Assembly (NCBI RefSeq): GCF_013294025.1
Contig: NZ_JABSNL010000003.1
Coordinates: 62,001-126,000 of the forward strand
From: Flavobacterium aeripolare
GTDB taxonomy: Bacteria; Bacteroidota; Bacteroidia; Flavobacteriales; Flavobacteriaceae
Reading direction: 5' to 3'
DNA length: 64,000 nt
Shown: one piece after another, positions 1 to 64,000 of the stretch
Layout: the number at the start of each line of letters is the position of its first letter
Position numbering within the stretch: position 1 is the stretch's first letter
Notes under the pieces: generated by a model
What the model was told of the DNA's origin: nothing
Seen by the model: the letters and a program-made list of their open reading frames with translations, nothing else
Databases searched by the model: none
Made by a program: the position numbers and the translations under genes

Positions 1-116
1 TCAAAATCAACACGGTCAAAACCTTCGTCCTGAAAATTACGGGCAATAGTAGATGTTTCTGAAAAATTCAGTTTGCATCCAAGCGTATAAAAGGCAACTT
101 TTTTTCTGTTTTCCAT
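1..116 (-). CDS. mtaB: tRNA threonylcarbamoyladenosine methylthiotransferase MtaB-like, N-terminal part only
   Basis: Only the first 38 codons are inside the window; the gene runs off the left edge. The reading frame from the ATG at 116 begins MENRKKVAFYTLGCKLNFSE. The TLGCKLN stretch is the opening of the UPF0004 domain of radical-SAM methylthiotransferases, and its cysteine is the first ligand of the auxiliary 4Fe-4S cluster. The KLN spelling is more typical of the MtaB branch (ms2t6A37 in tRNA) than of MiaB, which usually has a GCQMN-type motif. The radical-SAM CxxxCxxC and TRAM domains cannot be checked. It is divergent from the lipoprotein gene at 204. Confidence 0.75.
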   Translation of the reverse strand, partial: MENRKKVAFYTLGCKLNFSETSTIARNFQDEGFDRVDF

Positions 117-203
117 AGGGATAAACTACGTTTTAAGTAGTAACTTATTATATTTACATCTTTGTAAAAAGAGTTTGCAAATTTACATACAATATTCTTT
201 ATA

Positions 204-1808
204 ATGAAATCAATAAGCAGCTATCTATCAGTAATTTGTATTGTATTAACATTTGTCTCTTGCGGAAAAGACCGCGAGCAAATTGATGATAAGCTAGTTT
301 TTAAATACAATGAAAGTTCGAACATCACTTCTCTTGATCCCGCCTTTTCAAAAGTGCAATCGAATATTTGGGCTTGTAACCATCTCTACAATGGCTTAGT
401 ACAACTTGACGACAGCTTGCACATTATACCAGATATCGCTAAAAAGTGGACAATCAGTGAAGATGCCATGACCTATACTTTTACTCTTCGCAAAGATGTT
501 TACTTCCAAAAAAACAGTTTGTTTGGTAAAGATAGTACGCGAACAGTGAGAGCTCAAGATTTTGAATATAGTCTCAATAGATTAAAAGATGAAAAAGTAG
601 CTTCCCCCGGAGGTTGGGTTTTACAGAATGTTTCCAGTTTTAAAGCGACTACAGACAGTACATTCGAAATAAAATTAATAAAACCATTTCCAGCATTTTT
701 AGGTTTGATGACTATGAAATATGCATCTGTAGTTCCTAGAGAAGTGGTTGAACATTATGGCACTGATTTTAGATCGCATCCGGTAGGCACTGGTCCGTTC
801 CAATTTAAATTATGGGAGGAAAACGTAAAATTAGTTCTTCGTAAAAATCCCTTGTACTTTGAGAAAGACAGCAGTGGAAATCGATTGCCGCATCTTGAAG
901 CTGTTGCCATTACTTTTCTACCTGATAAACAAAGTGGGTTTCTACAATTTATTCAAGGCAAACTTGACTTTACCTCAGGGCTAGACCCATCTTACAAAGA
1001 CGAAATCTTAACACAAATGGGTGAATTACAACCAAAGTATAAAGACGATGTAAATTTAATCACGGGACCATACTTAAACACAGAGTATTTGGGATTTAGA
1101 ATGGATGGCACCAATAAAGCAGTGCTTGACAAACGCATACGACAAGCAATGAACTATGGTTTTGATCGTCAAAAAATGATTACTTATCTACGCAATAATA
1201 TGGGAACTGCAGCTGTAAACGGAATGATCCCAATGGGGTTACCTAGTTTTAATAATGCAGTAGGATATTCTTATGATGTTCAAAAAGCAAAGGCTTTAAT
1301 AGCTGAATATAAAAAATCAACTGGAGATAAAAAGCCGCTAATTCAACTGAGTACAAATGCCTCATATGTTGATATTGGAGAATTCTTGCAACGAGAGTGG
1401 CAAAAAATAGGATTAGATGTGCAGGTAGATATTAGTCCGCCATCGACATTAAGACAATCGATTGCTACAGGAAAAGTGGCTTTCTTTAGAGCTAGCTGGA
1501 TTGCAGATTATCCAGATGCAGAGAATTATCTGTCGTTATTTTATAGTAAAAACTTTGCCCCTGAAGGCCCTAATTATACGCACTTTAAAAGTGCAGAATT
1601 TGATCGCCTGTACGAGCAAGCTTTTAAAGAAACTGAAAACGAGAAACGCTACTTACTGTATCAAAAAATGGATGCTATTATTATTAATGAAGCACCCGTA
1701 ATTCCTTTATTCTACGATAAGGTTGCCCGATTTACTCGAAAGAACATTTCAGGTTTGGGTATGAATCCGCTCAATTTACTGCAATTAAAAAATGTGGTAA
1801 AACATTAA
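204..1808 (+). CDS. ABC transporter substrate-binding lipoprotein, family 5 (OppA/DppA-like)
   Basis: A 534-residue solute-binding protein of the peptide/nickel family (SBP_bac_5). The N-terminus is a lipoprotein signal with lipobox FVSC and acylation at Cys20, so the mature protein is membrane-anchored. The body carries the family hallmarks: an opening that describes a double-domain fold (SLDPAFSKV, ~44-52), the HPVGTGPFQF segment (~194) and the C-terminal NYLSLFYSKNFAPEGPNY region. Length is normal for the family. Periplasmic binding of oligopeptides or a similar ligand is the family role; the ligand itself cannot be read from sequence. No permease or ATPase gene of this transporter type is adjacent, so it is an orphan binding protein here. 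A bidirectional terminator follows the stop codon. Confidence 0.88.
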   Translation: MKSISSYLSVICIVLTFVSCGKDREQIDDKLVFKYNESSNITSLDPAFSKVQSNIWACNHLYNGLVQLDDSLHIIPDIAKKWTISEDAMTYTFTLRKDVYFQKNSLFGKDSTRTVRAQDFEYSLNRLKDEKVASPGGWVLQNVSSFKATTDSTFEIKLIKPFPAFLGLMTMKYASVVPREVVEHYGTDFRSHPVGTGPFQFKLWEENVKLVLRKNPLYFEKDSSGNRLPHLEAVAITFLPDKQSGFLQFIQGKLDFTSGLDPSYKDEILTQMGELQPKYKDDVNLITGPYLNTEYLGFRMDGTNKAVLDKRIRQAMNYGFDRQKMITYLRNNMGTAAVNGMIPMGLPSFNNAVGYSYDVQKAKALIAEYKKSTGDKKPLIQLSTNASYVDIGEFLQREWQKIGLDVQVDISPPSTLRQSIATGKVAFFRASWIADYPDAENYLSLFYSKNFAPEGPNYTHFKSAEFDRLYEQAFKETENEKRYLLYQKMDAIIINEAPVIPLFYDKVARFTRKNISGLGMNPLNLLQLKNVVKH

Positions 1809-1860
1809 AAAAAAGACGCTCTTTATCTCTTCACATTATGAGATTAAGAGCGTTTTTTTA
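1808..1860. terminator. bidirectional rho-independent terminator
   Basis: An inverted repeat with arms GACGCTCTTTATCTC and GAGATTAAGAGCG is flanked by an A-tract on the left and a T-tract on the right. It lies between the stop codons of the convergent genes ending at 1808 and 1864 and can serve both. Confidence 0.85.
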
Positions 1861-1863
1861 TTA

Positions 1864-2667
1864 CTATTCTTGATTCAAGATAAATCGTTCAATGACCTCA
1901 GCAACACCATCGTCATTATTTGAAGCCACAATAACATTCCCTTTGTCTCGCAACTCTGGTGTTACGTTATCGACCCACACGCCTAGACCGGCATATTCAA
2001 TCATCGTTAAATCATTACCTGCATTTCCTACAGCAATAATTTCACTTTGTAAAACACCCAACTTTTCAGCTAATATTTTAATACTTGCTGCTTTGTCAAT
2101 TCCGTGTTGTGCTACTTCAAGAAAGAAAGGTTTAGACATACTTACACTTAAATGCGGCATCGTTTCCTTTAAATCTTTTTCTAAAGTTTTCAAATAATCA
2201 GGATCTTCAAGTAAAATACACTTTACCGCTGGCGAGTTTACTGTTTCTTTAAAGTTCGCTACTTTATTAAACGGCATTCCTGTAATGTTCAATTCGATAT
2301 CGATATACTGAGAACTACTCTCACTTACCACAGCTCCATCCACATAGGTAATAATAGCTGTTTTTCTTTGAACACTATAATCGTATAGTTCGTGAATTTG
2401 CTCCTTAGTTAGCATTTGTTCAAAGATGATTTGGTTCTCTTTCAAGTTAGTGATCACTGCACCGTTGTAAGAAATAATATAGGACTCCCCTAAATTTAAA
2501 TCGGTGGCATATTGCGTCATTGCAGGCGTAGGTCTTCCAGAAGCTAAGATTATATGAACACCTTTTTCTTGTGCCTTTTTAAGCATTTCTCTATTTTTAC
2601 TAGATACCGTATGATCGTTTTTAAGCAACGTGTCATCCATATCTAGCACTAGCATTTTATATTTCAT
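1864..2667 (-). CDS. Cof-type HAD-IIB family phosphatase
   Basis: A 267-residue HAD hydrolase of the Cof/YidA type, predicted to dephosphorylate sugar phosphates or flavin/PLP-type cofactors in the cytoplasm. Motif I is LVLDMDDTLL (nucleophile Asp9, acid Asp11), motif II lies in ILASGRP, and motif IV is VGNAGNDLTM. The last normally reads GDxxND in this family; here the first Asp is Asn, leaving the second acidic position (ND) to bind magnesium. The cap between motifs II and III is of C2B type by position. The start ATG is immediately before the KYKMLVLDMDD strand, as is usual. Substrate unknown. Confidence 0.88.
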   Translation of the reverse strand: MKYKMLVLDMDDTLLKNDHTVSSKNREMLKKAQEKGVHIILASGRPTPAMTQYATDLNLGESYIISYNGAVITNLKENQIIFEQMLTKEQIHELYDYSVQRKTAIITYVDGAVVSESSSQYIDIELNITGMPFNKVANFKETVNSPAVKCILLEDPDYLKTLEKDLKETMPHLSVSMSKPFFLEVAQHGIDKAASIKILAEKLGVLQSEIIAVGNAGNDLTMIEYAGLGVWVDNVTPELRDKGNVIVASNNDDGVAEVIERFILNQE

Positions 2668-2687
2668 AAGTAGATTTTAGATATAAA

Positions 2688-2727
2688 TAAAAACCCTGCG
2701 TCACTAGTGATGATGTCAGGGTTTAAA
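2688..2727 (-). terminator. terminator downstream of the DUF2007 gene
   Basis: Inverted repeat AAACCCTG ... CAGGGTTT around a loop that contains a second small palindrome (TCACTAGTGA). It follows the minus-strand stop at 2749 and precedes the HAD gene on the same strand. Confidence 0.7.
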
Positions 2728-2748
2728 TATAATTAGGCTATTGTTGTC

Positions 2749-2967
2749 TTAGATACTTAATCTAAATTCTTCGATTATTGGGTGTACTTTACCATAATCT
2801 GTTTCTTGAACAAACAACTCAACTGCAGAACCCGAAGTTCCAAAACCAGCTAAGCGTCCTGATTGAATATTGTCTTTCATTAAAACATCTATATTAATCG
2901 CTTCAATTTTTTCTTTTAAGGCTAAAGCCAAAATTTCACTTCCAGAAAATACTTTCATTAATCCCAT
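2749..2967 (-). CDS. DUF2007-family small protein
   Basis: A 72-residue cytoplasmic protein matching the DUF2007 'putative prokaryotic signal transducing protein' family: a VFSGSEILALALKEKIE opening, a central SGRLAGFGTSGSAVELFV strand region and a C-terminal PIIEEFR helix. It has no signal peptide or membrane segment. The start could be the ATG at 2967 or the one at 2958 (MKVFSG); neither has a clear ribosome-binding site. It lies 28 bp downstream of the helicase-like gene on the same strand, so the two are probably cotranscribed. The function is not known, and the name of the family is not evidence for signalling. Confidence 0.75.
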   Translation of the reverse strand: MGLMKVFSGSEILALALKEKIEAINIDVLMKDNIQSGRLAGFGTSGSAVELFVQETDYGKVHPIIEEFRLSI

Positions 2968-2995
2968 GGCGTTCTTATTTATTATTATATTTTAC

Positions 2996-3670
2996 TTATT
3001 CTTTTTCTATTCCTGCTTCCTCTCCCTCGTCAGTATCCTCTTCTTCTTCAAAATCTTCTTGTTCAAAATCAAATTCAAACGGTTCGTCTAGCATTTTATC
3101 TGCAAGTGACTCCACACGTTCTGTAAGGTCTGTTGCAAATATGATGCGTTGCGTTTTGACAATACTGTTAGAAATACGCATGATTCTCGTTTCGTGACGC
3201 AGTTTTAAAATAGGATCTGCATCATCTACAATAAACATTTTTAAACGGTTTACATTGTAACCAGCGGTAGTAAACATTTCGCTTAACTTTCCAGGAGTAC
3301 CTACAAGCACATCAATTCCACCAGAGATAAAGTTCTTATCGTATTCCATATCCCCTTTTTCATGAACACCAAATACGGTTAAATCAGTATGCTTACCATA
3401 TTTTTCAAACATGGATATCATCTCAAGTACTTTGTCTTTATCTTGAACAACGATCAAAGCCCTAGGAGATTGCTCCCCTTCTTTTACTAATTGCTGGATC
3501 ACGTTAATCACAATAGTTGTCGTTTTCCCACTCCCTACAGGTGCTAATATCAAACAATCAGCTCCACTTTTTATAGTCGAAAAAGTATCTTGTTGTAAAA
3601 TATTTGCCGCTGTCAAACCGTTGTTAATCAACGAATCCTTTAAACCTTCGTTTAATTTTTTTAATTTCAT
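2996..3670 (-). CDS. single-domain DEAD-type helicase-like protein with acidic tail
   Basis: About 224 residues that cover only the first RecA-like domain of a DEAD-box helicase. Visible motifs are Walker A APVGSGKTT, motif Ib GTPGKL, and a motif II that reads VDDAD instead of DEAD; the motif III position reads ATD rather than SAT. No second RecA-like domain (motifs IV-VI) follows. The gene ends in a very acidic tail (EEEEDTDEGEEAG), and the next sequence is an unrelated gene, so this is not a recent truncation as far as can be seen. I recall similar stand-alone proteins in other flavobacteria. The start at 3670 (MKLKKLNEG) is preferred over 3691. ATP binding is plausible, helicase activity doubtful. 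Confidence 0.75.
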   Translation of the reverse strand: MKLKKLNEGLKDSLINNGLTAANILQQDTFSTIKSGADCLILAPVGSGKTTTIVINVIQQLVKEGEQSPRALIVVQDKDKVLEMISMFEKYGKHTDLTVFGVHEKGDMEYDKNFISGGIDVLVGTPGKLSEMFTTAGYNVNRLKMFIVDDADPILKLRHETRIMRISNSIVKTQRIIFATDLTERVESLADKMLDEPFEFDFEQEDFEEEEDTDEGEEAGIEKE

Positions 3671-3750
3671 TTCTATTTGATTCCGATGCAAAAACTTAAA
3701 ATAACGAAGTACACTTCCTCTTATTAAGATTTTTCATCATTATGTTTATT

Positions 3751-4914
3751 TTATTTTGATGCAAATAATTTCACGTCACTTTCTGATATTTCGCTTCCGC
3801 CAAGAATAATTAATCGCTCGACTACGTTGCGCAGTTCTCTGATATTTCCTGTCCAGTCGTATTCTTGCAATAGTTTGACAGCGTCTTTTGTAAATTTCTT
3901 TACTGAAGTTCCCTGCTCAGATGCTATTTTATTTGTAAAATGGGTGATTAGTAGTGGAATATCATCTCTTCGCTCATTAAGTGAAGGAACTTTAATTAAA
4001 ATTACTGCTAATCTATGGTATAAATCTTCACGAAAACGGCCTTCGGCAATTTCCACTTTTAAATCTTTATTTGTAGCTGCTACAACTCGCACATCTACTT
4101 TGATATCCTTGTCTGCTCCTACTCTAGTAATCATATTTTCTTGTAGCGCACGTAATACTTTAGCTTGAGCCGAAAGACTCATATCTCCAATTTCATCTAA
4201 GAAAATCGTTCCTTTATCTGCCGCTTCAAATTTTCCTGCACGGTCTTTCACTGCAGATGTAAAAGCACCTTTAACGTGACCAAACAATTCACTCTCTATC
4301 AATTCACTAGGTATGGCAGCACAATTTACTTCGATCAAAGGAAAATTTGCACGTTCACTTTTTTCATGTAATTGGTGCGCAACAAGCTCTTTTCCTGTTC
4401 CGTTAGGCCCAGTAATTAAGACTCTAGCTTCTGTCTCAGCAACTTTATCAATCATTACTTTTATAAGATTGATAGCGTCACTTTCCCCTATCATTTCGTA
4501 GTTTTTACTTACCTTTTTCTTCAGTATTTTATTCTCTACTACTAGTTGCTTTTTGTCTAATGCGTTTCTAACTGTGTTTAATAAACGGTTTAAATCTGGT
4601 GGTTTTGAGATATAGTCAAAAGCCCCCATACGCATCGTATTAATTGCTGTTTCCATATCGCCGTGACCAGAGATCATTACCATAGGAATTTCGGGTTTGA
4701 TTTTTTTAACGGCTTCTAATAATTCGACACCATCCATCTTTGGCATTTTGATGTCGCATAGCACCAAATCATAATCGTTATTTTTAATTTTTTCAAAACC
4801 AATAATACCATCTTCAGCATCTTCTACTTCGTAGGTGTCATTTTCTTCAGATAAGATTTTACCTAACACTCTTCGGATTGCTGCTTCGTCTTCTATGATT
4901 AATATTTTTGGCAT
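3751..4914 (-). CDS. sigma-54-type response regulator lacking a DNA-binding domain
   Basis: 387 residues: a receiver domain (1-115, phosphoacceptor Asp54 in CDIKMPKMDG, conserved Lys104) joined by a helical linker to a sigma-54-interacting AAA+ domain. The ATPase has Walker A GPNGTGKE (169-176), the L1-loop motif GAFTSA (216-221, usually GAFTGA) and Walker B GTIFLDE (235-241). The protein stops right after the arginine-rich NIRELRNVVERL helix, so the Fis-type helix-turn-helix found at the C-terminus of NtrC-like regulators is missing. It probably acts from solution on RpoN holoenzyme or through other contacts. No histidine kinase is adjacent. It is transcribed leftwards, 60 bp upstream of the helicase-like gene. 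Confidence 0.88.
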   Translation of the reverse strand: MPKILIIEDEAAIRRVLGKILSEENDTYEVEDAEDGIIGFEKIKNNDYDLVLCDIKMPKMDGVELLEAVKKIKPEIPMVMISGHGDMETAINTMRMGAFDYISKPPDLNRLLNTVRNALDKKQLVVENKILKKKVSKNYEMIGESDAINLIKVMIDKVAETEARVLITGPNGTGKELVAHQLHEKSERANFPLIEVNCAAIPSELIESELFGHVKGAFTSAVKDRAGKFEAADKGTIFLDEIGDMSLSAQAKVLRALQENMITRVGADKDIKVDVRVVAATNKDLKVEIAEGRFREDLYHRLAVILIKVPSLNERRDDIPLLITHFTNKIASEQGTSVKKFTKDAVKLLQEYDWTGNIRELRNVVERLIILGGSEISESDVKLFASK

Positions 4915-4999
4915 GTTTCTTTAAATTAATTGGTTGTAATTATTAGCTATTTATTTTATCACCGAAAGAAAAATGAAGGCAAAAAAGCCAATTTTCTCC

Positions 5000-5080
5000 T
5001 CTTTAGCCCTGATGGAAGCGGCATCCTCGAAGCCCCGATTTTTAGGGACGTAGAGATACAGCGTACAGCAGGTACTATGT
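5000..5080 (+). ncRNA. structured RNA element, Flavo-1-like, copy 1
   Basis: On the plus strand, TAGCCCTGATGGAA-G-CGGCATCC is followed by a variable hairpin (GCCCC ... GGGAC) and then by AGATACAGCGTACAGCAGG. The same two conserved ends, differing at only a few positions, flank a different hairpin at 24182-24264 on the other strand. Conserved ends around a covarying or variable stem are typical of a structured RNA. From memory this matches the Flavo-1 RNA family of Flavobacteria; the name needs a covariance-model search. It lies between the response-regulator gene (divergent) and the exporter permease (convergent). A short open frame across it is not a gene. Confidence 0.6.
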
Positions 5081-5165
5081 TTACTGACAAAAATCAAGCC
5101 ATTCGCTCCTACTTCTTAGTTATACAAAATGCAATTTCTTTTTATCGAAAGTACAGTTTAGCTTT

Positions 5166-6488
5166 TTATCCAGTATATTTCAACCAACGATAAAGCTCTT
5201 TCCAACTTGGTTTTTTTCCATACATTAAAATACCTACACGGTAAATTTTTGCTGCAAACCAAACCACTGCAAAAAATGTAACAAATAACAAAGTCACTGA
5301 TATCGCGATTTGCCACAAAGGTACGCCAAATGGAATACGCATAAGCATTACAATAGGAGAAGTAAGCGGAATCATAGAGAAAACTACAGCAACGGTCCCG
5401 TGCGGATCATTAATTACACTAAAAAAACCAACATACACACTCAACATAAGTGGCATGATGATAGGAATTAAAAATTGTTGTGAATCTGTTTGATTGTCGA
5501 CTGCTGCACCAATGGCTGCGTAAAACGAACTGTATAAAAAATAACCTCCTATAAAATACACTACAAATCCTATGAGAATAGCCGCAATAGGCAAGTTCCA
5601 TAATTCAGTAATGTATAATTGTGCGGTATTAGTGATTTGCATTTGTGCCTCACTCATTAATTCAGGTGGCATTTTTGTGGCTGAACCCACATTTACTCCA
5701 AAGAACATTGAAGCAGCAAACATGATAGATAGACCAATAATAGCCCAGATAAAAAACTGGAGGATACCTGCTAAAGATGTTCCTATAATTTTACCAATCA
5801 TTAATTGAAACGGTTTTACCGACGAAATGATGATTTCGATAATACGGTTTGTTTTCTCTTCGATTACACTGCGCATCACCATATTACCATATATGATAAT
5901 GAACATCATAATCAAGTAACCAAATCCACCACCTATGGCGATTTTGATTTCGTTTATTCCCTTTATACTTTGTTCCCCAGACGCTTTTGCTAGGCTTATA
6001 TTTACTTTTGATTGTGCATTTTGAATGGCTAGCGTATCTAAATTAGCTTTATGTAAATTAATTTTTGTAATCTTATCTGCCACCGTTTTTTGAACTTGTT
6101 CAATAAAAACAATGCTAGGACTATTATTAGACACAAATTGAATCTTTGTTTCTAAATCACTCACATTTTTAGACTGCGGAATAATTAAAAGTCCCTCGTA
6201 GCGCTCCTTAGTGATACTATCTTTTAAGGCTGCAGTTGCAGTGGTAGAGAGATCGATGTATTTATAGGCATCGTCCTTCTTATTTTTTGTAGTGAACTCC
6301 TTGACAAACAAGCCCGACTCATCGTGAACCGCAATTTCCTTTGTATCTGCTTTCATCGAACTTAAATACGTGATAAATGCGATGATAGCAACAAACAATA
6401 ACGGACTCAAAAAAGTCATTACTATGAAGGATTTGTTGCGCACTTTGGCTACAAATTCTCTTTTTATAATTAATGATATAATACTCAT
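5166..6488 (-). CDS. ABC-2 type exporter permease (NatB-like)
   Basis: A 440-residue membrane protein of the ABC-2 family. It has one transmembrane helix near residues 20-43 after a basic start (IIKREFVAKVRNKSF), a large extracytoplasmic domain (~45-185), and then about five hydrophobic helices to the C-terminus. This is the NatB/YhaP layout, whose members export sodium ions, drugs or peptides with a partner ATPase. The ATPase gene lies directly upstream with a 34-bp gap, so the pair forms a transporter operon. The substrate cannot be inferred. Confidence 0.87.
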   Translation of the reverse strand: MSIISLIIKREFVAKVRNKSFIVMTFLSPLLFVAIIAFITYLSSMKADTKEIAVHDESGLFVKEFTTKNKKDDAYKYIDLSTTATAALKDSITKERYEGLLIIPQSKNVSDLETKIQFVSNNSPSIVFIEQVQKTVADKITKINLHKANLDTLAIQNAQSKVNISLAKASGEQSIKGINEIKIAIGGGFGYLIMMFIIIYGNMVMRSVIEEKTNRIIEIIISSVKPFQLMIGKIIGTSLAGILQFFIWAIIGLSIMFAASMFFGVNVGSATKMPPELMSEAQMQITNTAQLYITELWNLPIAAILIGFVVYFIGGYFLYSSFYAAIGAAVDNQTDSQQFLIPIIMPLMLSVYVGFFSVINDPHGTVAVVFSMIPLTSPIVMLMRIPFGVPLWQIAISVTLLFVTFFAVVWFAAKIYRVGILMYGKKPSWKELYRWLKYTG

Positions 6489-6522
6489 TTACTAATGTAT
6501 TTTTAAATATTTAAAATAGAAA

Positions 6523-7443
6523 TTACTGACTAACTGCCTGTATGAAAATATCATTAACTGTTGGGATCTTCTCTACAAAGTGCGTTACCTGTCCTTGCTG
6601 TGTGAGAATATTTAACAACTCATTAGGTGTAGCATTCCCTATCTGTACCGCTAATTTAAGTTCGTTATTTAACGACTTAAAGTTGGCTGGACTTACTGTA
6701 AATTTTTGAGTAAGCGCATACATCAACTGTTCCACATTTGACGATAGAATCCCTACTTCAAAACTATTGGTTTTATATTGTCTCTTCACTGTATCTAACT
6801 CCCCTTCAATAAGTTTATTAGATTTATGAATTAGTGCAATATGGTCACAAAGTTCTTCAACACTTTCCATACGATGCGTTGAAAATATGATTGTAGCACC
6901 ATCCTCTCTTAGCGCTAGAATTTCGTCTTTGATCACATTAGCATTAACGGGATCAAAACCAGAGAAAGGTTCGTCAAAAATCAATAATTTAGGTTTGTGT
7001 AAAACACAAACAACAAACTGAATTTTTTGAGCCATCCCCTTAGAGAGTTCTTGGATTTTTTTATTCCACCATCCCTGTATTCCTAGACGGTCAAACCAGT
7101 AATTTAATTGTTTAGTTGCTTCTGCCTTAGACAAACCCTTCATTTGAGCTAAGTACAAACATTGCTCCCCTACCTTCATACTAGTATAAAGTCCGCGTTC
7201 CTCTGGAAGATACCCTATATATTGTACATGTTTAGGCTGCAATGGTTCACCATCGAGAATTATTTGGCCGCTATCAGGTAATGTGATTTGGTTTATTATT
7301 CGAATAAGAGACGTCTTTCCAGCGCCATTAGGACCAAGTAAGCCGTAAATACTGCCCTTAGGGACAGTCAAAGAAACTTCGTTAAGCGCCACGTAATCAC
7401 CGTACTGCTTTACTACCTTATTAACTTCAAGTAAGTTACTCAT
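6523..7443 (-). CDS. ABC transporter ATP-binding protein (NatA-like)
   Basis: 306 residues with a complete nucleotide-binding domain: Walker A GPNGAGKTS (37-45), a signature reading LSKGMAQKIQ (in place of LSGGQ), Walker B LLIFDEPFSGFD and a switch histidine in STHRMESVEELCDH. The C-terminal ~80 residues form the extra domain common in ABC-2 exporter ATPases. It is the first gene of a two-gene operon with the permease at 5166-6488, and it energises export through that partner at the inner membrane. Confidence 0.9.
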   Translation of the reverse strand: MSNLLEVNKVVKQYGDYVALNEVSLTVPKGSIYGLLGPNGAGKTSLIRIINQITLPDSGQIILDGEPLQPKHVQYIGYLPEERGLYTSMKVGEQCLYLAQMKGLSKAEATKQLNYWFDRLGIQGWWNKKIQELSKGMAQKIQFVVCVLHKPKLLIFDEPFSGFDPVNANVIKDEILALREDGATIIFSTHRMESVEELCDHIALIHKSNKLIEGELDTVKRQYKTNSFEVGILSSNVEQLMYALTQKFTVSPANFKSLNNELKLAVQIGNATPNELLNILTQQGQVTHFVEKIPTVNDIFIQAVSQ

Positions 7444-7537
7444 GTAAAAGTTGAATTTATATGCACAGCATGACTATCAAAAAACTGTGACTGTGTAAAA
7501 GTAAATAATTAGTATCGAAATCTTTAGGATTGTTACA

Positions 7538-7577
7538 TAAAAAAACCCACCCTCGCATTACACAAGGATGGGAAATA
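7538..7577 (-). terminator. terminator downstream of dnaJ
   Basis: Inverted repeat CCCACCCT ... AGGATGGG with one wobble pair. On the minus strand it is followed by a run of seven T, 50 bp after the dnaJ stop. Confidence 0.8.
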
Positions 7578-7627
7578 TAGTATACTATACACTACTGCAA
7601 TAGTAGCATTAGTATTGTTTCTTTAAC

Positions 7628-8749
7628 TTAAGAAAACATATCTTTTACTTTTTCAAAAAATGATTTGTCTGACTTTTCAGGATTAGGAACAAAATTTTCA
7701 TCTTCTAGATTTTTCTCGAAAAATTGTTTTTGTTCTTTGTTCAAGGTTTTAGGTGTCCATACGTTAACATGTACTAATAAATCACCGCTTCCGTATCCAT
7801 TGATACTTGGAATTCCTTTCCCTTTTAATCTTAAAATCTTACCTGATTGAATTCCTTCTTCAAGCTTGATTCTTACTTTACCGTTGATTGCTTCGATATC
7901 TTTAGAAACTCCTAAAACAGCCTCAGCAAAACCAATGTATAAATCGTAGTGCAAGTTTTCAGCTTCACGCTTTAAAAACTCATGTTCAAGTTCTTCAATC
8001 GCCACGATTAAATCTCCAGGAACGCTGTTTCCAGGTGCATCGTTTCCTTTATTAGAAACTTTTAATTGCATACCATCAACAACACCTGCAGGAATTTTTA
8101 TTGAAACTGTTTCATCTTCTAGAATCATACCTTGAGCATCTGCCTCAGCAGGTTTTTTATCTAAAATTTGACCCGAACCACCACAAGTAGGACAAGTAGA
8201 AGCAGATTGCATTCTACCTAAAATTGTGTTTGTAACACGCATCACTTGACCTTGACCGTGACAAGTACCACATGTTTTATAAGATACTCCTGGCGCTTGA
8301 ATTTTACGTTTTACTTTAACCTTCTTTTCTACACCATTAGCAATTTCTTCTAATGTCAATTTTACTTTGATACGTAGGTTGCTACCTTTAGTTCTACGTT
8401 GACCTCCGCCACCGCCACCAAAGCCGCCACCGCCACCAAAAGCACTTCCAAAGATGTCTCCAAATTGGCTAAAGATATCATCCATGTTCATGCCGCCTTG
8501 ACCGCCGCCACCAAATCCTCCTGAACCATCAAATGCTTGATGACCATATTGATCATACTTTGCTTTCTTACCTGGATCACTTAAAACTTCGTATGCCTCA
8601 GCCGCAACCTTAAACTTTTCCTCTGCCTCTTTGTCGCCAGGATTCTTGTCAGGATGATACTCTAATGCTTTTTTTCTGTAAGCTTTCTTAATAGCTGCAG
8701 CATCTGCACCTTTAGAAATACCTAATATCTCGTAAAAATCTTGTTTCAT
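7628..8749 (-). CDS. dnaJ: chaperone protein DnaJ
   Basis: 373-residue type-I-like J protein, the cochaperone that stimulates DnaK ATPase and delivers unfolded clients. The J domain carries HPD at 32-34 followed by KNPGD. A Gly/Phe-rich segment (~72-115) follows. The zinc-binding region has only two CxxCxGxG motifs (Cys160/163 and Cys186/189) where the classic protein has four, so one zinc site is expected instead of two. The C-terminal substrate-binding domains are complete. I recall the same shortened finger in other flavobacterial DnaJ proteins. It is downstream of grpE, in the usual heat-shock pair. Confidence 0.95.
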
Positions 8750-8842
8750 TTTAATTTGTATTTTATTGAATACTAGTATGCACTAGCCTCCTTTTTTTAG
8801 ATATACTATTAAAGACAATTATTTTATCTTCAAGTGCTTTCT

Positions 8843-9421
8843 CTATTGCCCGATTACTACTTTAGGAAAACGGATAATTTTGTCTCCTAATTTGTACCCT
8901 TTTTCAAGAACATCAACAATTTTCCCTTTCATCTTGTCAGAAGGAGCTGGTATTTGTGTAATTGCTTCAGCAAAATCAGCATCAAATGCGTCTCCAGCTT
9001 TTACATCTACAACCTCTAATCCTTTAGTAACTAAAGTGTTTTTTAATTTCTCATGAATTAATTCAACCCCTTTTGTCATAAGCTCATCTTCAGACTTAGA
9101 GATTTCAATCATCGCTCTATCAAAATCATCAAGAACTGGCAACATCGCTAATAAAACTTCTTGATTTGCTGTTTTAAACAATTCAATACGTTCTTTTGTA
9201 GTACGTCTTTTATAATTTTCAAACTCAGCAAACAGTCTTAAAAACTTATCTTTCTCTTGTGTTAAGTCTCTCGTTAATTGCTCTTCAACAGTTAATTCTT
9301 CGGTCACAACTTGCTCTTCATTAGCGTTGTTCTCAATCGTTACATCTTCTACTTTCTGATCGATTTCTGTGTTTTCAGCTGCCATATTACTAGTATTTTT
9401 AAATATATTCTTAAACTTCAT
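8843..9421 (-). CDS. grpE: nucleotide exchange factor GrpE
   Basis: A GrpE of about 192 residues: an acidic N-terminus (AENTEIDQKVEDVTIENN), a long helix with LRLFAEFENYKRRTTKER, and a C-terminal beta domain ending in YKLGDKIIRFPKVVIGQ, the family signature. It releases ADP from DnaK. An ATG at 9490 is in frame, but it lies upstream of a near-perfect promoter at 9444-9476, so it cannot be on the main transcript. The ATG at 9421 (MKFKNIFKN) is chosen; the ATG at 9385 (MAAENTE) remains possible. It forms an operon with dnaJ. Confidence 0.93.
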   Translation of the reverse strand: MKFKNIFKNTSNMAAENTEIDQKVEDVTIENNANEEQVVTEELTVEEQLTRDLTQEKDKFLRLFAEFENYKRRTTKERIELFKTANQEVLLAMLPVLDDFDRAMIEISKSEDELMTKGVELIHEKLKNTLVTKGLEVVDVKAGDAFDADFAEAITQIPAPSDKMKGKIVDVLEKGYKLGDKIIRFPKVVIGQ

Positions 9422-9443
9422 TTTTGCACTTTTCTTTGGATGG

Positions 9444-9476
9444 CAAAAGTACTGCCAAAACTTAAAAAATGTCAAA
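9444..9476 (-). promoter_or_regulatory. Bacteroidota-type promoter of grpE-dnaJ
   Basis: On the minus strand, TTTG (9476-9473), a 21-bp spacer, then TACTTTTG (9451-9444). This is an exact TAnnTTTG -7 element with the matching -33 TTTG. It predicts a start near 9437, about 16 nt before the chosen grpE ATG. Confidence 0.75.
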
Positions 9477-9691
9477 TTGTCACTTTTCATTTTTAAGCTT
9501 AAAACACGTCATAAACCACCATTTTGATTAAATAACGTCACTAAAATTAAAATTTAATATAATTTTAAGACAATTATCACTATTTTTTGATAAGTTTGTT
9601 TCTGATACGAAGAAAAACTGAGACGGAGACGTCTGACATAAAAGGTGTTTTTTCGATTCGCTAAATTATTAATTCGCGCTTACCCTATACT
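9477..9691. other. non-coding stretch between the grpE promoter and the hisS terminator
   Basis: AT-rich sequence with no supportable gene. A small imperfect palindrome (GAGACGGAGACGTCT) occurs near 9620. I see no tRNA-like or repeated structure. Confidence 0.5.
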
Positions 9692-9728
9692 AAAAAAAGC
9701 TTTGTTCTATCAACAAAGCTTTTTTTAT
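9692..9728. terminator. terminator downstream of hisS
   Basis: AAAAAAAGCTTTGTT, a five-base loop, then AACAAAGCTTTTTTT. It is a strong symmetrical hairpin 22 bp after the minus-strand hisS stop and could stop transcription in either direction. Confidence 0.85.
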
Positions 9729-9749
9729 ATCCCTACCTCAACACTTTTT

Positions 9750-11120
9750 TTATAGCAAAGCAGCCTTAAGTTCTTCAAGGCTAAGATTCACTTGCTCACC
9801 AGTACTAAGGTTTTTTAAGGCATAGTTATTTGTTGCCATCTCTGTTTCGCCGGCAATTACTGCAAAAGGAATACTACGTCTATCTGCATGCTGGAACTGT
9901 TTCGCCATTTTGGCACTATCAGGGTACAACTCTACTTTAATTCCTGCTCCACGCAAATCTTTAATTGCTTGCATTGCATACAGCGCCTCGGTATCACCAT
10001 AATTGATAAAAAGAGCTTTTGTAGCAGCAGTCACTGTTTCAGGAAAAAGATTTAGTTCTTCTACTACAAGATAAATTCTATCAAGTCCAAAAGAGATTCC
10101 TACACCACTCATATTTTTTAGTCCAAAAATACCAGTAAGATCGTCATATCTTCCTCCTCCACCAATAGACCCCATAGCAACGGTCTTAGGCGCAGCAACT
10201 TCAAAAATTGCTCCTGTATAATAATTCAATCCTCTTGCAAGTGTTACATCTAGGTCTAATACTGCAGTTGCCAAACCTAAGCTTGTTACATTATCACAGA
10301 TAAAACGAAGTTCAGCCACCCCTTTCATTCCCTCTTCAGAAGAAGCTAATAGTTGTGATAATTTTTCGATCTTCTCTGTAATTGATCCCGTAAAATTGAA
10401 TAAAGGCTGTACTTTTTCAATTGCTGCAGCATCGATTCCTTTTTCGATCATTTCTTTTTTAACACCGTCTTCTCCTATTTTATCTAGCTTATCTAAAGCA
10501 ACAGTAAAATCAATTAATTTATCTGATGCACCAATAACCTCAGCAATACCTGATAAAATTTTTCTATTGTTGATTTTGATTGTTACACCTTCTAATCCTA
10601 AAGCCGTAAAAACAGTATCATATAACTGCACTAATTCTACTTCTTGCCATAAAGATGTTGATCCCACAACATCTGCATCACACTGAAAAAATTCTCTAAA
10701 CCTACCTTTTTGTGGACGGTCTGCTCTCCAGACTGGTTGAATTTGATACCTCTTAAAAGGAAATTCAATTTCGTTCTGGTGCTGTACCACATAACGTGCA
10801 AACGGCACTGTTAAGTCGTAGCGCAGTGCTTTCTCAGAGATGCTTGCTGTTAATTTAGTGCTATCTTTAGCTTCTAAATGCGCTGCATTGGCTTTAGCCA
10901 AATAATCCCCTGAATTTAATATTTTAAAAATTAAACGATCTCCTTCTTCACCGTATTTCCCCATCAAGGTGTCTGAATTTTCAAACGATGGTGTTTCTAT
11001 AGGTTGGAAACCAAATTTCTCAAAATTACTTCTGATAATTTGCATGATGTATTGACGCTTTGCCACCTCTGTAGGTGAAAAATCTCTCGTTCCTTTAGGT
11101 ATACTTGGTTTTGATGCCAT
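9750..11120 (-). CDS. hisS: histidine--tRNA ligase
   Basis: A 456-residue class II aminoacyl-tRNA synthetase that charges tRNA-His. It opens with KGTRDFSP, the family start. Motif 2 is in [15 protein letters not shown], the histidine-specific peptides [14 protein letters not shown] and [13 protein letters not shown] are present, and motif 3 is [10 protein letters not shown]-terminal anticodon-binding domain follows. The ATG at 11120 ([11 protein letters not shown]) is chosen; an upstream in-frame ATG at 11165 would add 15 residues with no homology that I recognise. Single copy in this window. Confidence 0.95.
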
Positions 11121-11226
11121 TATTTTATTTTTAAAATTTACAACATTAGAAAAGTAGCTTAGCACATATGAAAAGCTGCCGCTTCTAAATTAGGTTGCAA
11201 ATATCTTATTTTTAAAATAAAAAAAT

Positions 11227-12396
11227 TTAGAAATTACCTATAATCTCAAATTCCTTCTTTTTATCTTTATTTAACGAAACTTTTTTCAAAAAAAATCTTA
11301 AGTCTGTTGTTAGGGGTAGCTGATTTTGATTATCCCAAAAGTTAGCCAAATAAGGAAATTTAGCCTTGAATATATCCCTATCAACAGGAAAATTAGATTC
11401 AACTTTATCATTAGTTATTGTATTTGTTATAAAGTAGTCCATTGCAAAATCTACATAAACTGGTTTGATATCTTTTTTATTTCTCAAAACTTTTAGCTGC
11501 GTATTGAGTTTTGAACTTTTTAAATAATATTTATTTAGAATTTCATCTTTACCATAAATAGTAAATCGCTCGTAGCTAGTGGTTTTATATTGCGTATTCG
11601 ATAATGTAAATTTTATATAAGGTATTAAATCAGGTTGGTCATAAAGCGATATAAAATGCTCCACGATCGCATAGTCATTTTTGTTGATGATAAAATAACC
11701 TTTCACCGTTTGCCCCCATGCACTTTTTTCTTTTCCTTCAAATACTATTTTTCGAAAAGTAGCATCATTATATATTACCTCTTTGAAATTTGTTTTCTCT
11801 CTAACAGGCATTGGTGGGCTAAAAAACTGATTAAAGTCTGGTAACGTAAAATCGATCGCGTTCTTCTTTTCGAACATACTAGTCTTTCTCATGTTTAGGA
11901 CTTCGATATCATAAGGATTTTTTGAGTTATCATTTTTACTTCTCTTACCTTGAATATCTTGCAGAATAGTAATGCTATCCTCACTTTTCAAAACGCTTCT
12001 TAAAAAGAAATTAGCCGTGTATTCTTTGATGAAATTTTCGCTCATTTTATCATACACTTTTTTCATAAAAGGTTCAACATTAGAAACAAGCACTTCATCT
12101 AATATAAAAGCTTTAGATTCCATAAAAATAGTATCCTTTTTTGCTATAGCATCGAAAATGCTTTTTATAGAATTGTAACCTAATAACTTAAAATTAATTT
12201 CATTTGTACTGGAATTAAAAATAAAAAAACCTTCATGATTTGTTGAAGAGTTATCAACGTCATTAGAAATGCTAACATTTTCCAAAGGTAGTTTTGTCTC
12301 CTGATCAACAATCAATTTGCTAACTTTTAAAATTTGTGAGCTTCCTACACTACTCATAAAAAGGACGCAATATAGCGTAAAGAAGGTGTTTTTCAT
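11227..12396 (-). CDS. secreted protein with carboxypeptidase-regulatory-like domain
   Basis: 389 residues. The N-terminus is a signal peptide (MKNTFFTLYCVLFMSSVGSS). It is followed by a beta-sandwich domain of the CarboxypepD_reg-like type that often precedes TonB-dependent receptors (LIVDQETKLPLENVSISN ... HEGFFIF). The rest has no catalytic motif I can recognise and resembles Bacteroidota DUF-type outer-envelope proteins with alternating beta strands. There is no C-terminal type-IX sorting signal and no lipobox. Function unknown; periplasmic or outer-membrane location is an inference. It is the gene upstream of hisS on the same strand, but 100 bp apart. Confidence 0.65.
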   Translation of the reverse strand: MKNTFFTLYCVLFMSSVGSSQILKVSKLIVDQETKLPLENVSISNDVDNSSTNHEGFFIFNSSTNEINFKLLGYNSIKSIFDAIAKKDTIFMESKAFILDEVLVSNVEPFMKKVYDKMSENFIKEYTANFFLRSVLKSEDSITILQDIQGKRSKNDNSKNPYDIEVLNMRKTSMFEKKNAIDFTLPDFNQFFSPPMPVREKTNFKEVIYNDATFRKIVFEGKEKSAWGQTVKGYFIINKNDYAIVEHFISLYDQPDLIPYIKFTLSNTQYKTTSYERFTIYGKDEILNKYYLKSSKLNTQLKVLRNKKDIKPVYVDFAMDYFITNTITNDKVESNFPVDRDIFKAKFPYLANFWDNQNQLPLTTDLRFFLKKVSLNKDKKKEFEIIGNF

Positions 12397-12535
12397 TTTT
12401 AATCTTTATAAATTAAATTTCTGACAATCAAACAAATATGCGATTTTAAAACAGCAAATAACTTATTTTTAAAATAAATAATACTTCTTCTAAAACAAAC
12501 TTGTAACAAAAATTGTATTTTCGTGTCAAACAAGT

Positions 12536-13780
12536 ATGATGCTAAATTTATTTAAGGAAAACGTACGAATTGCGGTGGGTTCTATACGAACTCAAATGTT
12601 AAGAACTGTTCTTACCGTAATTATTATTGCTATAGGAATCACTGCACTTGTGGGAATTCTAACCGTGGTGTCGGCATTAGAGAATACCATCTCATCTGAC
12701 TTTGCTTCTATGGGAGCCAACACTTTTAATATTAAGCAATACGAAAACGTGACGAGAAGACGTGGCGGAGACGAGCGCGAAGTAATCAATCCTATTATTT
12801 CGTATCCTGAAGCCGTTGCTTTTAAAAACAAATACAAATATCCTTTTACAGATACTTCAATTTCATTTACAGCCACAAGTACGGCTGAAGTAAAATATGA
12901 AGCCGATAAAACAGATCCAGAAATCTCTGTAGTAGGTGTAGACGAATTTTTCTTAACAAATTCAGGTCTCAAAACTGATCTAGGACGTAATTTTACCAAT
13001 TTTGACATTAGCAATAATACCTATTCTTGTATCGTAGGATCTGATTTTGGAAAAGGTCTTTTTAAAGATATTAATCCTATTGATAAAATAATTTCGATAC
13101 GCGGTGCCCGCTTCAAAGTTATAGGAATGCTCGAAGAAAAGGGTTCCACCTTTGGTAACAGTCAAGATTTACGTGTTTTAATTCCCATTCAAGTTGCACG
13201 ATCCTTGTTTACAGCCCTTAACATTAATTACACGATGAGTGTTATGGTGGAGAAAAAAGAACTGTTAGATCAAGCGATTGATAATGCTAACAACACTATG
13301 AGACGTGTTAGAAAATTAAGCCCTATTAAAGACAACAACTTTGGAGTCGTTCGTTCTGATGATTTAATCAATCGTATTTTGAGCATTACGCAGTATCTAG
13401 GAGTAGCTTCCTGGTTCATTGGGATTATCACCATTTTAGGATCTTCTATCGCTTTAATGAATATCATGTTTGTATCTGTGACTGATAGAACGAGAGAAAT
13501 TGGAGTTAGAAAAGCATTAGGAGCCAAACGTACTACAATTGCCTATCAATTTTTTATAGAGACATTAATCATTGGCCAACTAGGAGGAATTGTGGGAATT
13601 ATTTTTGGTGTACTAATAGGTTTTGGAATCGCAACAGCCATGGATTTTGTATTTGTAATTCCGTGGATGGCGATTATTGCCGCTTTCATTACTAGTTTTA
13701 TTGTCGCTATCATTTCAGGTCTATATCCTGCACTTAAAGCCTCTAAACTAGACCCTGTAGAATCATTGCGATACGAATAA
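12536..13780 (+). CDS. MacB/FtsX-family ABC transporter permease
   Basis: 414 residues with the MacB layout: a transmembrane helix at ~20-45 (RTVLTVIIIAIGITALVGIL), a large periplasmic MacB_PCD domain (~50-280) and three C-terminal helices of the FtsX domain. The conserved TDRTREIGVRKALGAKR loop is present, and the end is PALKASKLDPVESLRYE. Such permeases work with a LolD/MacB-type ATPase in mechanotransmission or lipoprotein/peptide export. No ATPase gene is adjacent here, so the partner must be elsewhere. It is convergent with prmC, with only 6 bp between the stops. Confidence 0.88.
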   Translation: MMLNLFKENVRIAVGSIRTQMLRTVLTVIIIAIGITALVGILTVVSALENTISSDFASMGANTFNIKQYENVTRRRGGDEREVINPIISYPEAVAFKNKYKYPFTDTSISFTATSTAEVKYEADKTDPEISVVGVDEFFLTNSGLKTDLGRNFTNFDISNNTYSCIVGSDFGKGLFKDINPIDKIISIRGARFKVIGMLEEKGSTFGNSQDLRVLIPIQVARSLFTALNINYTMSVMVEKKELLDQAIDNANNTMRRVRKLSPIKDNNFGVVRSDDLINRILSITQYLGVASWFIGIITILGSSIALMNIMFVSVTDRTREIGVRKALGAKRTTIAYQFFIETLIIGQLGGIVGIIFGVLIGFGIATAMDFVFVIPWMAIIAAFITSFIVAIISGLYPALKASKLDPVESLRYE

Positions 13781-13786
13781 ATCGCT

Positions 13787-14641
13787 TTACTTTTGACTTT
13801 TTGTCATTCGATCATTACCGTAAATATCTTTTTGTAACGCTATGTTTTTAAATGCGAATTCTTCTAGTAAAGAAATGGTTTCTTTACCTAGATATTGATT
13901 GATTTCATAGTATAAATAGCCCCCGTTCACCAAGTGTTGCTGGGCTAATGCGGCTATTTTTCGATAAAAAATCAAAGCATTATCATCAGCTACAAAGAGC
14001 GCTAAGTGAGGTTCGTACTCTAAAACATTCTTTTTGATCTCCACTTTTTCTAAGTTTCGAATGTAAGGTGGATTAGAAACGATAATGTCAAATTCTTGCT
14101 GTAGCTTTTCTGTATTCAATATATCTGCTAGTATAAATGTCACGTTAACACCATTCTTTTCAGCATTTTTTTTGGCTGTAGCCAAAGCTTGCTTAGAAAC
14201 ATCAATAGCAAAAACCTCAACATTAGAAATGTTTTTTGCTAATGCAATAGCGATACAACCACTACCGGTACCTATATCTAAAATTTTCAATGGTTTTGTG
14301 GCTAGACTATTTTTACAATCTGAAACAATCCAGTCTACTAATTCCTCTGTCTCTGACCTAGGAATTAAAACATTTTCATTAACATTAAATTCCATTCCGT
14401 AAAAATGTGCATTTCCTAAAAGATATTGCACCGGAATTTCTAGCTTTAATTGCTGCAGTAAATCATTGTAATACTCTATTTCTATTGGCGTAAAACCAAG
14501 ATCAAGGTGTAGCGCTAAATCAATTCTACGAAGTTTGTTTTTCTCCTCCAGTATCAAGTAAAAGAAGCTCTCTGCTTCGTCTGCACCATGAATTGGCGTA
14601 AGTTCTTGAATAAAATGATCGCGGTATTGTTTAATAGTCAT
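13787..14641 (-). CDS. prmC: peptide chain release factor N5-glutamine methyltransferase
   Basis: 284-residue SAM-dependent methyltransferase that modifies the glutamine of the GGQ motif in RF1 and RF2. The N-terminal helical domain recognises the factor. The catalytic domain has motif I ILDIGTGSGCIAIALA and the diagnostic NPPY in IIVSNPPYIRN. The sequence RSETEELVDWI before motif I is also typical. Length and start are normal. It is followed leftwards by the convergent permease gene. Confidence 0.93.
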   Translation of the reverse strand: MTIKQYRDHFIQELTPIHGADEAESFFYLILEEKNKLRRIDLALHLDLGFTPIEIEYYNDLLQQLKLEIPVQYLLGNAHFYGMEFNVNENVLIPRSETEELVDWIVSDCKNSLATKPLKILDIGTGSGCIAIALAKNISNVEVFAIDVSKQALATAKKNAEKNGVNVTFILADILNTEKLQQEFDIIVSNPPYIRNLEKVEIKKNVLEYEPHLALFVADDNALIFYRKIAALAQQHLVNGGYLYYEINQYLGKETISLLEEFAFKNIALQKDIYGNDRMTKSQK

Positions 14642-14676
14642 AAGCGTAAAATTCCTTGAAATGTAATGCTAAGTTT

Positions 14677-15162
14677 TTATAATTTTTTCAACATCCAGAT
14701 TGGACACGAAGTATGACCCGTGCTTCCCATAGGCTGATCGATGTATTCAAATCCTGATTTTTTATACAGTTTTTGAGCACCATGCATAAAAGGCATTGTT
14801 TCTAGATAACAATTTAAATAGTTAAACTCCCGTGCTGTTTGCATACAAGTTTCCATCATTTTTGCCCCTAGCCCCAAACCTCTAGTTGCTGGCGCAAAAT
14901 ACATTTTTTGTAATTCACACAAACTTTCGGCCTCATTTTCTAAAGGTGCAACTCCAGCACATCCCACTATTTTACCTTCCATTTCTAGAACAAAATATGC
15001 AGCTCTAGGCTTGCTGTATTCTTCAAACATTAAATCTAAATAGGGATCTTCATACGCCGTTCCTACTTTTGGAATCTCCATCTCATCAAAAACCGCACGT
15101 ATTAAAGCCGCAACAGCAGGATTGTCTTTTTTCTCAATCTTTCTAATGATTCCGTTTTCCAT
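14677..15162 (-). CDS. GNAT-family N-acetyltransferase
   Basis: 161 residues with a GNAT fold: an acetyl-CoA pyrophosphate-binding loop in TRGLGLGAKMMETC (motif A) preceded by a beta strand ending MYFAPA, and a C-terminal LYKKSGFEYI motif B. The substrate is not predictable. It lies 35 bp upstream of prmC on the same strand and is divergent from ribD. Confidence 0.85.
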   Translation of the reverse strand: MENGIIRKIEKKDNPAVAALIRAVFDEMEIPKVGTAYEDPYLDLMFEEYSKPRAAYFVLEMEGKIVGCAGVAPLENEAESLCELQKMYFAPATRGLGLGAKMMETCMQTAREFNYLNCYLETMPFMHGAQKLYKKSGFEYIDQPMGSTGHTSCPIWMLKKL

Positions 15163-15244
15163 TTTTACAAAGCTAAATTAGTATGGTGCAAAAATAGAAA
15201 TACTTTACGGCAATTCATCGTGCTTTCAAAACTAATGTTAATCC

Positions 15245-15275
15245 TTCGGCTTGAGCCTAAAAATAATTACTTTTG
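15245..15275 (+). promoter_or_regulatory. promoter of the ribD cluster
   Basis: Exact TAnnTTTG element TACTTTTG at 15268-15275. The -33 region is weak (TTCG at 15245-15248, 19-bp spacing). The predicted transcription start, about 15279-15282, coincides with the GTG start codon of ribD. Confidence 0.55.
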
Positions 15276-15279
15276 CATA

Positions 15280-16320
15280 GTGAACATACATGAAAAATAT
15301 ATCCAGCGTTGCATAACCCTAGCCAAAAATGGCTTAGGAACGACTTACCCTAATCCTATGGTAGGTAGTGTTATTGTTTATGACAACAAAATAATAGGAG
15401 AAGGTTGGCATAAAATGTCTGGCGAAGGCCATGCCGAAGTAAATGCCATTAACTCCGTAAAAGATAAATCGCTACTTAAAAAGGCAACAATATACGTGAG
15501 TTTAGAACCGTGCAGCCATTTTGGCCGTACGCCACCTTGCTGTGAATTGATCATAAAACATGAAATTCCATACGTTGTAGTAGGAACTGTTGATCCTAAC
15601 ATTCAAGTAGCAGGAAACGGAATCAAGAGATTGGTTGCGGCTGGAGCCAAAGTTACTGTAGGTATCCTAGAAAAAGAATGCATCTCCTTGAACAAGCGTT
15701 TTTTTACTTACCACTTAAAAAAACGTCCGTACATTATATTAAAATGGGCAGAAAGCCGCGATGGTTTTATAGCACCGGAAAGTAAAGACGAACAGCAGCC
15801 CGTTTGGATTACAAATACATATTCGAGACAATTAGTCCATAAATGGCGCAGTGAAGAGCAAGCCATTCTTGTAGGCACAAAAACCGTCCTTGATGACAAC
15901 CCTAAACTCGATGTTAGAGATTGGTCAGGGTCAAATCCTGTGAGAGTGGTACTAGACCTTCACAATCGAATTCCAGAGTCACTTCATGTAAAGGATGGAA
16001 AAGTCAAAACGATTTTCATCACCACAGTAGCAAAAGAAGGAACAGCTATGGTTGTTTATGAAAAAGTAAATACTAGCGAAGAACTGGCAAAGCAAATTAC
16101 CGCAATTCTATACCGCCATCAATTACAGTCAGTTATTATTGAAGGAGGACAGCAAACGATTCAAACTTTCATTGATGCTAATCTATGGGATGAAGCACGC
16201 ATTTTTAAAGGTAATTCCGTTTTTACAACAGGGACTGCCGCTCCAACAATTCAAGGAAAGGAATTTGAAAAGCACCATATAATGACTGATGAATACATGA
16301 AAATTTACAACCATGATTGA
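15280..16320 (+). CDS. ribD: bifunctional diaminohydroxyphosphoribosylaminopyrimidine deaminase / 5-amino-6-(5-phosphoribosylamino)uracil reductase
   Basis: 346-residue riboflavin-pathway enzyme. The N-terminal cytidine-deaminase-like domain has HAEVNAI (zinc His and catalytic Glu) and PCSHFGRTPPC (two zinc Cys). The C-terminal domain is the NADPH-dependent reductase (ILKWAESRDGFIA, GTKTVLDDNPKLDVR, IIEGGQQTIQ). The GTG at 15280 (encoding MNIHEKYIQRC) is chosen: the longer frame from 15220 would begin upstream of the promoter -7 element. If the promoter is right, the message is nearly leaderless. The gene overlaps the following HAD gene by 8 bp. Confidence 0.93.
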   Translation: MNIHEKYIQRCITLAKNGLGTTYPNPMVGSVIVYDNKIIGEGWHKMSGEGHAEVNAINSVKDKSLLKKATIYVSLEPCSHFGRTPPCCELIIKHEIPYVVVGTVDPNIQVAGNGIKRLVAAGAKVTVGILEKECISLNKRFFTYHLKKRPYIILKWAESRDGFIAPESKDEQQPVWITNTYSRQLVHKWRSEEQAILVGTKTVLDDNPKLDVRDWSGSNPVRVVLDLHNRIPESLHVKDGKVKTIFITTVAKEGTAMVVYEKVNTSEELAKQITAILYRHQLQSVIIEGGQQTIQTFIDANLWDEARIFKGNSVFTTGTAAPTIQGKEFEKHHIMTDEYMKIYNHD

Positions 16321-16915
16321 TGCCATTATATTTGACTTTGGAGATGTTTTTATCAATTTAGATAGAAAACTCACTGAAGAAAGTTTTAAAAAACTAGGTC
16401 TCGATAGCTGGACAAATGATTTAGAAGCTTTAAATTTTCAGTTTGAAATAGGCGCAATCACAGAAAACGATTTTCTCGAAGGCATTCAATCTAAAATCCC
16501 AAATAGTACTATAAATGAGATCAAAGCAGCTTGGAACACGGTCTTAGCCGATTTCCCAAGTTATAGATTAGACTTTCTAAAAAAACTATCTAAGCAATAC
16601 CGTCTCTTTTTACTAAGTAATACTGATGCTATACATATCACTAATTTCGAACAAAATATAGGGAAAGCCTATTATGAGGAGTTTTATTCTTGCTTCGAAA
16701 AAGTATATTTTTCATTTGAATTAGGAATGCGCAAACCAGATGCCGCTATCTATAATCACGTTTTGATCGAACAGCAATTAAAACCAGAAAACACTTTATT
16801 TGTAGACGATAAAAAGGAAAATACAGTTGCTGCAGCTGCATTAGGAATTAAAGTATGGCAATTACATGTAGGTCAAGAAGACGTCATTGATCTCTATAGT
16901 AAAAACGTAATCTAA
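16313..16915 (+). CDS. HAD-IA family hydrolase
   Basis: 200 residues of the YihX-like HAD subfamily. Motif I is IIFDFGDVFINLD (nucleophile Asp in FDFG; the usual GGV is GDV), motif II is LLSNTD, motif III is the Lys in GMRKPD, and motif IV is FVDDKKEN. A small helical C1 cap (~15-85) lies between motifs I and II. It is probably a phosphatase on a small phosphorylated metabolite. It overlaps ribD by 8 bp and is translationally coupled to it, which makes the missing riboflavin-pathway phosphatase a reasonable but untested guess. Confidence 0.87.
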   Translation: MIDAIIFDFGDVFINLDRKLTEESFKKLGLDSWTNDLEALNFQFEIGAITENDFLEGIQSKIPNSTINEIKAAWNTVLADFPSYRLDFLKKLSKQYRLFLLSNTDAIHITNFEQNIGKAYYEEFYSCFEKVYFSFELGMRKPDAAIYNHVLIEQQLKPENTLFVDDKKENTVAAAALGIKVWQLHVGQEDVIDLYSKNVI

Positions 16916-16923
16916 AAGTACAT

Positions 16924-17556
16924 TTGGAAATTAAAGACACTTATAATACCATTGCCATTGCTTCAGAAGAAATATTGTTCAAGGAAAAGAACAGTAAATT
17001 CTTTGGCTACGCCTTTCCTATAACTTCAGAGGAAGAGTTGAAGCCTATTATTGAAGTCTTACGAAAGAAACACCCACATGCAGGTCATTTTTGCTATGCC
17101 TATCAAATAGGGACCGATCCAATAAGCTATCGCGCTAATGACGATGGAGAACCTAGCAATAGCGCTGGCATGCCTATCTACGGTCAATTACAATCCTTTG
17201 ATGTTACCAATACTGTTGTGATCGTCGCTAGATTGTTTGGGGGAACTAAACTAGGTGTAGGTGGTTTAATATCTGCCTATAAAACAGCAGCTCAACTAGC
17301 ATTAGAAAGTTGTGAGATCATCGAGAAAACGATTGACATTCATTATGTCATCTCATTCGATTATAAAAACATGAATAAAGTCATGCGCGTAATTAAAGAG
17401 AAAAACCTTGACATTGTAGATCAAGGAATGGAAATGAATGCTGAAAACGGACTTCCAGTTGGGATTATCGAAATCAAAATAAGAAAAAAAAATGCCGAAC
17501 AAATAGCCGACATTTTTAATTCGCTTTATGAAATTGATATTCAAATTAAAGAATAA
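16924..17556 (+). CDS. YigZ / IMPACT family protein
   Basis: 210 residues of the UPF0029/YigZ family. The N-terminal domain has the family signature RANDDGEPSNSAGMPI and GGTKLGVGGLISAY, and a C-terminal ferredoxin-like DUF1949 domain follows. Cellular role in bacteria is unsettled; the eukaryotic relative IMPACT regulates translation. The start codon is TTG at 16924 (MEIKDTYNT). No ATG is available upstream before the preceding stop. It follows the HAD gene by 8 bp and is the last gene of the ribD cluster. Confidence 0.9.
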   Translation: MEIKDTYNTIAIASEEILFKEKNSKFFGYAFPITSEEELKPIIEVLRKKHPHAGHFCYAYQIGTDPISYRANDDGEPSNSAGMPIYGQLQSFDVTNTVVIVARLFGGTKLGVGGLISAYKTAAQLALESCEIIEKTIDIHYVISFDYKNMNKVMRVIKEKNLDIVDQGMEMNAENGLPVGIIEIKIRKKNAEQIADIFNSLYEIDIQIKE

Positions 17557-17571
17557 TCAGTTTCTTAATCT

Positions 17572-17597
17572 AAAACTTTTATAAATGTAAAAGTTTC
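17572..17597. terminator. weak AT-rich hairpin between convergent genes
   Basis: AAACTTTTA, a six-base loop and TAAAAGTTT overlap the end of the thioesterase gene at the convergence with the YigZ gene. The stem is nine A/T-rich pairs, so function as a terminator is uncertain. Confidence 0.35.
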
Positions 17598-17980
17598 TCT
17601 TTTACATACTCAGGAGGAGCCGTTGGTCTACCCGTTTTCATATCCACAAAAACCAAAATAGAATTGGCAATTGTTAATAACTCCGATTGCTCGTTGTAAA
17701 TCTCATAGTCAAATTCAATCTTAACTGAACTTTGACTTTTCAAGATTGTTTTTATTGTTAGCAAATCATCATAGCGGGCAGGTTTTTTATAATTCATATT
17801 AAGAGAAACTACCGGAAGCATGATTCCGTTTTCTTCCATCCATTTATACGAAACCCCCAGGTTTCTAAGCCATTCCACGCGACCCATCTCAAAATATTGT
17901 GCGTAATTCCCGTGATAAACGACCCCCATCTGGTCTGTTTCTGAGTACCTAACTCGTACTTTTAACTCGTGTTCTTTCAT
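17579..17980 (-). CDS. acyl-CoA thioesterase, YbgC/4HBT family
   Basis: 133-residue hot-dog-fold thioesterase. The catalytic region YSETDQMGVVYHGNYAQYFEMGR contains the conserved Asp and the helix-start Gly-Val-Val-Tyr-His of the YbgC/4-hydroxybenzoyl-CoA type. These enzymes hydrolyse short- or medium-chain acyl-CoA. The gene is divergent from dnaA, and there is no Tol-Pal cluster beside it, so a link to the cell envelope is not supported here. Confidence 0.88.
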   Translation of the reverse strand: MKEHELKVRVRYSETDQMGVVYHGNYAQYFEMGRVEWLRNLGVSYKWMEENGIMLPVVSLNMNYKKPARYDDLLTIKTILKSQSSVKIEFDYEIYNEQSELLTIANSILVFVDMKTGRPTAPPEYVKEKLLHL

Positions 17981-18177
17981 AATTATTTTATACTTTTATA
18001 GCTTTATATTTCATCAACTTTACCTTACTTACAACAATATTAGTTCAAATTCAACCACTAATAATTTTTTTTTATAGAATTTTGTTCACATATTTGTTAC
18101 CCCGAAAAAAACGGAAATATCAGCCTTATTTTTCAACAAATACAACGCTTACTTAATACAATAATTTAACAGAATTT

Positions 18178-19605
18178 ATGAACAAAACTGCTCAATCAGT
18201 ATGGGAAAACTGTCTGTCTTTTATCAAAGACAACATTCAAGACCAAGCCTATAAAACATGGTTTGAGCCTATCAAGTCAGTTGAACTTACCGATAACGCA
18301 TTGTATATTCAAGTTCCAAGTAAATTCTTTTATGAATGGTTAGAAGAGCACTATGTTAAACTTCTAAAAGTAGCACTTACTAAGGAGCTTGGTAAAAATG
18401 CTAAGTTACTTTATAAAATTAAGATGGAGAACACTTATGGTAATAAACAACCGTTCACAGAACAGTTGCCTAGTGCCAATAGAGCTCCTATGAAACCGCA
18501 AAACGTTGATGCTCCTTTTAAGAATCTAGATCCTGAATTAAAGAATCCATTTGTGATTCCTGGAATTAGAAATTTAAAAATAGAATCACAACTTAATCCT
18601 AACTATAGTTTTGATAACTTCCTCGAGGGAGATTCAAATAGATTAGCGCGTTCTGCAGGTATGGCTGTTGCCAATAAACCAGGTGGAACTTCGTTTAATC
18701 CATTACTTATTTTTGGTGGTGTAGGTTTAGGAAAAACACACTTAGCTCATGCTATAGGTGTTGAAATTAAAGACAAATACCCAGAGAAAACGGTACTATA
18801 TATTTCAGCAGAAATTTTCACACAACAATATATTGACTCTGTAAAAAAGAACAATAGAAATGACTTTATTCACTTCTATCAACTTATAGATGTCTTAATA
18901 ATTGACGACGTGCAGTTCCTTTCTGGTAAGTCAGGTACACAGGATGTGTTTTTTCACATTTTTAACTACTTGCATCAAAATGGTAAACAAGTAATCCTAA
19001 CTTCAGATAAAGCGCCTGTTGATATGCAAGATATCGAACAACGCTTGTTATCTCGATTTAAATGGGGATTATCAGCCGAGTTACACCAACCAGATTACGA
19101 AACTAGAATTTCGATCTTAAAAAATATTCTGTATCGTGATGGTGTTGAAATTCCAGAAGATATTATAGAATACGTAGCTAGTAATATTAAGTCAAATGTA
19201 CGTGAACTTGAAGGAGCTATAATCTCTTTGATTGCACAATCTTCTTTCAATAAAAAAGAAGTAACAATTGATCTAGCAAAAAGCGTAGTTGAAAAATTTG
19301 TTAAGAATGTAAAACGCGAAATCTCGATTGACTACATCCAGAAAATTGTTTCGGACTATTTTCAATTAGACTTAGAAATTCTACAATCAAAAACAAGAAA
19401 AAGACACGTTGTACAAGCCAGACAATTAGCCATGTTTTTTGCTAAAAAATACACAAAGGCTTCGCTTGCTAATATTGGCTCGCAAATTGGTGATCGTGAT
19501 CATGCCACTGTATTACATGCTTGTAAAACAGTAGATAACTTAGTTGCTACAGACAAACAATTTAAAAAGTTTGTTGACGACATTCAAAAAAAATTAACGC
19601 TTTAG
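18178..19605 (+). CDS. dnaA: chromosomal replication initiator protein DnaA
   Basis: 475 residues with all four domains: the N-terminal interaction domain (1-80), a variable linker, an AAA+ domain with Walker A GGVGLGKTH (~180) and Walker B LIIDDVQFLSG (~240), and the DNA-binding domain with the signature DRDHATVLHACKTV near the C-terminus. It unwinds oriC to start replication. The intergenic region upstream is AT-rich but has no recognisable DnaA boxes, so the origin is probably elsewhere. An LMW phosphatase gene follows by 7 bp. Confidence 0.97.
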   Translation: MNKTAQSVWENCLSFIKDNIQDQAYKTWFEPIKSVELTDNALYIQVPSKFFYEWLEEHYVKLLKVALTKELGKNAKLLYKIKMENTYGNKQPFTEQLPSANRAPMKPQNVDAPFKNLDPELKNPFVIPGIRNLKIESQLNPNYSFDNFLEGDSNRLARSAGMAVANKPGGTSFNPLLIFGGVGLGKTHLAHAIGVEIKDKYPEKTVLYISAEIFTQQYIDSVKKNNRNDFIHFYQLIDVLIIDDVQFLSGKSGTQDVFFHIFNYLHQNGKQVILTSDKAPVDMQDIEQRLLSRFKWGLSAELHQPDYETRISILKNILYRDGVEIPEDIIEYVASNIKSNVRELEGAIISLIAQSSFNKKEVTIDLAKSVVEKFVKNVKREISIDYIQKIVSDYFQLDLEILQSKTRKRHVVQARQLAMFFAKKYTKASLANIGSQIGDRDHATVLHACKTVDNLVATDKQFKKFVDDIQKKLTL

Positions 19606-19612
19606 AACTACC

Positions 19613-20080
19613 ATGCCAACGAAAATTTTGATGGTTTGTTTAGGGAATATTTGCCGGTCACCATTGGCCGAAGGAATACTTGCATCTAAACTTCCAACAG
19701 ATAACTTTACTGTAGATTCTGCAGGAACAGGTTCGTGGCACGTGGATCAGTCTCCTGATAAACGATCTATCGCTGTCGCAAAAAAGCATCACTTAGACAT
19801 TTCGAAACAAAAAGGACGACAGTTTAAAAAGGCTGACTTTACTACTTTTGATTATATCTTCGTTATGGATAAATCAAATTACAACGATGTACTTGCCTTA
19901 ACTGACAACCAACAGCAAAGAGATAAAGTAAAACTAATTCTTAACGAGCTCCATACTGACAAAAACCTAGATGTTCCTGATCCTTATTTTGGAATCGAAA
20001 ATGGTTTTGAAAAGGTATACAGCATGCTTGATGAAGCCTGTACTATTATCGCTGACAAATTGCTTCGCCAACAAAAATAA
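19613..20080 (+). CDS. low-molecular-weight protein-tyrosine phosphatase
   Basis: 155 residues with the P-loop VCLGNICRSP (nucleophile Cys9, Arg15) at the N-terminus and the general-acid loop DPYFG toward the end, as in the LMW-PTP family. It dephosphorylates phosphotyrosine proteins or low-molecular-weight phosphates. It is cotranscribed with dnaA (7-bp gap); I recall this pairing in other Flavobacteriaceae. No capsule or tyrosine-kinase genes are nearby. Confidence 0.92.
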   Translation: MPTKILMVCLGNICRSPLAEGILASKLPTDNFTVDSAGTGSWHVDQSPDKRSIAVAKKHHLDISKQKGRQFKKADFTTFDYIFVMDKSNYNDVLALTDNQQQRDKVKLILNELHTDKNLDVPDPYFGIENGFEKVYSMLDEACTIIADKLLRQQK

Positions 20081-20183
20081 GCCAATCCCTTCCCTATTAT
20101 TTTTAATAGATTCCTTTATTATATTCTCATATTAATGCCGTTCTTTGCGGTATTCAATTAGTGTAAATAATAAATCTATATTC

Positions 20184-20906
20184 ATGAAGTCACCAACTCT
20201 TTTAGGAAAACTGTACTTAATTCCAACTACAATGGGCGAATGCGATCCTATGGATGTATTACCTCAAACCGTAAAAAGAACCATTGATTTCATAGACCAT
20301 TATATCGTCGAGAACGAGAAAACAGCTCGAAAATCTATCAAAGAAGTACATCCTGATAAGAAACAATCTGATTTGATCTTATTTACATTGAACAAGCGTA
20401 CAGAAGTAAAAGAACACCTTGAGTTTATACAACCTTTACTAGAGGGAAAAAATGTAGGCTTGATGAGCGAAGCAGGTTGCCCTGGTGTAGCTGATCCTGG
20501 TGCTGTTATTGTAAAATTAGCTCATGACAAAGGCATTCAAGTGGTTCCCTTAGTTGGACCATCTTCAATATTACTAGCTATGATGGCTTCAGGAATGAAC
20601 GGTCAAAGCTTTACTTTTCATGGTTATTTACCTATCGAAAAAGACGAAAAGAAAGCAAGCTTTAAAAGTTTAGAACGCATTTCATTTGAAAAAAATCAAT
20701 CTCAAATTTTCATTGAAACACCGTACCGCAACAATAAATTATTCGAAGACTTAATACAGACTTTAAATCCTGAAACCCATTTATGTATCGCTACCGATAT
20801 TACACTACCTACAGAATATATAAAGACCAAGAAAATTGCAGCTTGGAAAAAAGAAACCATCGATTTACACAAACGACCTACTATTTTCATCATTCATAAA
20901 ATGTAA
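20184..20906 (+). CDS. SAM-dependent methyltransferase of the RsmI/tetrapyrrole-methylase superfamily
   Basis: About 240 residues. The fold is that of RsmI, the 16S rRNA C1402 2'-O-methylase: N-terminal LGKLYLIPTTMG, the glycine-rich GLMSEAGCPGVADPGA, LVGPSSILLAMMASGMNGQSFTFHGYLP, and a terminal segment typical of the group. It departs from canonical RsmI (GLxSDAGTPxISDPG), so it is probably a paralogue with a related RNA or other substrate. The ATG at 20184 (MKSPTLLGK) is chosen over an in-frame TTG at 20145. A small hairpin (AATGCCG/CGGTATT, 20134-20154) lies just upstream. Confidence 0.85.
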   Translation: MKSPTLLGKLYLIPTTMGECDPMDVLPQTVKRTIDFIDHYIVENEKTARKSIKEVHPDKKQSDLILFTLNKRTEVKEHLEFIQPLLEGKNVGLMSEAGCPGVADPGAVIVKLAHDKGIQVVPLVGPSSILLAMMASGMNGQSFTFHGYLPIEKDEKKASFKSLERISFEKNQSQIFIETPYRNNKLFEDLIQTLNPETHLCIATDITLPTEYIKTKKIAAWKKETIDLHKRPTIFIIHKM

Positions 20907-20971
20907 TTTTAAAACTACATTTAGAATCTTTTATTACATTTGATCTATTAACCAAACTAAAATTTACCAAG

Positions 20972-21115
20972 ATGAAAATAAACAATAAAGATCTTAAAAT
21001 ATTTGTGTTAGGAATGGTTGCGTTGTTCACCATACAAACAGTTTACGACTGGAAACAAGTCAAAGAGGATATCACAAGAGGATGGAATGATGGATCGAAT
21101 CAAAGCATTAAATAA
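20972..21115 (+). CDS. small membrane protein, 47 residues
   Basis: A short frame starting ATG at 20972 encodes MKINNKDLKIFVLGMVALFT followed by IQTVYDWKQVKEDITRGWND and a short tail. It has one hydrophobic helix (residues 9-23) after a basic start and a tryptophan-containing amphipathic C-terminus, giving an N-in single-pass membrane protein. It lies 65 bp after the RsmI-like gene and ends before a strong hairpin. I recall similar tiny proteins at this place in other flavobacteria. No function known. Confidence 0.6.
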   Translation: MKINNKDLKIFVLGMVALFTIQTVYDWKQVKEDITRGWNDGSNQSIK

Positions 21116-21146
21116 ACTTAAATAATTTAGAATTCGTTCACAAGCT

Positions 21147-21206
21147 AAATCTTTAAATCTCGTTATAAAAGGCTATTTTTATAATGAGATTTAAAGATTT
21201 TTTTTT
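21147..21206 (+). terminator. 24-bp hairpin with T-tract directly abutting the next start codon
   Basis: Arms AAATCTTTAAATCTCGTTATAAAA and its near-exact complement (one wobble) enclose GGCTA. The hairpin is followed by a run of T up to 21206. The ATG of the aminotransferase gene is at 21207, with no gap. It ends the small-protein transcript or attenuates the next gene. Confidence 0.8.
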
Positions 21207-22334
21207 ATGAGCAAACTACCCAATGTAAAGACCAGTATATTTTCGATAATGTCAAAAATGGCCGCTGAATACAATGCCATTAATTTATCGCAAGGATTCC
21301 CAAATTTTCCAGTAGATAAAAAACTAACTACTATCGTTGAAAAACTAGCTAGTGAAAATGTACATCAATATGTACCTATGGCGGGCTATCCTCCTCTTCT
21401 AGATAAAATAGCGCATCTAACTAAAAATTCCTACAATAGAAGTGTTTCTTCAGATATCGAAATTCTAGTAACAGCAGGTGCTACTCAAGGAATTTTTACA
21501 GCAATACAAGCATTGGTAAATAGTAATGAGGAAGTAATCATTTTAGATCCAAGTTATGATTGCTATGAAGCACCTATACTTCTATGCAACGCAAAGCCAG
21601 TACGCATTCCCTTAAACGATGATTACACCGTAAACTGGCAAACTGTAAAAGAGGCTTGTTCGAATAAAACAAGAATGATCATTATCAATAATCCGCACAA
21701 TCCCACAGGAAAAACGCTTAATCAAGCTGATTTTGCTTCTTTAATAAAAATTATGGATGCATTCCCAGATATAATTTTGCTATCTGACGAGGTTTATGAA
21801 TACATTACTTTCGAAGAAAAGCATTTATCTGCCCATTTACAACCCACATTAGCAAATCGTGCTATTGTTGTTTCATCCTTTGGAAAGTCATTACATATCA
21901 CAGGCTGGAAAATTGGCTACCTTATTGCTCCAGAACACTTAATGATCGAAATTAAAAAAGTACATCAGTATTTAGTTTTTAGCGTGAATAGTATATGTCA
22001 AGTTGCCATCAGCCAATATCTAGATGTAGTCTCAATCGAAAACATTCGCGAAAGCTATCAACAAAAAAGAGACTTATTTAGATCTTTATTAAAATCGAGT
22101 CGTTTTGAACTATTGCCATGTGAAGGCACCTATTTTCAAGTAGCCTCTTACACAAAGATTAGCAATGAAAATGATGTCGATTTCTGCAAACGCTTAATTA
22201 CAGAACACGGAGTTGCTGCCATACCTATTTCAAGCTTTTATGAAAACGGAACAGACTTAAAATTAATTCGTTTTTGTTTTGCAAAAGATGATGAAACACT
22301 TAGAACTGCTGCTATAAAGTTATGCCAAGTATAA
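21207..22334 (+). CDS. PLP-dependent aminotransferase, methionine aminotransferase-like
   Basis: 375-residue class I/II aminotransferase. It contains INLSQGFPNFPVD, typical of the YbdL/kynurenine-aminotransferase-like group that uses methionine, the NPHNPTG substrate loop, LSDEVYEYITF (PLP Asp and Tyr) and the Schiff-base lysine in SSFGKSLHITGWKIGY. The start MSKLPNV is the usual one for homologues, even though it directly follows a terminator-like hairpin; transcription must therefore read through or begin inside the hairpin. Confidence 0.9.
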   Translation: MSKLPNVKTSIFSIMSKMAAEYNAINLSQGFPNFPVDKKLTTIVEKLASENVHQYVPMAGYPPLLDKIAHLTKNSYNRSVSSDIEILVTAGATQGIFTAIQALVNSNEEVIILDPSYDCYEAPILLCNAKPVRIPLNDDYTVNWQTVKEACSNKTRMIIINNPHNPTGKTLNQADFASLIKIMDAFPDIILLSDEVYEYITFEEKHLSAHLQPTLANRAIVVSSFGKSLHITGWKIGYLIAPEHLMIEIKKVHQYLVFSVNSICQVAISQYLDVVSIENIRESYQQKRDLFRSLLKSSRFELLPCEGTYFQVASYTKISNENDVDFCKRLITEHGVAAIPISSFYENGTDLKLIRFCFAKDDETLRTAAIKLCQV

Positions 22335-22402
22335 TTCTTAATTAATTTACTATGCATGCCTATTAAACTAAATCGTTATATTTACTATAAAAACTATAGA
22401 CC

Positions 22403-23284
22403 ATGAATTATACTGCAAAAATGTTGCGCGACGACGCCCTTAGAGATAAAGTGATTGTTGTCACTGGTGGAGGTAGCGGATTAGGTAAAGCGATGACCAA
22501 ATATTTCTTAGAGCTTGGAGCAAAAGTTGCCATTACTTCTAGAGACCTTGAAAAACTTAAAAAAACAGCTCAAGAATTATCCACTGAAACATCTGGAACT
22601 TGCCTGCCGCTTCAATGTGATGTGCGCCATTATGATCAGGTAGAAAATATGCTACAACAAGTACTAAAGGAATTTGGAAAAGTAGATGTCTTACTCAACA
22701 ATGCAGCAGGTAATTTCATTTCCCCTACAGAGCGCTTATCAGCAAATGCATTTGATACTGTAATAGATATTGTTTTAAAAGGAACTAAAAACTGTACACT
22801 CGCTTTTGGTAAGCACTGGATTGACACTAAGCAAACCTCCGCTACAGTTTTAAATATTGTCACAACATATGCATGGACAGGATCTGCTTATGTCGTTCCT
22901 AGCGCCACTGCAAAAGCGGGCGTACTTGCTATGACTAGAAGCTTAGCGGTAGAATGGGCAAAATATGGTATTCGTACAAACGCCATTGCCCCAGGACCAT
23001 TCCCTACTAAAGGCGCTTGGGATAGATTACTACCAGGAGACCTTGCCGAAAAGTTTGATATGGCAAAAAAAGTTCCGCTTCAGCGAGTGGGAGACCATCA
23101 AGAATTAGCCAACTTAGCAGCGTACTTAGTTTCTGACTTTTCAGCTTATGTAAACGGAGAAGTTATTGTCATCGACGGTGGTGAGTGGTTAAAAGGTGCA
23201 GGACAATTCAATATGCTCGAAGCTATTCCAGAGGAAATTTGGGATCAGCTAGAAGCGATGATCAAGGCAAAAAAATCAAAATAA
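22403..23284 (+). CDS. short-chain dehydrogenase, 2,4-dienoyl-CoA reductase-like
   Basis: 293 residues with a Rossmann nucleotide site VTGGGSGLGKAM. The region SAYVVPSATAKAGVLAMTRSLAVEWAKYGIRTNAIAPGP matches the layout of mitochondrial 2,4-dienoyl-CoA reductase, including Ser in place of the usual catalytic Tyr of YxxxK, and PxxTKGAW after it. In that family this enzyme reduces 2,4-dienoyl-CoA so that polyunsaturated fatty acids can be beta-oxidised. NADPH use is expected. Single gene between an aminotransferase and udk, with its own terminator. Confidence 0.82.
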   Translation: MNYTAKMLRDDALRDKVIVVTGGGSGLGKAMTKYFLELGAKVAITSRDLEKLKKTAQELSTETSGTCLPLQCDVRHYDQVENMLQQVLKEFGKVDVLLNNAAGNFISPTERLSANAFDTVIDIVLKGTKNCTLAFGKHWIDTKQTSATVLNIVTTYAWTGSAYVVPSATAKAGVLAMTRSLAVEWAKYGIRTNAIAPGPFPTKGAWDRLLPGDLAEKFDMAKKVPLQRVGDHQELANLAAYLVSDFSAYVNGEVIVIDGGEWLKGAGQFNMLEAIPEEIWDQLEAMIKAKKSK

Positions 23285-23300
23285 AGGACTTTATATAAAG

Positions 23301-23332
23301 CGTATCTATTAAAAGATGCGCCTTTTTTTAAT
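23301..23332 (+). terminator. terminator after the dienoyl-CoA reductase-like gene
   Basis: GCGTATCT, a short loop, AGATGCGC and a run of T, 17 bp after the stop codon. Confidence 0.75.
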
Positions 23333-23499
23333 AGGTAGTAGCATCAGTAAATAAATAATTTCTTCTGTTTATCTAAGCGTTAAGGCGTAAAAAGGCAACG
23401 ATTTAGCAACTAATATAGTTAAAACGCTAGCATTGTTCAAAATAATCGATTATTCATAATTCTAATTTAGCAATTCCCTATTTTACATCTATTATTTGC

Positions 23500-23507
23500 T
23501 ATTTTTG
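23500..23507 (+). promoter_or_regulatory. promoter -7 element of udk
   Basis: Exact TAnnTTTG (TATTTTTG), placed to start transcription about 24 nt before the udk ATG. No clear -33 TTG at the expected distance. Confidence 0.5.
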
Positions 23508-23536
23508 CACCCAATTAAACAAAACTCAAACACAGT

Positions 23537-24145
23537 ATGCTAATTATAGGAATCGCCGGAGGAACAGGGAGTGGGAAAACAACTGTAGTTCATCAAATTA
23601 TGAATGAATTACCAGAAGCAGAAGTAGGTATTATTTCGCAAGATTCTTATTATAAAGAGAACCATAACCTTAGTTTTGACGAGCGTGCTTTGATAAATTT
23701 TGACCATCCTCGAGCTATCGATTTTGAACTTTTAGTGACGCATTTAAAGCAGTTAAAAGAAAATCAAACCATTCAACAACCCGTATATTCTTTTGTAACA
23801 CACAATAGAACTGAAGACACTATTACTACTCATCCTAGAAAAGTGATGATTGTTGAAGGGATTCTAATACTAGCAAATCCAGAATTAAGAGACTTATTTG
23901 ACGTAAAAATTTACGTTCACGCTGACTCTGACGAACGATTAATTCGCCGTTTAAAAAGAGATATCGCTGATCGCGGTCGCGATATGGACGAGGTATTAAA
24001 CCGTTATCAAAACACCTTAAAACCTATGCATCAGCAGTTTATAGAACCTACTAAAGCCTTTGCTGACATCATTATTCCTAACGATAAATACAATACGGTG
24101 GCAATTGATGTAGTTCGTGCTGTAATTAATCAAAGAATTCTATAA
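23537..24145 (+). CDS. udk: uridine kinase
   Basis: 202-residue P-loop kinase that phosphorylates uridine and cytidine in pyrimidine salvage. The Walker A is GGTGSGKTT (8-16), followed by the uridine-kinase landmarks ISQDSYYK, NFDHPRAIDFELL, VEGILIL and RRLKRDIADRGRD. Length is normal. It heads a row with divIC, mutA and mutB that I recall as conserved in Flavobacteriaceae, although a minus-strand RNA element sits between it and divIC. Confidence 0.95.
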   Translation: MLIIGIAGGTGSGKTTVVHQIMNELPEAEVGIISQDSYYKENHNLSFDERALINFDHPRAIDFELLVTHLKQLKENQTIQQPVYSFVTHNRTEDTITTHPRKVMIVEGILILANPELRDLFDVKIYVHADSDERLIRRLKRDIADRGRDMDEVLNRYQNTLKPMHQQFIEPTKAFADIIIPNDKYNTVAIDVVRAVINQRIL

Positions 24146-24181
24146 ATTTATTGTAATTTTATAACTGTATATTTTAATAAT

Positions 24182-24264
24182 TAAGAGCTATTTCCTGCTG
24201 TACACTATATCTTAGCTGCCAAACACTGGCAACTAAGGATGCCGTTTCCATCAGGGCTAAAAAC
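24182..24264 (-). ncRNA. structured RNA element, Flavo-1-like, copy 2
   Basis: Read on the minus strand: TTAGCCCTGATGGAA-A-CGGCATCCT, then a variable hairpin (TTAGTTGCCAG ... TGGCAGCTAA), then AGATATAGTGTACAGCAGG and AAATAGC. The flanks agree almost base for base with the element at 5000-5080, while the hairpin differs in sequence and is a good stem in both. It runs opposite to udk and divIC; its 5' end lies just upstream of the divIC start, so its promoter would be inside divIC. The family name Flavo-1 is from memory. Confidence 0.62.
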
Positions 24265-24271
24265 CAACCTA

Positions 24272-24601
24272 ATGATCAATCCTTATAAAAATAGTACCTG
24301 GTTTAAATGTGTTAGCAATAAATACATCTGGGTCTTACTCTTTTTTACTGTCTGGATGGTATTTTTAGACAATTACTCTTACTTTGATCACCGTTTTCTC
24401 GATGACCAAATTGGTGAACTTGAGGACAATAAAGAATACTACCAAGAAGAGATTAACAAGGATGAAGAGCAAATCAAACAGCTTAAAAATCCAGAACAAA
24501 TCGAGAAATATGCTCGTGAGAAATACTATATGAAAAAAGAAAACGAAGATATATATCTTATCGAATTCGAAAGTGATAGTATTGAAAACAGCATGAAATA
24601 A
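24272..24601 (+). CDS. septum formation initiator, FtsB/DivIC family
   Basis: 109 residues: a short cytoplasmic N-terminus, one membrane helix (YIWVLLFFTVWMVFLDN) and an extracytoplasmic coiled coil (DDQIGELEDNKEYYQEEINKDEEQIKQL) with the family ending AREKYYMKKENEDIYLIEF. It is expected to join FtsL and FtsQ at the division site. An in-frame ATG at 24239 would add residues encoded by the reverse strand of the RNA element at 24182-24264, so the ATG at 24272 (MINPYKNSTW) is chosen. mutA follows by 27 bp. Confidence 0.88.
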   Translation: MINPYKNSTWFKCVSNKYIWVLLFFTVWMVFLDNYSYFDHRFLDDQIGELEDNKEYYQEEINKDEEQIKQLKNPEQIEKYAREKYYMKKENEDIYLIEFESDSIENSMK

Positions 24602-24628
24602 ATCCTAGAATTTCTTAAACAAAAATAG

Positions 24629-25993
24629 ATGGCTACTAATTATTTTGAAGACTTTGACGCTGTATCTTCCAAGCAATGGAAACAAAAAATACAGTTTGAA
24701 TTAAATGGTGGCGATTACAACGACACCTTAATTTGGAATTCTCCTGAAGATATCAAGGTAAAACCTTTTTACCACAAAGATGATTTTTCAAAAATTGGTA
24801 CAATTGGTACAAAAGCATCTGCATTTAAAATAGTTCAAGACATCTTCGTTTTTGATTTAGAAAAATCAACTGAACGCGCCTTAGACACCATAAGTCGTGG
24901 TGCCGAAAGTTTGCGTTTTACTATTGAAAACGATACAATAGCAATAGAAAATGTCTTAAATAAATTACCTTTAAACGACATTACCGTTTATTTTGATATG
25001 CGCTTTTTATCAATCGATTTCGTAAAAAGATTAGAGAGTATTGCTAGCAGTTTTAATACGCAATTTTTCTACAATTTAGATCCTATTGGGCATCTAGCCA
25101 AAGACGGAAATTGGTACACTACTGCTGACAAAACTAATTTTGACACGTTAAACGCAATAACATCTGCTGTTACAAAAAATACGGTAGTAAGCATTGATGC
25201 TACTTTGTATCAAAATGCAGGAGCTAATATGGTTCAGCAAATTGCCTATGCTGTAGCACACGCAAACGAATATTTTAATAGAATGCCTATCCTTAAACAG
25301 CAACTCGTTATTAATGTTGCCGTAGGAACAAATTACTTCTTTGAAATTGCAAAACTTAGAGCCATCCGCTTATTATATAAAGCAGTAGCAAAAGAATACA
25401 ATCACGATTTAGATTGCCATATTTTTGCTGTGCCTACAAAGCGCAATAAAACATTATACGATTACAACGTTAATATGTTGCGAACTACCACAGAGTGCAT
25501 GTCAGCTATTATTGGAGGTGCTGACGCTGTTTCAAATTTACCTTATGATGCCTTATATCACAAGGACAACGAGTTTGGCGATCGTATTGCTAGAAACCAA
25601 CTCTTGATTTTAAAAAAAGAAAGCTACTTTGATAAAGTTGATAACCCTGCTGATGGATCGTACTACATTGACACATTGACAAGTCAGCTTGCTGAAAAAG
25701 CATTGTTGCTTTTTAAAAATATCGAAGAGAACGGTGGCTTTTTAAAACAGCTTAATGAAGGTATAATTAAGAGAAAAATACAAGAAAGTGCAGACAAGGA
25801 ACAGCAGTTATTTGATTCTGGTAAAGAGGTATTATTAGGGACTAACAAATATCCTAACAAATTAGACCGAATGAAAGACGACCTAGAGTTATTCCCTTTT
25901 GTAAAAGTCAATCCTAGAAAAACATTGATTACTCCTATTATCGAAAAAAGATTAGCAGAGAAAGCAGAACAGGAGCGATTAGCTACTGAATAA
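24629..25993 (+). CDS. mutA: methylmalonyl-CoA mutase small (beta) subunit
   Basis: 454 residues homologous to the barrel domain of methylmalonyl-CoA mutase but without a C-terminal B12-binding domain, as is usual for the non-catalytic small subunit of the bacterial heterodimer. Recognisable segments include [31 protein letters not shown] and [20 protein letters not shown]. It pairs with the large subunit encoded 50 bp downstream to interconvert methylmalonyl-CoA and succinyl-CoA. Confidence 0.93.
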
Positions 25994-26043
25994 CCGCAAC
26001 GTTTACTCTCCTATTATTTAACAGTGAAAATTACGCGCATCCT

Positions 26044-28173
26044 ATGATACGAAACGACCTTAAAAATATTCAGCTCGACTATTCACATACTGATAGTAAA
26101 AGTACCTCTACTAAAAAAGAAGGTTTTTTTACCGCAGAAAATATTGAATTAAAGGAAACATACAGTCCAGAAGATACTGCAGCATTAACCCATCTCGATT
26201 TTGGAGCTGGTTTTGCACCTAACTTACGTGGACCTTATACAACTATGTATGTACGTAGACCATGGACCATACGTCAATATGCTGGCTTTTCAACCGCAGA
26301 AGAAAGCAACGCATTTTACAGAAGGAACTTAGCCGCTGGACAAAAAGGATTATCTATTGCCTTTGATTTACCCACACATAGAGGCTACGACTCAGATCAT
26401 GAGCGCGTAGTAGGAGATGTAGGTAAAGCCGGAGTTGCCATAGACTCTGTAGAAGACATGAAAGTACTTTTTGACCAAATACCTTTAGATCAAATGTCGG
26501 TTTCAATGACTATGAATGGAGCCGTTTTACCGATCATGGCTTTTTATATTGTCGCTGCCGAAGAACAAGGAGTTGCAACAAACCTACTTTCAGGAACGAT
26601 ACAAAATGATATCCTGAAAGAGTTCATGGTTAGAAATACCTACATCTATCCGCCTACTCCTTCGATGAAAATTATAGCTGATATTTTTGAATATACCAGT
26701 AAAAAAATGCCCAAATTTAATTCGATATCGATCTCAGGATACCACATGCAAGAAGCAGGTGCTACCGCAGATATTGAATTAGCATACACACTAGCCGACG
26801 GATTAGAATATATAAAAACCGGATTAGCAACAGGAATGAAAATCGATGAGTTTGCTCCTCGCCTATCGTTTTTCTGGGCCATTGGTATGAACCACTTTAT
26901 GGAGATTGCAAAAATGCGTGCCGGACGAATGATTTGGGCAAAATTAGTAAAGCAATTTAATCCTGAAGACGAGAAATCACTAGCATTAAGAACACACTGC
27001 CAAACTAGCGGATGGAGCTTAACAGAGCAAGACCCTTTTAACAATGTAGCTCGAACATGTATCGAAGCAACTGCAGCAGTTTTTGGTGGAACACAATCGC
27101 TACACACTAATGCCTTAGATGAAGCGATCGCTTTACCTACAGATTTCTCAGCAAGAATAGCACGTAACACTCAGATTTTTTTACAAGAAGAAACCAAGGT
27201 TACTAAAACTGTTGACCCCTGGGCAGGTAGTTATTATGTAGAATCACTAACAGACCAAATTGCACAAAGCGCTTGGAAATTAATTGAGGAAGTAGAAGAG
27301 CTAGGCGGCATGACAAAAGCCATCGAAGCTGGTATCCCAAAATTAAGAATTGAAGAAGCTGCAGCTAGAAAGCAAGCAAGAATAGATAGTGGCCAAGATA
27401 TTATTGTAGGCGTTAACAAATACCGTTTAGATAAAGAAGATCCGTTGCAAATTCTGGATGTAGATAATCAAATGGTACGCAAGCAACAACTAGAGCAATT
27501 GGATAAAATTAAAGCAACTCGTAATACTGCAAAAGTTGAGGAGTCATTGCAAAAGTTAATTGCCTGTGCTAAAACTGGGGAAGGTAATTTACTCGAAATT
27601 GCCGTAGAAGCAGCACGCCATAGAACTACTTTGGGTGAGATTAGCGATGCTCTTGAAACTGTATTTGGACGTTATAAAGCACAAATTAAATCATTTAGCG
27701 GTGTGTACAGCAAAGAGATTAAAGATGACAAAAGTTTTGAACAAGCTAAGCAGTTAGCAAACAGTTTTGCCAAACAAGAAGGTAGACGTCCTAGAATTAT
27801 GATTGCTAAGATGGGTCAAGATGGACATGACAGAGGTGCAAAAGTAGTTGCTACAGGATATGCCGATGTAGGTTTTGATGTAGATATAGGTCCGTTATTT
27901 CAAACACCTGCCGAAGCAGCAAAACAAGCCGTGGAGAACGATGTGCATATTTTAGGAGTATCGTCTCTAGCTGCAGGACATAAAACATTAGTACCTCAAG
28001 TAATTGAAGAATTAAAGAAATATGGCCGAGAAGATATTATGGTTATTGTAGGTGGTGTTATTCCAGCTCAAGATTACCAATACTTATTTGATGCGGGGGC
28101 AGTAGCAGTGTTTGGTCCCGGTACAAAAATTGGTGAAGCAGCAATTAAAATTCTAGAAATTTTAATTGACTAA
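26044..28173 (+). CDS. mutB: methylmalonyl-CoA mutase large (alpha) subunit
   Basis: 709 residues containing the catalytic TIM barrel ([39 protein letters not shown]) and the C-terminal cobalamin-binding domain with [22 protein letters not shown]. His595 in the DxHxxG motif is the lower axial ligand of adenosylcobalamin. The enzyme feeds propionate, odd-chain fatty acid and branched-chain amino-acid carbon into the citric-acid cycle. The chaperone MeaB/ArgK and the epimerase are not in this window. The gene ends at a bidirectional terminator. Confidence 0.96.
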
Positions 28174-28193
28174 TACCTTAAAATTTAAAGCAT

Positions 28194-28233
28194 AAAAAAA
28201 GCGGTTCAACTCAGTTGAACCGCTTTTTTTTAT
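28194..28233. terminator. bidirectional terminator between mutB and the lysozyme-like gene
   Basis: AAAAAAAGCGGTTCAACT and AGTTGAACCGCTTTTTTT form a perfect symmetrical hairpin; the right T-tract overlaps the end of the minus-strand gene. Confidence 0.9.
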
Positions 28234-28871
28234 CTTAAACTTACTCTTGCGTTAATATTAGCAGCGATAAAGGAAGTATCATAACCTCCAAATGCTTCCA
28301 TATAACTCCGTATAGAGGTTCCGTATGCGTCTTTTATGTACTTCTTACCGTTATTCTTGAAATATCTTTTAACTGATCCTGCACCTCCTAAATGAGCCGC
28401 AGCTAAAATACCTGATTCAGTCACTAAAATTCCATTCACAACTGTTCCTTGATAGCGTGCAATTACATCTTGTAATATAGCTTTGTTTTTTGACAACAAT
28501 GCCACAAAGGCACGCTCTTGAATTTTAGGGCTTCTTAAAAAGAGAAGACTGTCTCTAACTCCTACTGATTTTAAAGTTTCAACTCCAAATTGATATTTTC
28601 CTAAATACCCAAGTGAATTGATTTTTTTGTATTTACCCTGAGATTCTTTATACCCTAAAGCTTCTTTAAAGCCTATGAATAAATTCCCTGTAAAAGGAAT
28701 GTTCATACTGGTATAACTTTCCTCTTCTAAAGATGGATACAAGTATTGTTTTCCATCTATATTTTTTACTAGAAACCACTTATTCTTGTCTAATTTAAGG
28801 GGTTTAAAACCGGCGCTTAAAAAGGCTACAATAATTGCTAAACTCGCATAAAAATACCACTTCTTTACCAT
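28230..28871 (-). CDS. lysozyme/transglycosylase-like exported protein
   Basis: About 213 residues with an N-terminal membrane/signal segment (KKWYFYASLAIIVAFLSAGF). The central region ALGYKESQGKY ... SLGYLGKYQFGVETLKSVG resembles the glutamate-centred active site of lysozyme-like transglycosylases, and AAAHLGGAGSVKRYF fits the same fold. It may cleave peptidoglycan in the periplasm. The ATG at 28871 (MVKKWYFY) is chosen because the region before it (from 28904) looks unrelated and the signal segment starts there. The neighbour mltG is also a glycan lyase, but it is 530 bp away. Confidence 0.65.
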   Translation of the reverse strand: MVKKWYFYASLAIIVAFLSAGFKPLKLDKNKWFLVKNIDGKQYLYPSLEEESYTSMNIPFTGNLFIGFKEALGYKESQGKYKKINSLGYLGKYQFGVETLKSVGVRDSLLFLRSPKIQERAFVALLSKNKAILQDVIARYQGTVVNGILVTESGILAAAHLGGAGSVKRYFKNNGKKYIKDAYGTSIRSYMEAFGGYDTSFIAANINARVSLR

Positions 28872-29325
28872 AAATTGTTTTTCTTCAAAACGCTGTCCCG
28901 TCATGAAATTTCTGCGGGCAAAGATACAACATTTTTTATAATACTGAATATCAAGTTGTTAATCTTGTCTAAAAAGCAAAATTTGAAACTTTAATTCCCT
29001 CATTACCCGAGTATTCTAGACTGCTAACACGATTATTAAATATTTACAATCCGCTTAATTTACAATGTAAAAGTAGGTTTAAACCATGCCGTTTTGTCGA
29101 GCAAAACCGTTTTATGGCAAAAAAACGACTTTAAAAAGCTATGTAAAACAACAAAAAAAGTAAGGTAAATATTATTTTTGAGCGTCTGCTTTTTCTAAGT
29201 GTATGTGTTCAATTTTGTTCTTTCGAATATAAATGCTACCGTGATGATAACCAATTCTAATTATTGATACAGTATGCAGCAGCATCTATTTAAATGTGTT
29301 TGCCACAAGCTTGTCTTTACAGCAT
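28872..29325. other. non-coding region of about 450 bp
   Basis: No supportable gene. It holds a perfect 10-bp palindrome GGTTTAAACC at 29076-29085, a small hairpin GTTTTG-TCGAG-CAAAAC at 29091-29107 nested in TGCC ... GGCA (29087-29118), and an exact TAnnTTTG element at 29173-29180 on the plus strand with no gene behind it. Confidence 0.5.
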
Positions 29326-29372
29326 TAAAAAAGGCGTTAAAAAATGCCCTATAGCTATCTTTTAACACCTAA
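29326..29372 (-). terminator. terminator downstream of mltG
   Basis: On the minus strand, GGTGTTAAAA ... TTTTAACGCC is followed by six T, 27 bp after the mltG stop. Confidence 0.7.
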
Positions 29373-29398
29373 TTAAATTTATTGTATTCGATAAAATA

Positions 29399-30439
29399 TT
29401 ACCTTTTTACTCCTTGGCTATTGATCCAATCAGCATACTTTTTAGCATTTTTATTATGCTCGGGTAAAGTTGCAGCAAATTCGTGATAACCAAATCGGTC
29501 AATACTCGCACAAAAATAGATGTAATCATTTTGCTCTGGACTTAACACTGCTTCCAGCGCGGTAATATCAGGCATGGCAATAGGTCCTGGTGGCAATCCT
29601 ATATTCACATAAGTGTTGTAAGGAGACGACATCGTTAAGTCATTGTAAAAAACGCGTTTAATAACTTGGTTGAAGTCATTGTCTCTTTTCTTCATGGCGA
29701 AAATCACTGTTGGATCTGCTTGCAATGGCATGCCTATTCTCAAACGATTTAAATACACACCAGCAATACGGGGGCGTTCGTCTTTTTTTACAGATTCCTT
29801 GTGTACGATTGAAGCGAGTATCGTTGCTTCAATAGGGGTAAGTCCTTGTTTCTCTGCTTTAGCCAAACGATCTGCGTTCCAGAAATTGCGGTATTCCTTG
29901 ATCATCTTATCTCTAAACTTTAACGCAGACGTATTCCAGTAAAACTCATAAGTATTAGGTATAAACATTACAAATACATTGTCTTCATTAAAACCATTTT
30001 CCTTTAAAAATATAGAATCCTTAAAAGAAGTCAATAACGACGTACTATCTGCCTCTATTTGTGCGCCTACTCTACCAGCAAGATTTTCTACTCTTTCTTG
30101 ATTGTTAAACGCTAGACTTACTGGAACATTTGAACGTAAACTTTGTACTAACTCATAACTATTCATCCCTTTTTTAAGCAAGAATCTTCCTGATTTAAAA
30201 GTCTCTGGATAACTTCTTTTTTGAGCTACAAGATCAAAGCGTTCCATATCGTCAACATACTGTGAGATAATTTTTTCGGCATCAGGATAGCTTGCGTCTG
30301 TAGGGATGTGAACGTACACTTCCTTCTCGCTAAACTTAGTATTTTCAGAGAAAATTTGTCTCATTAATATAAAACCATATATTAATAATGCAGATACTAC
30401 TACAATCGAAACGATTGATATAATTTTTTTTAATGTCAA
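29399..30439 (-). CDS. mltG: endolytic transglycosylase MltG
   Basis: 346-residue YceG/MltG protein. An N-terminal membrane anchor (IISIVSIVVVSALLIYGFIL) is followed by a LysM-like segment and the catalytic domain with ASIVHKESVKKDERPRIAGVYLNRLRIGMPLQADPTV, where the Glu of KES is the predicted catalytic residue. It cleaves nascent peptidoglycan strands and sets their length. It is the last gene of a minus-strand row with a GNAT gene and dapF; the gap to the GNAT gene is 10 bp. Confidence 0.93.
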   Translation of the reverse strand: MTLKKIISIVSIVVVSALLIYGFILMRQIFSENTKFSEKEVYVHIPTDASYPDAEKIISQYVDDMERFDLVAQKRSYPETFKSGRFLLKKGMNSYELVQSLRSNVPVSLAFNNQERVENLAGRVGAQIEADSTSLLTSFKDSIFLKENGFNEDNVFVMFIPNTYEFYWNTSALKFRDKMIKEYRNFWNADRLAKAEKQGLTPIEATILASIVHKESVKKDERPRIAGVYLNRLRIGMPLQADPTVIFAMKKRDNDFNQVIKRVFYNDLTMSSPYNTYVNIGLPPGPIAMPDITALEAVLSPEQNDYIYFCASIDRFGYHEFAATLPEHNKNAKKYADWINSQGVKR

Positions 30440-30449
30440 AATCTATAAT

Positions 30450-30983
30450 TTAAAATTGTTTGTTTATCAATTGGTACATATTCTCGTCGCTGTAACTGCC
30501 GTTTGTCAATATCCAATCTTTTTTTGTCCCGATATATTCGAAACCAAATTTAATAAAAAGCGCTATACTCGCTACATTTTTTATGTCAATATTAGCATAA
30601 AGTTGGTGCAAATTTAAATGATAAAAACTGTACTCAATTAGTAAGCTAAGTGCCTCAGAACCTATATTTTGTCCTCTACTACTTTTTTCATGTATCACGA
30701 TACCTACACCTGCTCTATTATTTCTAGGATCAAAATCAAATAAATCAATCAGTCCTACAGCAGGAAAGTCTTCGTCTTGACAAATAGCCAAGCGTAATTG
30801 TTTGGCTTCATATATGTCTTGATGCGCGTTTTCTAGGTATTGTTTCACCAGAAACCTACTGTATGGCGTTTGGGTGTTACTTACACTCCATATTGATTCA
30901 TCATTTTCTATGGCATAGATAAACTCTAAATCATTGGGTTCAAGAGCTCGAATATATATATTATCTCCTTTTAAGGTCATCAT
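30450..30983 (-). CDS. GNAT acetyltransferase, RimJ/RimL-like
   Basis: 177 residues: YIRALEPNDLEFIYAIEND at the N-terminus and GVGIVIHEKSSRGQNIGSEAL as the acetyl-CoA loop, followed by NVASIALFIKFGFEYIGTKKDW. This is the Acetyltransf_3 layout of ribosomal-protein N-acetyltransferases and spermidine acetyltransferases, so the substrate is open. Two adjacent ATG codons mark the start and the first is used. It sits between dapF and mltG, 10 bp from mltG. Confidence 0.85.
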   Translation of the reverse strand: MMTLKGDNIYIRALEPNDLEFIYAIENDESIWSVSNTQTPYSRFLVKQYLENAHQDIYEAKQLRLAICQDEDFPAVGLIDLFDFDPRNNRAGVGIVIHEKSSRGQNIGSEALSLLIEYSFYHLNLHQLYANIDIKNVASIALFIKFGFEYIGTKKDWILTNGSYSDENMYQLINKQF

Positions 30984-31019
30984 GTAATTTTGTGGTTATG
31001 TGTAAAACTCGGAAAGGTA

Positions 31020-31802
31020 TTAGACCATGAATGTTCCTTCAAAAACAAACACTGCAGGTCCAATTAGAAACACATTCGAATACCCATTTTCTGTTTTATC
31101 AAATTTAACCGCCAGCTTTCCGCCTTCTAGATTTACATTTACAGTGGTCGCTGTAGTCAAGCCATCATTATGCATAGCGATTGCAACAGCTGTAGCGCCA
31201 GTTCCGCAGGCTAATGTTTCGTCTTCAACACCTCTCTCATACGTTCTTAATGCAAAAGTGTCCTCGCTAAGCTTGCTAACAAAATTAATATTACTTCCTT
31301 CTGCACCATATAATGTACCATATCGCAAAGCTGCACCAGCTACCTTTACATTGTACTCTTTAAGATCGTTCACGATTTGAACATGATGCGGCGATCCTGT
31401 ATTTAAAAACGAATATTCTTTTTGCTTAGTGATAGTTGAAACATCAATCATTTGTAAAGAGACAATTCCATCCTCTTGAATTGTTGCGTGATGCAAACCA
31501 TCAATCGCGTTAAAACTAGTATGATTATCGATTACAGCCATTTTTTTGGCGAAAGCTACTAGACATCTCCCTCCATTTCCACACATAGTACTTTGATTTC
31601 CATCTGAATTGAAATAGACCATTTTAAAATCAGAATTTTCATCATTCTCTAATAGAATAAGTCCGTCGCCACCAATACCAAAACGGCGGTCGCAAAGATG
31701 CGCAATAAGTTTTGTGTTTTCTTTAGGGAAATCCTGTAAACGATTGTCTATCATTACAAAATCATTTCCTGTCCCTTGATATTTATAGAATTTAAGTTGC
31801 AT
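31020..31802 (-). CDS. dapF: diaminopimelate epimerase
   Basis: 260-residue cofactor-independent epimerase that converts L,L- to meso-diaminopimelate for lysine and peptidoglycan synthesis. The two catalytic cysteines are visible: Cys74 in STMCGNGGRC and Cys199 in LACGTGATA. GTGNDFVMID at the start is the usual opening. It is the first gene of the dapF-GNAT-mltG row, which is consistent with a wall-synthesis transcript. Confidence 0.95.
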   Translation of the reverse strand: MQLKFYKYQGTGNDFVMIDNRLQDFPKENTKLIAHLCDRRFGIGGDGLILLENDENSDFKMVYFNSDGNQSTMCGNGGRCLVAFAKKMAVIDNHTSFNAIDGLHHATIQEDGIVSLQMIDVSTITKQKEYSFLNTGSPHHVQIVNDLKEYNVKVAGAALRYGTLYGAEGSNINFVSKLSEDTFALRTYERGVEDETLACGTGATAVAIAMHNDGLTTATTVNVNLEGGKLAVKFDKTENGYSNVFLIGPAVFVFEGTFMV

Positions 31803-31938
31803 TTGTAGTAGTATTATGAACCGTAAAAGTACGATTATTAATGAAATGTTAATCGGTGTTAAATACAGTTAAACAATATTTTAACAGTCAGAATAAGTTT
31901 TAAATTTACATTACAAATAACGTAAAACGAAATATATT

Positions 31939-33339
31939 ATGAAACAATTTTCCAAGCTGTTCTTAGTTTCATTGTTAAGTGGAGCTGTTACACTAAGTGC
32001 TTACAAATTATTATTTGACAACAATGGCTACTTTGCATCACGACAAGGTACTCTAACGACAACTGCAAATGATTCTTATGCTAAAAAAGTAGGCTTATCA
32101 TCTGAATTATTAGATTTTACAGAAGCTGCAGAAAACACGATACATACTGTCGTTCACGTGAAAAACGTTTCTTACAAAACTATTTCTAACCCTATGCTTG
32201 AGTACTTTTATGGTTACAAAGGTGGTCAATCACAAGAACAAGTAGGTACGGGATCTGGAGTAATTATCTCTGCAGATGGATATATTGTCACAAACAATCA
32301 CGTTATAAAAGACGCCTCAGAAATAGAGATAACGCTCAATAATAAGAAATCGTATAAAGCTAAACTGATTGGAACGGATTCAAAAATGGATATTGCACTT
32401 TTAAAAATAGATGCAGATGAGAAATTGCCGTATTCTAGTTTTGGGAACAGTGATGCTGTAAAAGTAGGTGAATGGGTTCTTGCGGTAGGAAATCCCTATA
32501 ACTTAACCTCAACAGTTACAGCAGGTATTGTTTCGGCGAAAGCCAGAAATTTAGGCACCAATGGAATCCAATCTTTTATACAAACAGATGCAGCTGTAAA
32601 TCCAGGAAATAGCGGTGGTGCCTTAGTGAACACTAGAGGTGATTTAATAGGAATAAATACGATGATTTCTTCAATGACAGGATCTTATGTAGGCTATTCA
32701 TTTGCTGTACCTTCTAATATTGCTCGAAAAATTATCGAAGACATCATGGAATATGGTAACGTACAACGCGGAATATTAGGGGTTGAAGGAGGAGAACTAA
32801 ATGCAATGGCCTCAAAAGAGCTAGGCGTAGCAGAAACGGAAGGATTTTACATTAATAAGGTGACAAAAAATTCTGGTGCAGAAAAATCTGGTCTTAAAAA
32901 AGGAGACGTGATTGTTAAGTTAGACAATCAAACCATTGCTACTTTTGCCGATCTTTCAGGATATATTAATACTAAGCGACCAAACGACAAAGTTGCGGTG
33001 ACTATTAATAGAGATGGAACCTTAAAAACGATCCCTGTTGCACTGAGTAAAAACGAATTTTTTACCACCGAGTTCAAGGGAATTGAATTAGAAAACATAG
33101 ATGCTGGAGACAAGAAAAAATTCAAAATTGACTATGGCGTTAAAATTAGAGCCATTACTAATGAGAATTTAATGCAGTATGATAATGAACTGCGTGGCAA
33201 TATTATTCTAAGCATAGATAATGTAAAAGCAAAAGATATTGAAACGGTTTCTAAGCTTTTAAATGATAAAGAGGAGAATAAAAGCATGCGATTAGAAATG
33301 ATTAATAAAAATGGGGAATTGATTAGAATAATAATTTAA
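31939..33339 (+). CDS. periplasmic serine protease, DegP/HtrA family
   Basis: 466 residues: an N-terminal signal or anchor helix (KLFLVSLLSGAVTLSAY), a trypsin-like domain with His121 (TNNHVIK), Asp151 (MDIALLKID) and Ser225 (NPGNSGGAL), then one clear PDZ domain (~285-375) and a second, degenerate one. It degrades or refolds misfolded envelope proteins under stress. Divergent from dapF, with a terminator 20 bp downstream. I see no sigma-E-like promoter or two-component system beside it. Confidence 0.93.
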   Translation: MKQFSKLFLVSLLSGAVTLSAYKLLFDNNGYFASRQGTLTTTANDSYAKKVGLSSELLDFTEAAENTIHTVVHVKNVSYKTISNPMLEYFYGYKGGQSQEQVGTGSGVIISADGYIVTNNHVIKDASEIEITLNNKKSYKAKLIGTDSKMDIALLKIDADEKLPYSSFGNSDAVKVGEWVLAVGNPYNLTSTVTAGIVSAKARNLGTNGIQSFIQTDAAVNPGNSGGALVNTRGDLIGINTMISSMTGSYVGYSFAVPSNIARKIIEDIMEYGNVQRGILGVEGGELNAMASKELGVAETEGFYINKVTKNSGAEKSGLKKGDVIVKLDNQTIATFADLSGYINTKRPNDKVAVTINRDGTLKTIPVALSKNEFFTTEFKGIELENIDAGDKKKFKIDYGVKIRAITNENLMQYDNELRGNIILSIDNVKAKDIETVSKLLNDKEENKSMRLEMINKNGELIRIII

Positions 33340-33358
33340 TCTCACACAATTATAAAAT

Positions 33359-33398
33359 CAAAGCCAACCTGAAAAAATTTGGGTTGGCTTTTTTATTT
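33359..33398 (+). terminator. terminator after the HtrA protease gene
   Basis: AAGCCAACC, a loop rich in A and T, GGTTGGCTT and a T-run, 20 bp after the stop. Confidence 0.85.
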
Positions 33399-33418
33399 GA
33401 AAATAAATACGAAAATAG

Positions 33419-33449
33419 TTTACGAAATCGATTGAAATCGGTACTTTTG
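33419..33449 (+). promoter_or_regulatory. promoter of the GAPDH gene
   Basis: TTTA at 33419-33422, a 19-bp spacer and an exact TAnnTTTG (TACTTTTG) at 33442-33449. The predicted start near 33455 gives a leader of about 40 nt. Confidence 0.6.
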
Positions 33450-33495
33450 CGCCAAATTCAAAAAATAACTACTCAACAATTACAAATTTTCATTT

Positions 33496-34944
33496 ATGAA
33501 AAACACAGCTTTGTACCAAAAAGAAGTTTCCTTTCAAGTCGACAGACGTCGCGCCGGAGTCGAATTAATTAAGATCATTAGTGATTTGTGGTATGATAAA
33601 TCCATAGAACTGGTTTTATTTAAAAATCAATTATTAGACAAGAATGTAAGTGACATAATCAACTTGCATCAATATGCTGGTGAATTTGTAGGTAAGCCTA
33701 TGACGATTTTTGATTCGGTTGAAATTGCAAAAGTCGTTGGAGAATTAGATTTACCACCTTCTAAATTAGATTTAGGTAAACTGACATACGAATACCTTTT
33801 AGAAAATGAAAAATATCCAGACGCAAGGCATTTTGTTTTAGACAAATTAAAAGCGGCAAAATCATCTGAGGAAATACAACCAAAGGATGTTGTGCTTTAC
33901 GGTTTTGGTCGAATAGGACGTTTGCTTGCGAGAGAATTAATGTCTAAAACTGGAAAAGGAAATCAATTGCGATTAAGAGCGATTGTAACTAGAGATAAAA
34001 ATGATGCAGCTACTTTAGAAAAAAGAGCTTCATTATTACGTTATGATTCTGTTCATGGTGATTTTCTGGGATCAGTAATTGCTGATGTTGAAAATAACGC
34101 ATTAATTATAAACGGAACAACAGTTCATATCATTACAGCAAATGCACCTGAAGATATTGACTACACTATTTATGATATTGACCATGCGCTAATCATCGAT
34201 AACACAGGAGCCTTTACTAATGAAGAAGCTTTAAGTAGACATTTAATTTCAAAAGGAGCTCAAAAAGTATTGCTTACAGCGCCTGGAAAAGGTGTTCCTA
34301 ATATTGTACATGGCGTAAATCAAAATGAATATGACGTTGATGCAATTAATATATTCTCAGCAGCTTCTTGTACAACTAATGCTATTACACCTATTCTTAA
34401 AGCTGTCGAAGACACTTTAGGGGTTGTAAAAGGGCATTTAGAAACTATACACTCGTATACCAATGACCAGAATTTAGTAGACAATATGCACAAAAAATAC
34501 CGTCGTGGTAGAGCAGCAGCACTAAACATGGTTATTACAGAAACTGGAGCAGGAACAGCTGTTGCAAAGGCGTTACCGTCATTAGCAGGAAAATTAACCT
34601 CTAATGCGATACGTGTACCAGTTCCTAACGGATCACTAGTTGTATTAAATTTAGAGGTTGAAAAAGAAACTTCTATTGAAGGAATAAACGCCATCATGAA
34701 AAAATATGCTCTTGAGGGAGAACTTGTAGAGCAAATTAAATATTCGACAAATAATGAATTAGTTTCTTCGGATATTGTGGGAACTTCAGCACCATCTATT
34801 TATGATAGTAATGCGACGATTGTTTCTAATGATGGAAAAAATATTGTGTTGTACATTTGGTACGATAATGAATATGGTTACAGTCATCAAGTTATTAGAC
34901 TAGCAAAATATATTGCTAAAGTAAGACGTTTTACGTATTACTAG
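33496..34944 (+). CDS. glyceraldehyde-3-phosphate dehydrogenase, long form
   Basis: 482 residues, about 150 longer than ordinary GAPDH (~335). The first ~130 residues are an extra helical region; the classic enzyme begins with VVLYGFGRIGRLLAREL. The catalytic Cys292 is in SAASCTTNAI, and the NAD loop and the terminal WYDNEYGYSHQV are present. Long GAPDHs of this type are known in Bacteroidota and gammaproteobacteria. Whether it works in glycolysis, gluconeogenesis or another step is not decided by the sequence. Single gene bounded by its own promoter and terminator. Confidence 0.9.
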   Translation: MKNTALYQKEVSFQVDRRRAGVELIKIISDLWYDKSIELVLFKNQLLDKNVSDIINLHQYAGEFVGKPMTIFDSVEIAKVVGELDLPPSKLDLGKLTYEYLLENEKYPDARHFVLDKLKAAKSSEEIQPKDVVLYGFGRIGRLLARELMSKTGKGNQLRLRAIVTRDKNDAATLEKRASLLRYDSVHGDFLGSVIADVENNALIINGTTVHIITANAPEDIDYTIYDIDHALIIDNTGAFTNEEALSRHLISKGAQKVLLTAPGKGVPNIVHGVNQNEYDVDAINIFSAASCTTNAITPILKAVEDTLGVVKGHLETIHSYTNDQNLVDNMHKKYRRGRAAALNMVITETGAGTAVAKALPSLAGKLTSNAIRVPVPNGSLVVLNLEVEKETSIEGINAIMKKYALEGELVEQIKYSTNNELVSSDIVGTSAPSIYDSNATIVSNDGKNIVLYIWYDNEYGYSHQVIRLAKYIAKVRRFTYY

Positions 34945-34974
34945 CTAGCAGCATACGGGTTGGCAATGGTTACT

Positions 34975-35001
34975 ATATTTTTAGTTTTTAGTTTTTAGTT
35001 C
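34975..35001. repeat. short AT-rich tandem repeat
   Basis: Three head-to-tail copies of a TTTTTAG-type unit followed by related sequence (GTTTTAG), in the spacer between GAPDH and the terminator. No function visible. Confidence 0.5.
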
Positions 35002-35043
35002 AAGTTTTAGATTAGATTTTATAACCACCAACCTGTATTTTAT

Positions 35044-35084
35044 AAAAAATCCGTTTCAGTATACTGAAACGGATTTTTTTTTAC
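35044..35084. terminator. bidirectional terminator between GAPDH and the permease gene
   Basis: AAAAAATCCGTTTCAGT and ACTGAAACGGATTTTTT form a near-perfect symmetrical hairpin around TAT, between convergent genes. Confidence 0.9.
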
Positions 35085-35108
35085 TTCTACTATTTGTACG
35101 TAGCTATT

Positions 35109-36521
35109 TTACTTTTTAACATTCATTTTAGTCATATAATATACTGGAATTCCTAGCAACATAATCAGCACACCCCAACCACAGGTACTTGTTTTAGTGT
35201 ATAATAAAGCAAGACATATTGCACTAGCAATAATTATAAAAACTGCTGGTAATACAGGGTAACCAAAAGCTTTATACGAACGCTCAGCATCAGGCATTTT
35301 CTTACGCAATATAAATATACCCATGATTGTTAGTATATAAAATATCAACACGATGATTACAACAAAATCTAAGAGGTCACCATATTTTCCCGTTAAACAC
35401 AGTGCAGAAGCCCAAATACATTGCGCCCAGATCGACCATGCAGGAACCTTAGCTTCATTTAGCATAGCTGCCTTTTTAAAGAAAACACCGTCTTGTGCCA
35501 TAGTATAATACACACGTGCACCCGCCATTATGAGTCCGTTATTACATGCAAAGGTTGAAATCATAATCATCACTGCAATAATTAATGTACCAATAGGACC
35601 AAAAATATATTGCGATGCAACCACTGCTACTCTATCAGATTCAGCTGTTGCAATTTCTTGCAAAGGAACCACTGCCAAGTACATTACGTTAGCCAAGATA
35701 TAGATTACACCCACTATAAACGTCCCTAAAAACAAACTCAATCCCACATTGCGTTTTGGATTTTTTATTTCAGCTGCTATAAAAGTAACTCCTTCCCAGG
35801 CAACACTAGAGAACATTGAACCTACTAATGCCGCAGATATACCAGACAACAAAGCAGTTCCACTTATAGGCATCCATGTTAATGTAGTAGTATCAAGCGT
35901 TTGTGATGTCCAAGCATTAGCCCAGTTAGCATCCCAAACTTCGGCTTTAGCTGCAAAAAAACCAAAGAGTATCAATCCAGCAAGTGATAGAATTTTAATA
36001 ACAGTTAGTACTGTCTGCAACATTTTAGAGTTTTTTACTCCCCTACTATTAAGATAACTTAAAAATATAATGGTTACAATAGAAACAATTTGTGCGGCAT
36101 TTAGTTGAAAACTGCCAATTTCATACAAAATATTCTTATCACTAAAGGAGGGAATGAGGTAGGCAGTAAACTTAGAAAAAGCGACTCCCACTGCTGCAAT
36201 AGTTCCTGTTTGAATAACAGCAAAAAAACTCCAACCGTATAAAAAGCCTATTAGCCGCCCGTAAGCTTCTTTAATATATACATACTGTCCTCCAGCTTTA
36301 GGAAATAAGGCGCTTAACTCCCCATAACTTACGGCTGCTATCACCGTTATTGTTCCGGTAAGAACCCACATAGCAATTAGCCATCCGGCAGATCCCAATT
36401 GCCGAACCATATCTGAACTTACAATAAATATTCCTGAACCTATCATAGAGCCCACGACTAACATTGTTCCGTCGAGTAGGCCTAGCTCCCTTTTAAAATC
36501 ATCTTTGGTTTCTTCTTGCAT
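35109..36521 (-). CDS. APC-family amino acid permease
   Basis: 470 residues with twelve predicted transmembrane helices. The first helix carries GSMIGSGIFIV, the substrate and sodium-binding glycine motif of the APC superfamily, and SYGELSALFPKAGGQYVYIKEAYG follows as in LAT-like permeases. It imports or exchanges amino acids at the inner membrane; specificity is not readable. Single gene. It is separated from the divergent beta-barrel gene by about 340 bp. Confidence 0.9.
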   Translation of the reverse strand: MQEETKDDFKRELGLLDGTMLVVGSMIGSGIFIVSSDMVRQLGSAGWLIAMWVLTGTITVIAAVSYGELSALFPKAGGQYVYIKEAYGRLIGFLYGWSFFAVIQTGTIAAVGVAFSKFTAYLIPSFSDKNILYEIGSFQLNAAQIVSIVTIIFLSYLNSRGVKNSKMLQTVLTVIKILSLAGLILFGFFAAKAEVWDANWANAWTSQTLDTTTLTWMPISGTALLSGISAALVGSMFSSVAWEGVTFIAAEIKNPKRNVGLSLFLGTFIVGVIYILANVMYLAVVPLQEIATAESDRVAVVASQYIFGPIGTLIIAVMIMISTFACNNGLIMAGARVYYTMAQDGVFFKKAAMLNEAKVPAWSIWAQCIWASALCLTGKYGDLLDFVVIIVLIFYILTIMGIFILRKKMPDAERSYKAFGYPVLPAVFIIIASAICLALLYTKTSTCGWGVLIMLLGIPVYYMTKMNVKK

Positions 36522-36862
36522 GGTGGTATTTGAATTTTGGTTGGTGTTAAAGATATACTTTTTTATTAAATCTTAAAATTTAATACTGTACGCTGAAGAA
36601 CCCTCAAGCAAATGATATCATAATCACATTACTGCTATTATAATTTGAACTGAACTGATTGTAATGGTGCTAAAAAAACACTTTGGCCGCAGCCACACCA
36701 ATTAAACTAAATTTACTAAATAAAATAAAAATTTTAAATAACTGACAAAGAGTGTGTTAAATATTATTTATGAATTATTTGTATTTATTTTAAGTTTTTG
36801 TAAAACCGCAATTATTTATATCTCGTAAATGCTCTTAACAGTAAAACTAACAATATAATATT
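36522..36862. other. non-coding region between divergent genes
   Basis: About 340 bp of AT-rich sequence holding the promoters of the permease and the barrel gene. No gene, repeat or strong hairpin is seen, and only poor matches to TAnnTTTG occur near 36790. Confidence 0.5.
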
Positions 36863-37747
36863 ATGATTAAAAAACAATTACTATTCATTCTAGCTGTAAC
36901 AACATTTGGATATGTTAACACAGCTCAGGCTCAAAGTCCAATCAGTGGATTCATGCAAGGAAAAGGAAAAGGAAACGTATCTATTTCTTTCAGCTCAGAA
37001 AAATACGATGAAGTATATTTCATCCCAGAAAAAGTTGATGGCGTTCCCGTATTTAATGAAACTAAAATAACAAGTACATCTCTTTATGCTACTTATGGTA
37101 TTAGCGACCAGGTTGATGTTGTTGTTGTGCTACCTTATGTAAAAGCTAAAGGTAACGCTACACAAGAAGTACTTACAAATTTAGATTTAGAAAACGAAAG
37201 AAAAGGTCTTCAAGATGTATCTGTATTTATTAAGTACAGTCCTTTCAACTTTAATTTTGCTTCTTCTTCTTTACGTTTAATTGGAGCATTAGGATTAAAA
37301 ACACCTTTAAGCAACTATAAGGTTGAAGAAGGATTTCAATCGATCATTGCTATTGGAAATAGAAGTACTACCATTAGTACAACTGGATTAGCTATGTTTA
37401 AAATGAACTCGGGAGCTTTTGCTTCGGGACAAATTGCTGGAAATTTTGCGAATAACGATGTTCCAAATTCAGTGACAACAGAATTGAAAGTGGGTTATGC
37501 AGCAAAGTCTTTTTATGGAGATGCTTATGTAGCAAATCAAAAATCTACAGGTGGTGTTGATATTTTTGGAGAAGGATTTGCTGGACTTTTTCCAGTAACA
37601 AAAGTGAACTACACAAAAATTGGTGTGAATTTATATGCACCTATTTACAAAGAGTTAGGAGTTTCAGTAGGAGCTAGCACATTAGTAGCAGGAAGAAACA
37701 TTGGTAAATCATCAGGATACTACGGTGGATTAGTTTACAAATTTTAA
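36863..37747 (+). CDS. outer-membrane beta-barrel protein
   Basis: 294 residues. The signal peptide ends with AQAQ at ~24; the mature chain is almost entirely alternating beta strands with aromatic girdle positions, and it ends in YGGLVYKF with the terminal Phe recognised by the BAM complex. Segments such as LYATYGISDQVDVVVVLPYVKAKG recall the transporter group related to the phenol-degradation MetA proteins. Passive transport is plausible, but the substrate is unknown. The fasciclin lipoprotein gene follows 17 bp downstream, so the two are probably one operon. Confidence 0.78.
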   Translation: MIKKQLLFILAVTTFGYVNTAQAQSPISGFMQGKGKGNVSISFSSEKYDEVYFIPEKVDGVPVFNETKITSTSLYATYGISDQVDVVVVLPYVKAKGNATQEVLTNLDLENERKGLQDVSVFIKYSPFNFNFASSSLRLIGALGLKTPLSNYKVEEGFQSIIAIGNRSTTISTTGLAMFKMNSGAFASGQIAGNFANNDVPNSVTTELKVGYAAKSFYGDAYVANQKSTGGVDIFGEGFAGLFPVTKVNYTKIGVNLYAPIYKELGVSVGASTLVAGRNIGKSSGYYGGLVYKF

Positions 37748-37764
37748 TACCTAAAACAAACAAA

Positions 37765-38724
37765 ATGAAAAATCTAAATATAAAAAGTGCTGTATTAGCA
37801 TTGACTCTATTAACAACAATCGTTTCTTGCGATACTGATTACAAAGACGAAACACCTAGTATTGCAGGTATTGCTGTGGCAAACCCTAATTTTAGCACAC
37901 TAGAAGGAGCTGCTGTTCAAGGTGGTTTAGTAGGAGTATTAAGCAATAGTAACCCTAACGACCCATCTGGTCACTATACTGTATTTGCACCTACAAATGA
38001 TGCTTTTGCAAGATTAGGACTAGTAGACGCAGGGACTTTAGGTGGATTGCAAAATACTTTTTTGACAAACACTTTATTGTACCATACATCTAACGGAGAT
38101 TTACCTTCTGCTAACATTAAAAATGGAGGAACTTCTGCTTCTGCACTTTCAGTAAACAGACGTTTTATTAGTAGAGGTGCTGATTTATACATCAACGGTT
38201 CAAAAATTATTTTAACTGATGTAGCTGCTAGTAACGGTACCGTTCACGCTATTGATAAAGTAATGATCGCTACAGGTGTAAACATCGTAGAATCTGCACT
38301 TTTATTAAAAGATGCTAAAGTTTTCAAAGCGCCAGAACTTACTTTTTTAGTTCAAGCTGTGATCTCTTCTGGATTAGCCCCAGTTTTAGCTGATGCAAAT
38401 AATAATTTCACAATCTATGCTCCAACAGATGCTGCGTTTAAAGCAGCAGGTTTTGCAACTCTTGATGACGTGAAAAACACTCCAGCTGCAACATTAAAAG
38501 CGGTGTTATTGAACCATGCTATCGTAGGTGGAAAATTCACATCTGAGCAAACTGCAACTACTGCTGTAACAGCAGGTGGTGGAACATTAACTTATAGCCC
38601 TTTTTTAAACGGTGTATTCACTGTTAAAAGTAATGGTATAACTACAGCTGCAAGCATGGTAATTCCAGACATACAATGTACTAATGGAATCGTTCACGTT
38701 ATTGATAAAGTTTTATTACCATAA
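37765..38724 (+). CDS. fasciclin-domain lipoprotein
   Basis: 319 residues. A lipoprotein signal with TTIVSC gives acylation at Cys22. Two FAS1 (fasciclin) domains follow: the first with YTVFAPTNDAFARLG and VHAIDKVMI, the second with FTIYAPTDAAFKAAG and IVHVIDKVLL. FAS1 domains mediate adhesion or bind small molecules on cell surfaces. The residues after the cysteine (DTDYKDE) are acidic but lack the K-D/E-D/E start of the surface-export signal, so it may stay on the inner face. Cotranscribed with the beta-barrel gene 17 bp upstream. Confidence 0.92.
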   Translation: MKNLNIKSAVLALTLLTTIVSCDTDYKDETPSIAGIAVANPNFSTLEGAAVQGGLVGVLSNSNPNDPSGHYTVFAPTNDAFARLGLVDAGTLGGLQNTFLTNTLLYHTSNGDLPSANIKNGGTSASALSVNRRFISRGADLYINGSKIILTDVAASNGTVHAIDKVMIATGVNIVESALLLKDAKVFKAPELTFLVQAVISSGLAPVLADANNNFTIYAPTDAAFKAAGFATLDDVKNTPAATLKAVLLNHAIVGGKFTSEQTATTAVTAGGGTLTYSPFLNGVFTVKSNGITTAASMVIPDIQCTNGIVHVIDKVLLP

Positions 38725-38749
38725 TAATTATTGTTTGTTTTTTTTAATT

Positions 38750-38782
38750 AAGGTCTCGCATTTTTGTGAGGCCTTTTTTATT
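38750..38782 (+). terminator. terminator after the fasciclin gene
   Basis: AAGGTCTCGCA, a T-rich loop, TGTGAGGCCTT and a T-run, 26 bp after the stop; two positions in the stem are mismatched. Confidence 0.75.
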
Positions 38783-38837
38783 GTACCTATATAACTGTTT
38801 TAGTTTGAATACTAGATTTACAAAAGTCTTAAAACTA

Positions 38838-38869
38838 TTTGGCTGTAGTTCTCATTTTTTCTAACTTTA
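38838..38869 (+). promoter_or_regulatory. promoter of the DUF305 gene
   Basis: TTTG at 38838-38841, a 20-bp spacer and TAACTTTA at 38862-38869, one base off TAnnTTTG. It would give a leader of about 48 nt. Confidence 0.45.
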
Positions 38870-38923
38870 ATTTATAAGACCGATTTATAAGTCAATTTAA
38901 AAATTATTTTTAAAAGTTATATC

Positions 38924-39406
38924 ATGGAAAATTCTAAAGACACTCCTACAAAAAGCAGCTATACTCGTTTCTACTTGATGTTAATTTGTTCGTTTATTGC
39001 TATGTATTGCACAATGTACTTAAACACATACAGTATAGACCATGTCTATTTCTCGCTAACACGATTTTATATGTCCTGTTTAGGAATTTCAACTATGGCA
39101 GTGATTATGCTTTTATTCATGCTGAAAATGTATACCGATAAAAAGAAAAATATAGGAATTATGCTGGGAAGCACATTGTTGTTTCTTTCTGCTTTGTTTT
39201 TAGTTCGAACACAAAAACCATTTGTGGGTGATTTGCTTTGGTTGCGCGCTATGATTCCCCATCATTCGATCGCAATATTAACAAGTGAACGCGCTGCAAT
39301 TGAAGATCCCGAAGTCAAAGCATTAGCAGAAGATATCATTATAGCTCAAAAGAAAGAAATCGAAGAAATGAAAATTATGATTGACCGACTTGAAAACGAG
39401 AAATAA
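38924..39406 (+). CDS. DUF305 membrane protein
   Basis: 160 residues with three transmembrane helices in the first ~95 residues and a C-terminal DUF305 half with MIPHHSIAILTSERAAIEDPEVKALAEDII. The MIPHH motif in DUF305 proteins is thought to bind metal, and these proteins often occur with copper or heavy-metal genes. No metal-resistance gene is adjacent, so the role is unassigned. It ends in a bidirectional terminator shared with the CDGSH gene. Confidence 0.85.
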   Translation: MENSKDTPTKSSYTRFYLMLICSFIAMYCTMYLNTYSIDHVYFSLTRFYMSCLGISTMAVIMLLFMLKMYTDKKKNIGIMLGSTLLFLSALFLVRTQKPFVGDLLWLRAMIPHHSIAILTSERAAIEDPEVKALAEDIIIAQKKEIEEMKIMIDRLENEK

Positions 39407-39447
39407 AAAAAAGCTGCATTCAAAATAATAGAGTGCAGCTTTTTTTA
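39404..39447. terminator. bidirectional terminator
   Basis: AAAAAAAGCTGCA(T)TC and the complementary GAGTGCAGCTTTTTTT lie between convergent genes; the left arm overlaps the DUF305 stop. Confidence 0.85.
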
Positions 39448-39463
39448 CAAATTCAAACTAATA

Positions 39464-39691
39464 TTATTTAGTTTTCATAGGTGGCAAGTTGAAAGCAACT
39501 GATTCATGTTCGAATCCGTTTCTATGTGAACCATCGCAAAAAGGTTTGTTTGCTGATAAACCACATCTACATAATCCTAAGGTAGTCCTACCTTCTAATC
39601 CGTACACGGTACCGTCTGCAGCAACAATTTCAAATTCCCCATCGATCTTTATTGACCCATTATTATTGATAACTAATTTTGTCTTACCCAT
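39464..39691 (-). CDS. CDGSH iron-sulfur domain protein
   Basis: A 75-residue protein with one CDGSH domain: LCRCGLSANKPFCDGSHRNGF. The three Cys and one His ligate a 2Fe-2S cluster as in mitoNEET-like proteins. It starts with a beta strand GKTKLVINNNGSIKIDGEFEI. The start ATG at 39691 is chosen; a longer frame from 39748 would add 19 residues of unlikely composition. Probable electron-transfer or cluster-sensing role in the cytoplasm. Confidence 0.88.
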   Translation of the reverse strand: MGKTKLVINNNGSIKIDGEFEIVAADGTVYGLEGRTTLGLCRCGLSANKPFCDGSHRNGFEHESVAFNLPPMKTK

Positions 39692-39961
39692 TTTATTCTT
39701 AATTTTAATTTGCTCAAAGGTCATCAATAATCCTTCATCAAATAGCATTATTCAACCAAATTAAGCCGCGAGAAAGCTAATTTACATTAAGTCTAATTTG
39801 GAATAAACGCAAGTACAGCACTAATCTTAAAGCGACAAATAGTGTGAAAATTTAGGAAAACTATAAGTATTGCAAGAGCAAGGAATCAAAATTAAGAACT
39901 AATTTAGTTACCATAATAACCATATACAATTAGTACCGAACAATTAAAAGCACACTATAAA

Positions 39962-40822
39962 ATGAATACATTAAAAATAGGATGGATAGGCCTTGGAAAC
40001 ATGGGGAATCCAATGGTGAAAAATTTATTAAAGGCAAATTTCGAAGTTATTGTATATAATCGTACAAAGGAAAAAGAGGCCGATTTAATAGCTGCGGGAG
40101 CAAAATCAGCTACTTCTCCAGCCTCGTTGTTAGATTCTTGTGATATCGTAATTACAATGTTATCAAATGATGATGCGGTATTGGCAGTTTTTAATGGCGA
40201 AGATGGCCTCGCTTCATCACAAATTTCCGGAAAAACGATCATTAATATGAGTACGGTGTCGCCTGAAACTTCGAGAAAGTTAGCAGCGATATGTGCAGAC
40301 AAAGATTTAAAATTTATTGATGCACCAGTATCCGGAAGTGTAAAACCTGCACAAGACGGTGCCTTAGTGATATTAGTAGGTGCAAATGAATCTGATTTTA
40401 AGTACGCCAAGCCAGTATTTGACGTGTTAGGAAAAATCGCTATTAATGTAGGGTTAGCAGGTGTTGGTAGCTCTGCAAAGCTGGCTATAAACTATCTCCT
40501 AGGATTAAATTTACAAGGCTTAGCAGAAACCGTATTATTTGCTGAGAAAAATGGTGTTAGTAAAGAAGATATGCTTACAATAATTAATCAAGGTGCATGC
40601 GCTAACGGAATCACAAACATTAAGGCGCCCTCAATTTTAAATGATTCCTACCCTGCAGCTTTTGCACTTAAACATTTAGTTAAAGACCTACGCTTAGCTA
40701 AGGAAGCTGGTTTAGATGCACCGCTGATTGATCCACTTTATAATAGTTTTAGTAAAGCTCAAGCAGAAGGTTTAGGCGATCAAGATGTCATGGCGATTAT
40801 CACTAGTTTAAACAACAAATAA
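39962..40822 (+). CDS. NAD(P)-dependent beta-hydroxyacid dehydrogenase
   Basis: 286 residues of the 3-hydroxyisobutyrate/6-phosphogluconate dehydrogenase superfamily. IGWIGLGNMGNPMVKNLL is the dinucleotide-binding motif, DAPVSGSVKPAQDG the substrate-binding motif, and the catalytic Lys is in GSSAKLAINYLLG. Close relatives include glyoxylate and succinic semialdehyde reductases, so the substrate is open. A PH-domain gene follows by 10 bp and may be cotranscribed. Confidence 0.9.
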   Translation: MNTLKIGWIGLGNMGNPMVKNLLKANFEVIVYNRTKEKEADLIAAGAKSATSPASLLDSCDIVITMLSNDDAVLAVFNGEDGLASSQISGKTIINMSTVSPETSRKLAAICADKDLKFIDAPVSGSVKPAQDGALVILVGANESDFKYAKPVFDVLGKIAINVGLAGVGSSAKLAINYLLGLNLQGLAETVLFAEKNGVSKEDMLTIINQGACANGITNIKAPSILNDSYPAAFALKHLVKDLRLAKEAGLDAPLIDPLYNSFSKAQAEGLGDQDVMAIITSLNNK

Positions 40823-40832
40823 TTTATATAAG

Positions 40833-41210
40833 ATGGGACTATTTTCAGCACTTTTAGGTAACGCCGGTTCAGTAAGTCAAGAGCAACTATTTAAAGAATA
40901 TGGACAATTATTGATCGAAGGTGAACAAATAGAATTAGGATTCAAACTAATTAGAGATACCTTCCTCTTTACTACAAAAAGATTAATCTTAGTAGACAAA
41001 CAAGGTCTGACAGCTAGTAAAACAGAATACAAATCAATAGCTTATAAAAGCATCACTAGATTTAGCATTGAAACTGCCGGAACATTTGATTTAGATGCCG
41101 AATTAAAAATATGGGTATCTAGTGAACTGCAGCCTAGTATTCGAAAACAATTCAATAAATCAGTGAATGTATATGAAGTTCAAAAAATACTTGCCTACCA
41201 TGTACTGTAA
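40833..41210 (+). CDS. PH-domain protein (bacterial PH-like, YvbH/DUF1696 type)
   Basis: 125 residues matching the bacterial pleckstrin-homology domain: EGEQIELGFKLIRDTFLFTTKRLILVDKQG ... KTEYKSIAYKSITRFSIETAG and a C-terminal helix. No signal peptide or membrane helix. These cytoplasmic domains form oligomeric rings in known structures, with no settled function. The distance of 10 bp from the dehydrogenase suggests one transcript. A terminator follows. Confidence 0.88.
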   Translation: MGLFSALLGNAGSVSQEQLFKEYGQLLIEGEQIELGFKLIRDTFLFTTKRLILVDKQGLTASKTEYKSIAYKSITRFSIETAGTFDLDAELKIWVSSELQPSIRKQFNKSVNVYEVQKILAYHVL

Positions 41211-41249
41211 GGAATTTTAAAAACTTAGTATTCGAAATAACAGCATTAT

Positions 41250-41283
41250 TGAAGCCACCATTAACCAATGGTGGCTTTTTAAT
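41250..41283 (+). terminator. terminator after the PH-domain gene
   Basis: GAAGCCACCATT, AACC, AATGGTGGCTT and TTT, 40 bp after the stop. Confidence 0.85.
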
Positions 41284-41436
41284 TTTACTAAATAAAAGTG
41301 AGATGCAATTCACTCACTACTCTATTGAAAATATGGATAATGCATAAACTTTTGTAAAAATCCCGTAATATTAAAATTCAAGAAAAGAGTCATCTTTGTA
41401 CAACAATTAGAGAAGAACTCAAATTAAAATGCGGGT

Positions 41437-41895
41437 ATGATGGATGATATAAAAACTATTGGATTATTGAATAATCTAATCTTAGTAAATAATGATCGAA
41501 TAGAAGGCTATGAGATGGCAATACATGAGACAGACGAGAATGACCTAAAATTATTGTTCTCACAGTTTATACAAACAAGCGTAAAATGTAAATCAGAATT
41601 ATTATCTGAAGTTAAAAGACTAGAAGCGGAAGCCTTTATCAGTAATCGAACAAAAGCTTCATTTTTTAAAACTTGGGATTCTGTAAAAACGGCACTAAAT
41701 ACAAAGGACAGAAAAGTAATTTTAGACGCATGCGAAGAAGGAGAAGGTCTTGTCAAAAAAAATTATGAAGATACCATTAGAGAACATGGAACGGATTTAT
41801 CACTAAATGAATTAGCGATGCTTAAAAATCAATATATGAACTTAAAGAATGATCACGATCGCGTTGAAGCTATGGGACAATCAGTAGTTTTTTAA
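41437..41895 (+). CDS. DUF2383 four-helix-bundle protein
   Basis: 152 residues, all helical by pattern, of the PA2169/DUF2383 family: NNLILVNNDRIEGYEMAIHETDENDLKLLFSQFIQTS ... CEEGEGLVKKNYEDTIREH. The fold resembles ferritin-like bundles, but in this family a metal site is not established. The two leading ATG codons are equivalent. Family members are often linked to stress or spore-like contexts; here there is no such neighbour. Confidence 0.82.
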   Translation: MMDDIKTIGLLNNLILVNNDRIEGYEMAIHETDENDLKLLFSQFIQTSVKCKSELLSEVKRLEAEAFISNRTKASFFKTWDSVKTALNTKDRKVILDACEEGEGLVKKNYEDTIREHGTDLSLNELAMLKNQYMNLKNDHDRVEAMGQSVVF

Positions 41896-41919
41896 GTGCT
41901 TCTAGTAAAGTTAGAGTAA

Positions 41920-41946
41920 AAAAAATGCTCCGGAGAGCATTTTAAG
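41920..41946. terminator. terminator between DUF2383 and NlpC/P60 genes
   Basis: AAAATGCTC, CGGA, GAGCATTTT: a nine-pair stem between two convergent stops, with an A-tract on the left that becomes T on the minus strand. Confidence 0.75.
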
Positions 41947-41955
41947 AATTTTATA

Positions 41956-43389
41956 TTAAAGAACGCGATTAAATTGCGATACCTTTTTACTGTAGTATTT
42001 CTCTTTTACAGAAGATATAATTACACCTTCACTAACTGACGCATGAATAAATTTAATATCCCCATCGCTAGTATCTACAATCATACCTACGTGATTGATA
42101 CGATTTCTTCGACTAGTTTTAAAAAAGATAAGATCTCCTTTTTTAGCTTCGTCACTGTTAATAACCGTTCCGTATTGAGATTGTTCTATTGAAGTCCTAG
42201 GAAGTTGAATATCAAAATTGCTAAAAGTAGTACACATTAGTGCTGAGCAATCGATTCCGTTTTTGGTAGTACCACCATAACGGTAGCGTATTCCCAAATT
42301 TTCTGAGGCTGCGCTCACTAAATTATCAAGAAATTCTTCGTCTCTTGTATTTATACTATGCTTTTTATCGGTATTCTCTTTCTCTTCTGTACTAGCAATC
42401 GCCTCAGTTATAGGAGCTGTTTCAACTTTCTTAGTACTTGTAATATTTAATTTGTAACCTACTGGTAATCCTGATCTAACTTTAGGGTTTTGATTTACTA
42501 ACTCTTTAGCAGTAATTCCGTATTCTTTAGCAATTCCATAGATTGTTTCTCTAGCTAGTACCTCACGAACAACGGTATATTCAGGCACAATCTCTTCGAG
42601 TTTTTCAGCTTTTATAGCTTGAATTTCTGGTTTTTTAATTTCTTTCCCTTTTACAACATCTACTGCAGCAACCGCAACTTGCAGCTGCTCCTCTTTCTTG
42701 ACAGGCATTGCAATAGTTTGGACCGCAACGCTAGTATTGTTTTTTACCGGAATGATAATTTTTTGACCTACTTTCAAACCTTCCGATTCTAAAATAGGAT
42801 TGGCTTTATCAAGATCAGCAACGGTAATACCATATTCTCTTGCTATTGCATATTTAGTTTCTGTTGCTTGAATTTCTCTAACTATAGTTCCATCAGTTGC
42901 TGCAATTGTTTTAGCAGTTGTATTTTCGATAGGAATTAATTGAGGTTTACTTTGAGTCTCTGTATTAGCTACTCTTTCTACGGTAGCAGTAGTATTGGGA
43001 ACGTTAATTTGCTGTCCGTTTTTTAATCCAGTAGCTTTCAAGCCAGGATTCAATTGGTATAGGTCACTAACTGTAATCCCATATTTTTTAGCGATGCTGT
43101 AAAGTGTTTCTTTAGGATATGCTTTGTAACTTTTTGTCGCTACTACATTTTTAACAGGATCTACCTTAACATCAGCAGCTTTAGGAATAAGCAAAGTAGA
43201 TTTTAATTTTATCCCCTTACGTGAATCTGGATTTAACGTATAAATTTCACTAGGTTTTACATTATATTGCTGTGCAATTTTAGAGATTGTCTCTCCTTTT
43301 GCTACGGTGTGTTCTGTATATTTTTGTTGAGAAAATCCACTAAATCCACCAATTAAAAAGAGTCCTAAAATCCAACCAGAATACTTCAT
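41956..43389 (-). CDS. LysM and NlpC/P60 cell-wall hydrolase
   Basis: About 477 residues. A signal peptide (WILGLFLIGGFSGFSQ) is followed by four LysM repeats (beginning HTVAKGETISKIAQQY, YKAYPKETLYSIAKKY, REIQATETKYAIAREY and VREVLARETIYGIAKEY), separated by linkers rich in Ala, Val and Lys. A C-terminal NlpC/P60 domain has catalytic Cys in GIDCSALMC and histidines in INHVGMI and FIHASVS. It binds peptidoglycan and cleaves its peptide stems. The ATG at 43389 is chosen because the frame from 43479 adds a second hydrophobic stretch upstream. Confidence 0.9.
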   Translation of the reverse strand: MKYSGWILGLFLIGGFSGFSQQKYTEHTVAKGETISKIAQQYNVKPSEIYTLNPDSRKGIKLKSTLLIPKAADVKVDPVKNVVATKSYKAYPKETLYSIAKKYGITVSDLYQLNPGLKATGLKNGQQINVPNTTATVERVANTETQSKPQLIPIENTTAKTIAATDGTIVREIQATETKYAIAREYGITVADLDKANPILESEGLKVGQKIIIPVKNNTSVAVQTIAMPVKKEEQLQVAVAAVDVVKGKEIKKPEIQAIKAEKLEEIVPEYTVVREVLARETIYGIAKEYGITAKELVNQNPKVRSGLPVGYKLNITSTKKVETAPITEAIASTEEKENTDKKHSINTRDEEFLDNLVSAASENLGIRYRYGGTTKNGIDCSALMCTTFSNFDIQLPRTSIEQSQYGTVINSDEAKKGDLIFFKTSRRNRINHVGMIVDTSDGDIKFIHASVSEGVIISSVKEKYYSKKVSQFNRVL

Positions 43390-43582
43390 AAACGTTTTTT
43401 TTGATTCAATAATAATTTTAAATACGACTATTAATAATTGCACAAACAAGTACAATTTATTTGCAGTTTTGTAATCCAACGCTAAAATAGCGATAAAAGT
43501 ATTTTAAAAGCGAATTTAATTCATAATTTGAACAATAAAAATTATTGTCAAACTTTTATACACACTTTAACAAAATAATAGC

Positions 43583-43619
43583 GTAAAAAAAAACGTCAAG
43601 CAATTGCTTGACGTTTTAG
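43583..43619 (-). terminator. terminator downstream of aconitase
   Basis: AAAACGTCAAGCAATTGCTTGACGTTTT is a perfect palindrome with a nine-A run on its left side, which becomes U-rich on the minus-strand transcript, 22 bp after the aconitase stop. Confidence 0.85.
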
Positions 43620-43640
43620 TATTCTATAATAAAAGTTTAA

Positions 43641-45902
43641 TTATGCTTCAGCAGCAATTAAATTTAATGCTGACCCAGCAACATACCATCCAATCTGACC
43701 TGCATTATAAGTATGGTTAGCTAAGATTAAATCTTTGCTTCCATCAGCATGAACAAATTCTATTGTAAGTGGTTTTCCTGGAGCAAAATCAACTAAATCA
43801 ATAATGTTTATAGTATCATCCTCTTGAATTAGATCGTAATCAGCTTCGTTTGCAAACGTCAATCCTAACAATCCTTGTTTTTTAAGGTTTGTTTCGTGAA
43901 TACGAGCAAAAGATTTCACTAAAACAGCTTTCACACCTAAGAAACGAGGCTCCATTGCAGCATGTTCACGAGAAGATCCTTCACCGTAATTGTGGTCACC
44001 CACAACAATAGAAGGAATTCCAGCAGCTTTATACGCACGCGCTACAGCAGGAACTGCATCGTAAGATCCAGTCAATTGATTTTTTACTGAATTTGTATTT
44101 TGAGTAAAAGCATTTACTGCTCCTATCAACATATTATTAGAAATATTATCTAAATGTCCACGGAAACGCAACCATGGTCCAGCCATAGAGATATGGTCTG
44201 TAGTACATTTTCCAAAAGCTTTAATTAATAATTTAGCTCCAGTAATATTTTTACCATCCCATGCATCAAAAGGCGCTAATAATTGCAATCTATCAGAAGT
44301 CTCACTAACAGCAATTTTAACTGAAGATCCATCAGCAGCTGGCGCTTGGAATCCATTGTCATCTACATCAAAACCTCTTTTAGGCAACTCATCTCCATAA
44401 GGAGCAGTCAACATAACCTCTTCTCCTTTATCATTCAATAAAGTATCAGTAAGTGGGTTAAAATCTAGTCTTCCAGAAATTGCTAAAGCAGCAACCATCT
44501 CTGGTGAAGTAACAAAGGCATGTGTATTTGGGTTACCATCTGCTCTTTTAGAAAAGTTACGGTTGAAAGAGTGTACAATAGTATTTTTCTCTCCTTTTTC
44601 AGCACCTGCTCTATCCCATTGACCAATACATGGTCCACAAGCATTAGTAAATACTTTTGTTCCCATTTTTTCAAAAGTAGCGATAATTCCGTCTCTTTCG
44701 ATTGTATATCTAATTTGCTCAGAACCTGGATTAATTCCAAATTCAGCTTTAGGTGTAATTCCGTGTTCAACAGCTTGATTAACGATAGACGCTGCACGAG
44801 CCATATCTTCATAAGAAGAGTTTGTACAAGAACCAATTAATCCCCATTCTACTTTTAATGGCCATTCGTTAGCAGCAGCTTCAGCTTTCATTTCAGAAAC
44901 TGGTGTACCTCTATCTGGTGTAAATGGTCCGTTAATGTGTGGCTCTAACTCTGATAAGTTAATTTCGATAACTTGATCAAAATATTGCTCAGGGTTTGCA
45001 TAAACTTCTGGATCTCCAGTTAAATAACTAGCCACTTCATCAGCTGCATCTACAACGTCTTGACGTCCTGTAGCAGATAAATATCTACGCATAGAATCAT
45101 CATATCCAAAAGTAGAAGTAGTTGCTCCAATTTCTGCTCCCATATTACAAATTGTACCTTTACCAGTACATGACATATTTGTAGCTCCTTCACCAAAATA
45201 TTCAACAATAGCACCTGTACCACCTTTTACAGTTAAGATATCAGCTACTTTTAAAATAACATCTTTTGGTGCAGTCCAACCAGATAATTTTCCAGTTAAT
45301 TTTACTCCAATTAATTTAGGAAACTTTAATTCCCATGACATTCCTGACATTACATCAACAGCATCAGCTCCACCTACTCCAATTGCTAGCATACCTAAAC
45401 CACCTGCATTTACAGTATGTGAGTCAGTACCTATCATCATTCCACCAGGAAATGCGTAGTTCTCTAAAACAATTTGGTGAATAATTCCTGATCCTGGTTT
45501 CCAGAATCCAATTCCGTATTTATTAGAAACAGATGAAAGGAAGTCAAAAACTTCACTTGACTGTTGTTTTGCAAATGCTAAATCTTTCTCAGCACCTACC
45601 TTAGCTAGAATTAAGTGATCACAATGTACTGTAGTTGGCACAGCAACTGTTTTCTTTCCTGCATGCATGAATTGCAACAAAGCCATTTGAGCCGTCGCAT
45701 CTTGACAAGCTACTCTATCTGGAGCAAAATCTACATAATCAACACCTCTTGAAAAAGCTTGATTCGCTTTTCCTTCCCACAAGTGGTTGTACAAGATTTT
45801 TTCAGTCAAAGTCAATGGACGTCCAACAACTTCACGTGCTGCATCAACACGAGTAGTCATGTTTGCATACACTTTTTTAATCATATCAATATCAAAAGCC
45901 AT
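43641..45902 (-). CDS. acn: aconitate hydratase
   Basis: 753-residue aconitase of the mitochondrial-like type, converting citrate to isocitrate in the citric-acid cycle. Opening motifs [21 protein letters not shown] and [15 protein letters not shown] are followed by the cluster-cysteine segments [12 protein letters not shown] and [12 protein letters not shown], which supply three Cys for the 4Fe-4S cluster. The swivelling C-terminal domain has [19 protein letters not shown]. It is monocistronic, with its own promoter and terminator. Confidence 0.95.
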
Positions 45903-45934
45903 AATATATAGGTGTTTTTTATTTATTCGTCTTG

Positions 45935-45942
45935 CAAATTTA
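45935..45942 (-). promoter_or_regulatory. promoter -7 element of aconitase
   Basis: Exact TAnnTTTG (TAAATTTG) on the minus strand, 33 bp upstream of the aconitase ATG. No clear -33 TTG at the expected distance. Confidence 0.45.
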
Positions 45943-46175
45943 AGGATTATTGGTGAGATTTAAAAAAAATTTAATGGAACTAGGCTTTTGAAAAATTATT
46001 ATTGCAAAATAAGAGCTTACATTGAATAAAATTAACAAAAAAGCATATTTTTAACTTAATACTACATTATTGCTAATTTAAGAAGCAAATATTGTTGATT
46101 CGAGAATTGCTTCTCAACAAGGAATTTTCTTGATAAGTAAAAAGAGATTAGCCATCAAAAACAATCTGTTTTATA
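45943..46175. other. non-coding region upstream of aconitase
   Basis: About 230 bp of AT-rich sequence with one short inverted stretch (GAATTGCTTCTCAACAAGGAATTTTC, imperfect) near 46103. No gene seen. Confidence 0.4.
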
Positions 46176-46213
46176 TAAAAAGGGACTATCTAAAACAAGA
46201 TAGCCCCCTTTAG
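46176..46213 (-). terminator. terminator downstream of the alginate lyase
   Basis: AAAGGGACTATCT ... AGATAGCCCCCTTT (one mismatch) followed on the minus strand by a T-run, 20 bp after the stop. Confidence 0.75.
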
Positions 46214-46232
46214 TAAAAAAAAATACTATTTA

Positions 46233-47162
46233 TTATGTATGTTTAACACTCAAACTTCTTACAGCGACCAAGCCAAAAGAACCATCGTAACTTAATCCTT
46301 TTACTGACTGTAAATAATTACCAACTTTAAAATAATTCCCTTCGGTTGAAGTATTCATTTTTTGGCTAAATACCAATGTAGAACCGTTATACAAATAAAC
46401 AGTACTAGACGTATACTTAATTGTAAATGTATATTGAGTACCTAGTTCGTATCCCTCAAAAGTTTTACTACCTCCAAGCACTTTTTCAGTAATATACCCG
46501 CTAACCTTCAATTTAACAGCACCTGATTTTTGATTCGCTGAACCCAAGAATTGCACTCTAATAATATCGTCTACTTCAACACCTTTAACATTTTTCTCTG
46601 GACCATGAACTTGTCCAAAACATAGCACTCCTGTTTTGCCATCCTCCCCTTTAGGAAGTTGGGTTACTTTAACTGTCCAAGTCATCGTGTGTGTACCTTG
46701 AGAACCATCCCATTTTGCTTCCTTTCCATTAGTCATTTCTCTCAACTCAACTCTTGGATTACTAGATGAACTTGACGTTTTTAAACCTCTCCAAGTCTTA
46801 AACCAAGTCCAATATGATCCACTATATAGATAATTGTTATCTTTATATGTAGCATAAGATACACCTGAATCTGTAATATCATCCCAATACTTACTATTGG
46901 AAGGGCTACCCGTATGCGAATTAATCTTCCAAGTACTGGCTGAAATTCCTAATTGAGCTGCTGGGTAAAACGTTTTGGCCGTTAGTGATGCATCAGAAAC
47001 TGATTCTGTATCAGCAACTGATACAACTGAAGCAACAGCAGATTCTTCAACATCATCTTTATCACATGATAAAAGAGATAGCATTGTAAGTCCTAAGAAA
47101 AGTACTTTTCCTTTCTTGAAAGTCAAGTCGCTTAGACCTGAAGTAATTTGGTTTGTTTTCAT
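46233..47162 (-). CDS. polysaccharide lyase family 7 (alginate lyase) lipoprotein
   Basis: 309 residues. The N-terminus holds a lipobox (LSLLSC, acylation Cys33), and the mature start CDKDD fits the K-(D/E)-(D/E) surface-export signal of Bacteroidota. A Ser/Val/Ala-rich linker runs to about residue 63. The catalytic jelly roll has the three PL7 motifs: R-V-E-L-R (137-141), Q-V-H (184-186, His as base) and YFKVGNYLQ (277-285, Tyr as acid). In the family, QVH rather than QIH is associated with preference for mannuronate-rich alginate. No SusC/D, TonB or other lyase gene is adjacent. Confidence 0.9.
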   Translation of the reverse strand: MKTNQITSGLSDLTFKKGKVLFLGLTMLSLLSCDKDDVEESAVASVVSVADTESVSDASLTAKTFYPAAQLGISASTWKINSHTGSPSNSKYWDDITDSGVSYATYKDNNYLYSGSYWTWFKTWRGLKTSSSSSNPRVELREMTNGKEAKWDGSQGTHTMTWTVKVTQLPKGEDGKTGVLCFGQVHGPEKNVKGVEVDDIIRVQFLGSANQKSGAVKLKVSGYITEKVLGGSKTFEGYELGTQYTFTIKYTSSTVYLYNGSTLVFSQKMNTSTEGNYFKVGNYLQSVKGLSYDGSFGLVAVRSLSVKHT

Positions 47163-47192
47163 AAATTAGTTTTAAATAAATTGGTTTGTTAG

Positions 47193-47206
47193 ATTGGTTT
47201 ACCAAT
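47193..47206. promoter_or_regulatory. operator-like inverted repeat in the alginate-lyase leader
   Basis: ATTGGT-TT-ACCAAT. Placed at about +3 to +16 relative to the predicted transcription start of the lyase gene. The arms resemble GntR/FadR-type half-sites (TGGT/ACCA). A second half-site TTGGTTTG lies at 47181. Confidence 0.45.
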
Positions 47207-47215
47207 TAGTCGAGC

Positions 47216-47248
47216 CAAATATATATAAAAATTATTTATGTTTTGAAA
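47216..47248 (-). promoter_or_regulatory. promoter of the alginate lyase gene
   Basis: Minus-strand TATATTTG at 47223-47216, an exact TAnnTTTG, with TTTC at 47248-47245 as a weak -33 element and a 21-bp spacer. The predicted start is near 47209, giving a leader of about 47 nt. Confidence 0.55.
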
Positions 47249-47433
47249 ATTAAATACGAATACATCAAGTAATATGTTAATAATTAAACACTATTCTTTA
47301 CACACACACGAACGCAGATCTTTATCCGAAGTAAACTCGCAATTAATAAAAAAATAGCTTGTTTAAATTATAAGTAGCATTCCGTTAATACTAACCACTA
47401 TATTCTGTGAGTACAAAACTAATTTCTTGTACA
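47249..47433. other. non-coding region between the lyase promoter and the moxR terminator
   Basis: About 185 bp, AT-rich, with a short CA-repeat (ACACACACAC) near 47300. No gene or strong structure seen. Confidence 0.4.
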
Positions 47434-47468
47434 TAAAAAAAGCCTCAAGTAGGAACTTGAAGCTTCTT
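47434..47468 (-). terminator. terminator downstream of the MoxR ATPase gene
   Basis: AAGCCTCAAGT, AGGA, ACTTGAAGCTT (one mismatch) with an A-tract on the left, read as U-rich on the minus strand. Confidence 0.75.
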
Positions 47469-47490
47469 AATTATGCATTAAATGTTGTAT

Positions 47491-48450
47491 TTATAAAAGT
47501 TTATTTATGATAGATTCTTCTGTTAATCCCTCAGCCTCTGCTTTATAGTTCTTAATAATACGATGCCTTAGAATACCAACTGCAACTGCCTTAACGTCTT
47601 CAATATCTGGAGAAAATTTACCTTTGAATGCAGCATTAGCTTTTGCCGCCAGGATTAAATTCTGCGAAGCCCTTGGACCTGCACCCCAATCTAAATAATT
47701 CTTCACAAAGTCGGTCGCTGAACTGCTTGCTGGTCTCGTTTTCCCTACAAGAGTAACGGCATATTCTATCACATTATCTGCAATAGGAATTCTACGAATT
47801 AGCTGTTGGAATCCTATTATCTCATCAAAAGTAAATAAAGAGTTTACGCTTTCCTCACCATCAATAGTTGTTCTTTTTACTATCTCGACTTCCTCCTCAT
47901 AAGAAGGATATTCTAATTTAATAGCAAACATAAAGCGGTCTAATTGCGCTTCTGGCAGCGGATAGGTTCCCTCTTGCTCAATAGGATTTTGCGTAGCTAA
48001 AACAAAGTAAGGCAAATCTAGCCCATAACGCTCCCCTGCAATAGTTACTGAGCGCTCTTGCATAGCTTCTAACAAAGCAGCTTGCGTTTTAGGCGGTGTT
48101 CTATTAATCTCATCTGCTAAGATTATATTAGAAAACACAGGACCTTTAATAAATTTAAACCGTCTATTTTCATCTAGAATTTCACTTCCTAATATATCCG
48201 AAGGCATCAAATCTGGCGTAAATTGAATACGTTTAAAATCTAAGCCTAAGGCTTTCGCCAAAGTGTTTACTAGTAATGTTTTGGCTAAACCAGGAACCCC
48301 CACTAGCAAGGCATGTCCGCCACTAAAGACACAAATCAATATTTGATCGATGACATCTTCTTGACCTACAATAACTTTTGCGATTTCATTTTTGAGTTGG
48401 ATACGCTTTTGAACCAAATTATTTATTGCTGCTACATCAGACATTTTCAA
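47491..48450 (-). CDS. MoxR-family AAA+ ATPase
   Basis: 319 residues with Walker A GVPGLAKT, Walker B ILADEINR, sensor ATQNPIEQEGTYPLPEAQLDRFMF and the C-terminal AAA lid (RHRIIKNYKAEAEG). MoxR ATPases assist maturation of other proteins, often with von-Willebrand-factor-A partners encoded next door. None is seen here: upstream is the SurA-like isomerase and downstream the alginate lyase. Isolation from VWA partners makes its client unknown. Confidence 0.92.
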   Translation of the reverse strand: MKMSDVAAINNLVQKRIQLKNEIAKVIVGQEDVIDQILICVFSGGHALLVGVPGLAKTLLVNTLAKALGLDFKRIQFTPDLMPSDILGSEILDENRRFKFIKGPVFSNIILADEINRTPPKTQAALLEAMQERSVTIAGERYGLDLPYFVLATQNPIEQEGTYPLPEAQLDRFMFAIKLEYPSYEEEVEIVKRTTIDGEESVNSLFTFDEIIGFQQLIRRIPIADNVIEYAVTLVGKTRPASSSATDFVKNYLDWGAGPRASQNLILAAKANAAFKGKFSPDIEDVKAVAVGILRHRIIKNYKAEAEGLTEESIINKLL

Positions 48451-48462
48451 ATGTATTTAAAT

Positions 48463-48508
48463 TAAAAAAGAGTTAGCTTATGATATCATAAAACTAACTC
48501 TTTTTTAT
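48463..48508 (-). terminator. strong hairpin terminator between the SurA-like and MoxR genes
   Basis: AAAAAAGAGTTAG ... CTAACTCTTTTTT with an inner palindrome TTATGATATCATAA. It ends the isomerase transcript, so moxR needs its own promoter. Confidence 0.85.
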
Positions 48509-48523
48509 TAACTATTAGAAATA

Positions 48524-49930
48524 TTATTTCTTTAACCAGTTATTTGTAAATTCACAATCTCTATATTCACCTAAAACTTTAATATAAGTTTCTTTTATTT
48601 TCTCATTAAACCACTTCCCTACTGCTTTGATTTGTTTCTCTTTTAAGGCTAATTCTTTAATCTTAATGTAATCTGTAGCATAATCAGCAGTATGCTCATT
48701 AATTCTATTAGTAACAGTGATTAGTTTGTAAGTCTTCTTATCATTCTCACCAGTCTCAAAAATAGGCTGAGAGATTTCGTCATCTTTTAAATTAGAAACT
48801 TGACTGTATAAACTAGGGTCCATTTTTGTCAATTCAAAACGCGTATCTTGCGTCTTTGGATTAATCAAGACACCACCGTTAGCTCTAGTTTCTTTTTGAT
48901 CAGATTCTGTTCTTGCAGCATCAGCAAAACTAATTTCCTTATTAACAATTTTATTTCGAATAAGAGTGATTTTTTCTTTTGCAACCTGTATTGCATCTTC
49001 TGATACAGACGGAGTCAATAAAATATGTCTTAATTCTACTTCCTGCCCTTTAATCTTGTCTACCATTATAATATGATATCCAAATTCAGTTTCAAAAGGC
49101 TCTGATATTTCCCCCTCTTGTAAACTAAAAGCAACCTCCTTAAACTCCTTTACAAAAGGTGTTTTTCTATTCATTTTATAATAACCTCCGTTAGGAACCG
49201 AAGCTTTATCTTGAGAATACAAAACTGCTTTAGTCGCAAAACTAGAGCCTTCTTCAACCTCACGTTTAAACATCTTTAAACGATCAATTACTTTTTGTTT
49301 TTCAGCATCAGAAATCTTAGGTGTAACAACAATTTGTGCTACTTCCATTTCTGCACCAAATTGTGGTAATTCATCCTTAGGGATCGATTTAAAGAAATTG
49401 CGCACCTCCTCAGGAGTAATTTCAACTTCCTCAACAATTTTTTTAGTCATCTCAGAGCTTAACTTTTGCTCCTTCAAAATATCAAAAAAGTAACTCTTGA
49501 ATTCCTCTTCTGAATCTTTTTTGTAATACGCAACTACTTTTTCAATAGAGCCAATTTGGCCAACCATGTAATTAATACGCTCATCCATCATTCCTTTAAC
49601 TTCAGCATCAGTAACTTTGATACTATCTTGAACGGCTTGATGTGCATAAAGCTTATCTTCCATCAATTTCCCTAACATTTGACATCTTGTAATATCTTTG
49701 ATAGATCCTCCTTGACCTGAAATTTCTAAATATGATTTATCAATATCTGAATCTAAAATGATGTAGTCTCCTACAGTAGCAATAATACCATCAATTTTCT
49801 GTCTCCCACCAGTCGACTGTACTTTTTTAACAGGAGCAACAACGCTATCCTTGATTATTTCCTGCGCTTGCATAACCGTTGTTGAAAATAGAAAAAGCAC
49901 AAAAGCAATAGTAATATTAACAGACTTCAT
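48524..49930 (-). CDS. periplasmic peptidylprolyl isomerase, SurA/PpiC type
   Basis: About 468 residues. A signal peptide (MKSVNITIAFVLFLFSTTVMQAQ) is followed by a SurA N-terminal chaperone domain (KIDGIIATVGDYIILDSDIDKSY) and two parvulin domains, the first with EGSSFATKAVLYSQD and GYHIIMVDKI, the second with ELRHILLTP and ADAARTESDQ. It should chaperone outer-membrane proteins. The ATG at 49930 is used because the frame from 49951 only lengthens the signal peptide. It has its own promoter and terminator. Confidence 0.9.
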   Translation of the reverse strand: MKSVNITIAFVLFLFSTTVMQAQEIIKDSVVAPVKKVQSTGGRQKIDGIIATVGDYIILDSDIDKSYLEISGQGGSIKDITRCQMLGKLMEDKLYAHQAVQDSIKVTDAEVKGMMDERINYMVGQIGSIEKVVAYYKKDSEEEFKSYFFDILKEQKLSSEMTKKIVEEVEITPEEVRNFFKSIPKDELPQFGAEMEVAQIVVTPKISDAEKQKVIDRLKMFKREVEEGSSFATKAVLYSQDKASVPNGGYYKMNRKTPFVKEFKEVAFSLQEGEISEPFETEFGYHIIMVDKIKGQEVELRHILLTPSVSEDAIQVAKEKITLIRNKIVNKEISFADAARTESDQKETRANGGVLINPKTQDTRFELTKMDPSLYSQVSNLKDDEISQPIFETGENDKKTYKLITVTNRINEHTADYATDYIKIKELALKEKQIKAVGKWFNEKIKETYIKVLGEYRDCEFTNNWLKK

Positions 49931-50506
49931 TTGTATTGTTTTTAATAGCATTATATGATTTATATTTTAATTTATATTGTTTTTATTACCGTACTATTTT
50001 ATAAAATTATTTATTTGAGTCCAAATATACACCATTACAGTTAACAAATGAAAATGTACTTACAATGAGTTTTCTAATATTAAGGCGGACAAAAATAACA
50101 ATTCGATTACATATTACAACTTATGCTCATAGTATTAACAAAATATTATACAGATCGAAGTTAATATCTACATAATACTGCTAGTATACCTATAATTCAA
50201 CATATCCACACTCCCTCTCGTCTAGTATATTAAAAGTATTTTTTACTACGAACAGTTCAGGACACTATAAAATCACAAATCTAAATGCAGCAACAAAAAA
50301 CCTAATTGATGTTCCTTATTATTCGAATAAAAAACAACTTTATCTATCCCTAAACTTTACCACTAGTTAGTCAACTTAGCGTCAATTTTAGCTTTTTTAC
50401 ATTCGAAAATAAATATTTAAGAAAAAATAATTCATCAGTAGCACAATTTTAGTCCACCTAGATTTAAAAGAAAGTCTCATTTTTTTTAAATGGCGTTTAT
50501 AAATAG
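49931..50506. other. non-coding region between the divergent SurA-like and prfC genes
   Basis: About 575 bp, the longest gene-free stretch in the window. It holds the isomerase promoter at 50022-50048 and ends at the prfC -7 element. No strong hairpin, repeat or coding frame longer than 40 codons with recognisable content. Confidence 0.45.
50022..50048 (-). promoter_or_regulatory. candidate promoter of the SurA-like gene
   Basis: Minus strand TATATTTG (exact TAnnTTTG) at 50029-50022, with TTTG at 50048-50045. The spacer is 15 bp, shorter than usual. It would give a leader of about 85 nt. Confidence 0.4.
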
Positions 50507-50514
50507 TACTTTTG
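50507..50514 (+). promoter_or_regulatory. promoter -7 element of prfC
   Basis: Exact TAnnTTTG (TACTTTTG), giving a start near 50521, about 12 nt before the ATG at 50533. It overlaps the TTG at 50512 that would otherwise be read as a start codon. Confidence 0.55.
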
Positions 50515-50532
50515 CAAACTATTTACAATAAT

Positions 50533-52122
50533 ATGAGCTTTTTAAAAGAAATACAACGTCGTAGAACGTTCGGAATTATATCGCATCCCGATGCTGGTAA
50601 AACTACATTGACTGAAAAACTGTTACTTTTTGGAGGGGCAATTCAAGAAGCTGGTGCGGTAAAGAATAATAAAATAAAAAAAGGAGCGACTAGTGACTTT
50701 ATGGAGATTGAACGTCAAAGAGGAATCTCTGTGTCAACCTCTGTCCTAGCCTTTAATTACCAAGACAAGAAAATCAATATTCTAGATACACCTGGACACA
50801 AGGATTTTGCAGAAGACACTTTTAGAACATTAACAGCTGTTGACAGTGTTATTGTGGTAATTGATGTTGCAAAAGGAGTTGAGGAACAAACAGAGAAATT
50901 AGTATCTGTGTGTAGAATGAGAAAGATTCCTATTATCGTTTTCATTAATAAAATGGACCGTGAAGGAAAAGATGCGTTTGATTTAATGGACGAAGTGGAG
51001 CAAAAATTAGGCTTAACTGTAACTCCGTTGAGTTTCCCTATAGGTATGGGTTATGATTTTCAAGGAATCTACAACTTATGGGAACAAAACATTAACTTAT
51101 TTAGCGGGGATAACCGTAAAAATATCGAGGAAACAATCGCTTTCTCTGATGTTCAAAATCCTGAATTAGAAAAAATTATTGGCCAAAAGCCAGCAGATAC
51201 TTTACGTGAAGAGTTAGAATTAATTGATGAAGTATACCCTAAATTTGATCGTCAAGATTATCTAGATGGTAAATTACAACCTGTATTTTTTGGTTCAGCT
51301 TTAAATAATTTTGGTGTTAGAGAATTATTAGATTGTTTTGTATCTATTGCACCTTCACCGCGCCCAAAGGAATCAGAGACAAGACTTGTAGATCCTACAG
51401 AGGAAAAAATGTCAGGATTTGTATTTAAGATTCATGCAAATATGGATCCTAAACACCGTGATAGATTAGCTTTTATCAAAATTGTATCTGGAACATTTGA
51501 ACGTAACAAACCCTATTATCATGTACGTTTAAAGAAAAATCTTAAATTCTCTAGTCCTAATGCGTTCTTCGCAGAAAAGAAAGAGATTGTAGACATTTCA
51601 TACCCTGGCGATATTGTAGGATTACATGACACAGGTAATTTCAAGATTGGAGATACTTTGACTGAAGGAGAAATCATGAGTTTCAAAGGTATTCCAAGTT
51701 TCTCTCCAGAACATTTTAGATACATCAATAATGCTGATCCTCTTAAAGCTAAACAACTTGACAAAGGAGTAGACCAATTGATGGATGAAGGAGTAGCACA
51801 GTTGTTTACATTAGAAATGAACAACCGTAAAATAATTGGTACGGTAGGTGCGCTTCAATACGAAGTAATTCAATACCGTTTAGAGCATGAATATGGAGCT
51901 AAATGTACTTATGAAAACTTCCCGGTACACAAGGCTTGTTGGGTTAAACCTAACGATCCTAAAAACGAAGAGTTTAAAGAATTCAAACGTATTAAACAGA
52001 AATTTCTAGCTAAAGACAAATACGGTCAACTAGTATTCTTAGCCGATTCTGATTTTACAATTCAAATGACTCAGAACAAATACCCTTCAGTGAAATTATT
52101 CTTCACTTCAGAGTTTGAGTAA
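50533..52122 (+). CDS. prfC: peptide chain release factor 3
   Basis: 529-residue translational GTPase that recycles RF1/RF2 from the ribosome. The G1 motif is HPDAGKTT, switch II lies in DTPGHKDFAEDT, and NKMD is the G4 motif. The C-terminal domain is typical (DKYGQLVFLADSDF). The ATG at 50533 (MSFLKEIQRRRTFG) is chosen, since an in-frame TTG at 50512 overlaps the promoter -7 element. Monocistronic, with a terminator 40 bp downstream. Confidence 0.94.
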   Translation: MSFLKEIQRRRTFGIISHPDAGKTTLTEKLLLFGGAIQEAGAVKNNKIKKGATSDFMEIERQRGISVSTSVLAFNYQDKKINILDTPGHKDFAEDTFRTLTAVDSVIVVIDVAKGVEEQTEKLVSVCRMRKIPIIVFINKMDREGKDAFDLMDEVEQKLGLTVTPLSFPIGMGYDFQGIYNLWEQNINLFSGDNRKNIEETIAFSDVQNPELEKIIGQKPADTLREELELIDEVYPKFDRQDYLDGKLQPVFFGSALNNFGVRELLDCFVSIAPSPRPKESETRLVDPTEEKMSGFVFKIHANMDPKHRDRLAFIKIVSGTFERNKPYYHVRLKKNLKFSSPNAFFAEKKEIVDISYPGDIVGLHDTGNFKIGDTLTEGEIMSFKGIPSFSPEHFRYINNADPLKAKQLDKGVDQLMDEGVAQLFTLEMNNRKIIGTVGALQYEVIQYRLEHEYGAKCTYENFPVHKACWVKPNDPKNEEFKEFKRIKQKFLAKDKYGQLVFLADSDFTIQMTQNKYPSVKLFFTSEFE

Positions 52123-52161
52123 TTTTCATAGCATTTTACTGTAATAGTAATACCTTATAAG

Positions 52162-52198
52162 AAAGTCGGAGTGGTTTTAAACTACTCCGACTTTTTTG
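52162..52198 (+). terminator. terminator after prfC
   Basis: AAGTCGGAGT, an AT-rich loop, ACTCCGACTT and a T-run. Confidence 0.88.
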
Positions 52199-52283
52199 TG
52201 TTTTCGAATAAAATAAAACCAATAGGATTTTAATACCATCTAATAAGTAGCGCTGTATACTAGTACTACAATACATTTTAGCG

Positions 52284-52319
52284 CAAAAAAAAACGCTGAT
52301 CAATTACGATCAACGTTAA
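52284..52319 (-). terminator. terminator downstream of the small secreted protein gene
   Basis: AACGCTGATC, AATTAC, GATCAACGTT with a nine-A tract on the left side, read as U-rich on the minus strand. Confidence 0.75.
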
Positions 52320-52345
52320 ACATACAACTAAAATTATAATTAATA

Positions 52346-52705
52346 TTATGACAAAGCAGTTTCATAATTAACTGCTTTTTTTAAGAAAGCTTTTATTAGA
52401 ACTCTATTTGGAGCAATCCCAGAAGTCATAATTTGCTTTTTTGTATTGATTCCTTCAGTAGAGATTGTAGAATTAGGATTTTGTTTTGATCCCATAAACC
52501 ATTGAACAAACTCCATGTTAGCATTTGCTTTAGAATTATCTGCTTTAATTTCTTTAGTAATAGTTCCTTCATTTGTTGAAGAAGCTAATTCTGACCCTAC
52601 TGCACTTTGACTATAACCAGAAAAACTGAACATCAAAGCACAAACAAATACTGATAAAATTGTTACCAAGTTTTTTGAATTGTTTTGTGTATTTGTAGTG
52701 TTCAT
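52346..52705 (-). CDS. small secreted protein of unknown function
   Basis: 119 residues. A charged N-terminus precedes a hydrophobic signal segment (LVTILSVFVCALMFSFSGYSQ), so export is likely. The mature part is Ser/Asn/Ala/Lys-rich, contains MEFVQWFMGSKQNPNSTIS and ends in a basic LIKAFLKKAVNYETALS helix. I do not recognise a family. It stands alone between prfC and the DUF3467 gene, with its own promoter and terminator. Confidence 0.6.
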   Translation of the reverse strand: MNTTNTQNNSKNLVTILSVFVCALMFSFSGYSQSAVGSELASSTNEGTITKEIKADNSKANANMEFVQWFMGSKQNPNSTISTEGINTKKQIMTSGIAPNRVLIKAFLKKAVNYETALS

Positions 52706-52752
52706 TGGGATTTGTTTTTATATGTGGTTAGCTATCAGTGCTAATTCTTGTA

Positions 52753-52760
52753 CAAAGATA
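52753..52760 (-). promoter_or_regulatory. promoter -7 element of the small secreted protein gene
   Basis: Exact TAnnTTTG (TATCTTTG) on the minus strand, 48 bp upstream of the ATG at 52705. The -33 region has no clear TTG. Confidence 0.45.
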
Positions 52761-52908
52761 CAACCGCAATAGGCCTATATAAAATATTTACGATGAACAG
52801 CTAGAATACTCGTTAACAAACAAACCAAGTGCAGAACACAGATTAAATAAGCACTTCATCCGATTATAATATCCGGAAAAGTCCCCATCAATCCGTGTAA
52901 ATTCTAAA

Positions 52909-52941
52909 GCAAAAAAAAAGGCTCCGTGATGGAGCCTTTTA
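52909..52941 (-). terminator. terminator downstream of the DUF3467 gene
   Basis: AAAAGGCTCC, GTGAT, GGAGCCTTTT with a run of A on the left, U-rich on the minus strand, 13 bp after the stop. Confidence 0.88.
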
Positions 52942-52953
52942 TATTGTATTTGA

Positions 52954-53256
52954 TTATGCTTGTCCCGCAGGACCAAAGTTAAGCGGTATAGGAGGTTGTT
53001 CAGTCTCTTTGATTTCGCCATGAGCGGCTTCAAAGCGGTGGATATTCTCTGATAAAGCTTTTACCAATCTTTTTGCATGTTGTGGTGTCAAGACAATTCT
53101 TGATTTCACTTTAGCTTTAGGAATACCCGGCATGATACTTACAAAGTCAAGCACAAATTCTGATGAAGAATGATTTATAATAGCCAAATTAGAATAAATT
53201 CCTTCAGCCGTTTTTTCATCTAATTCGATATTGATCTGGTCTTGTTGTTCTTTCAT
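52954..53256 (-). CDS. DUF3467-domain protein
   Basis: 100 residues matching DUF3467: INIELDEKTAEGIYSNLAIINHSSSEFVLDFVSIMPG, then KVKSRIVLTPQHAKRLVKALSENIHRFEAAHG and a Pro-rich end. No signal peptide or membrane helix. Its position 91 bp downstream of rpoC on the same strand, before a terminator, suggests cotranscription with the RNA-polymerase operon; I recall this neighbourhood in many Bacteroidota. The function is unknown. Confidence 0.87.
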   Translation of the reverse strand: MKEQQDQINIELDEKTAEGIYSNLAIINHSSSEFVLDFVSIMPGIPKAKVKSRIVLTPQHAKRLVKALSENIHRFEAAHGEIKETEQPPIPLNFGPAGQA

Positions 53257-53347
53257 GATTTAAGTAGTAAGGATTAGCAACTAAATGATAGCAAAAAGTG
53301 ATTAGCCCTGAGACTAATCACTAATTACTATGGACTTATTACTAAAG

Positions 53348-56300
53348 TTAGTAAATATATTCTTCTTTATTAGCCATCATATCATTGTAATCTTCTTTTG
53401 AACCTACAATAGCATTATCATATTCTCTCATACCAGTTCCTGCAGGAATTCTATGTCCTACAATTACATTTTCTTTCAATCCTTCTAAGTAATCGATTTT
53501 ACCTGCAACTGCAGCTTCGTTCAATACCTTAGTTGTCTCTTGGAAAGAAGCAGCAGAGATGAATGATTTAGTTTGTAAAGATGCTCTTGTGATACCTTGT
53601 AATACTGGAGTACCAGTTGCTGTGATTACATCACGAGCCACAACGATATTTTGATCGTTACGTTTCAATAATGAATTTTCATCACGCAATTCACGAGGTG
53701 TTACGATTTGCCCCTCTTTCAAGTTAGCAGAATCTCCCGCATCTTCAATAACTTTCATACCATAAAGTTTATCGTTTTGAAAGATAAAATCTTTAGTGTG
53801 AATCAATTGATCTTCTAAGAATAATGTGTCTCCTGGATCTTGAACTCTAACTTTACGCATCATTTGACGTATTACTACCTCAAAGTGCTTATCGTTAATT
53901 TTCACCCCTTGTAAACGGTAAACTTCTTGAATTTCATTAACCAAATACTGCTGAACAGCTGCTGGCCCTTTAATTCTCAAGATATCTTCTGGAGTAATTG
54001 CTCCATCAGATAAAGGAACACCTGCTCTTACAAAGTCATTCTCTTGTACAAGAATTTGACTTGATAATTTAACTAGGTATTTCTTAATTTCACCAAACTT
54101 AGATTCGATAATAATCTCACGGTTACCTCTTTTAATTTTTCCAAAAGAAACAACACCATCAATTTCAGAAACTACTGCTGGATTAGAAGGATTACGTGCT
54201 TCTAGAAGCTCAGTAATTCTAGGTAAACCTCCAGTAATATCTCCTGATTTAGAAGAACGACGTGGGATTTTAACTAAGACTTTACCAGCCTTAATTTTCT
54301 CACCATTTTCAACCATTAAGTGGGCTCCAACAGGTAAGTTATAAGAACGAATTAACTCATCATCTTTACCGTAAACCAATAAAGTTGGAATTAATTTTTT
54401 ATTTCTAGCTTCAGAAATTACTTTTTCTTGGAAACCAGTTTGCTCATCCACTTCAACCATGAATGATTGTCCTTGCTCTAAATCTTCATAAGCGATCTTA
54501 CCAGTGAATTCAGAAACGATAACTCCATTATATGGATCCCATTTACAAATTGTATCACCTTTTCCAACAGATTGACCATCTTTCACAAAAATACTTGATC
54601 CGTAAGGAATATTATGAGTGTTTAATAAGATACCTGTTTTCTCGTCGATTAATTTCAATTCAGTAGAACGTGAAACTACAATATCTACTGCGTTACCATC
54701 ATTATCCTCACCTTTAACAGTTTTTAAATCTTCAATTTCTAGCTTACCATTAAATTTAGTAACGATACTAGACTCTTCAGAAATACCCCCTGCAACCCCT
54801 CCAACGTGGAAAGTACGTAAAGTTAACTGTGTTCCTGGCTCTCCAATAGATTGTGCTGCAATTACACCAACTGCTTCACCTCTTTGTGTCATCTTACCAG
54901 TTGCTAAGTTACGACCGTAACATTTAGCACAAATTCCTTTAACAGCCTCACAAGTCAACGGTGAACGAACTTCTACTCCTTCAATTGGAGAAGCTTCAAT
55001 ACGTTTCATTATTGCCTCAGTAACCTGTTGACCAGATTCGATAAGAACTTCATTAGTTAAAGGATTAATTACGTCTTGTAAAACAACACGTCCTAATATT
55101 CTTTCTCCTAATGATTCAACAATTTCTTCATTCTTTTTTAATGCTGATACTTCAACACCTCTTAATGTTCCACAGTCTTCAATGTTAACAATAACATCTT
55201 GAGAAACATCATGCAATCTTCTTGTTAAATATCCTGCATCCGCCGTTTTCAAGGCAGTATCCGCAAGACCTTTACGCGCACCGTGAGTAGAAATGAAATA
55301 CTCAAGAATCGAAAGACCTTCCTTAAAGTTAGAAAGAATTGGATTCTCAATAATCTCTCCACCACCAGCAGTCGATTTCTTAGGCTTAGCCATCAATCCA
55401 CGCATACCAGTTAACTGACGAATTTGTTCCTTAGAACCCCTCGCCCCAGAGTCAAGCATCATATACACCGAGTTGAAACCTTGCTGGTCTTCTCTAATGT
55501 TTTTCATTGCCAACTCAGTTAATTGTGCATTTGCAGAAGTCCATACATCAATAACTTGGTTGTAACGCTCGTTATTTGTAATAAGACCCATGTTATAATT
55601 TGCAGAGATACCTTCAACTTGCTCTCTAGCATCTGCAATTAATTTAGGTTTTTGATCTGGAATTCTAATATCCCCTAATGAGAATGACAATCCACCTCTA
55701 AAGGCAAATTTGTACCCCATATCTTTCATATTATCCAAGAAGGCAGCCGTTTCCGGTACACTTGTTGAATTCAATACGTGACCGATAATGTCTCTAAGGT
55801 TTTTCTTAGTTAATACATCATTGATATATCCAGCTGCTTCTGGTACTACTTCATTAAATAATACACGTCCTGCAGTTGTTTCAATAATTTTGTACACTAA
55901 TTCTCCAGCATCATTAAAATCTTTTGCTCTAATTTTCACTCTAGCATTCAATTCTAATCTTCCTTCGTTTAAGGCAATATTTGTTTCTTCTGCAGAATAG
56001 AAAACTAGATCTTGACCTAAAATTTTCTTCTCTGGAGTAGACAATCTCTCTTTGGTCATATAATATAGACCCAAGACCATATCCTGAGATGGTACCGTAA
56101 TTGGTGCTCCATTTGCAGGGTTTAAGATATTGTGTGAAGCCAACATTAATAATTGTGCTTCAAGAATAGCTTCTGGTCCTAATGGTAAGTGAACTGCCAT
56201 TTGATCCCCATCAAAATCCGCATTAAATGCCGTACAAACTAAAGGGTGCAATTGGATTGCTTTTCCTTCAATTAATTTTGGTTGGAATGCTTGAATACCA

Positions 56301-57667
56301 AGTCTGTGTAAAGTAGGGGCTCTATTCAGTAATATAGGGTGACCTTTAATTACGTTTTCAAGGATATCCCAAACTACAGGCTCTTTCTTGTCTATTATTT
56401 TCTTAGCTGATTTTACAGTTTTAACAATTCCTCTTTCAATCAATTTACGGATCACAAAAGGCTTGTATAATTCGGCTGCCATATCTTTAGGGATACCACA
56501 TTCGAACAATTTCAATTCAGGTCCAACAACAATTACCGAACGAGCAGAATAATCCACACGTTTTCCAAGTAAGTTTTGACGGAAACGTCCTTGCTTACCT
56601 TTAAGGGAATCAGATAATGATTTTAATGGTCTGTTTGATTCTGTTTTAACAGCAGATGCTTTTCTAGTATTATCAAACAATGAATCTACCGATTCTTGCA
56701 ACATACGTTTCTCGTTTCTTAAGATAACTTCTGGAGCTTTAATCTCCATTAATCTTTTCAAACGGTTGTTACGAATGATTACACGACGGTATAAATCATT
56801 TAAATCTGAAGTTGCAAAACGACCTCCATCAAGTGGCACAAGCGGACGTAATTCTGGTGGAATAACTGGCACCACTTTCATAATCATCCATTCAGGACGG
56901 TTTTCACGGTTTAAGTTAGACTCACGGAAAGACTCAACAACTTGTAATCTTTTTAAAGCTTCAGTTTTACGTTGTTTAGATGTTTCGTTATTAGCTGAGT
57001 GACGTAATTGATAAGATAACTCATCAAGGTCAATACGTGCTAATAAGTCCATAATACACTCTGCTCCCATTTTGGCAACAAATTTATTAGGATCGAAATC
57101 GTCTAAATATTGATTATCAGCTGGAAGAGTATCTAAGATGTTCAAATATTCTTCTTCAGTTAAGAAGTCTAATCTTTGAACAGATTCACCTTCAGCATTT
57201 TTAGCAATACCTGCTTGAATAACTACGTATCTCTCGTAGTAAATGATCATATCCAATTTCTTAGATGGAAGACCTAAGATATAACCAATTTTGTTAGGAA
57301 GAGAACGGAAATACCAAATATGAGCAATTGGCACAACAAGATTGATGTGACCTACTCTATCTCTACGTACTTTTTTCTCAGTAACTTCAACACCACAACG
57401 GTCACAAATGATTCCTTTGTAGCGAATTCTTTTATATTTTCCACAAGCACATTCGAAATCCTTTACAGGTCCAAATATTCTCTCACAAAAAAGACCGTCA
57501 CGCTCTGGTTTGTGCGTACGGTAATTTATAGTTTCTGGCTTCAAGACCTCACCTCTTGATTCTTTCAAAATAGATTCAGGAGATGCAAGTCCTATTGAGA
57601 TTTTACTAAATCTTTTAATAGGATTTTTATCTTTATTATTATTGTTATTATTTCTATTATTCATCAT
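53348..57667 (-). CDS. rpoC: DNA-directed RNA polymerase subunit beta'
   Basis: About 1439 residues. Zinc-finger cysteines are in [20 protein letters not shown] near the N-terminus, and the catalytic magnesium-binding NADFDGD is at 482-488. The C-terminal zinc-binding region ([13 protein letters not shown]) and trigger-loop region are present. The start is at one of two tandem ATG codons (57667/57664); it is followed by an Asn-rich N-terminal tract ([13 protein letters not shown]) encoded by a short AAT/AAC repeat. The frame from 57721 would start before this tract and lacks support. It is the last polymerase gene of the rpl-rpoBC operon. Confidence 0.95.
57631..57660. repeat. AAY trinucleotide repeat encoding the Asn tract of RpoC
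   Basis: A run of ATT/GTT triplets on the plus strand, that is AAT/AAC codons on the coding strand. It is a simple repeat prone to slippage, in frame, at the N-terminus of rpoC. Confidence 0.6.
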
Positions 57668-57857
57668 AGTTTTTACTACTGATTTAATTGCAATTAAAAA
57701 ATTGATTATAGTACATAGCACGTGCTATGTATTTACCTGGATTACTTCTCTAAACTTTAAACTTTTATTAAAGTGCTAATTATATAAAACTAAATCTATA
57801 TAAAAAATCGGAACGGTTTACGAGGCTAAATCCAAAAAACTTATATTCTTAGTAAAC

Positions 57858-57909
57858 AGTTTCAGTCCCAGTTTTCAGTTTATAACCGAATACTGAGACT
57901 GTGACTGCA
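57858..57909 (-). repeat. CAGT-rich palindromic element in the rpoB-rpoC spacer
   Basis: An imperfect inverted repeat built of CAGT/ACTG units (CAGTCCCAGTTTTCAGT against ACTGAGACTGTGACTG). It is richer in G and C than its surroundings and starts 8 bp after the rpoB stop on the transcript. It has no T-tract. It looks like an intergenic repeat or an RNA-processing site rather than a terminator. Confidence 0.5.
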
Positions 57910-57916
57910 AATTTAT

Positions 57917-60900
57917 TTATTCTTCTAACCTAATATCAAGACCAAGACCTTTTAATTCATGCATTAATACATTGAATGATTCAGGTAATCCTGGCTCTGG
58001 CATAGACTCTCCTTTTACGATAGCTTCGTAAGTTTTAGCTCTACCAATAACATCATCAGATTTAACTGTTAAGATTTCACGTAGCGTACTAGAAGCTCCA
58101 TAAGCCTCAAGTGCCCAAACCTCCATCTCTCCAAAACGCTGACCTCCAAATTGAGCCTTACCTCCAAGTGGTTGTTGCGTAATCAATGAGTATGGTCCTA
58201 TTGAACGTGCGTGCATCTTATCATCAACCATGTGTCCTAATTTTAACATATAGATCACACCTACAGTTGCTGCTTGATGGAAACGCTCTCCAGTACCACC
58301 ATCATAAAGATGTGTATGCCCAAAACGTGGTACTCCAGCTTCGTCAGTCAATTCATTGATTTGGTCAAGAGAAGCACCATCAAAAATTGGAGTAGCAAAT
58401 TTTCTACCCAAGTTCATTCCAGCCCATCCTAATACCGTTTCATAAATTTGACCAATGTTCATACGTGAAGGTACCCCAAGTGGGTTCAACACAATATCAA
58501 CTGGTGTTCCGTCTTCAAGGAAAGGCATATCTTCATGACGAACGATACGAGCAACAATACCTTTGTTACCGTGACGTCCAGCCATTTTATCCCCTACTTT
58601 CAACTTACGTTTCTTAGCGATATAAACTTTTGCTAATTTCAAGATTCCTGCTGGCAATTCATCCCCTACAGTAATCGTGAACTTCTCTCTACGTAAAGAA
58701 CCTTGCAAGTCATTCAACTTAATTTTATAGTTATGAATCAATTCATTCACCATTTTATTAGTTGCATCGTCTGCTACCCATTGTCCTTTGCTTAAGTGAG
58801 CAAAATCTTCAACAGCATAAAGCATTTTTTGAGTGTATTTTTTACCTTTTGGTAAAACTTCTTCACCCAAATCATTCATTACACCTTGAGACGTTTTTCC
58901 GTTAACGATCAAGAAAAGTTTCTCTACTAATTTGTCTTTTAATTCAACAAATTTAGTTTCGAACTCCATTTCTAAAGCACCTAAAGCATCTTTATCTTGC
59001 GTACGTTTACGTTTATCTTTTACCGCTCTTGCGAATAATTTTTTATCAAGAACCACACCATGTAAAGATGGAGACGCTTTTAATGAAGCATCTTTCACAT
59101 CACCTGCTTTATCCCCAAAGATTGCACGAAGCAATTTCTCCTCAGGAGTAGGATCTGATTCTCCTTTTGGAGTAATTTTTCCGATAAGAATATCACCAGG
59201 TTTAACCTCGGCACCAATTCTAATCATACCGTTTTCATCCAAGTCTTTTGTAGCCTCTTCAGAAACGTTAGGAATATCATTTGTAAGTTCTTCGTTACCT
59301 AATTTAGTATCTCTAACCTCAAGTGAATAATCATCTACGTGAATAGATGTAAAAATATCATCACGAACTACTTTCTCAGAAATTACGATTGCGTCCTCAA
59401 AGTTGTATCCTTTCCATGGCATAAACGCCACTTTCAAGTTACGACCTAAAGCAAGTTCACCATTTTGAGTAGCATACCCCTCAGACAATACTTGACCTAA
59501 TTTAACTCTGTCCCCTTTTCTAACGATAGGTTTCAAGTTAATACTAGTTCCTTGATTGGTTTTTCTAAATTTAATAAGGTTGTACGTTTTATCATCTGTA
59601 TCAAAACTTACCATTCTTTCTTCTTCAGAACGATCGTATTTGATAGTAATAATATTAGCATCTACATATTCTACAGTACCATCGCCTTCAGCGTTGATTA
59701 ATACTCTAGAGTCAGAAGCAACTTGACGCTCCAATCCAGTTCCTACGATAGGTGCTTCAGGACGAATTAATGGTACGGCCTGACGCATCATGTTAGATCC
59801 CATCAATGCTCTATTCGCATCATCATGTTCCAAGAAAGGAATTAAAGATGCAGAAATTGATGCAATTTGATTAGGGGCAACATCGGCGTAATCAACTTTT
59901 GTAGGATCAATCACTGGGAAATCTCCTTCTTGACGTGCAATTACATTTTCAGCAAGAATCTTTCCAGAATCATCCATCTCAATATTTGCTTGAGATATCA
60001 ACATTCCTTCTTCTTCTTCAGCACTTAAATAAACTGGAGTTGATTCTAAATCAACAACACCTTCAGTTACTTTACGGTAAGGCGTTTCAATGAACCCCAT
60101 TCCGTTAACCTTAGCATAAACTCCAAGAGATGAAATCAAACCAATGTTTGGTCCCTCTGGTGTTTCAATAGGACATAAACGTCCGTAGTGCGTATAGTGA
60201 ACGTCACGAACCTCAAATCCAGCTCTTTCTCTCGAAAGTCCACCTGGTCCTAGCGCAGATAATCTTCTCTTGTGCGTAATCTCAGCTAATGGATTCGTTT
60301 GATCCATAAATTGAGACAATTGGTTCGTACCAAAGAAAGAGTTGATAACAGAAGATAATGTTTTAGCATTAATCAAATCTATCGGTGTAAACACCTCGTT
60401 ATCTCTAACGTTCATTCTCTCACGAATAGTTCTAGCCATACGAGCAAGACCAACACCGAATTGTTGAGACAATTGTTCTCCAACTGTTCTAACACGACGG
60501 TTTGATAAGTGGTCAATATCATCAATATCTGCTTTCGCATTAATCAATTCAATTAAATACTTAACAATAGTTATGATATCTTCTTTGGTAAGCACTTGCT
60601 TTTCCATTGGGATATCCAACTGTAATTTTTTATTCATTCTATAACGACCTACTTCACCTAAGTTGTAACGTTGGTCAGAGAAGAACAATTTATCAATAAT
60701 ACCACGAGCAGTTTCTTCATCAGGCGGTTCTGCGTTACGCAATTGTCTGTAGATATGCTCAACAGCTTCTTTTTCAGAGTTTGTTGGATCTTTTTGTAAC
60801 GTATTATGGATGATAGCATAATCAGCTTGATTAGCATCTTCTTTATGTAACAAAATAGATTTAACGTTAGAATCAATGATTTCTTCTACATTATCTTTAT

Positions 60901-61732
60901 CGATAATTGTATCACGATCAAGGATTATTTCGTTACGTTCGATAGAAACTACTTCACCAGTATCTTCATCTACGAAATCTTCATGCCATGTATTTAATAC
61001 ACGTGCAGCTAATTTTCTACCGATATATTTTTTAAGTCCTGTTTTAGAAACTTTAATTTCTTCAGCAAGGTCAAAGATTTCAAGGATATCCTTATCTCTT
61101 TCGAATCCTATAGCACGGAATAAAGTTGTAACAGGTAATTTTTTCTTTCTGTCAATATAAGCATACATTACGCTATTAATATCTGTAGAAAACTCAATCC
61201 AAGAACCCTTGAAAGGAATTACTCTAGCAGAGTATAATTTTGTTCCGTTAGCGTGAAAAGACTGACCAAAGAAAACCCCTGGTGATCTGTGCAACTGAGA
61301 AACAACAACACGCTCAGCACCATTTATAACAAATGTTCCGCTTGGAGTCATGTAAGGAATTGTCCCAAGATATACATCTTGAACAATAGTTTCAAAGTCT
61401 TCGTGCTCTGGATCTGTACAATAAAGTTTTAATCTAGCTTTTAAAGGCACACTGTGTGTTAAACCTCTTTCGATACACTCTTGGATTGTGTAACGTGGTG
61501 GATCTACGAAATAATCTAGAAATTCCAATACAAAGTTATTTCTTGTATCTGTAATTGGAAAATTCTCCATGAAGGTATTATAAAGTCCTTCATTGCCTCT
61601 TTCATCAGATTTAGTTTCTAATTGAAAAAAATCTTGAAAAGATTTAACCTGAACATCTAGAAAATCTGGATAGTTCGGGATATTTTTTGTAGAGGCAAAA
61701 TTCAATCTTTCAGTCTGATTTGTAATCATCAA
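57917..61732 (-). CDS. rpoB: DNA-directed RNA polymerase subunit beta
   Basis: 1271 residues with complete fork, lobe and flap regions. The rifampicin-binding cluster includes [40 protein letters not shown], in which the residues usually mutated in resistant strains (Gln, Asp, His, Arg, Ser) have the sensitive identities. The switch region [13 protein letters not shown] and the C-terminal [18 protein letters not shown] are normal. It is separated from rplL by 269 bp that contain a strong hairpin. Confidence 0.96.
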
Positions 61733-61766
61733 TGGACAAAATTTTGATTATAAAAGTAATTTTTTT

Positions 61767-61788
61767 GTAAAGGTTATTTCGCCTTTAC
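61767..61788 (-). promoter_or_regulatory. small hairpin in the rpoB leader
   Basis: GTAAAGG, an eight-base loop and CCTTTAC, 35 to 57 nt upstream of the rpoB ATG. On the transcript it is followed by A rather than U, so it is not a terminator. Confidence 0.4.
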
Positions 61789-61937
61789 TAAATTTCACAA
61801 CCATTACATCTTTAAAAATCAATTTAGGATAACTACTTTCTTATTATCTGTTAACTTTTTTTCCTCGTAATGGAGTAAAACATAAAATACAAAAGCTAAA
61901 AATGACGAATCAAATTCTAGACTTTTGTTATACGAAA

Positions 61938-61981
61938 AATGGTTTAGGTCTTTGAGCGGTAAAACTCAAGACCTAAACCTT
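61938..61981 (-). promoter_or_regulatory. attenuator-like hairpin between rplL and rpoB
   Basis: On the minus strand, GGTTTAGGTCTTGAG and CTCAAAGACCTAAACC enclose TTTTACCG, with ATTTTTCG after the second arm. It begins 20 nt after the rplL stop. A leaky terminator here would lower rpoBC expression relative to the ribosomal proteins, as is known for this operon in other bacteria. Confidence 0.7.
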
Positions 61982-62001
61982 ATTCTTTAAACTAAATTAA
62001 A

Positions 62002-62370
62002 CTATTTAAGTTCAACTACAGCTCCAGCTTCTTCTAACGATTTTTTAAGACCTTCAGCCTCTTCTTTAGTAACACCTTCTTTAACAGTAGATGGTGCACT
62101 ATCAACTACATCTTTAGCTTCTTTCAAACCTAAACCTGTAAGTTCTTTTACCATTTTCACAACAGCTAATTTAGAAGCACCAGCTTCTTTTAAGATAACT
62201 GTGAATTCAGTTTGAGCTTCTTCAGCAGCTTCTCCACCACCTGCAGATACTACTACAGCTGCAGCAGCTGGTTCGATTCCGTACTCATCTTTTAATATTG
62301 TTGCTAATTCATTAACTTCTTTAACAGTTAAGTTAACTAATTGTTCTGCGAATTGTTTCAAATCTGCCAT
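62002..62370 (-). CDS. rplL: 50S ribosomal protein L7/L12
   Basis: 122 residues: an N-terminal dimerisation domain ([24 protein letters not shown]), an Ala-rich hinge ([19 protein letters not shown]) and the factor-binding C-terminal domain ([24 protein letters not shown]). It recruits GTPase factors to the ribosome stalk. Encoded between rplJ and rpoB, 86 bp after rplJ. Confidence 0.96.
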
Positions 62371-62456
62371 TTTTTCTATCGTTTAAAATGATTTGTAAAA
62401 TATATTTTGTTTATTGTGCGCGTTGTAAGTAATAATTGAGACAAGCTCGATTATTA

Positions 62457-62966
62457 TTATGCTTCTTCAGTTTCAGCTTGCTCTTCTCCAGCAAACTTGT
62501 TTTGAAGTGCAGCGATAATTCTTTGAGCAGGTGATTGAAGTAATCCAATAAGCTCTCCAAGAAGTTCTTCTTTAGATTTAATAGTAGATAACATATCTAA
62601 TTGATCGTCACCAATATAAATCTCAGAATTAACATAAGCTCCTTTTAAAATAGGCAAAGCCGATTTTTTACGGAAATCTTTAATGATTTTTCCAGGTGCA
62701 TTCGCAACATCAGCAATGAAGATTGCACTGTTTCCAGTTAAAACCTCTGGTAACTCACCATATTCATTTTCAGAAACTTCCATTGCTTTCACAAGTAAAG
62801 TATTCTTAACAACTTCTAATTTAACTCCAGCTTTATAACAAGCTCTTCTTAATTTTGAAGTTGTATCTGCATTCAGTCCAGAAATATCTGCTACATAAAC
62901 AATATTTGTACCAGCTAACTGTGCAGTTAAATTTTCAATCGCGATTGATTTTTCTTCTCTAGTCAT
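62457..62966 (-). CDS. rplJ: 50S ribosomal protein L10
   Basis: 169 residues typical of L10: TREEKSIAIENLTAQLAGTNIVYVADISGL, then LRRACYKAGVKLEVVKNTLLVKAM, and a C-terminal helix that docks L7/L12 dimers (QSPAQRIIAALQNKFAGEE). It anchors the stalk to 23S rRNA. It follows rplA by 22 bp, so there is little room for the usual L10 leader. Confidence 0.96.
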   Translation of the reverse strand: MTREEKSIAIENLTAQLAGTNIVYVADISGLNADTTSKLRRACYKAGVKLEVVKNTLLVKAMEVSENEYGELPEVLTGNSAIFIADVANAPGKIIKDFRKKSALPILKGAYVNSEIYIGDDQLDMLSTIKSKEELLGELIGLLQSPAQRIIAALQNKFAGEEQAETEEA

Positions 62967-62988
62967 ACTAAAAATTATTAACTACCAA

Positions 62989-63678
62989 TTATACTGCTTT
63001 TGGGTCTAATGCAATAGCAGGACTCATTGTACTTGTAAGGTAGATACTTTTGATGTATACTCCTTTAGCAGCAGTTGGTTTAAGTTTGATTAATGTTTGA
63101 ATAATTTCGTGTGCATTGTCAAAAATTTGCTCAGCTCCAAAAGAAACTTTCCCAATTCCTGCATGAACGATACCAGTTTTATCAACTTTGAAATCGATTT
63201 TACCAGCTTTAACCTCTTGAACAGCTTTTGCAACATCCATAGTTACAGTACCTGTTTTAGGGTTAGGCATTAAACCTCTAGGTCCTAAAATACGACCTAA
63301 TGGACCTAATTTACCCATAACGCTTGGCATAGTGATGATCACATCAACATCTGTCCAACCATCTTTAATTTTTTGTAAATACTCGTCAAGACCTACATAG
63401 TCTGCACCAGCTTCTTTAGCTTCCGCCTCTTTATCTGGAGTAACTAATGCTAATACTTTAACATCTTTACCTGTTCCGTGAGGTAATGTAACAACACCTC
63501 TCACCATTTGATTCGCTTTTCTTGGATCTACACCCAAACGTACTGCGATATCAACAGACTCATCAAATTTTGCAGAAGAAACTTCTTTTATTAATGCCGC
63601 AGCATCTTTTAAAGAATATAGTTTGTTCTTATCAATTTTTGAAGCAGCCTCTTTTTGCTTTTTTGTCAATTTTGCCAT
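62989..63678 (-). CDS. rplA: 50S ribosomal protein L1
   Basis: 229 residues with the L1 signature in [29 protein letters not shown], and N-terminal [24 protein letters not shown]. It binds 23S rRNA at the E-site stalk and can repress its own operon by binding mRNA in other bacteria. It lies 14 bp after rplK. Confidence 0.96.
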
Positions 63679-63692
63679 TGTCTTTCTCTTAA

Positions 63693-64000
63693 TTAAAAAG
63701 GAGCGTCTCCTGATACAGTTATACCCATAGATCTAGCTGTTCCAGCAACCATACTCATTGCAGACTCCATAGTGAATGCATTTAAGTCAGGCATTTTGTC
63801 TTCAGCAATAGCTCTAATTTGTTCCCAAGTAACACTAGCTACTTTTTTACGATTAGGCTCACCAGAACCAGATTTAAGCTTCGCAGCTTCCAATAGCTGA
63901 ACGGCTGCAGGAGGAGTTTTAATAACAAAATCAAATGATTTGTCTTTATACACAGTAATTTGTACTGGGCATATTTTGCCGGGTTTATCTTGTGTTCTAG
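63693..64000 (-). CDS. rplK: 50S ribosomal protein L11, C-terminal part
   Basis: The frame is open to the right edge of the window; read from there it gives [20 protein letters not shown], which is internal L11 sequence, so the methionine at 63953 is not a true start candidate. The visible ~102 residues contain [28 protein letters not shown] and end in [11 protein letters not shown]. The N-terminal ~40 residues are outside the window. It is upstream of rplA in the usual order. Confidence 0.95.

Follow-up and report, generated by a model that had tools for sequence, protein, structure and literature searches.

The fold of one strand of the Flavo-1 element appears to be maintained at fixed sites in Flavobacterium, irrespective of neighbouring gene orientation

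The window analysed here, a 64-kb stretch of the Flavobacterium aeripolare genome, contains two copies of a small structured element. Copy 1, whose core spans 5001–5079 on the plus strand, lies between two minus-strand genes, one for a response regulator with sigma-54 activator AAA+ and lid domains (3751–4914) and the other for an ABC-2 type membrane protein (5166–6488). Copy 2 (24187–24262, minus strand) is antisense to both of its neighbours, a uridine kinase-type gene of the Pfam PRK/Uridine kinase family (23537–24145, plus strand; here called udk) and an ORF for a DivIC-type septum protein (Pfam DivIC; 24239–24601, plus strand). The listed ATG of this ORF falls inside copy 2, and a start common across species was seen by eye downstream of the element. 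Pfam annotation of neighbours covers these two copies only. An earlier note on this DNA, prepared from its letters alone, described the sigma-54-type regulator as lacking a DNA-binding domain, and Pfam agrees, giving receiver, AAA+ and lid domains and no DNA-binding domain at E ≤ 0.001. Its adjacency to copy 1 is probably the coincidence that the note had suspected, because copies of the element sit at more than 100 different intergenic sites.

The same note had named the element Flavo-1, and the Rfam covariance model RF01705 bears this out. Both copies exceed its gathering score of 42 bits, with matches at 5001–5079 (plus strand, 49.7 bits, E = 9.6e-8) and 24262–24187 (minus strand, 72.6 bits, E = 4.8e-14), and no third match at or above that score was found in the 64 kb. 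The letters quoted in the note were located at 5004–5072 on the plus strand and at 24262–24187 on the minus strand. A home-built model, R1, recovered both copies (67.7 bits for copy 1); its only other matches were two weak ones (E = 0.017 and 0.089). R1 was built from 52 copies of this genome that include both window copies, so that their match is partly by construction. Both window copies are ordinary members of this known family.

In copy 1, the 5' arm (5008–5014) comprises a CCTG stem, a single A.G mismatch (A5012), a T pair and a G pair, with partners at 5066–5072, and the pairs of this arm covary across 83 parsed copies of the genome. Next comes a first GNA/GNA internal module, with GAA at 5015–5017 as its 5' half and GTA at 5063–5065 as its 3' half. 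An extra module of this kind, present in a minority of copies, interrupts the terminal stem (GAA at 5029–5031, GTA at 5050–5052). The variable hairpin GCCCC..GGGAC reported earlier is present at 5032–5049, but its stem (5032–5036/5045–5049) is not fully paired and carries one C.A mismatch, whereas the F. frigidarium orthologue, GTCCC/GGGAC, pairs completely. Past the core, copy 1 probably continues as a type C 3' extension of about 30 bases (5080–5109) that ends in GCTCC at 5105–5109, judging by its likeness, by eye, to other type C copies.

A general anatomy emerges from a strict arm pattern that fits 83 of the 108 copies found in this genome and leaves out 25. On the strand represented in Rfam, the outer stem reads mostly C-C-x-G, with pair x being T-A in 31 copies, G-C in 17, C-G in 16, A-T in 14 and others in 5. 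A single A.G mismatch follows (78/83; swapped to G.A in 5/83), then a T-A pair and a free pair y (A-T 51, G-C 14, T-A 12, C-G 4, mismatches 2), and all four Watson–Crick types are seen at both x and y. Inward of pair y lies a 3x3 loop, G-n-A over G-n-A, whose ends are G.A in 82 and A.G in 80 of the 83 parsed copies; because the pattern itself limits which letters may stand at the G.A, A.G and T positions, their conservation is partly by construction. The outer bases of this first module are also invariant or at least 90% conserved when 52 copies are aligned without the pattern. Its middle bases occur in twelve combinations with no evident covariation among the 83 copies. A second module, two pairs inward of the first, takes either of two interchangeable forms; beyond it lie ATC/GAT, then a bulged C, and finally the terminal hairpin, whose sequence is free. 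The third GNA/GNA module, within the terminal stem, occurs in 7 of 108 copies here, window copy 1 included, and in 4 of 102 in F. frigidarium.

At least three architectures, types A, B and C, surround this arm. Type A, to which copy 2 belongs, ends in TAGCCC..GGAAATAGCTCC, and type C, which includes copy 1, extends for about 30 further bases to GCTCC. In type B the outer part is replaced by GCGTGA..TCACGC around the Flavo-1 arm, and a second hairpin is added. The type B outer stem covaries in an alignment of 20 of the 43 B-like copies from two species, some of them orthologues of one another: columns 7-153 are G-C in 13, A-T in 5 and unpaired in 2; columns 8-152, T-A in 17, C-G in 2 and unpaired in one; columns 9-151, G-C in 15, A-T in 4 and unpaired in one; and columns 11-96, A-T in 8, G-C in 11 and G.T in 1. 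In individual sequences the second hairpin is readily recognized by eye. A three-way junction of the type B arm with a second free hairpin is likely, not proven, because column-wise only the first pair of that hairpin aligns well (C-G 18, T-A 2). Subtype letters follow a simple rule that misfiles some type A copies with CCGGAT under B and two B-like copies under C; the tests of conservation, wobble and gene context are independent of these letters, and the promoter logos were anchored and split by a rule of their own. Some type B copies have the second internal module swapped for GGAGCTC/GAGCGGGAAC, a different conserved internal loop (L050:4230-4329, L091:1505-1604, L356:4338-4419, L368:712-792). 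A recurrent insert, roughly ACGAGCGAAGCGAACTGACGAAGTAA before AGCTCC, was seen in two species (3' flanks of L273:5392-5474 and L208:2578, and the F. degerlachei orthologue of L188:5668) and suggests a fourth architecture.

The genome-wide count that the earlier note had proposed revealed many further copies. Scoring 150 of 836 first-look candidates gave at least 108 matches at E ≤ 1e-3 in this genome, of which 102 exceed the gathering score; the total is a lower bound. Among this genome and its relatives, 40 of 60 genomes have matches; these counts derive from 65 scored candidates per genome and therefore mean at least 65 at the top. Within the genus, copy number outside this genome ranges from 0 to at least 81: two genomes have no matches, two have one and several have at least 65, while two single-contig genomes hold 59 and 81 copies, and F. 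frigidarium gives 118 matches. Flavo-1 is dispensable, since genus genomes with no copy or a single one exist. At E ≤ 1e-5, Flavo-1 was detected in 53 of 395 genomes across the phylum and in 0 of 14 control genomes. As candidate sources, phages and plasmids were rejected: viral contigs searched with two arm patterns had no Flavo-1 match, nor did phages and plasmids, each searched with one 111-base query spanning the element and its borders.

At L188:5668-5746 and 5959-6037 (G000:C11:89667, 89958), two near-identical copies lie in a tandem duplication (period 291 bases), and F. frigidarium has one copy at this site. Long CGAT..ATCG hairpins were seen at L024, L027, L029, L034 and L041, where copies lie within about 1.1 kb of contig ends, and some F. 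frigidarium copies are likewise near contig ends. Such copies may lie at the edge of a long repeat, for instance an rRNA operon; no rRNA was found in the examined stretches around the five contig-end copies.

Wobble pairs point to the strand that folds. The six unconstrained arm pairs of the 83 parsed copies contain 20 G.T wobbles and a single A.C (p = 2e-5 if shared ancestry is ignored); the T-A pair, whose letters are restricted by the arm pattern, was excluded. In a 52-copy MAFFT alignment, G.T exceeds A.C by 11 to 1 in the arms and by 16 to 3 in the terminal stem. Because G.T so far exceeds A.C, the folded strand appears to be the Rfam strand and not its complement; since the copies were collected with an RNA model that favours G-U over A-C, part of the asymmetry may come from the search itself. 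Predicted folding energies differ little between the Rfam strand and its complement (-23.1 and -21.4 kcal/mol), with the Rfam strand giving the lower value in 77 of 108 copies.

Comparison with F. frigidarium indicates that the copies are conserved in place. Of its 118 copies, 102 were used; those left out were 15 weaker matches and C30:2978, which is close to a contig end. Both flanks are orthologous to those of a copy here in 79 of the 102, one flank in 5 and neither in 18. Across the 79 orthologue pairs, median identity is 91.1% within the element and 73.6% in the adjacent 60-nt flanks, and the element exceeds its flank in 70 pairs (Wilcoxon p = 1.8e-12). Two pairs are identical across 76 bases, with flanks at 91.4% and 79.5% identity, the latter being copy C11:102146. 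Changes of stem pairs were counted in both directions in the 67 pairs with at least 80% identity, the other 12 of 79 being left out. Compensated changes number 50 against 5.5 expected under independent change, and the other changes, taken over all stem pairs, are 40 to G.T, 18 to A.C and 63 to other mismatches, so that the wobble asymmetry is weaker here than in the arms. The fold thus appears to be maintained across species divergence, though imperfectly, since compensated changes far exceed expectation yet mismatches also arise. Within the element, in these 67 pairs, unpaired bases changed at a rate of 10.3% and paired bases at 5.0%.

Some sites have also been rewritten. C1:10251 differs from its F. 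frigidarium orthologue in arms, loop form and hairpin, with flanks 86% identical, and C1:18483 is of type C here and of type B in the same gap of F. frigidarium. As to target-site duplications, flanks at 75–90% identity offered no clean empty site; F. degerlachei apparently lacks Flavo-1 at one site and F. kayseriense has a remnant, observations that are suggestive only.

The site of copy 2 provides a deeper comparison. Among the best 80 of 578 udk loci found, 36 carry Flavo-1 between udk and divIC, in every case on the strand opposite both genes; among the intergenic sequences read from the other loci, some gaps are only a few dozen bases long and some hold apparent remnants. Alignment A3 contains the 33 best of the 36 copies (the weak matches L155, L165 and L170 were left out) and was fitted to model R1, and it therefore leans toward the R1 structure. 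In it, 96.8% of 633 cells pair and both sides have changed in 169 cells, against 57.4 in shuffled alignments; the covariation score of 0.612 compares with 0.190 after shuffling and no more than 0.125 after sliding, and a slide of one column reduces pairing to 48%. Four of the five structure measures lie above every shuffle. The fifth, the number of further pair types, shows no excess (37 against 34.0 shuffled, with 60 of 500 shuffles reaching 37). G.T again exceeds A.C, by 8 to 1 across the 33 loci. Relatedness without structure, or model fitting, is unlikely to explain the A3 signal in full, given the slid controls and the replaced hairpins.

Copies lie between genes, in either orientation. 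By simple ORF calls on the 108 copies, 45 are antisense to both neighbours and 24 sense (p = 0.015 for the excess), 15 lie in convergent and 14 in divergent gaps, 9 have a missing neighbour and 1 is inside a predicted ORF. No constant sense leader position, as expected of a cis-regulatory RNA, was found among them. A role in the neighbouring mRNAs predicts decay or reversed wobble in antisense copies, and neither is seen: their median orthologue identity is 91.4% (n = 35), compared with 87.8% for sense copies (n = 16), and their arms contain eight G.T wobbles and no A.C. The fold of the Rfam strand therefore seems to be selected at fixed sites whatever the orientation of the neighbouring genes. 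Orientation was also considered relative to replication, with the origin set at dnaA and the terminus at half length in two one-contig genomes (123 of 140 matches, those above the cut-off). No overall bias was found, the leading strand accounting for 25 of 55 and 33 of 68 copies, so that a fork-strand function is not favoured; the better-scoring halves, pooled, lean to the lagging orientation (leading 21/61, p = 0.02).

Because the fold is kept on the Rfam strand in either gene orientation, that strand would act outside the mRNAs of its neighbours, and Flavo-1 probably works as folded DNA or as a stand-alone RNA and not as part of a gene's message. Three observations lead us to prefer DNA. First, no conserved promoter or terminator accompanies the copies. 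Over the 80 nt upstream of 157 anchored copies (88 of type A and 69 of type C), every column stays below 0.6 bits, and paired promoter-like boxes of the Bacteroidetes type precede 7 of 210. A T-run directly after the element, as in an intrinsic terminator, is present in 3 of 210 copies, and 7 of 210 have an A-run before it, as for an antisense terminator. Of 98 copies with clear context, 3 have a terminator-like site downstream on the sense strand; separate hairpins of terminator type are seldom found other than on the upstream side in convergent gaps (5/15). Second, in F. psychrophilum, Flavo-1 hits disregard transcript strand, being sense or antisense to newly defined transcribed regions, and many fall in none (PMC9723704); those regions were defined outside the annotation and Rfam predictions, which makes this evidence indirect for Flavo-1. 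Third, and weakly, the terminal loops speak against RNA: over 102 distinct contexts of this genome, which represent few independent families, TTTT (11) and GNYA (8) are more frequent than GNRA (2), and UUCG is absent among 96 tetraloops.

We accordingly arrive, with a probability of about 45%, at a reading in which Flavo-1 would be a host-kept REP/BOX-like repeat that acts as a folded single DNA strand. In its working form the Rfam strand would be folded on itself as a single strand, with a short stem and helix steps broken by GNA/GNA modules with conserved G.A/A.G ends, capped by a terminal hairpin whose sequence is free and whose pairing is obligatory. Acting most likely as DNA, the strand would be exposed single-stranded or extruded and then bound by a putative protein, and the family may have originated as an ancient REP/BOX-like mobile repeat retained by the host. 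Somewhat more tentatively, the catalogued sRNA may in fact be a structured single-stranded DNA element at about 100 sites, its GNA/GNA modules stacked and its hairpins exchangeable, read by a dedicated putative protein and selected site by site.

The earlier note had argued for a functional RNA rather than junk, with a transcript of its own of about 80 nt. The first half of that claim stands insofar as conserved ends and a covarying stem indicate a maintained fold and not junk; the second finds no support in the upstream sequences of the 157 anchored copies or in the newly defined transcribed regions of F. psychrophilum (PMC9723704). The main rival to the DNA reading, which we consider unlikely, is that Flavo-1 is a stand-alone sRNA: a promoter of its own, or one nearby, would drive transcription of the Rfam strand of each copy, and the product would act as a structured RNA. 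A strand-specific fold with G.T wobble that is independent of neighbours, site-by-site conservation and the Rfam type 'Gene; sRNA' would all suit such an RNA, and low-level transcription from scattered promoters is compatible with the sequence. Against it stand the flat upstream columns, the scarcity of promoter-like boxes and downstream terminator-like sites, hits in F. psychrophilum that are sense, antisense or outside transcribed regions (PMC9723704), and the udk–divIC site, where little room is left between the element and the divIC start.

Improbable, in our judgement, is a mobile REP/MITE-like repeat that lacks a host function and whose structure serves only a transposase acting in trans. 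The wide range of copy number within the genus, the patchy distribution across the phylum, the intergenic scatter and the occurrence of different subtypes at one site in two species are what such a repeat would produce, but unpaired and paired bases are both kept above the flanks at the 79 orthologous sites, and no match appeared in the viral contigs (two patterns) or in phages and plasmids (one query each). Nor was a link to Y1 (RAYT) transposases found, either as flanking genes or as co-occurrence. In the 37 genus genomes searched, this one included, PF01797 has a match in 27, and many copy-rich genomes do carry Y1 genes. What speaks against a link is that five copy-rich genomes (G004, G011, G029, G030 and G035, with 41 to at least 65 copies counted) have no PF01797 match; G022, with eight matches, has 14 copies counted. 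In a motif scan of 30 Y1 loci, the Flavo-1 left arm appeared only in two overlapping loci of G036, where by eye a Y1 gene lies between two Flavo-1 copies, one truncated, within a segmental duplication. Three RAYT-like genes read closely (L221, L222, L223) are flanked by other palindromes. A cognate Y1/RAYT transposase was rejected on this evidence.

The Y1 genes themselves yielded some observations. The only PF01797 match in this genome, of 152 aa (L031:1399-1857; G000:C11:103887-104231), lies between genes that by eye resemble hemB and hemF and adjoins a separate palindromic repeat family, about TCCCTATGGGATTCAA.. CGCATTGAATATTGTCTA, which is not Flavo-1. By eye it matches subclass 1.2 of a published classification, for which the signature Y...Q..HH is described (PMC6006769), and Y1 genes of about 190 aa, L221, L222 and L223 among them, look like its subclass 2.6. 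At L222:1050-2400, in genus genome G013, a RAYT-like gene sits within an array of GCACGGATTGCAAATCCGCGCTATCGG repeats.

A cis element of the neighbouring mRNAs, whether leader, attenuator, terminator or 3' stabilizer, is very improbable: 24 sense copies exist, and in F. psychrophilum Flavo-1 hits overlap several 5' transcribed regions (PMC9723704), but antisense copies outnumber sense ones 45 to 24 beside 15 convergent and 14 divergent copies, the antisense copies retain the Rfam-strand fold and wobble direction, and a T-run directly follows so few elements.

Flavo-1 was found computationally in 2010. Weinberg 2010 tabulates it with the marks y, n, n (PMC2864571), and a review table lists it without a function (PMC9029176). 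No paper giving its function was found in the literature searched, which lay mostly outside subscription journals, nor was any on dispersed palindromic repeats of Flavobacterium. The headings over those three marks we take to be RNA, cis-regulatory and switch. The new result is that selection appears to keep the fold of one strand in place whichever way the genes run, a finding that sits uneasily with the sRNA label. It narrows the question from what this RNA regulates to what reads this strand, and function becomes testable at named sites, udk–divIC and C11:102146.

Compared with known systems, the copies described here share arms, internal loops, variable hairpin and phylum with Flavo-1 of Rfam, whose model RF01705 has 76 positions. 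The GNA/GNA modules and the several architectures are new: the modules and the A.G mismatch that swaps to G.A go beyond the Rfam description, as does the third module of some copies, and the outer stem and second hairpin of type B extend the element. With REP/RAYT (TnpA-REP) systems, Flavo-1 has in common small palindromic intergenic repeats, high copy number and a strand-specific fold. It differs in that its presence does not follow Y1 genes and in that no GTAG or CGTC tag, as described for REP-type repeats (PMC3733652), was noticed by eye at its ends. The same source reports CGTC-tagged repeats in Bacteroidetes, and the word Flavobacter does not occur in its main text (PMC3733652). Flavo-1 also resembles repeats of the BOX and ERIC type in being intergenic, present in many copies and able to fold. 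The function of BOX and ERIC repeats, which are likewise intergenic, numerous and foldable, is debated. In integron attC sites, one folded DNA strand is recognized through conserved arms with unpaired bases and a variable terminal structure. By analogy only, Flavo-1 may be likened to attC in its folded strand, arms and variable end, and it is unlike attC in that no cassette-like arrays were noticed.
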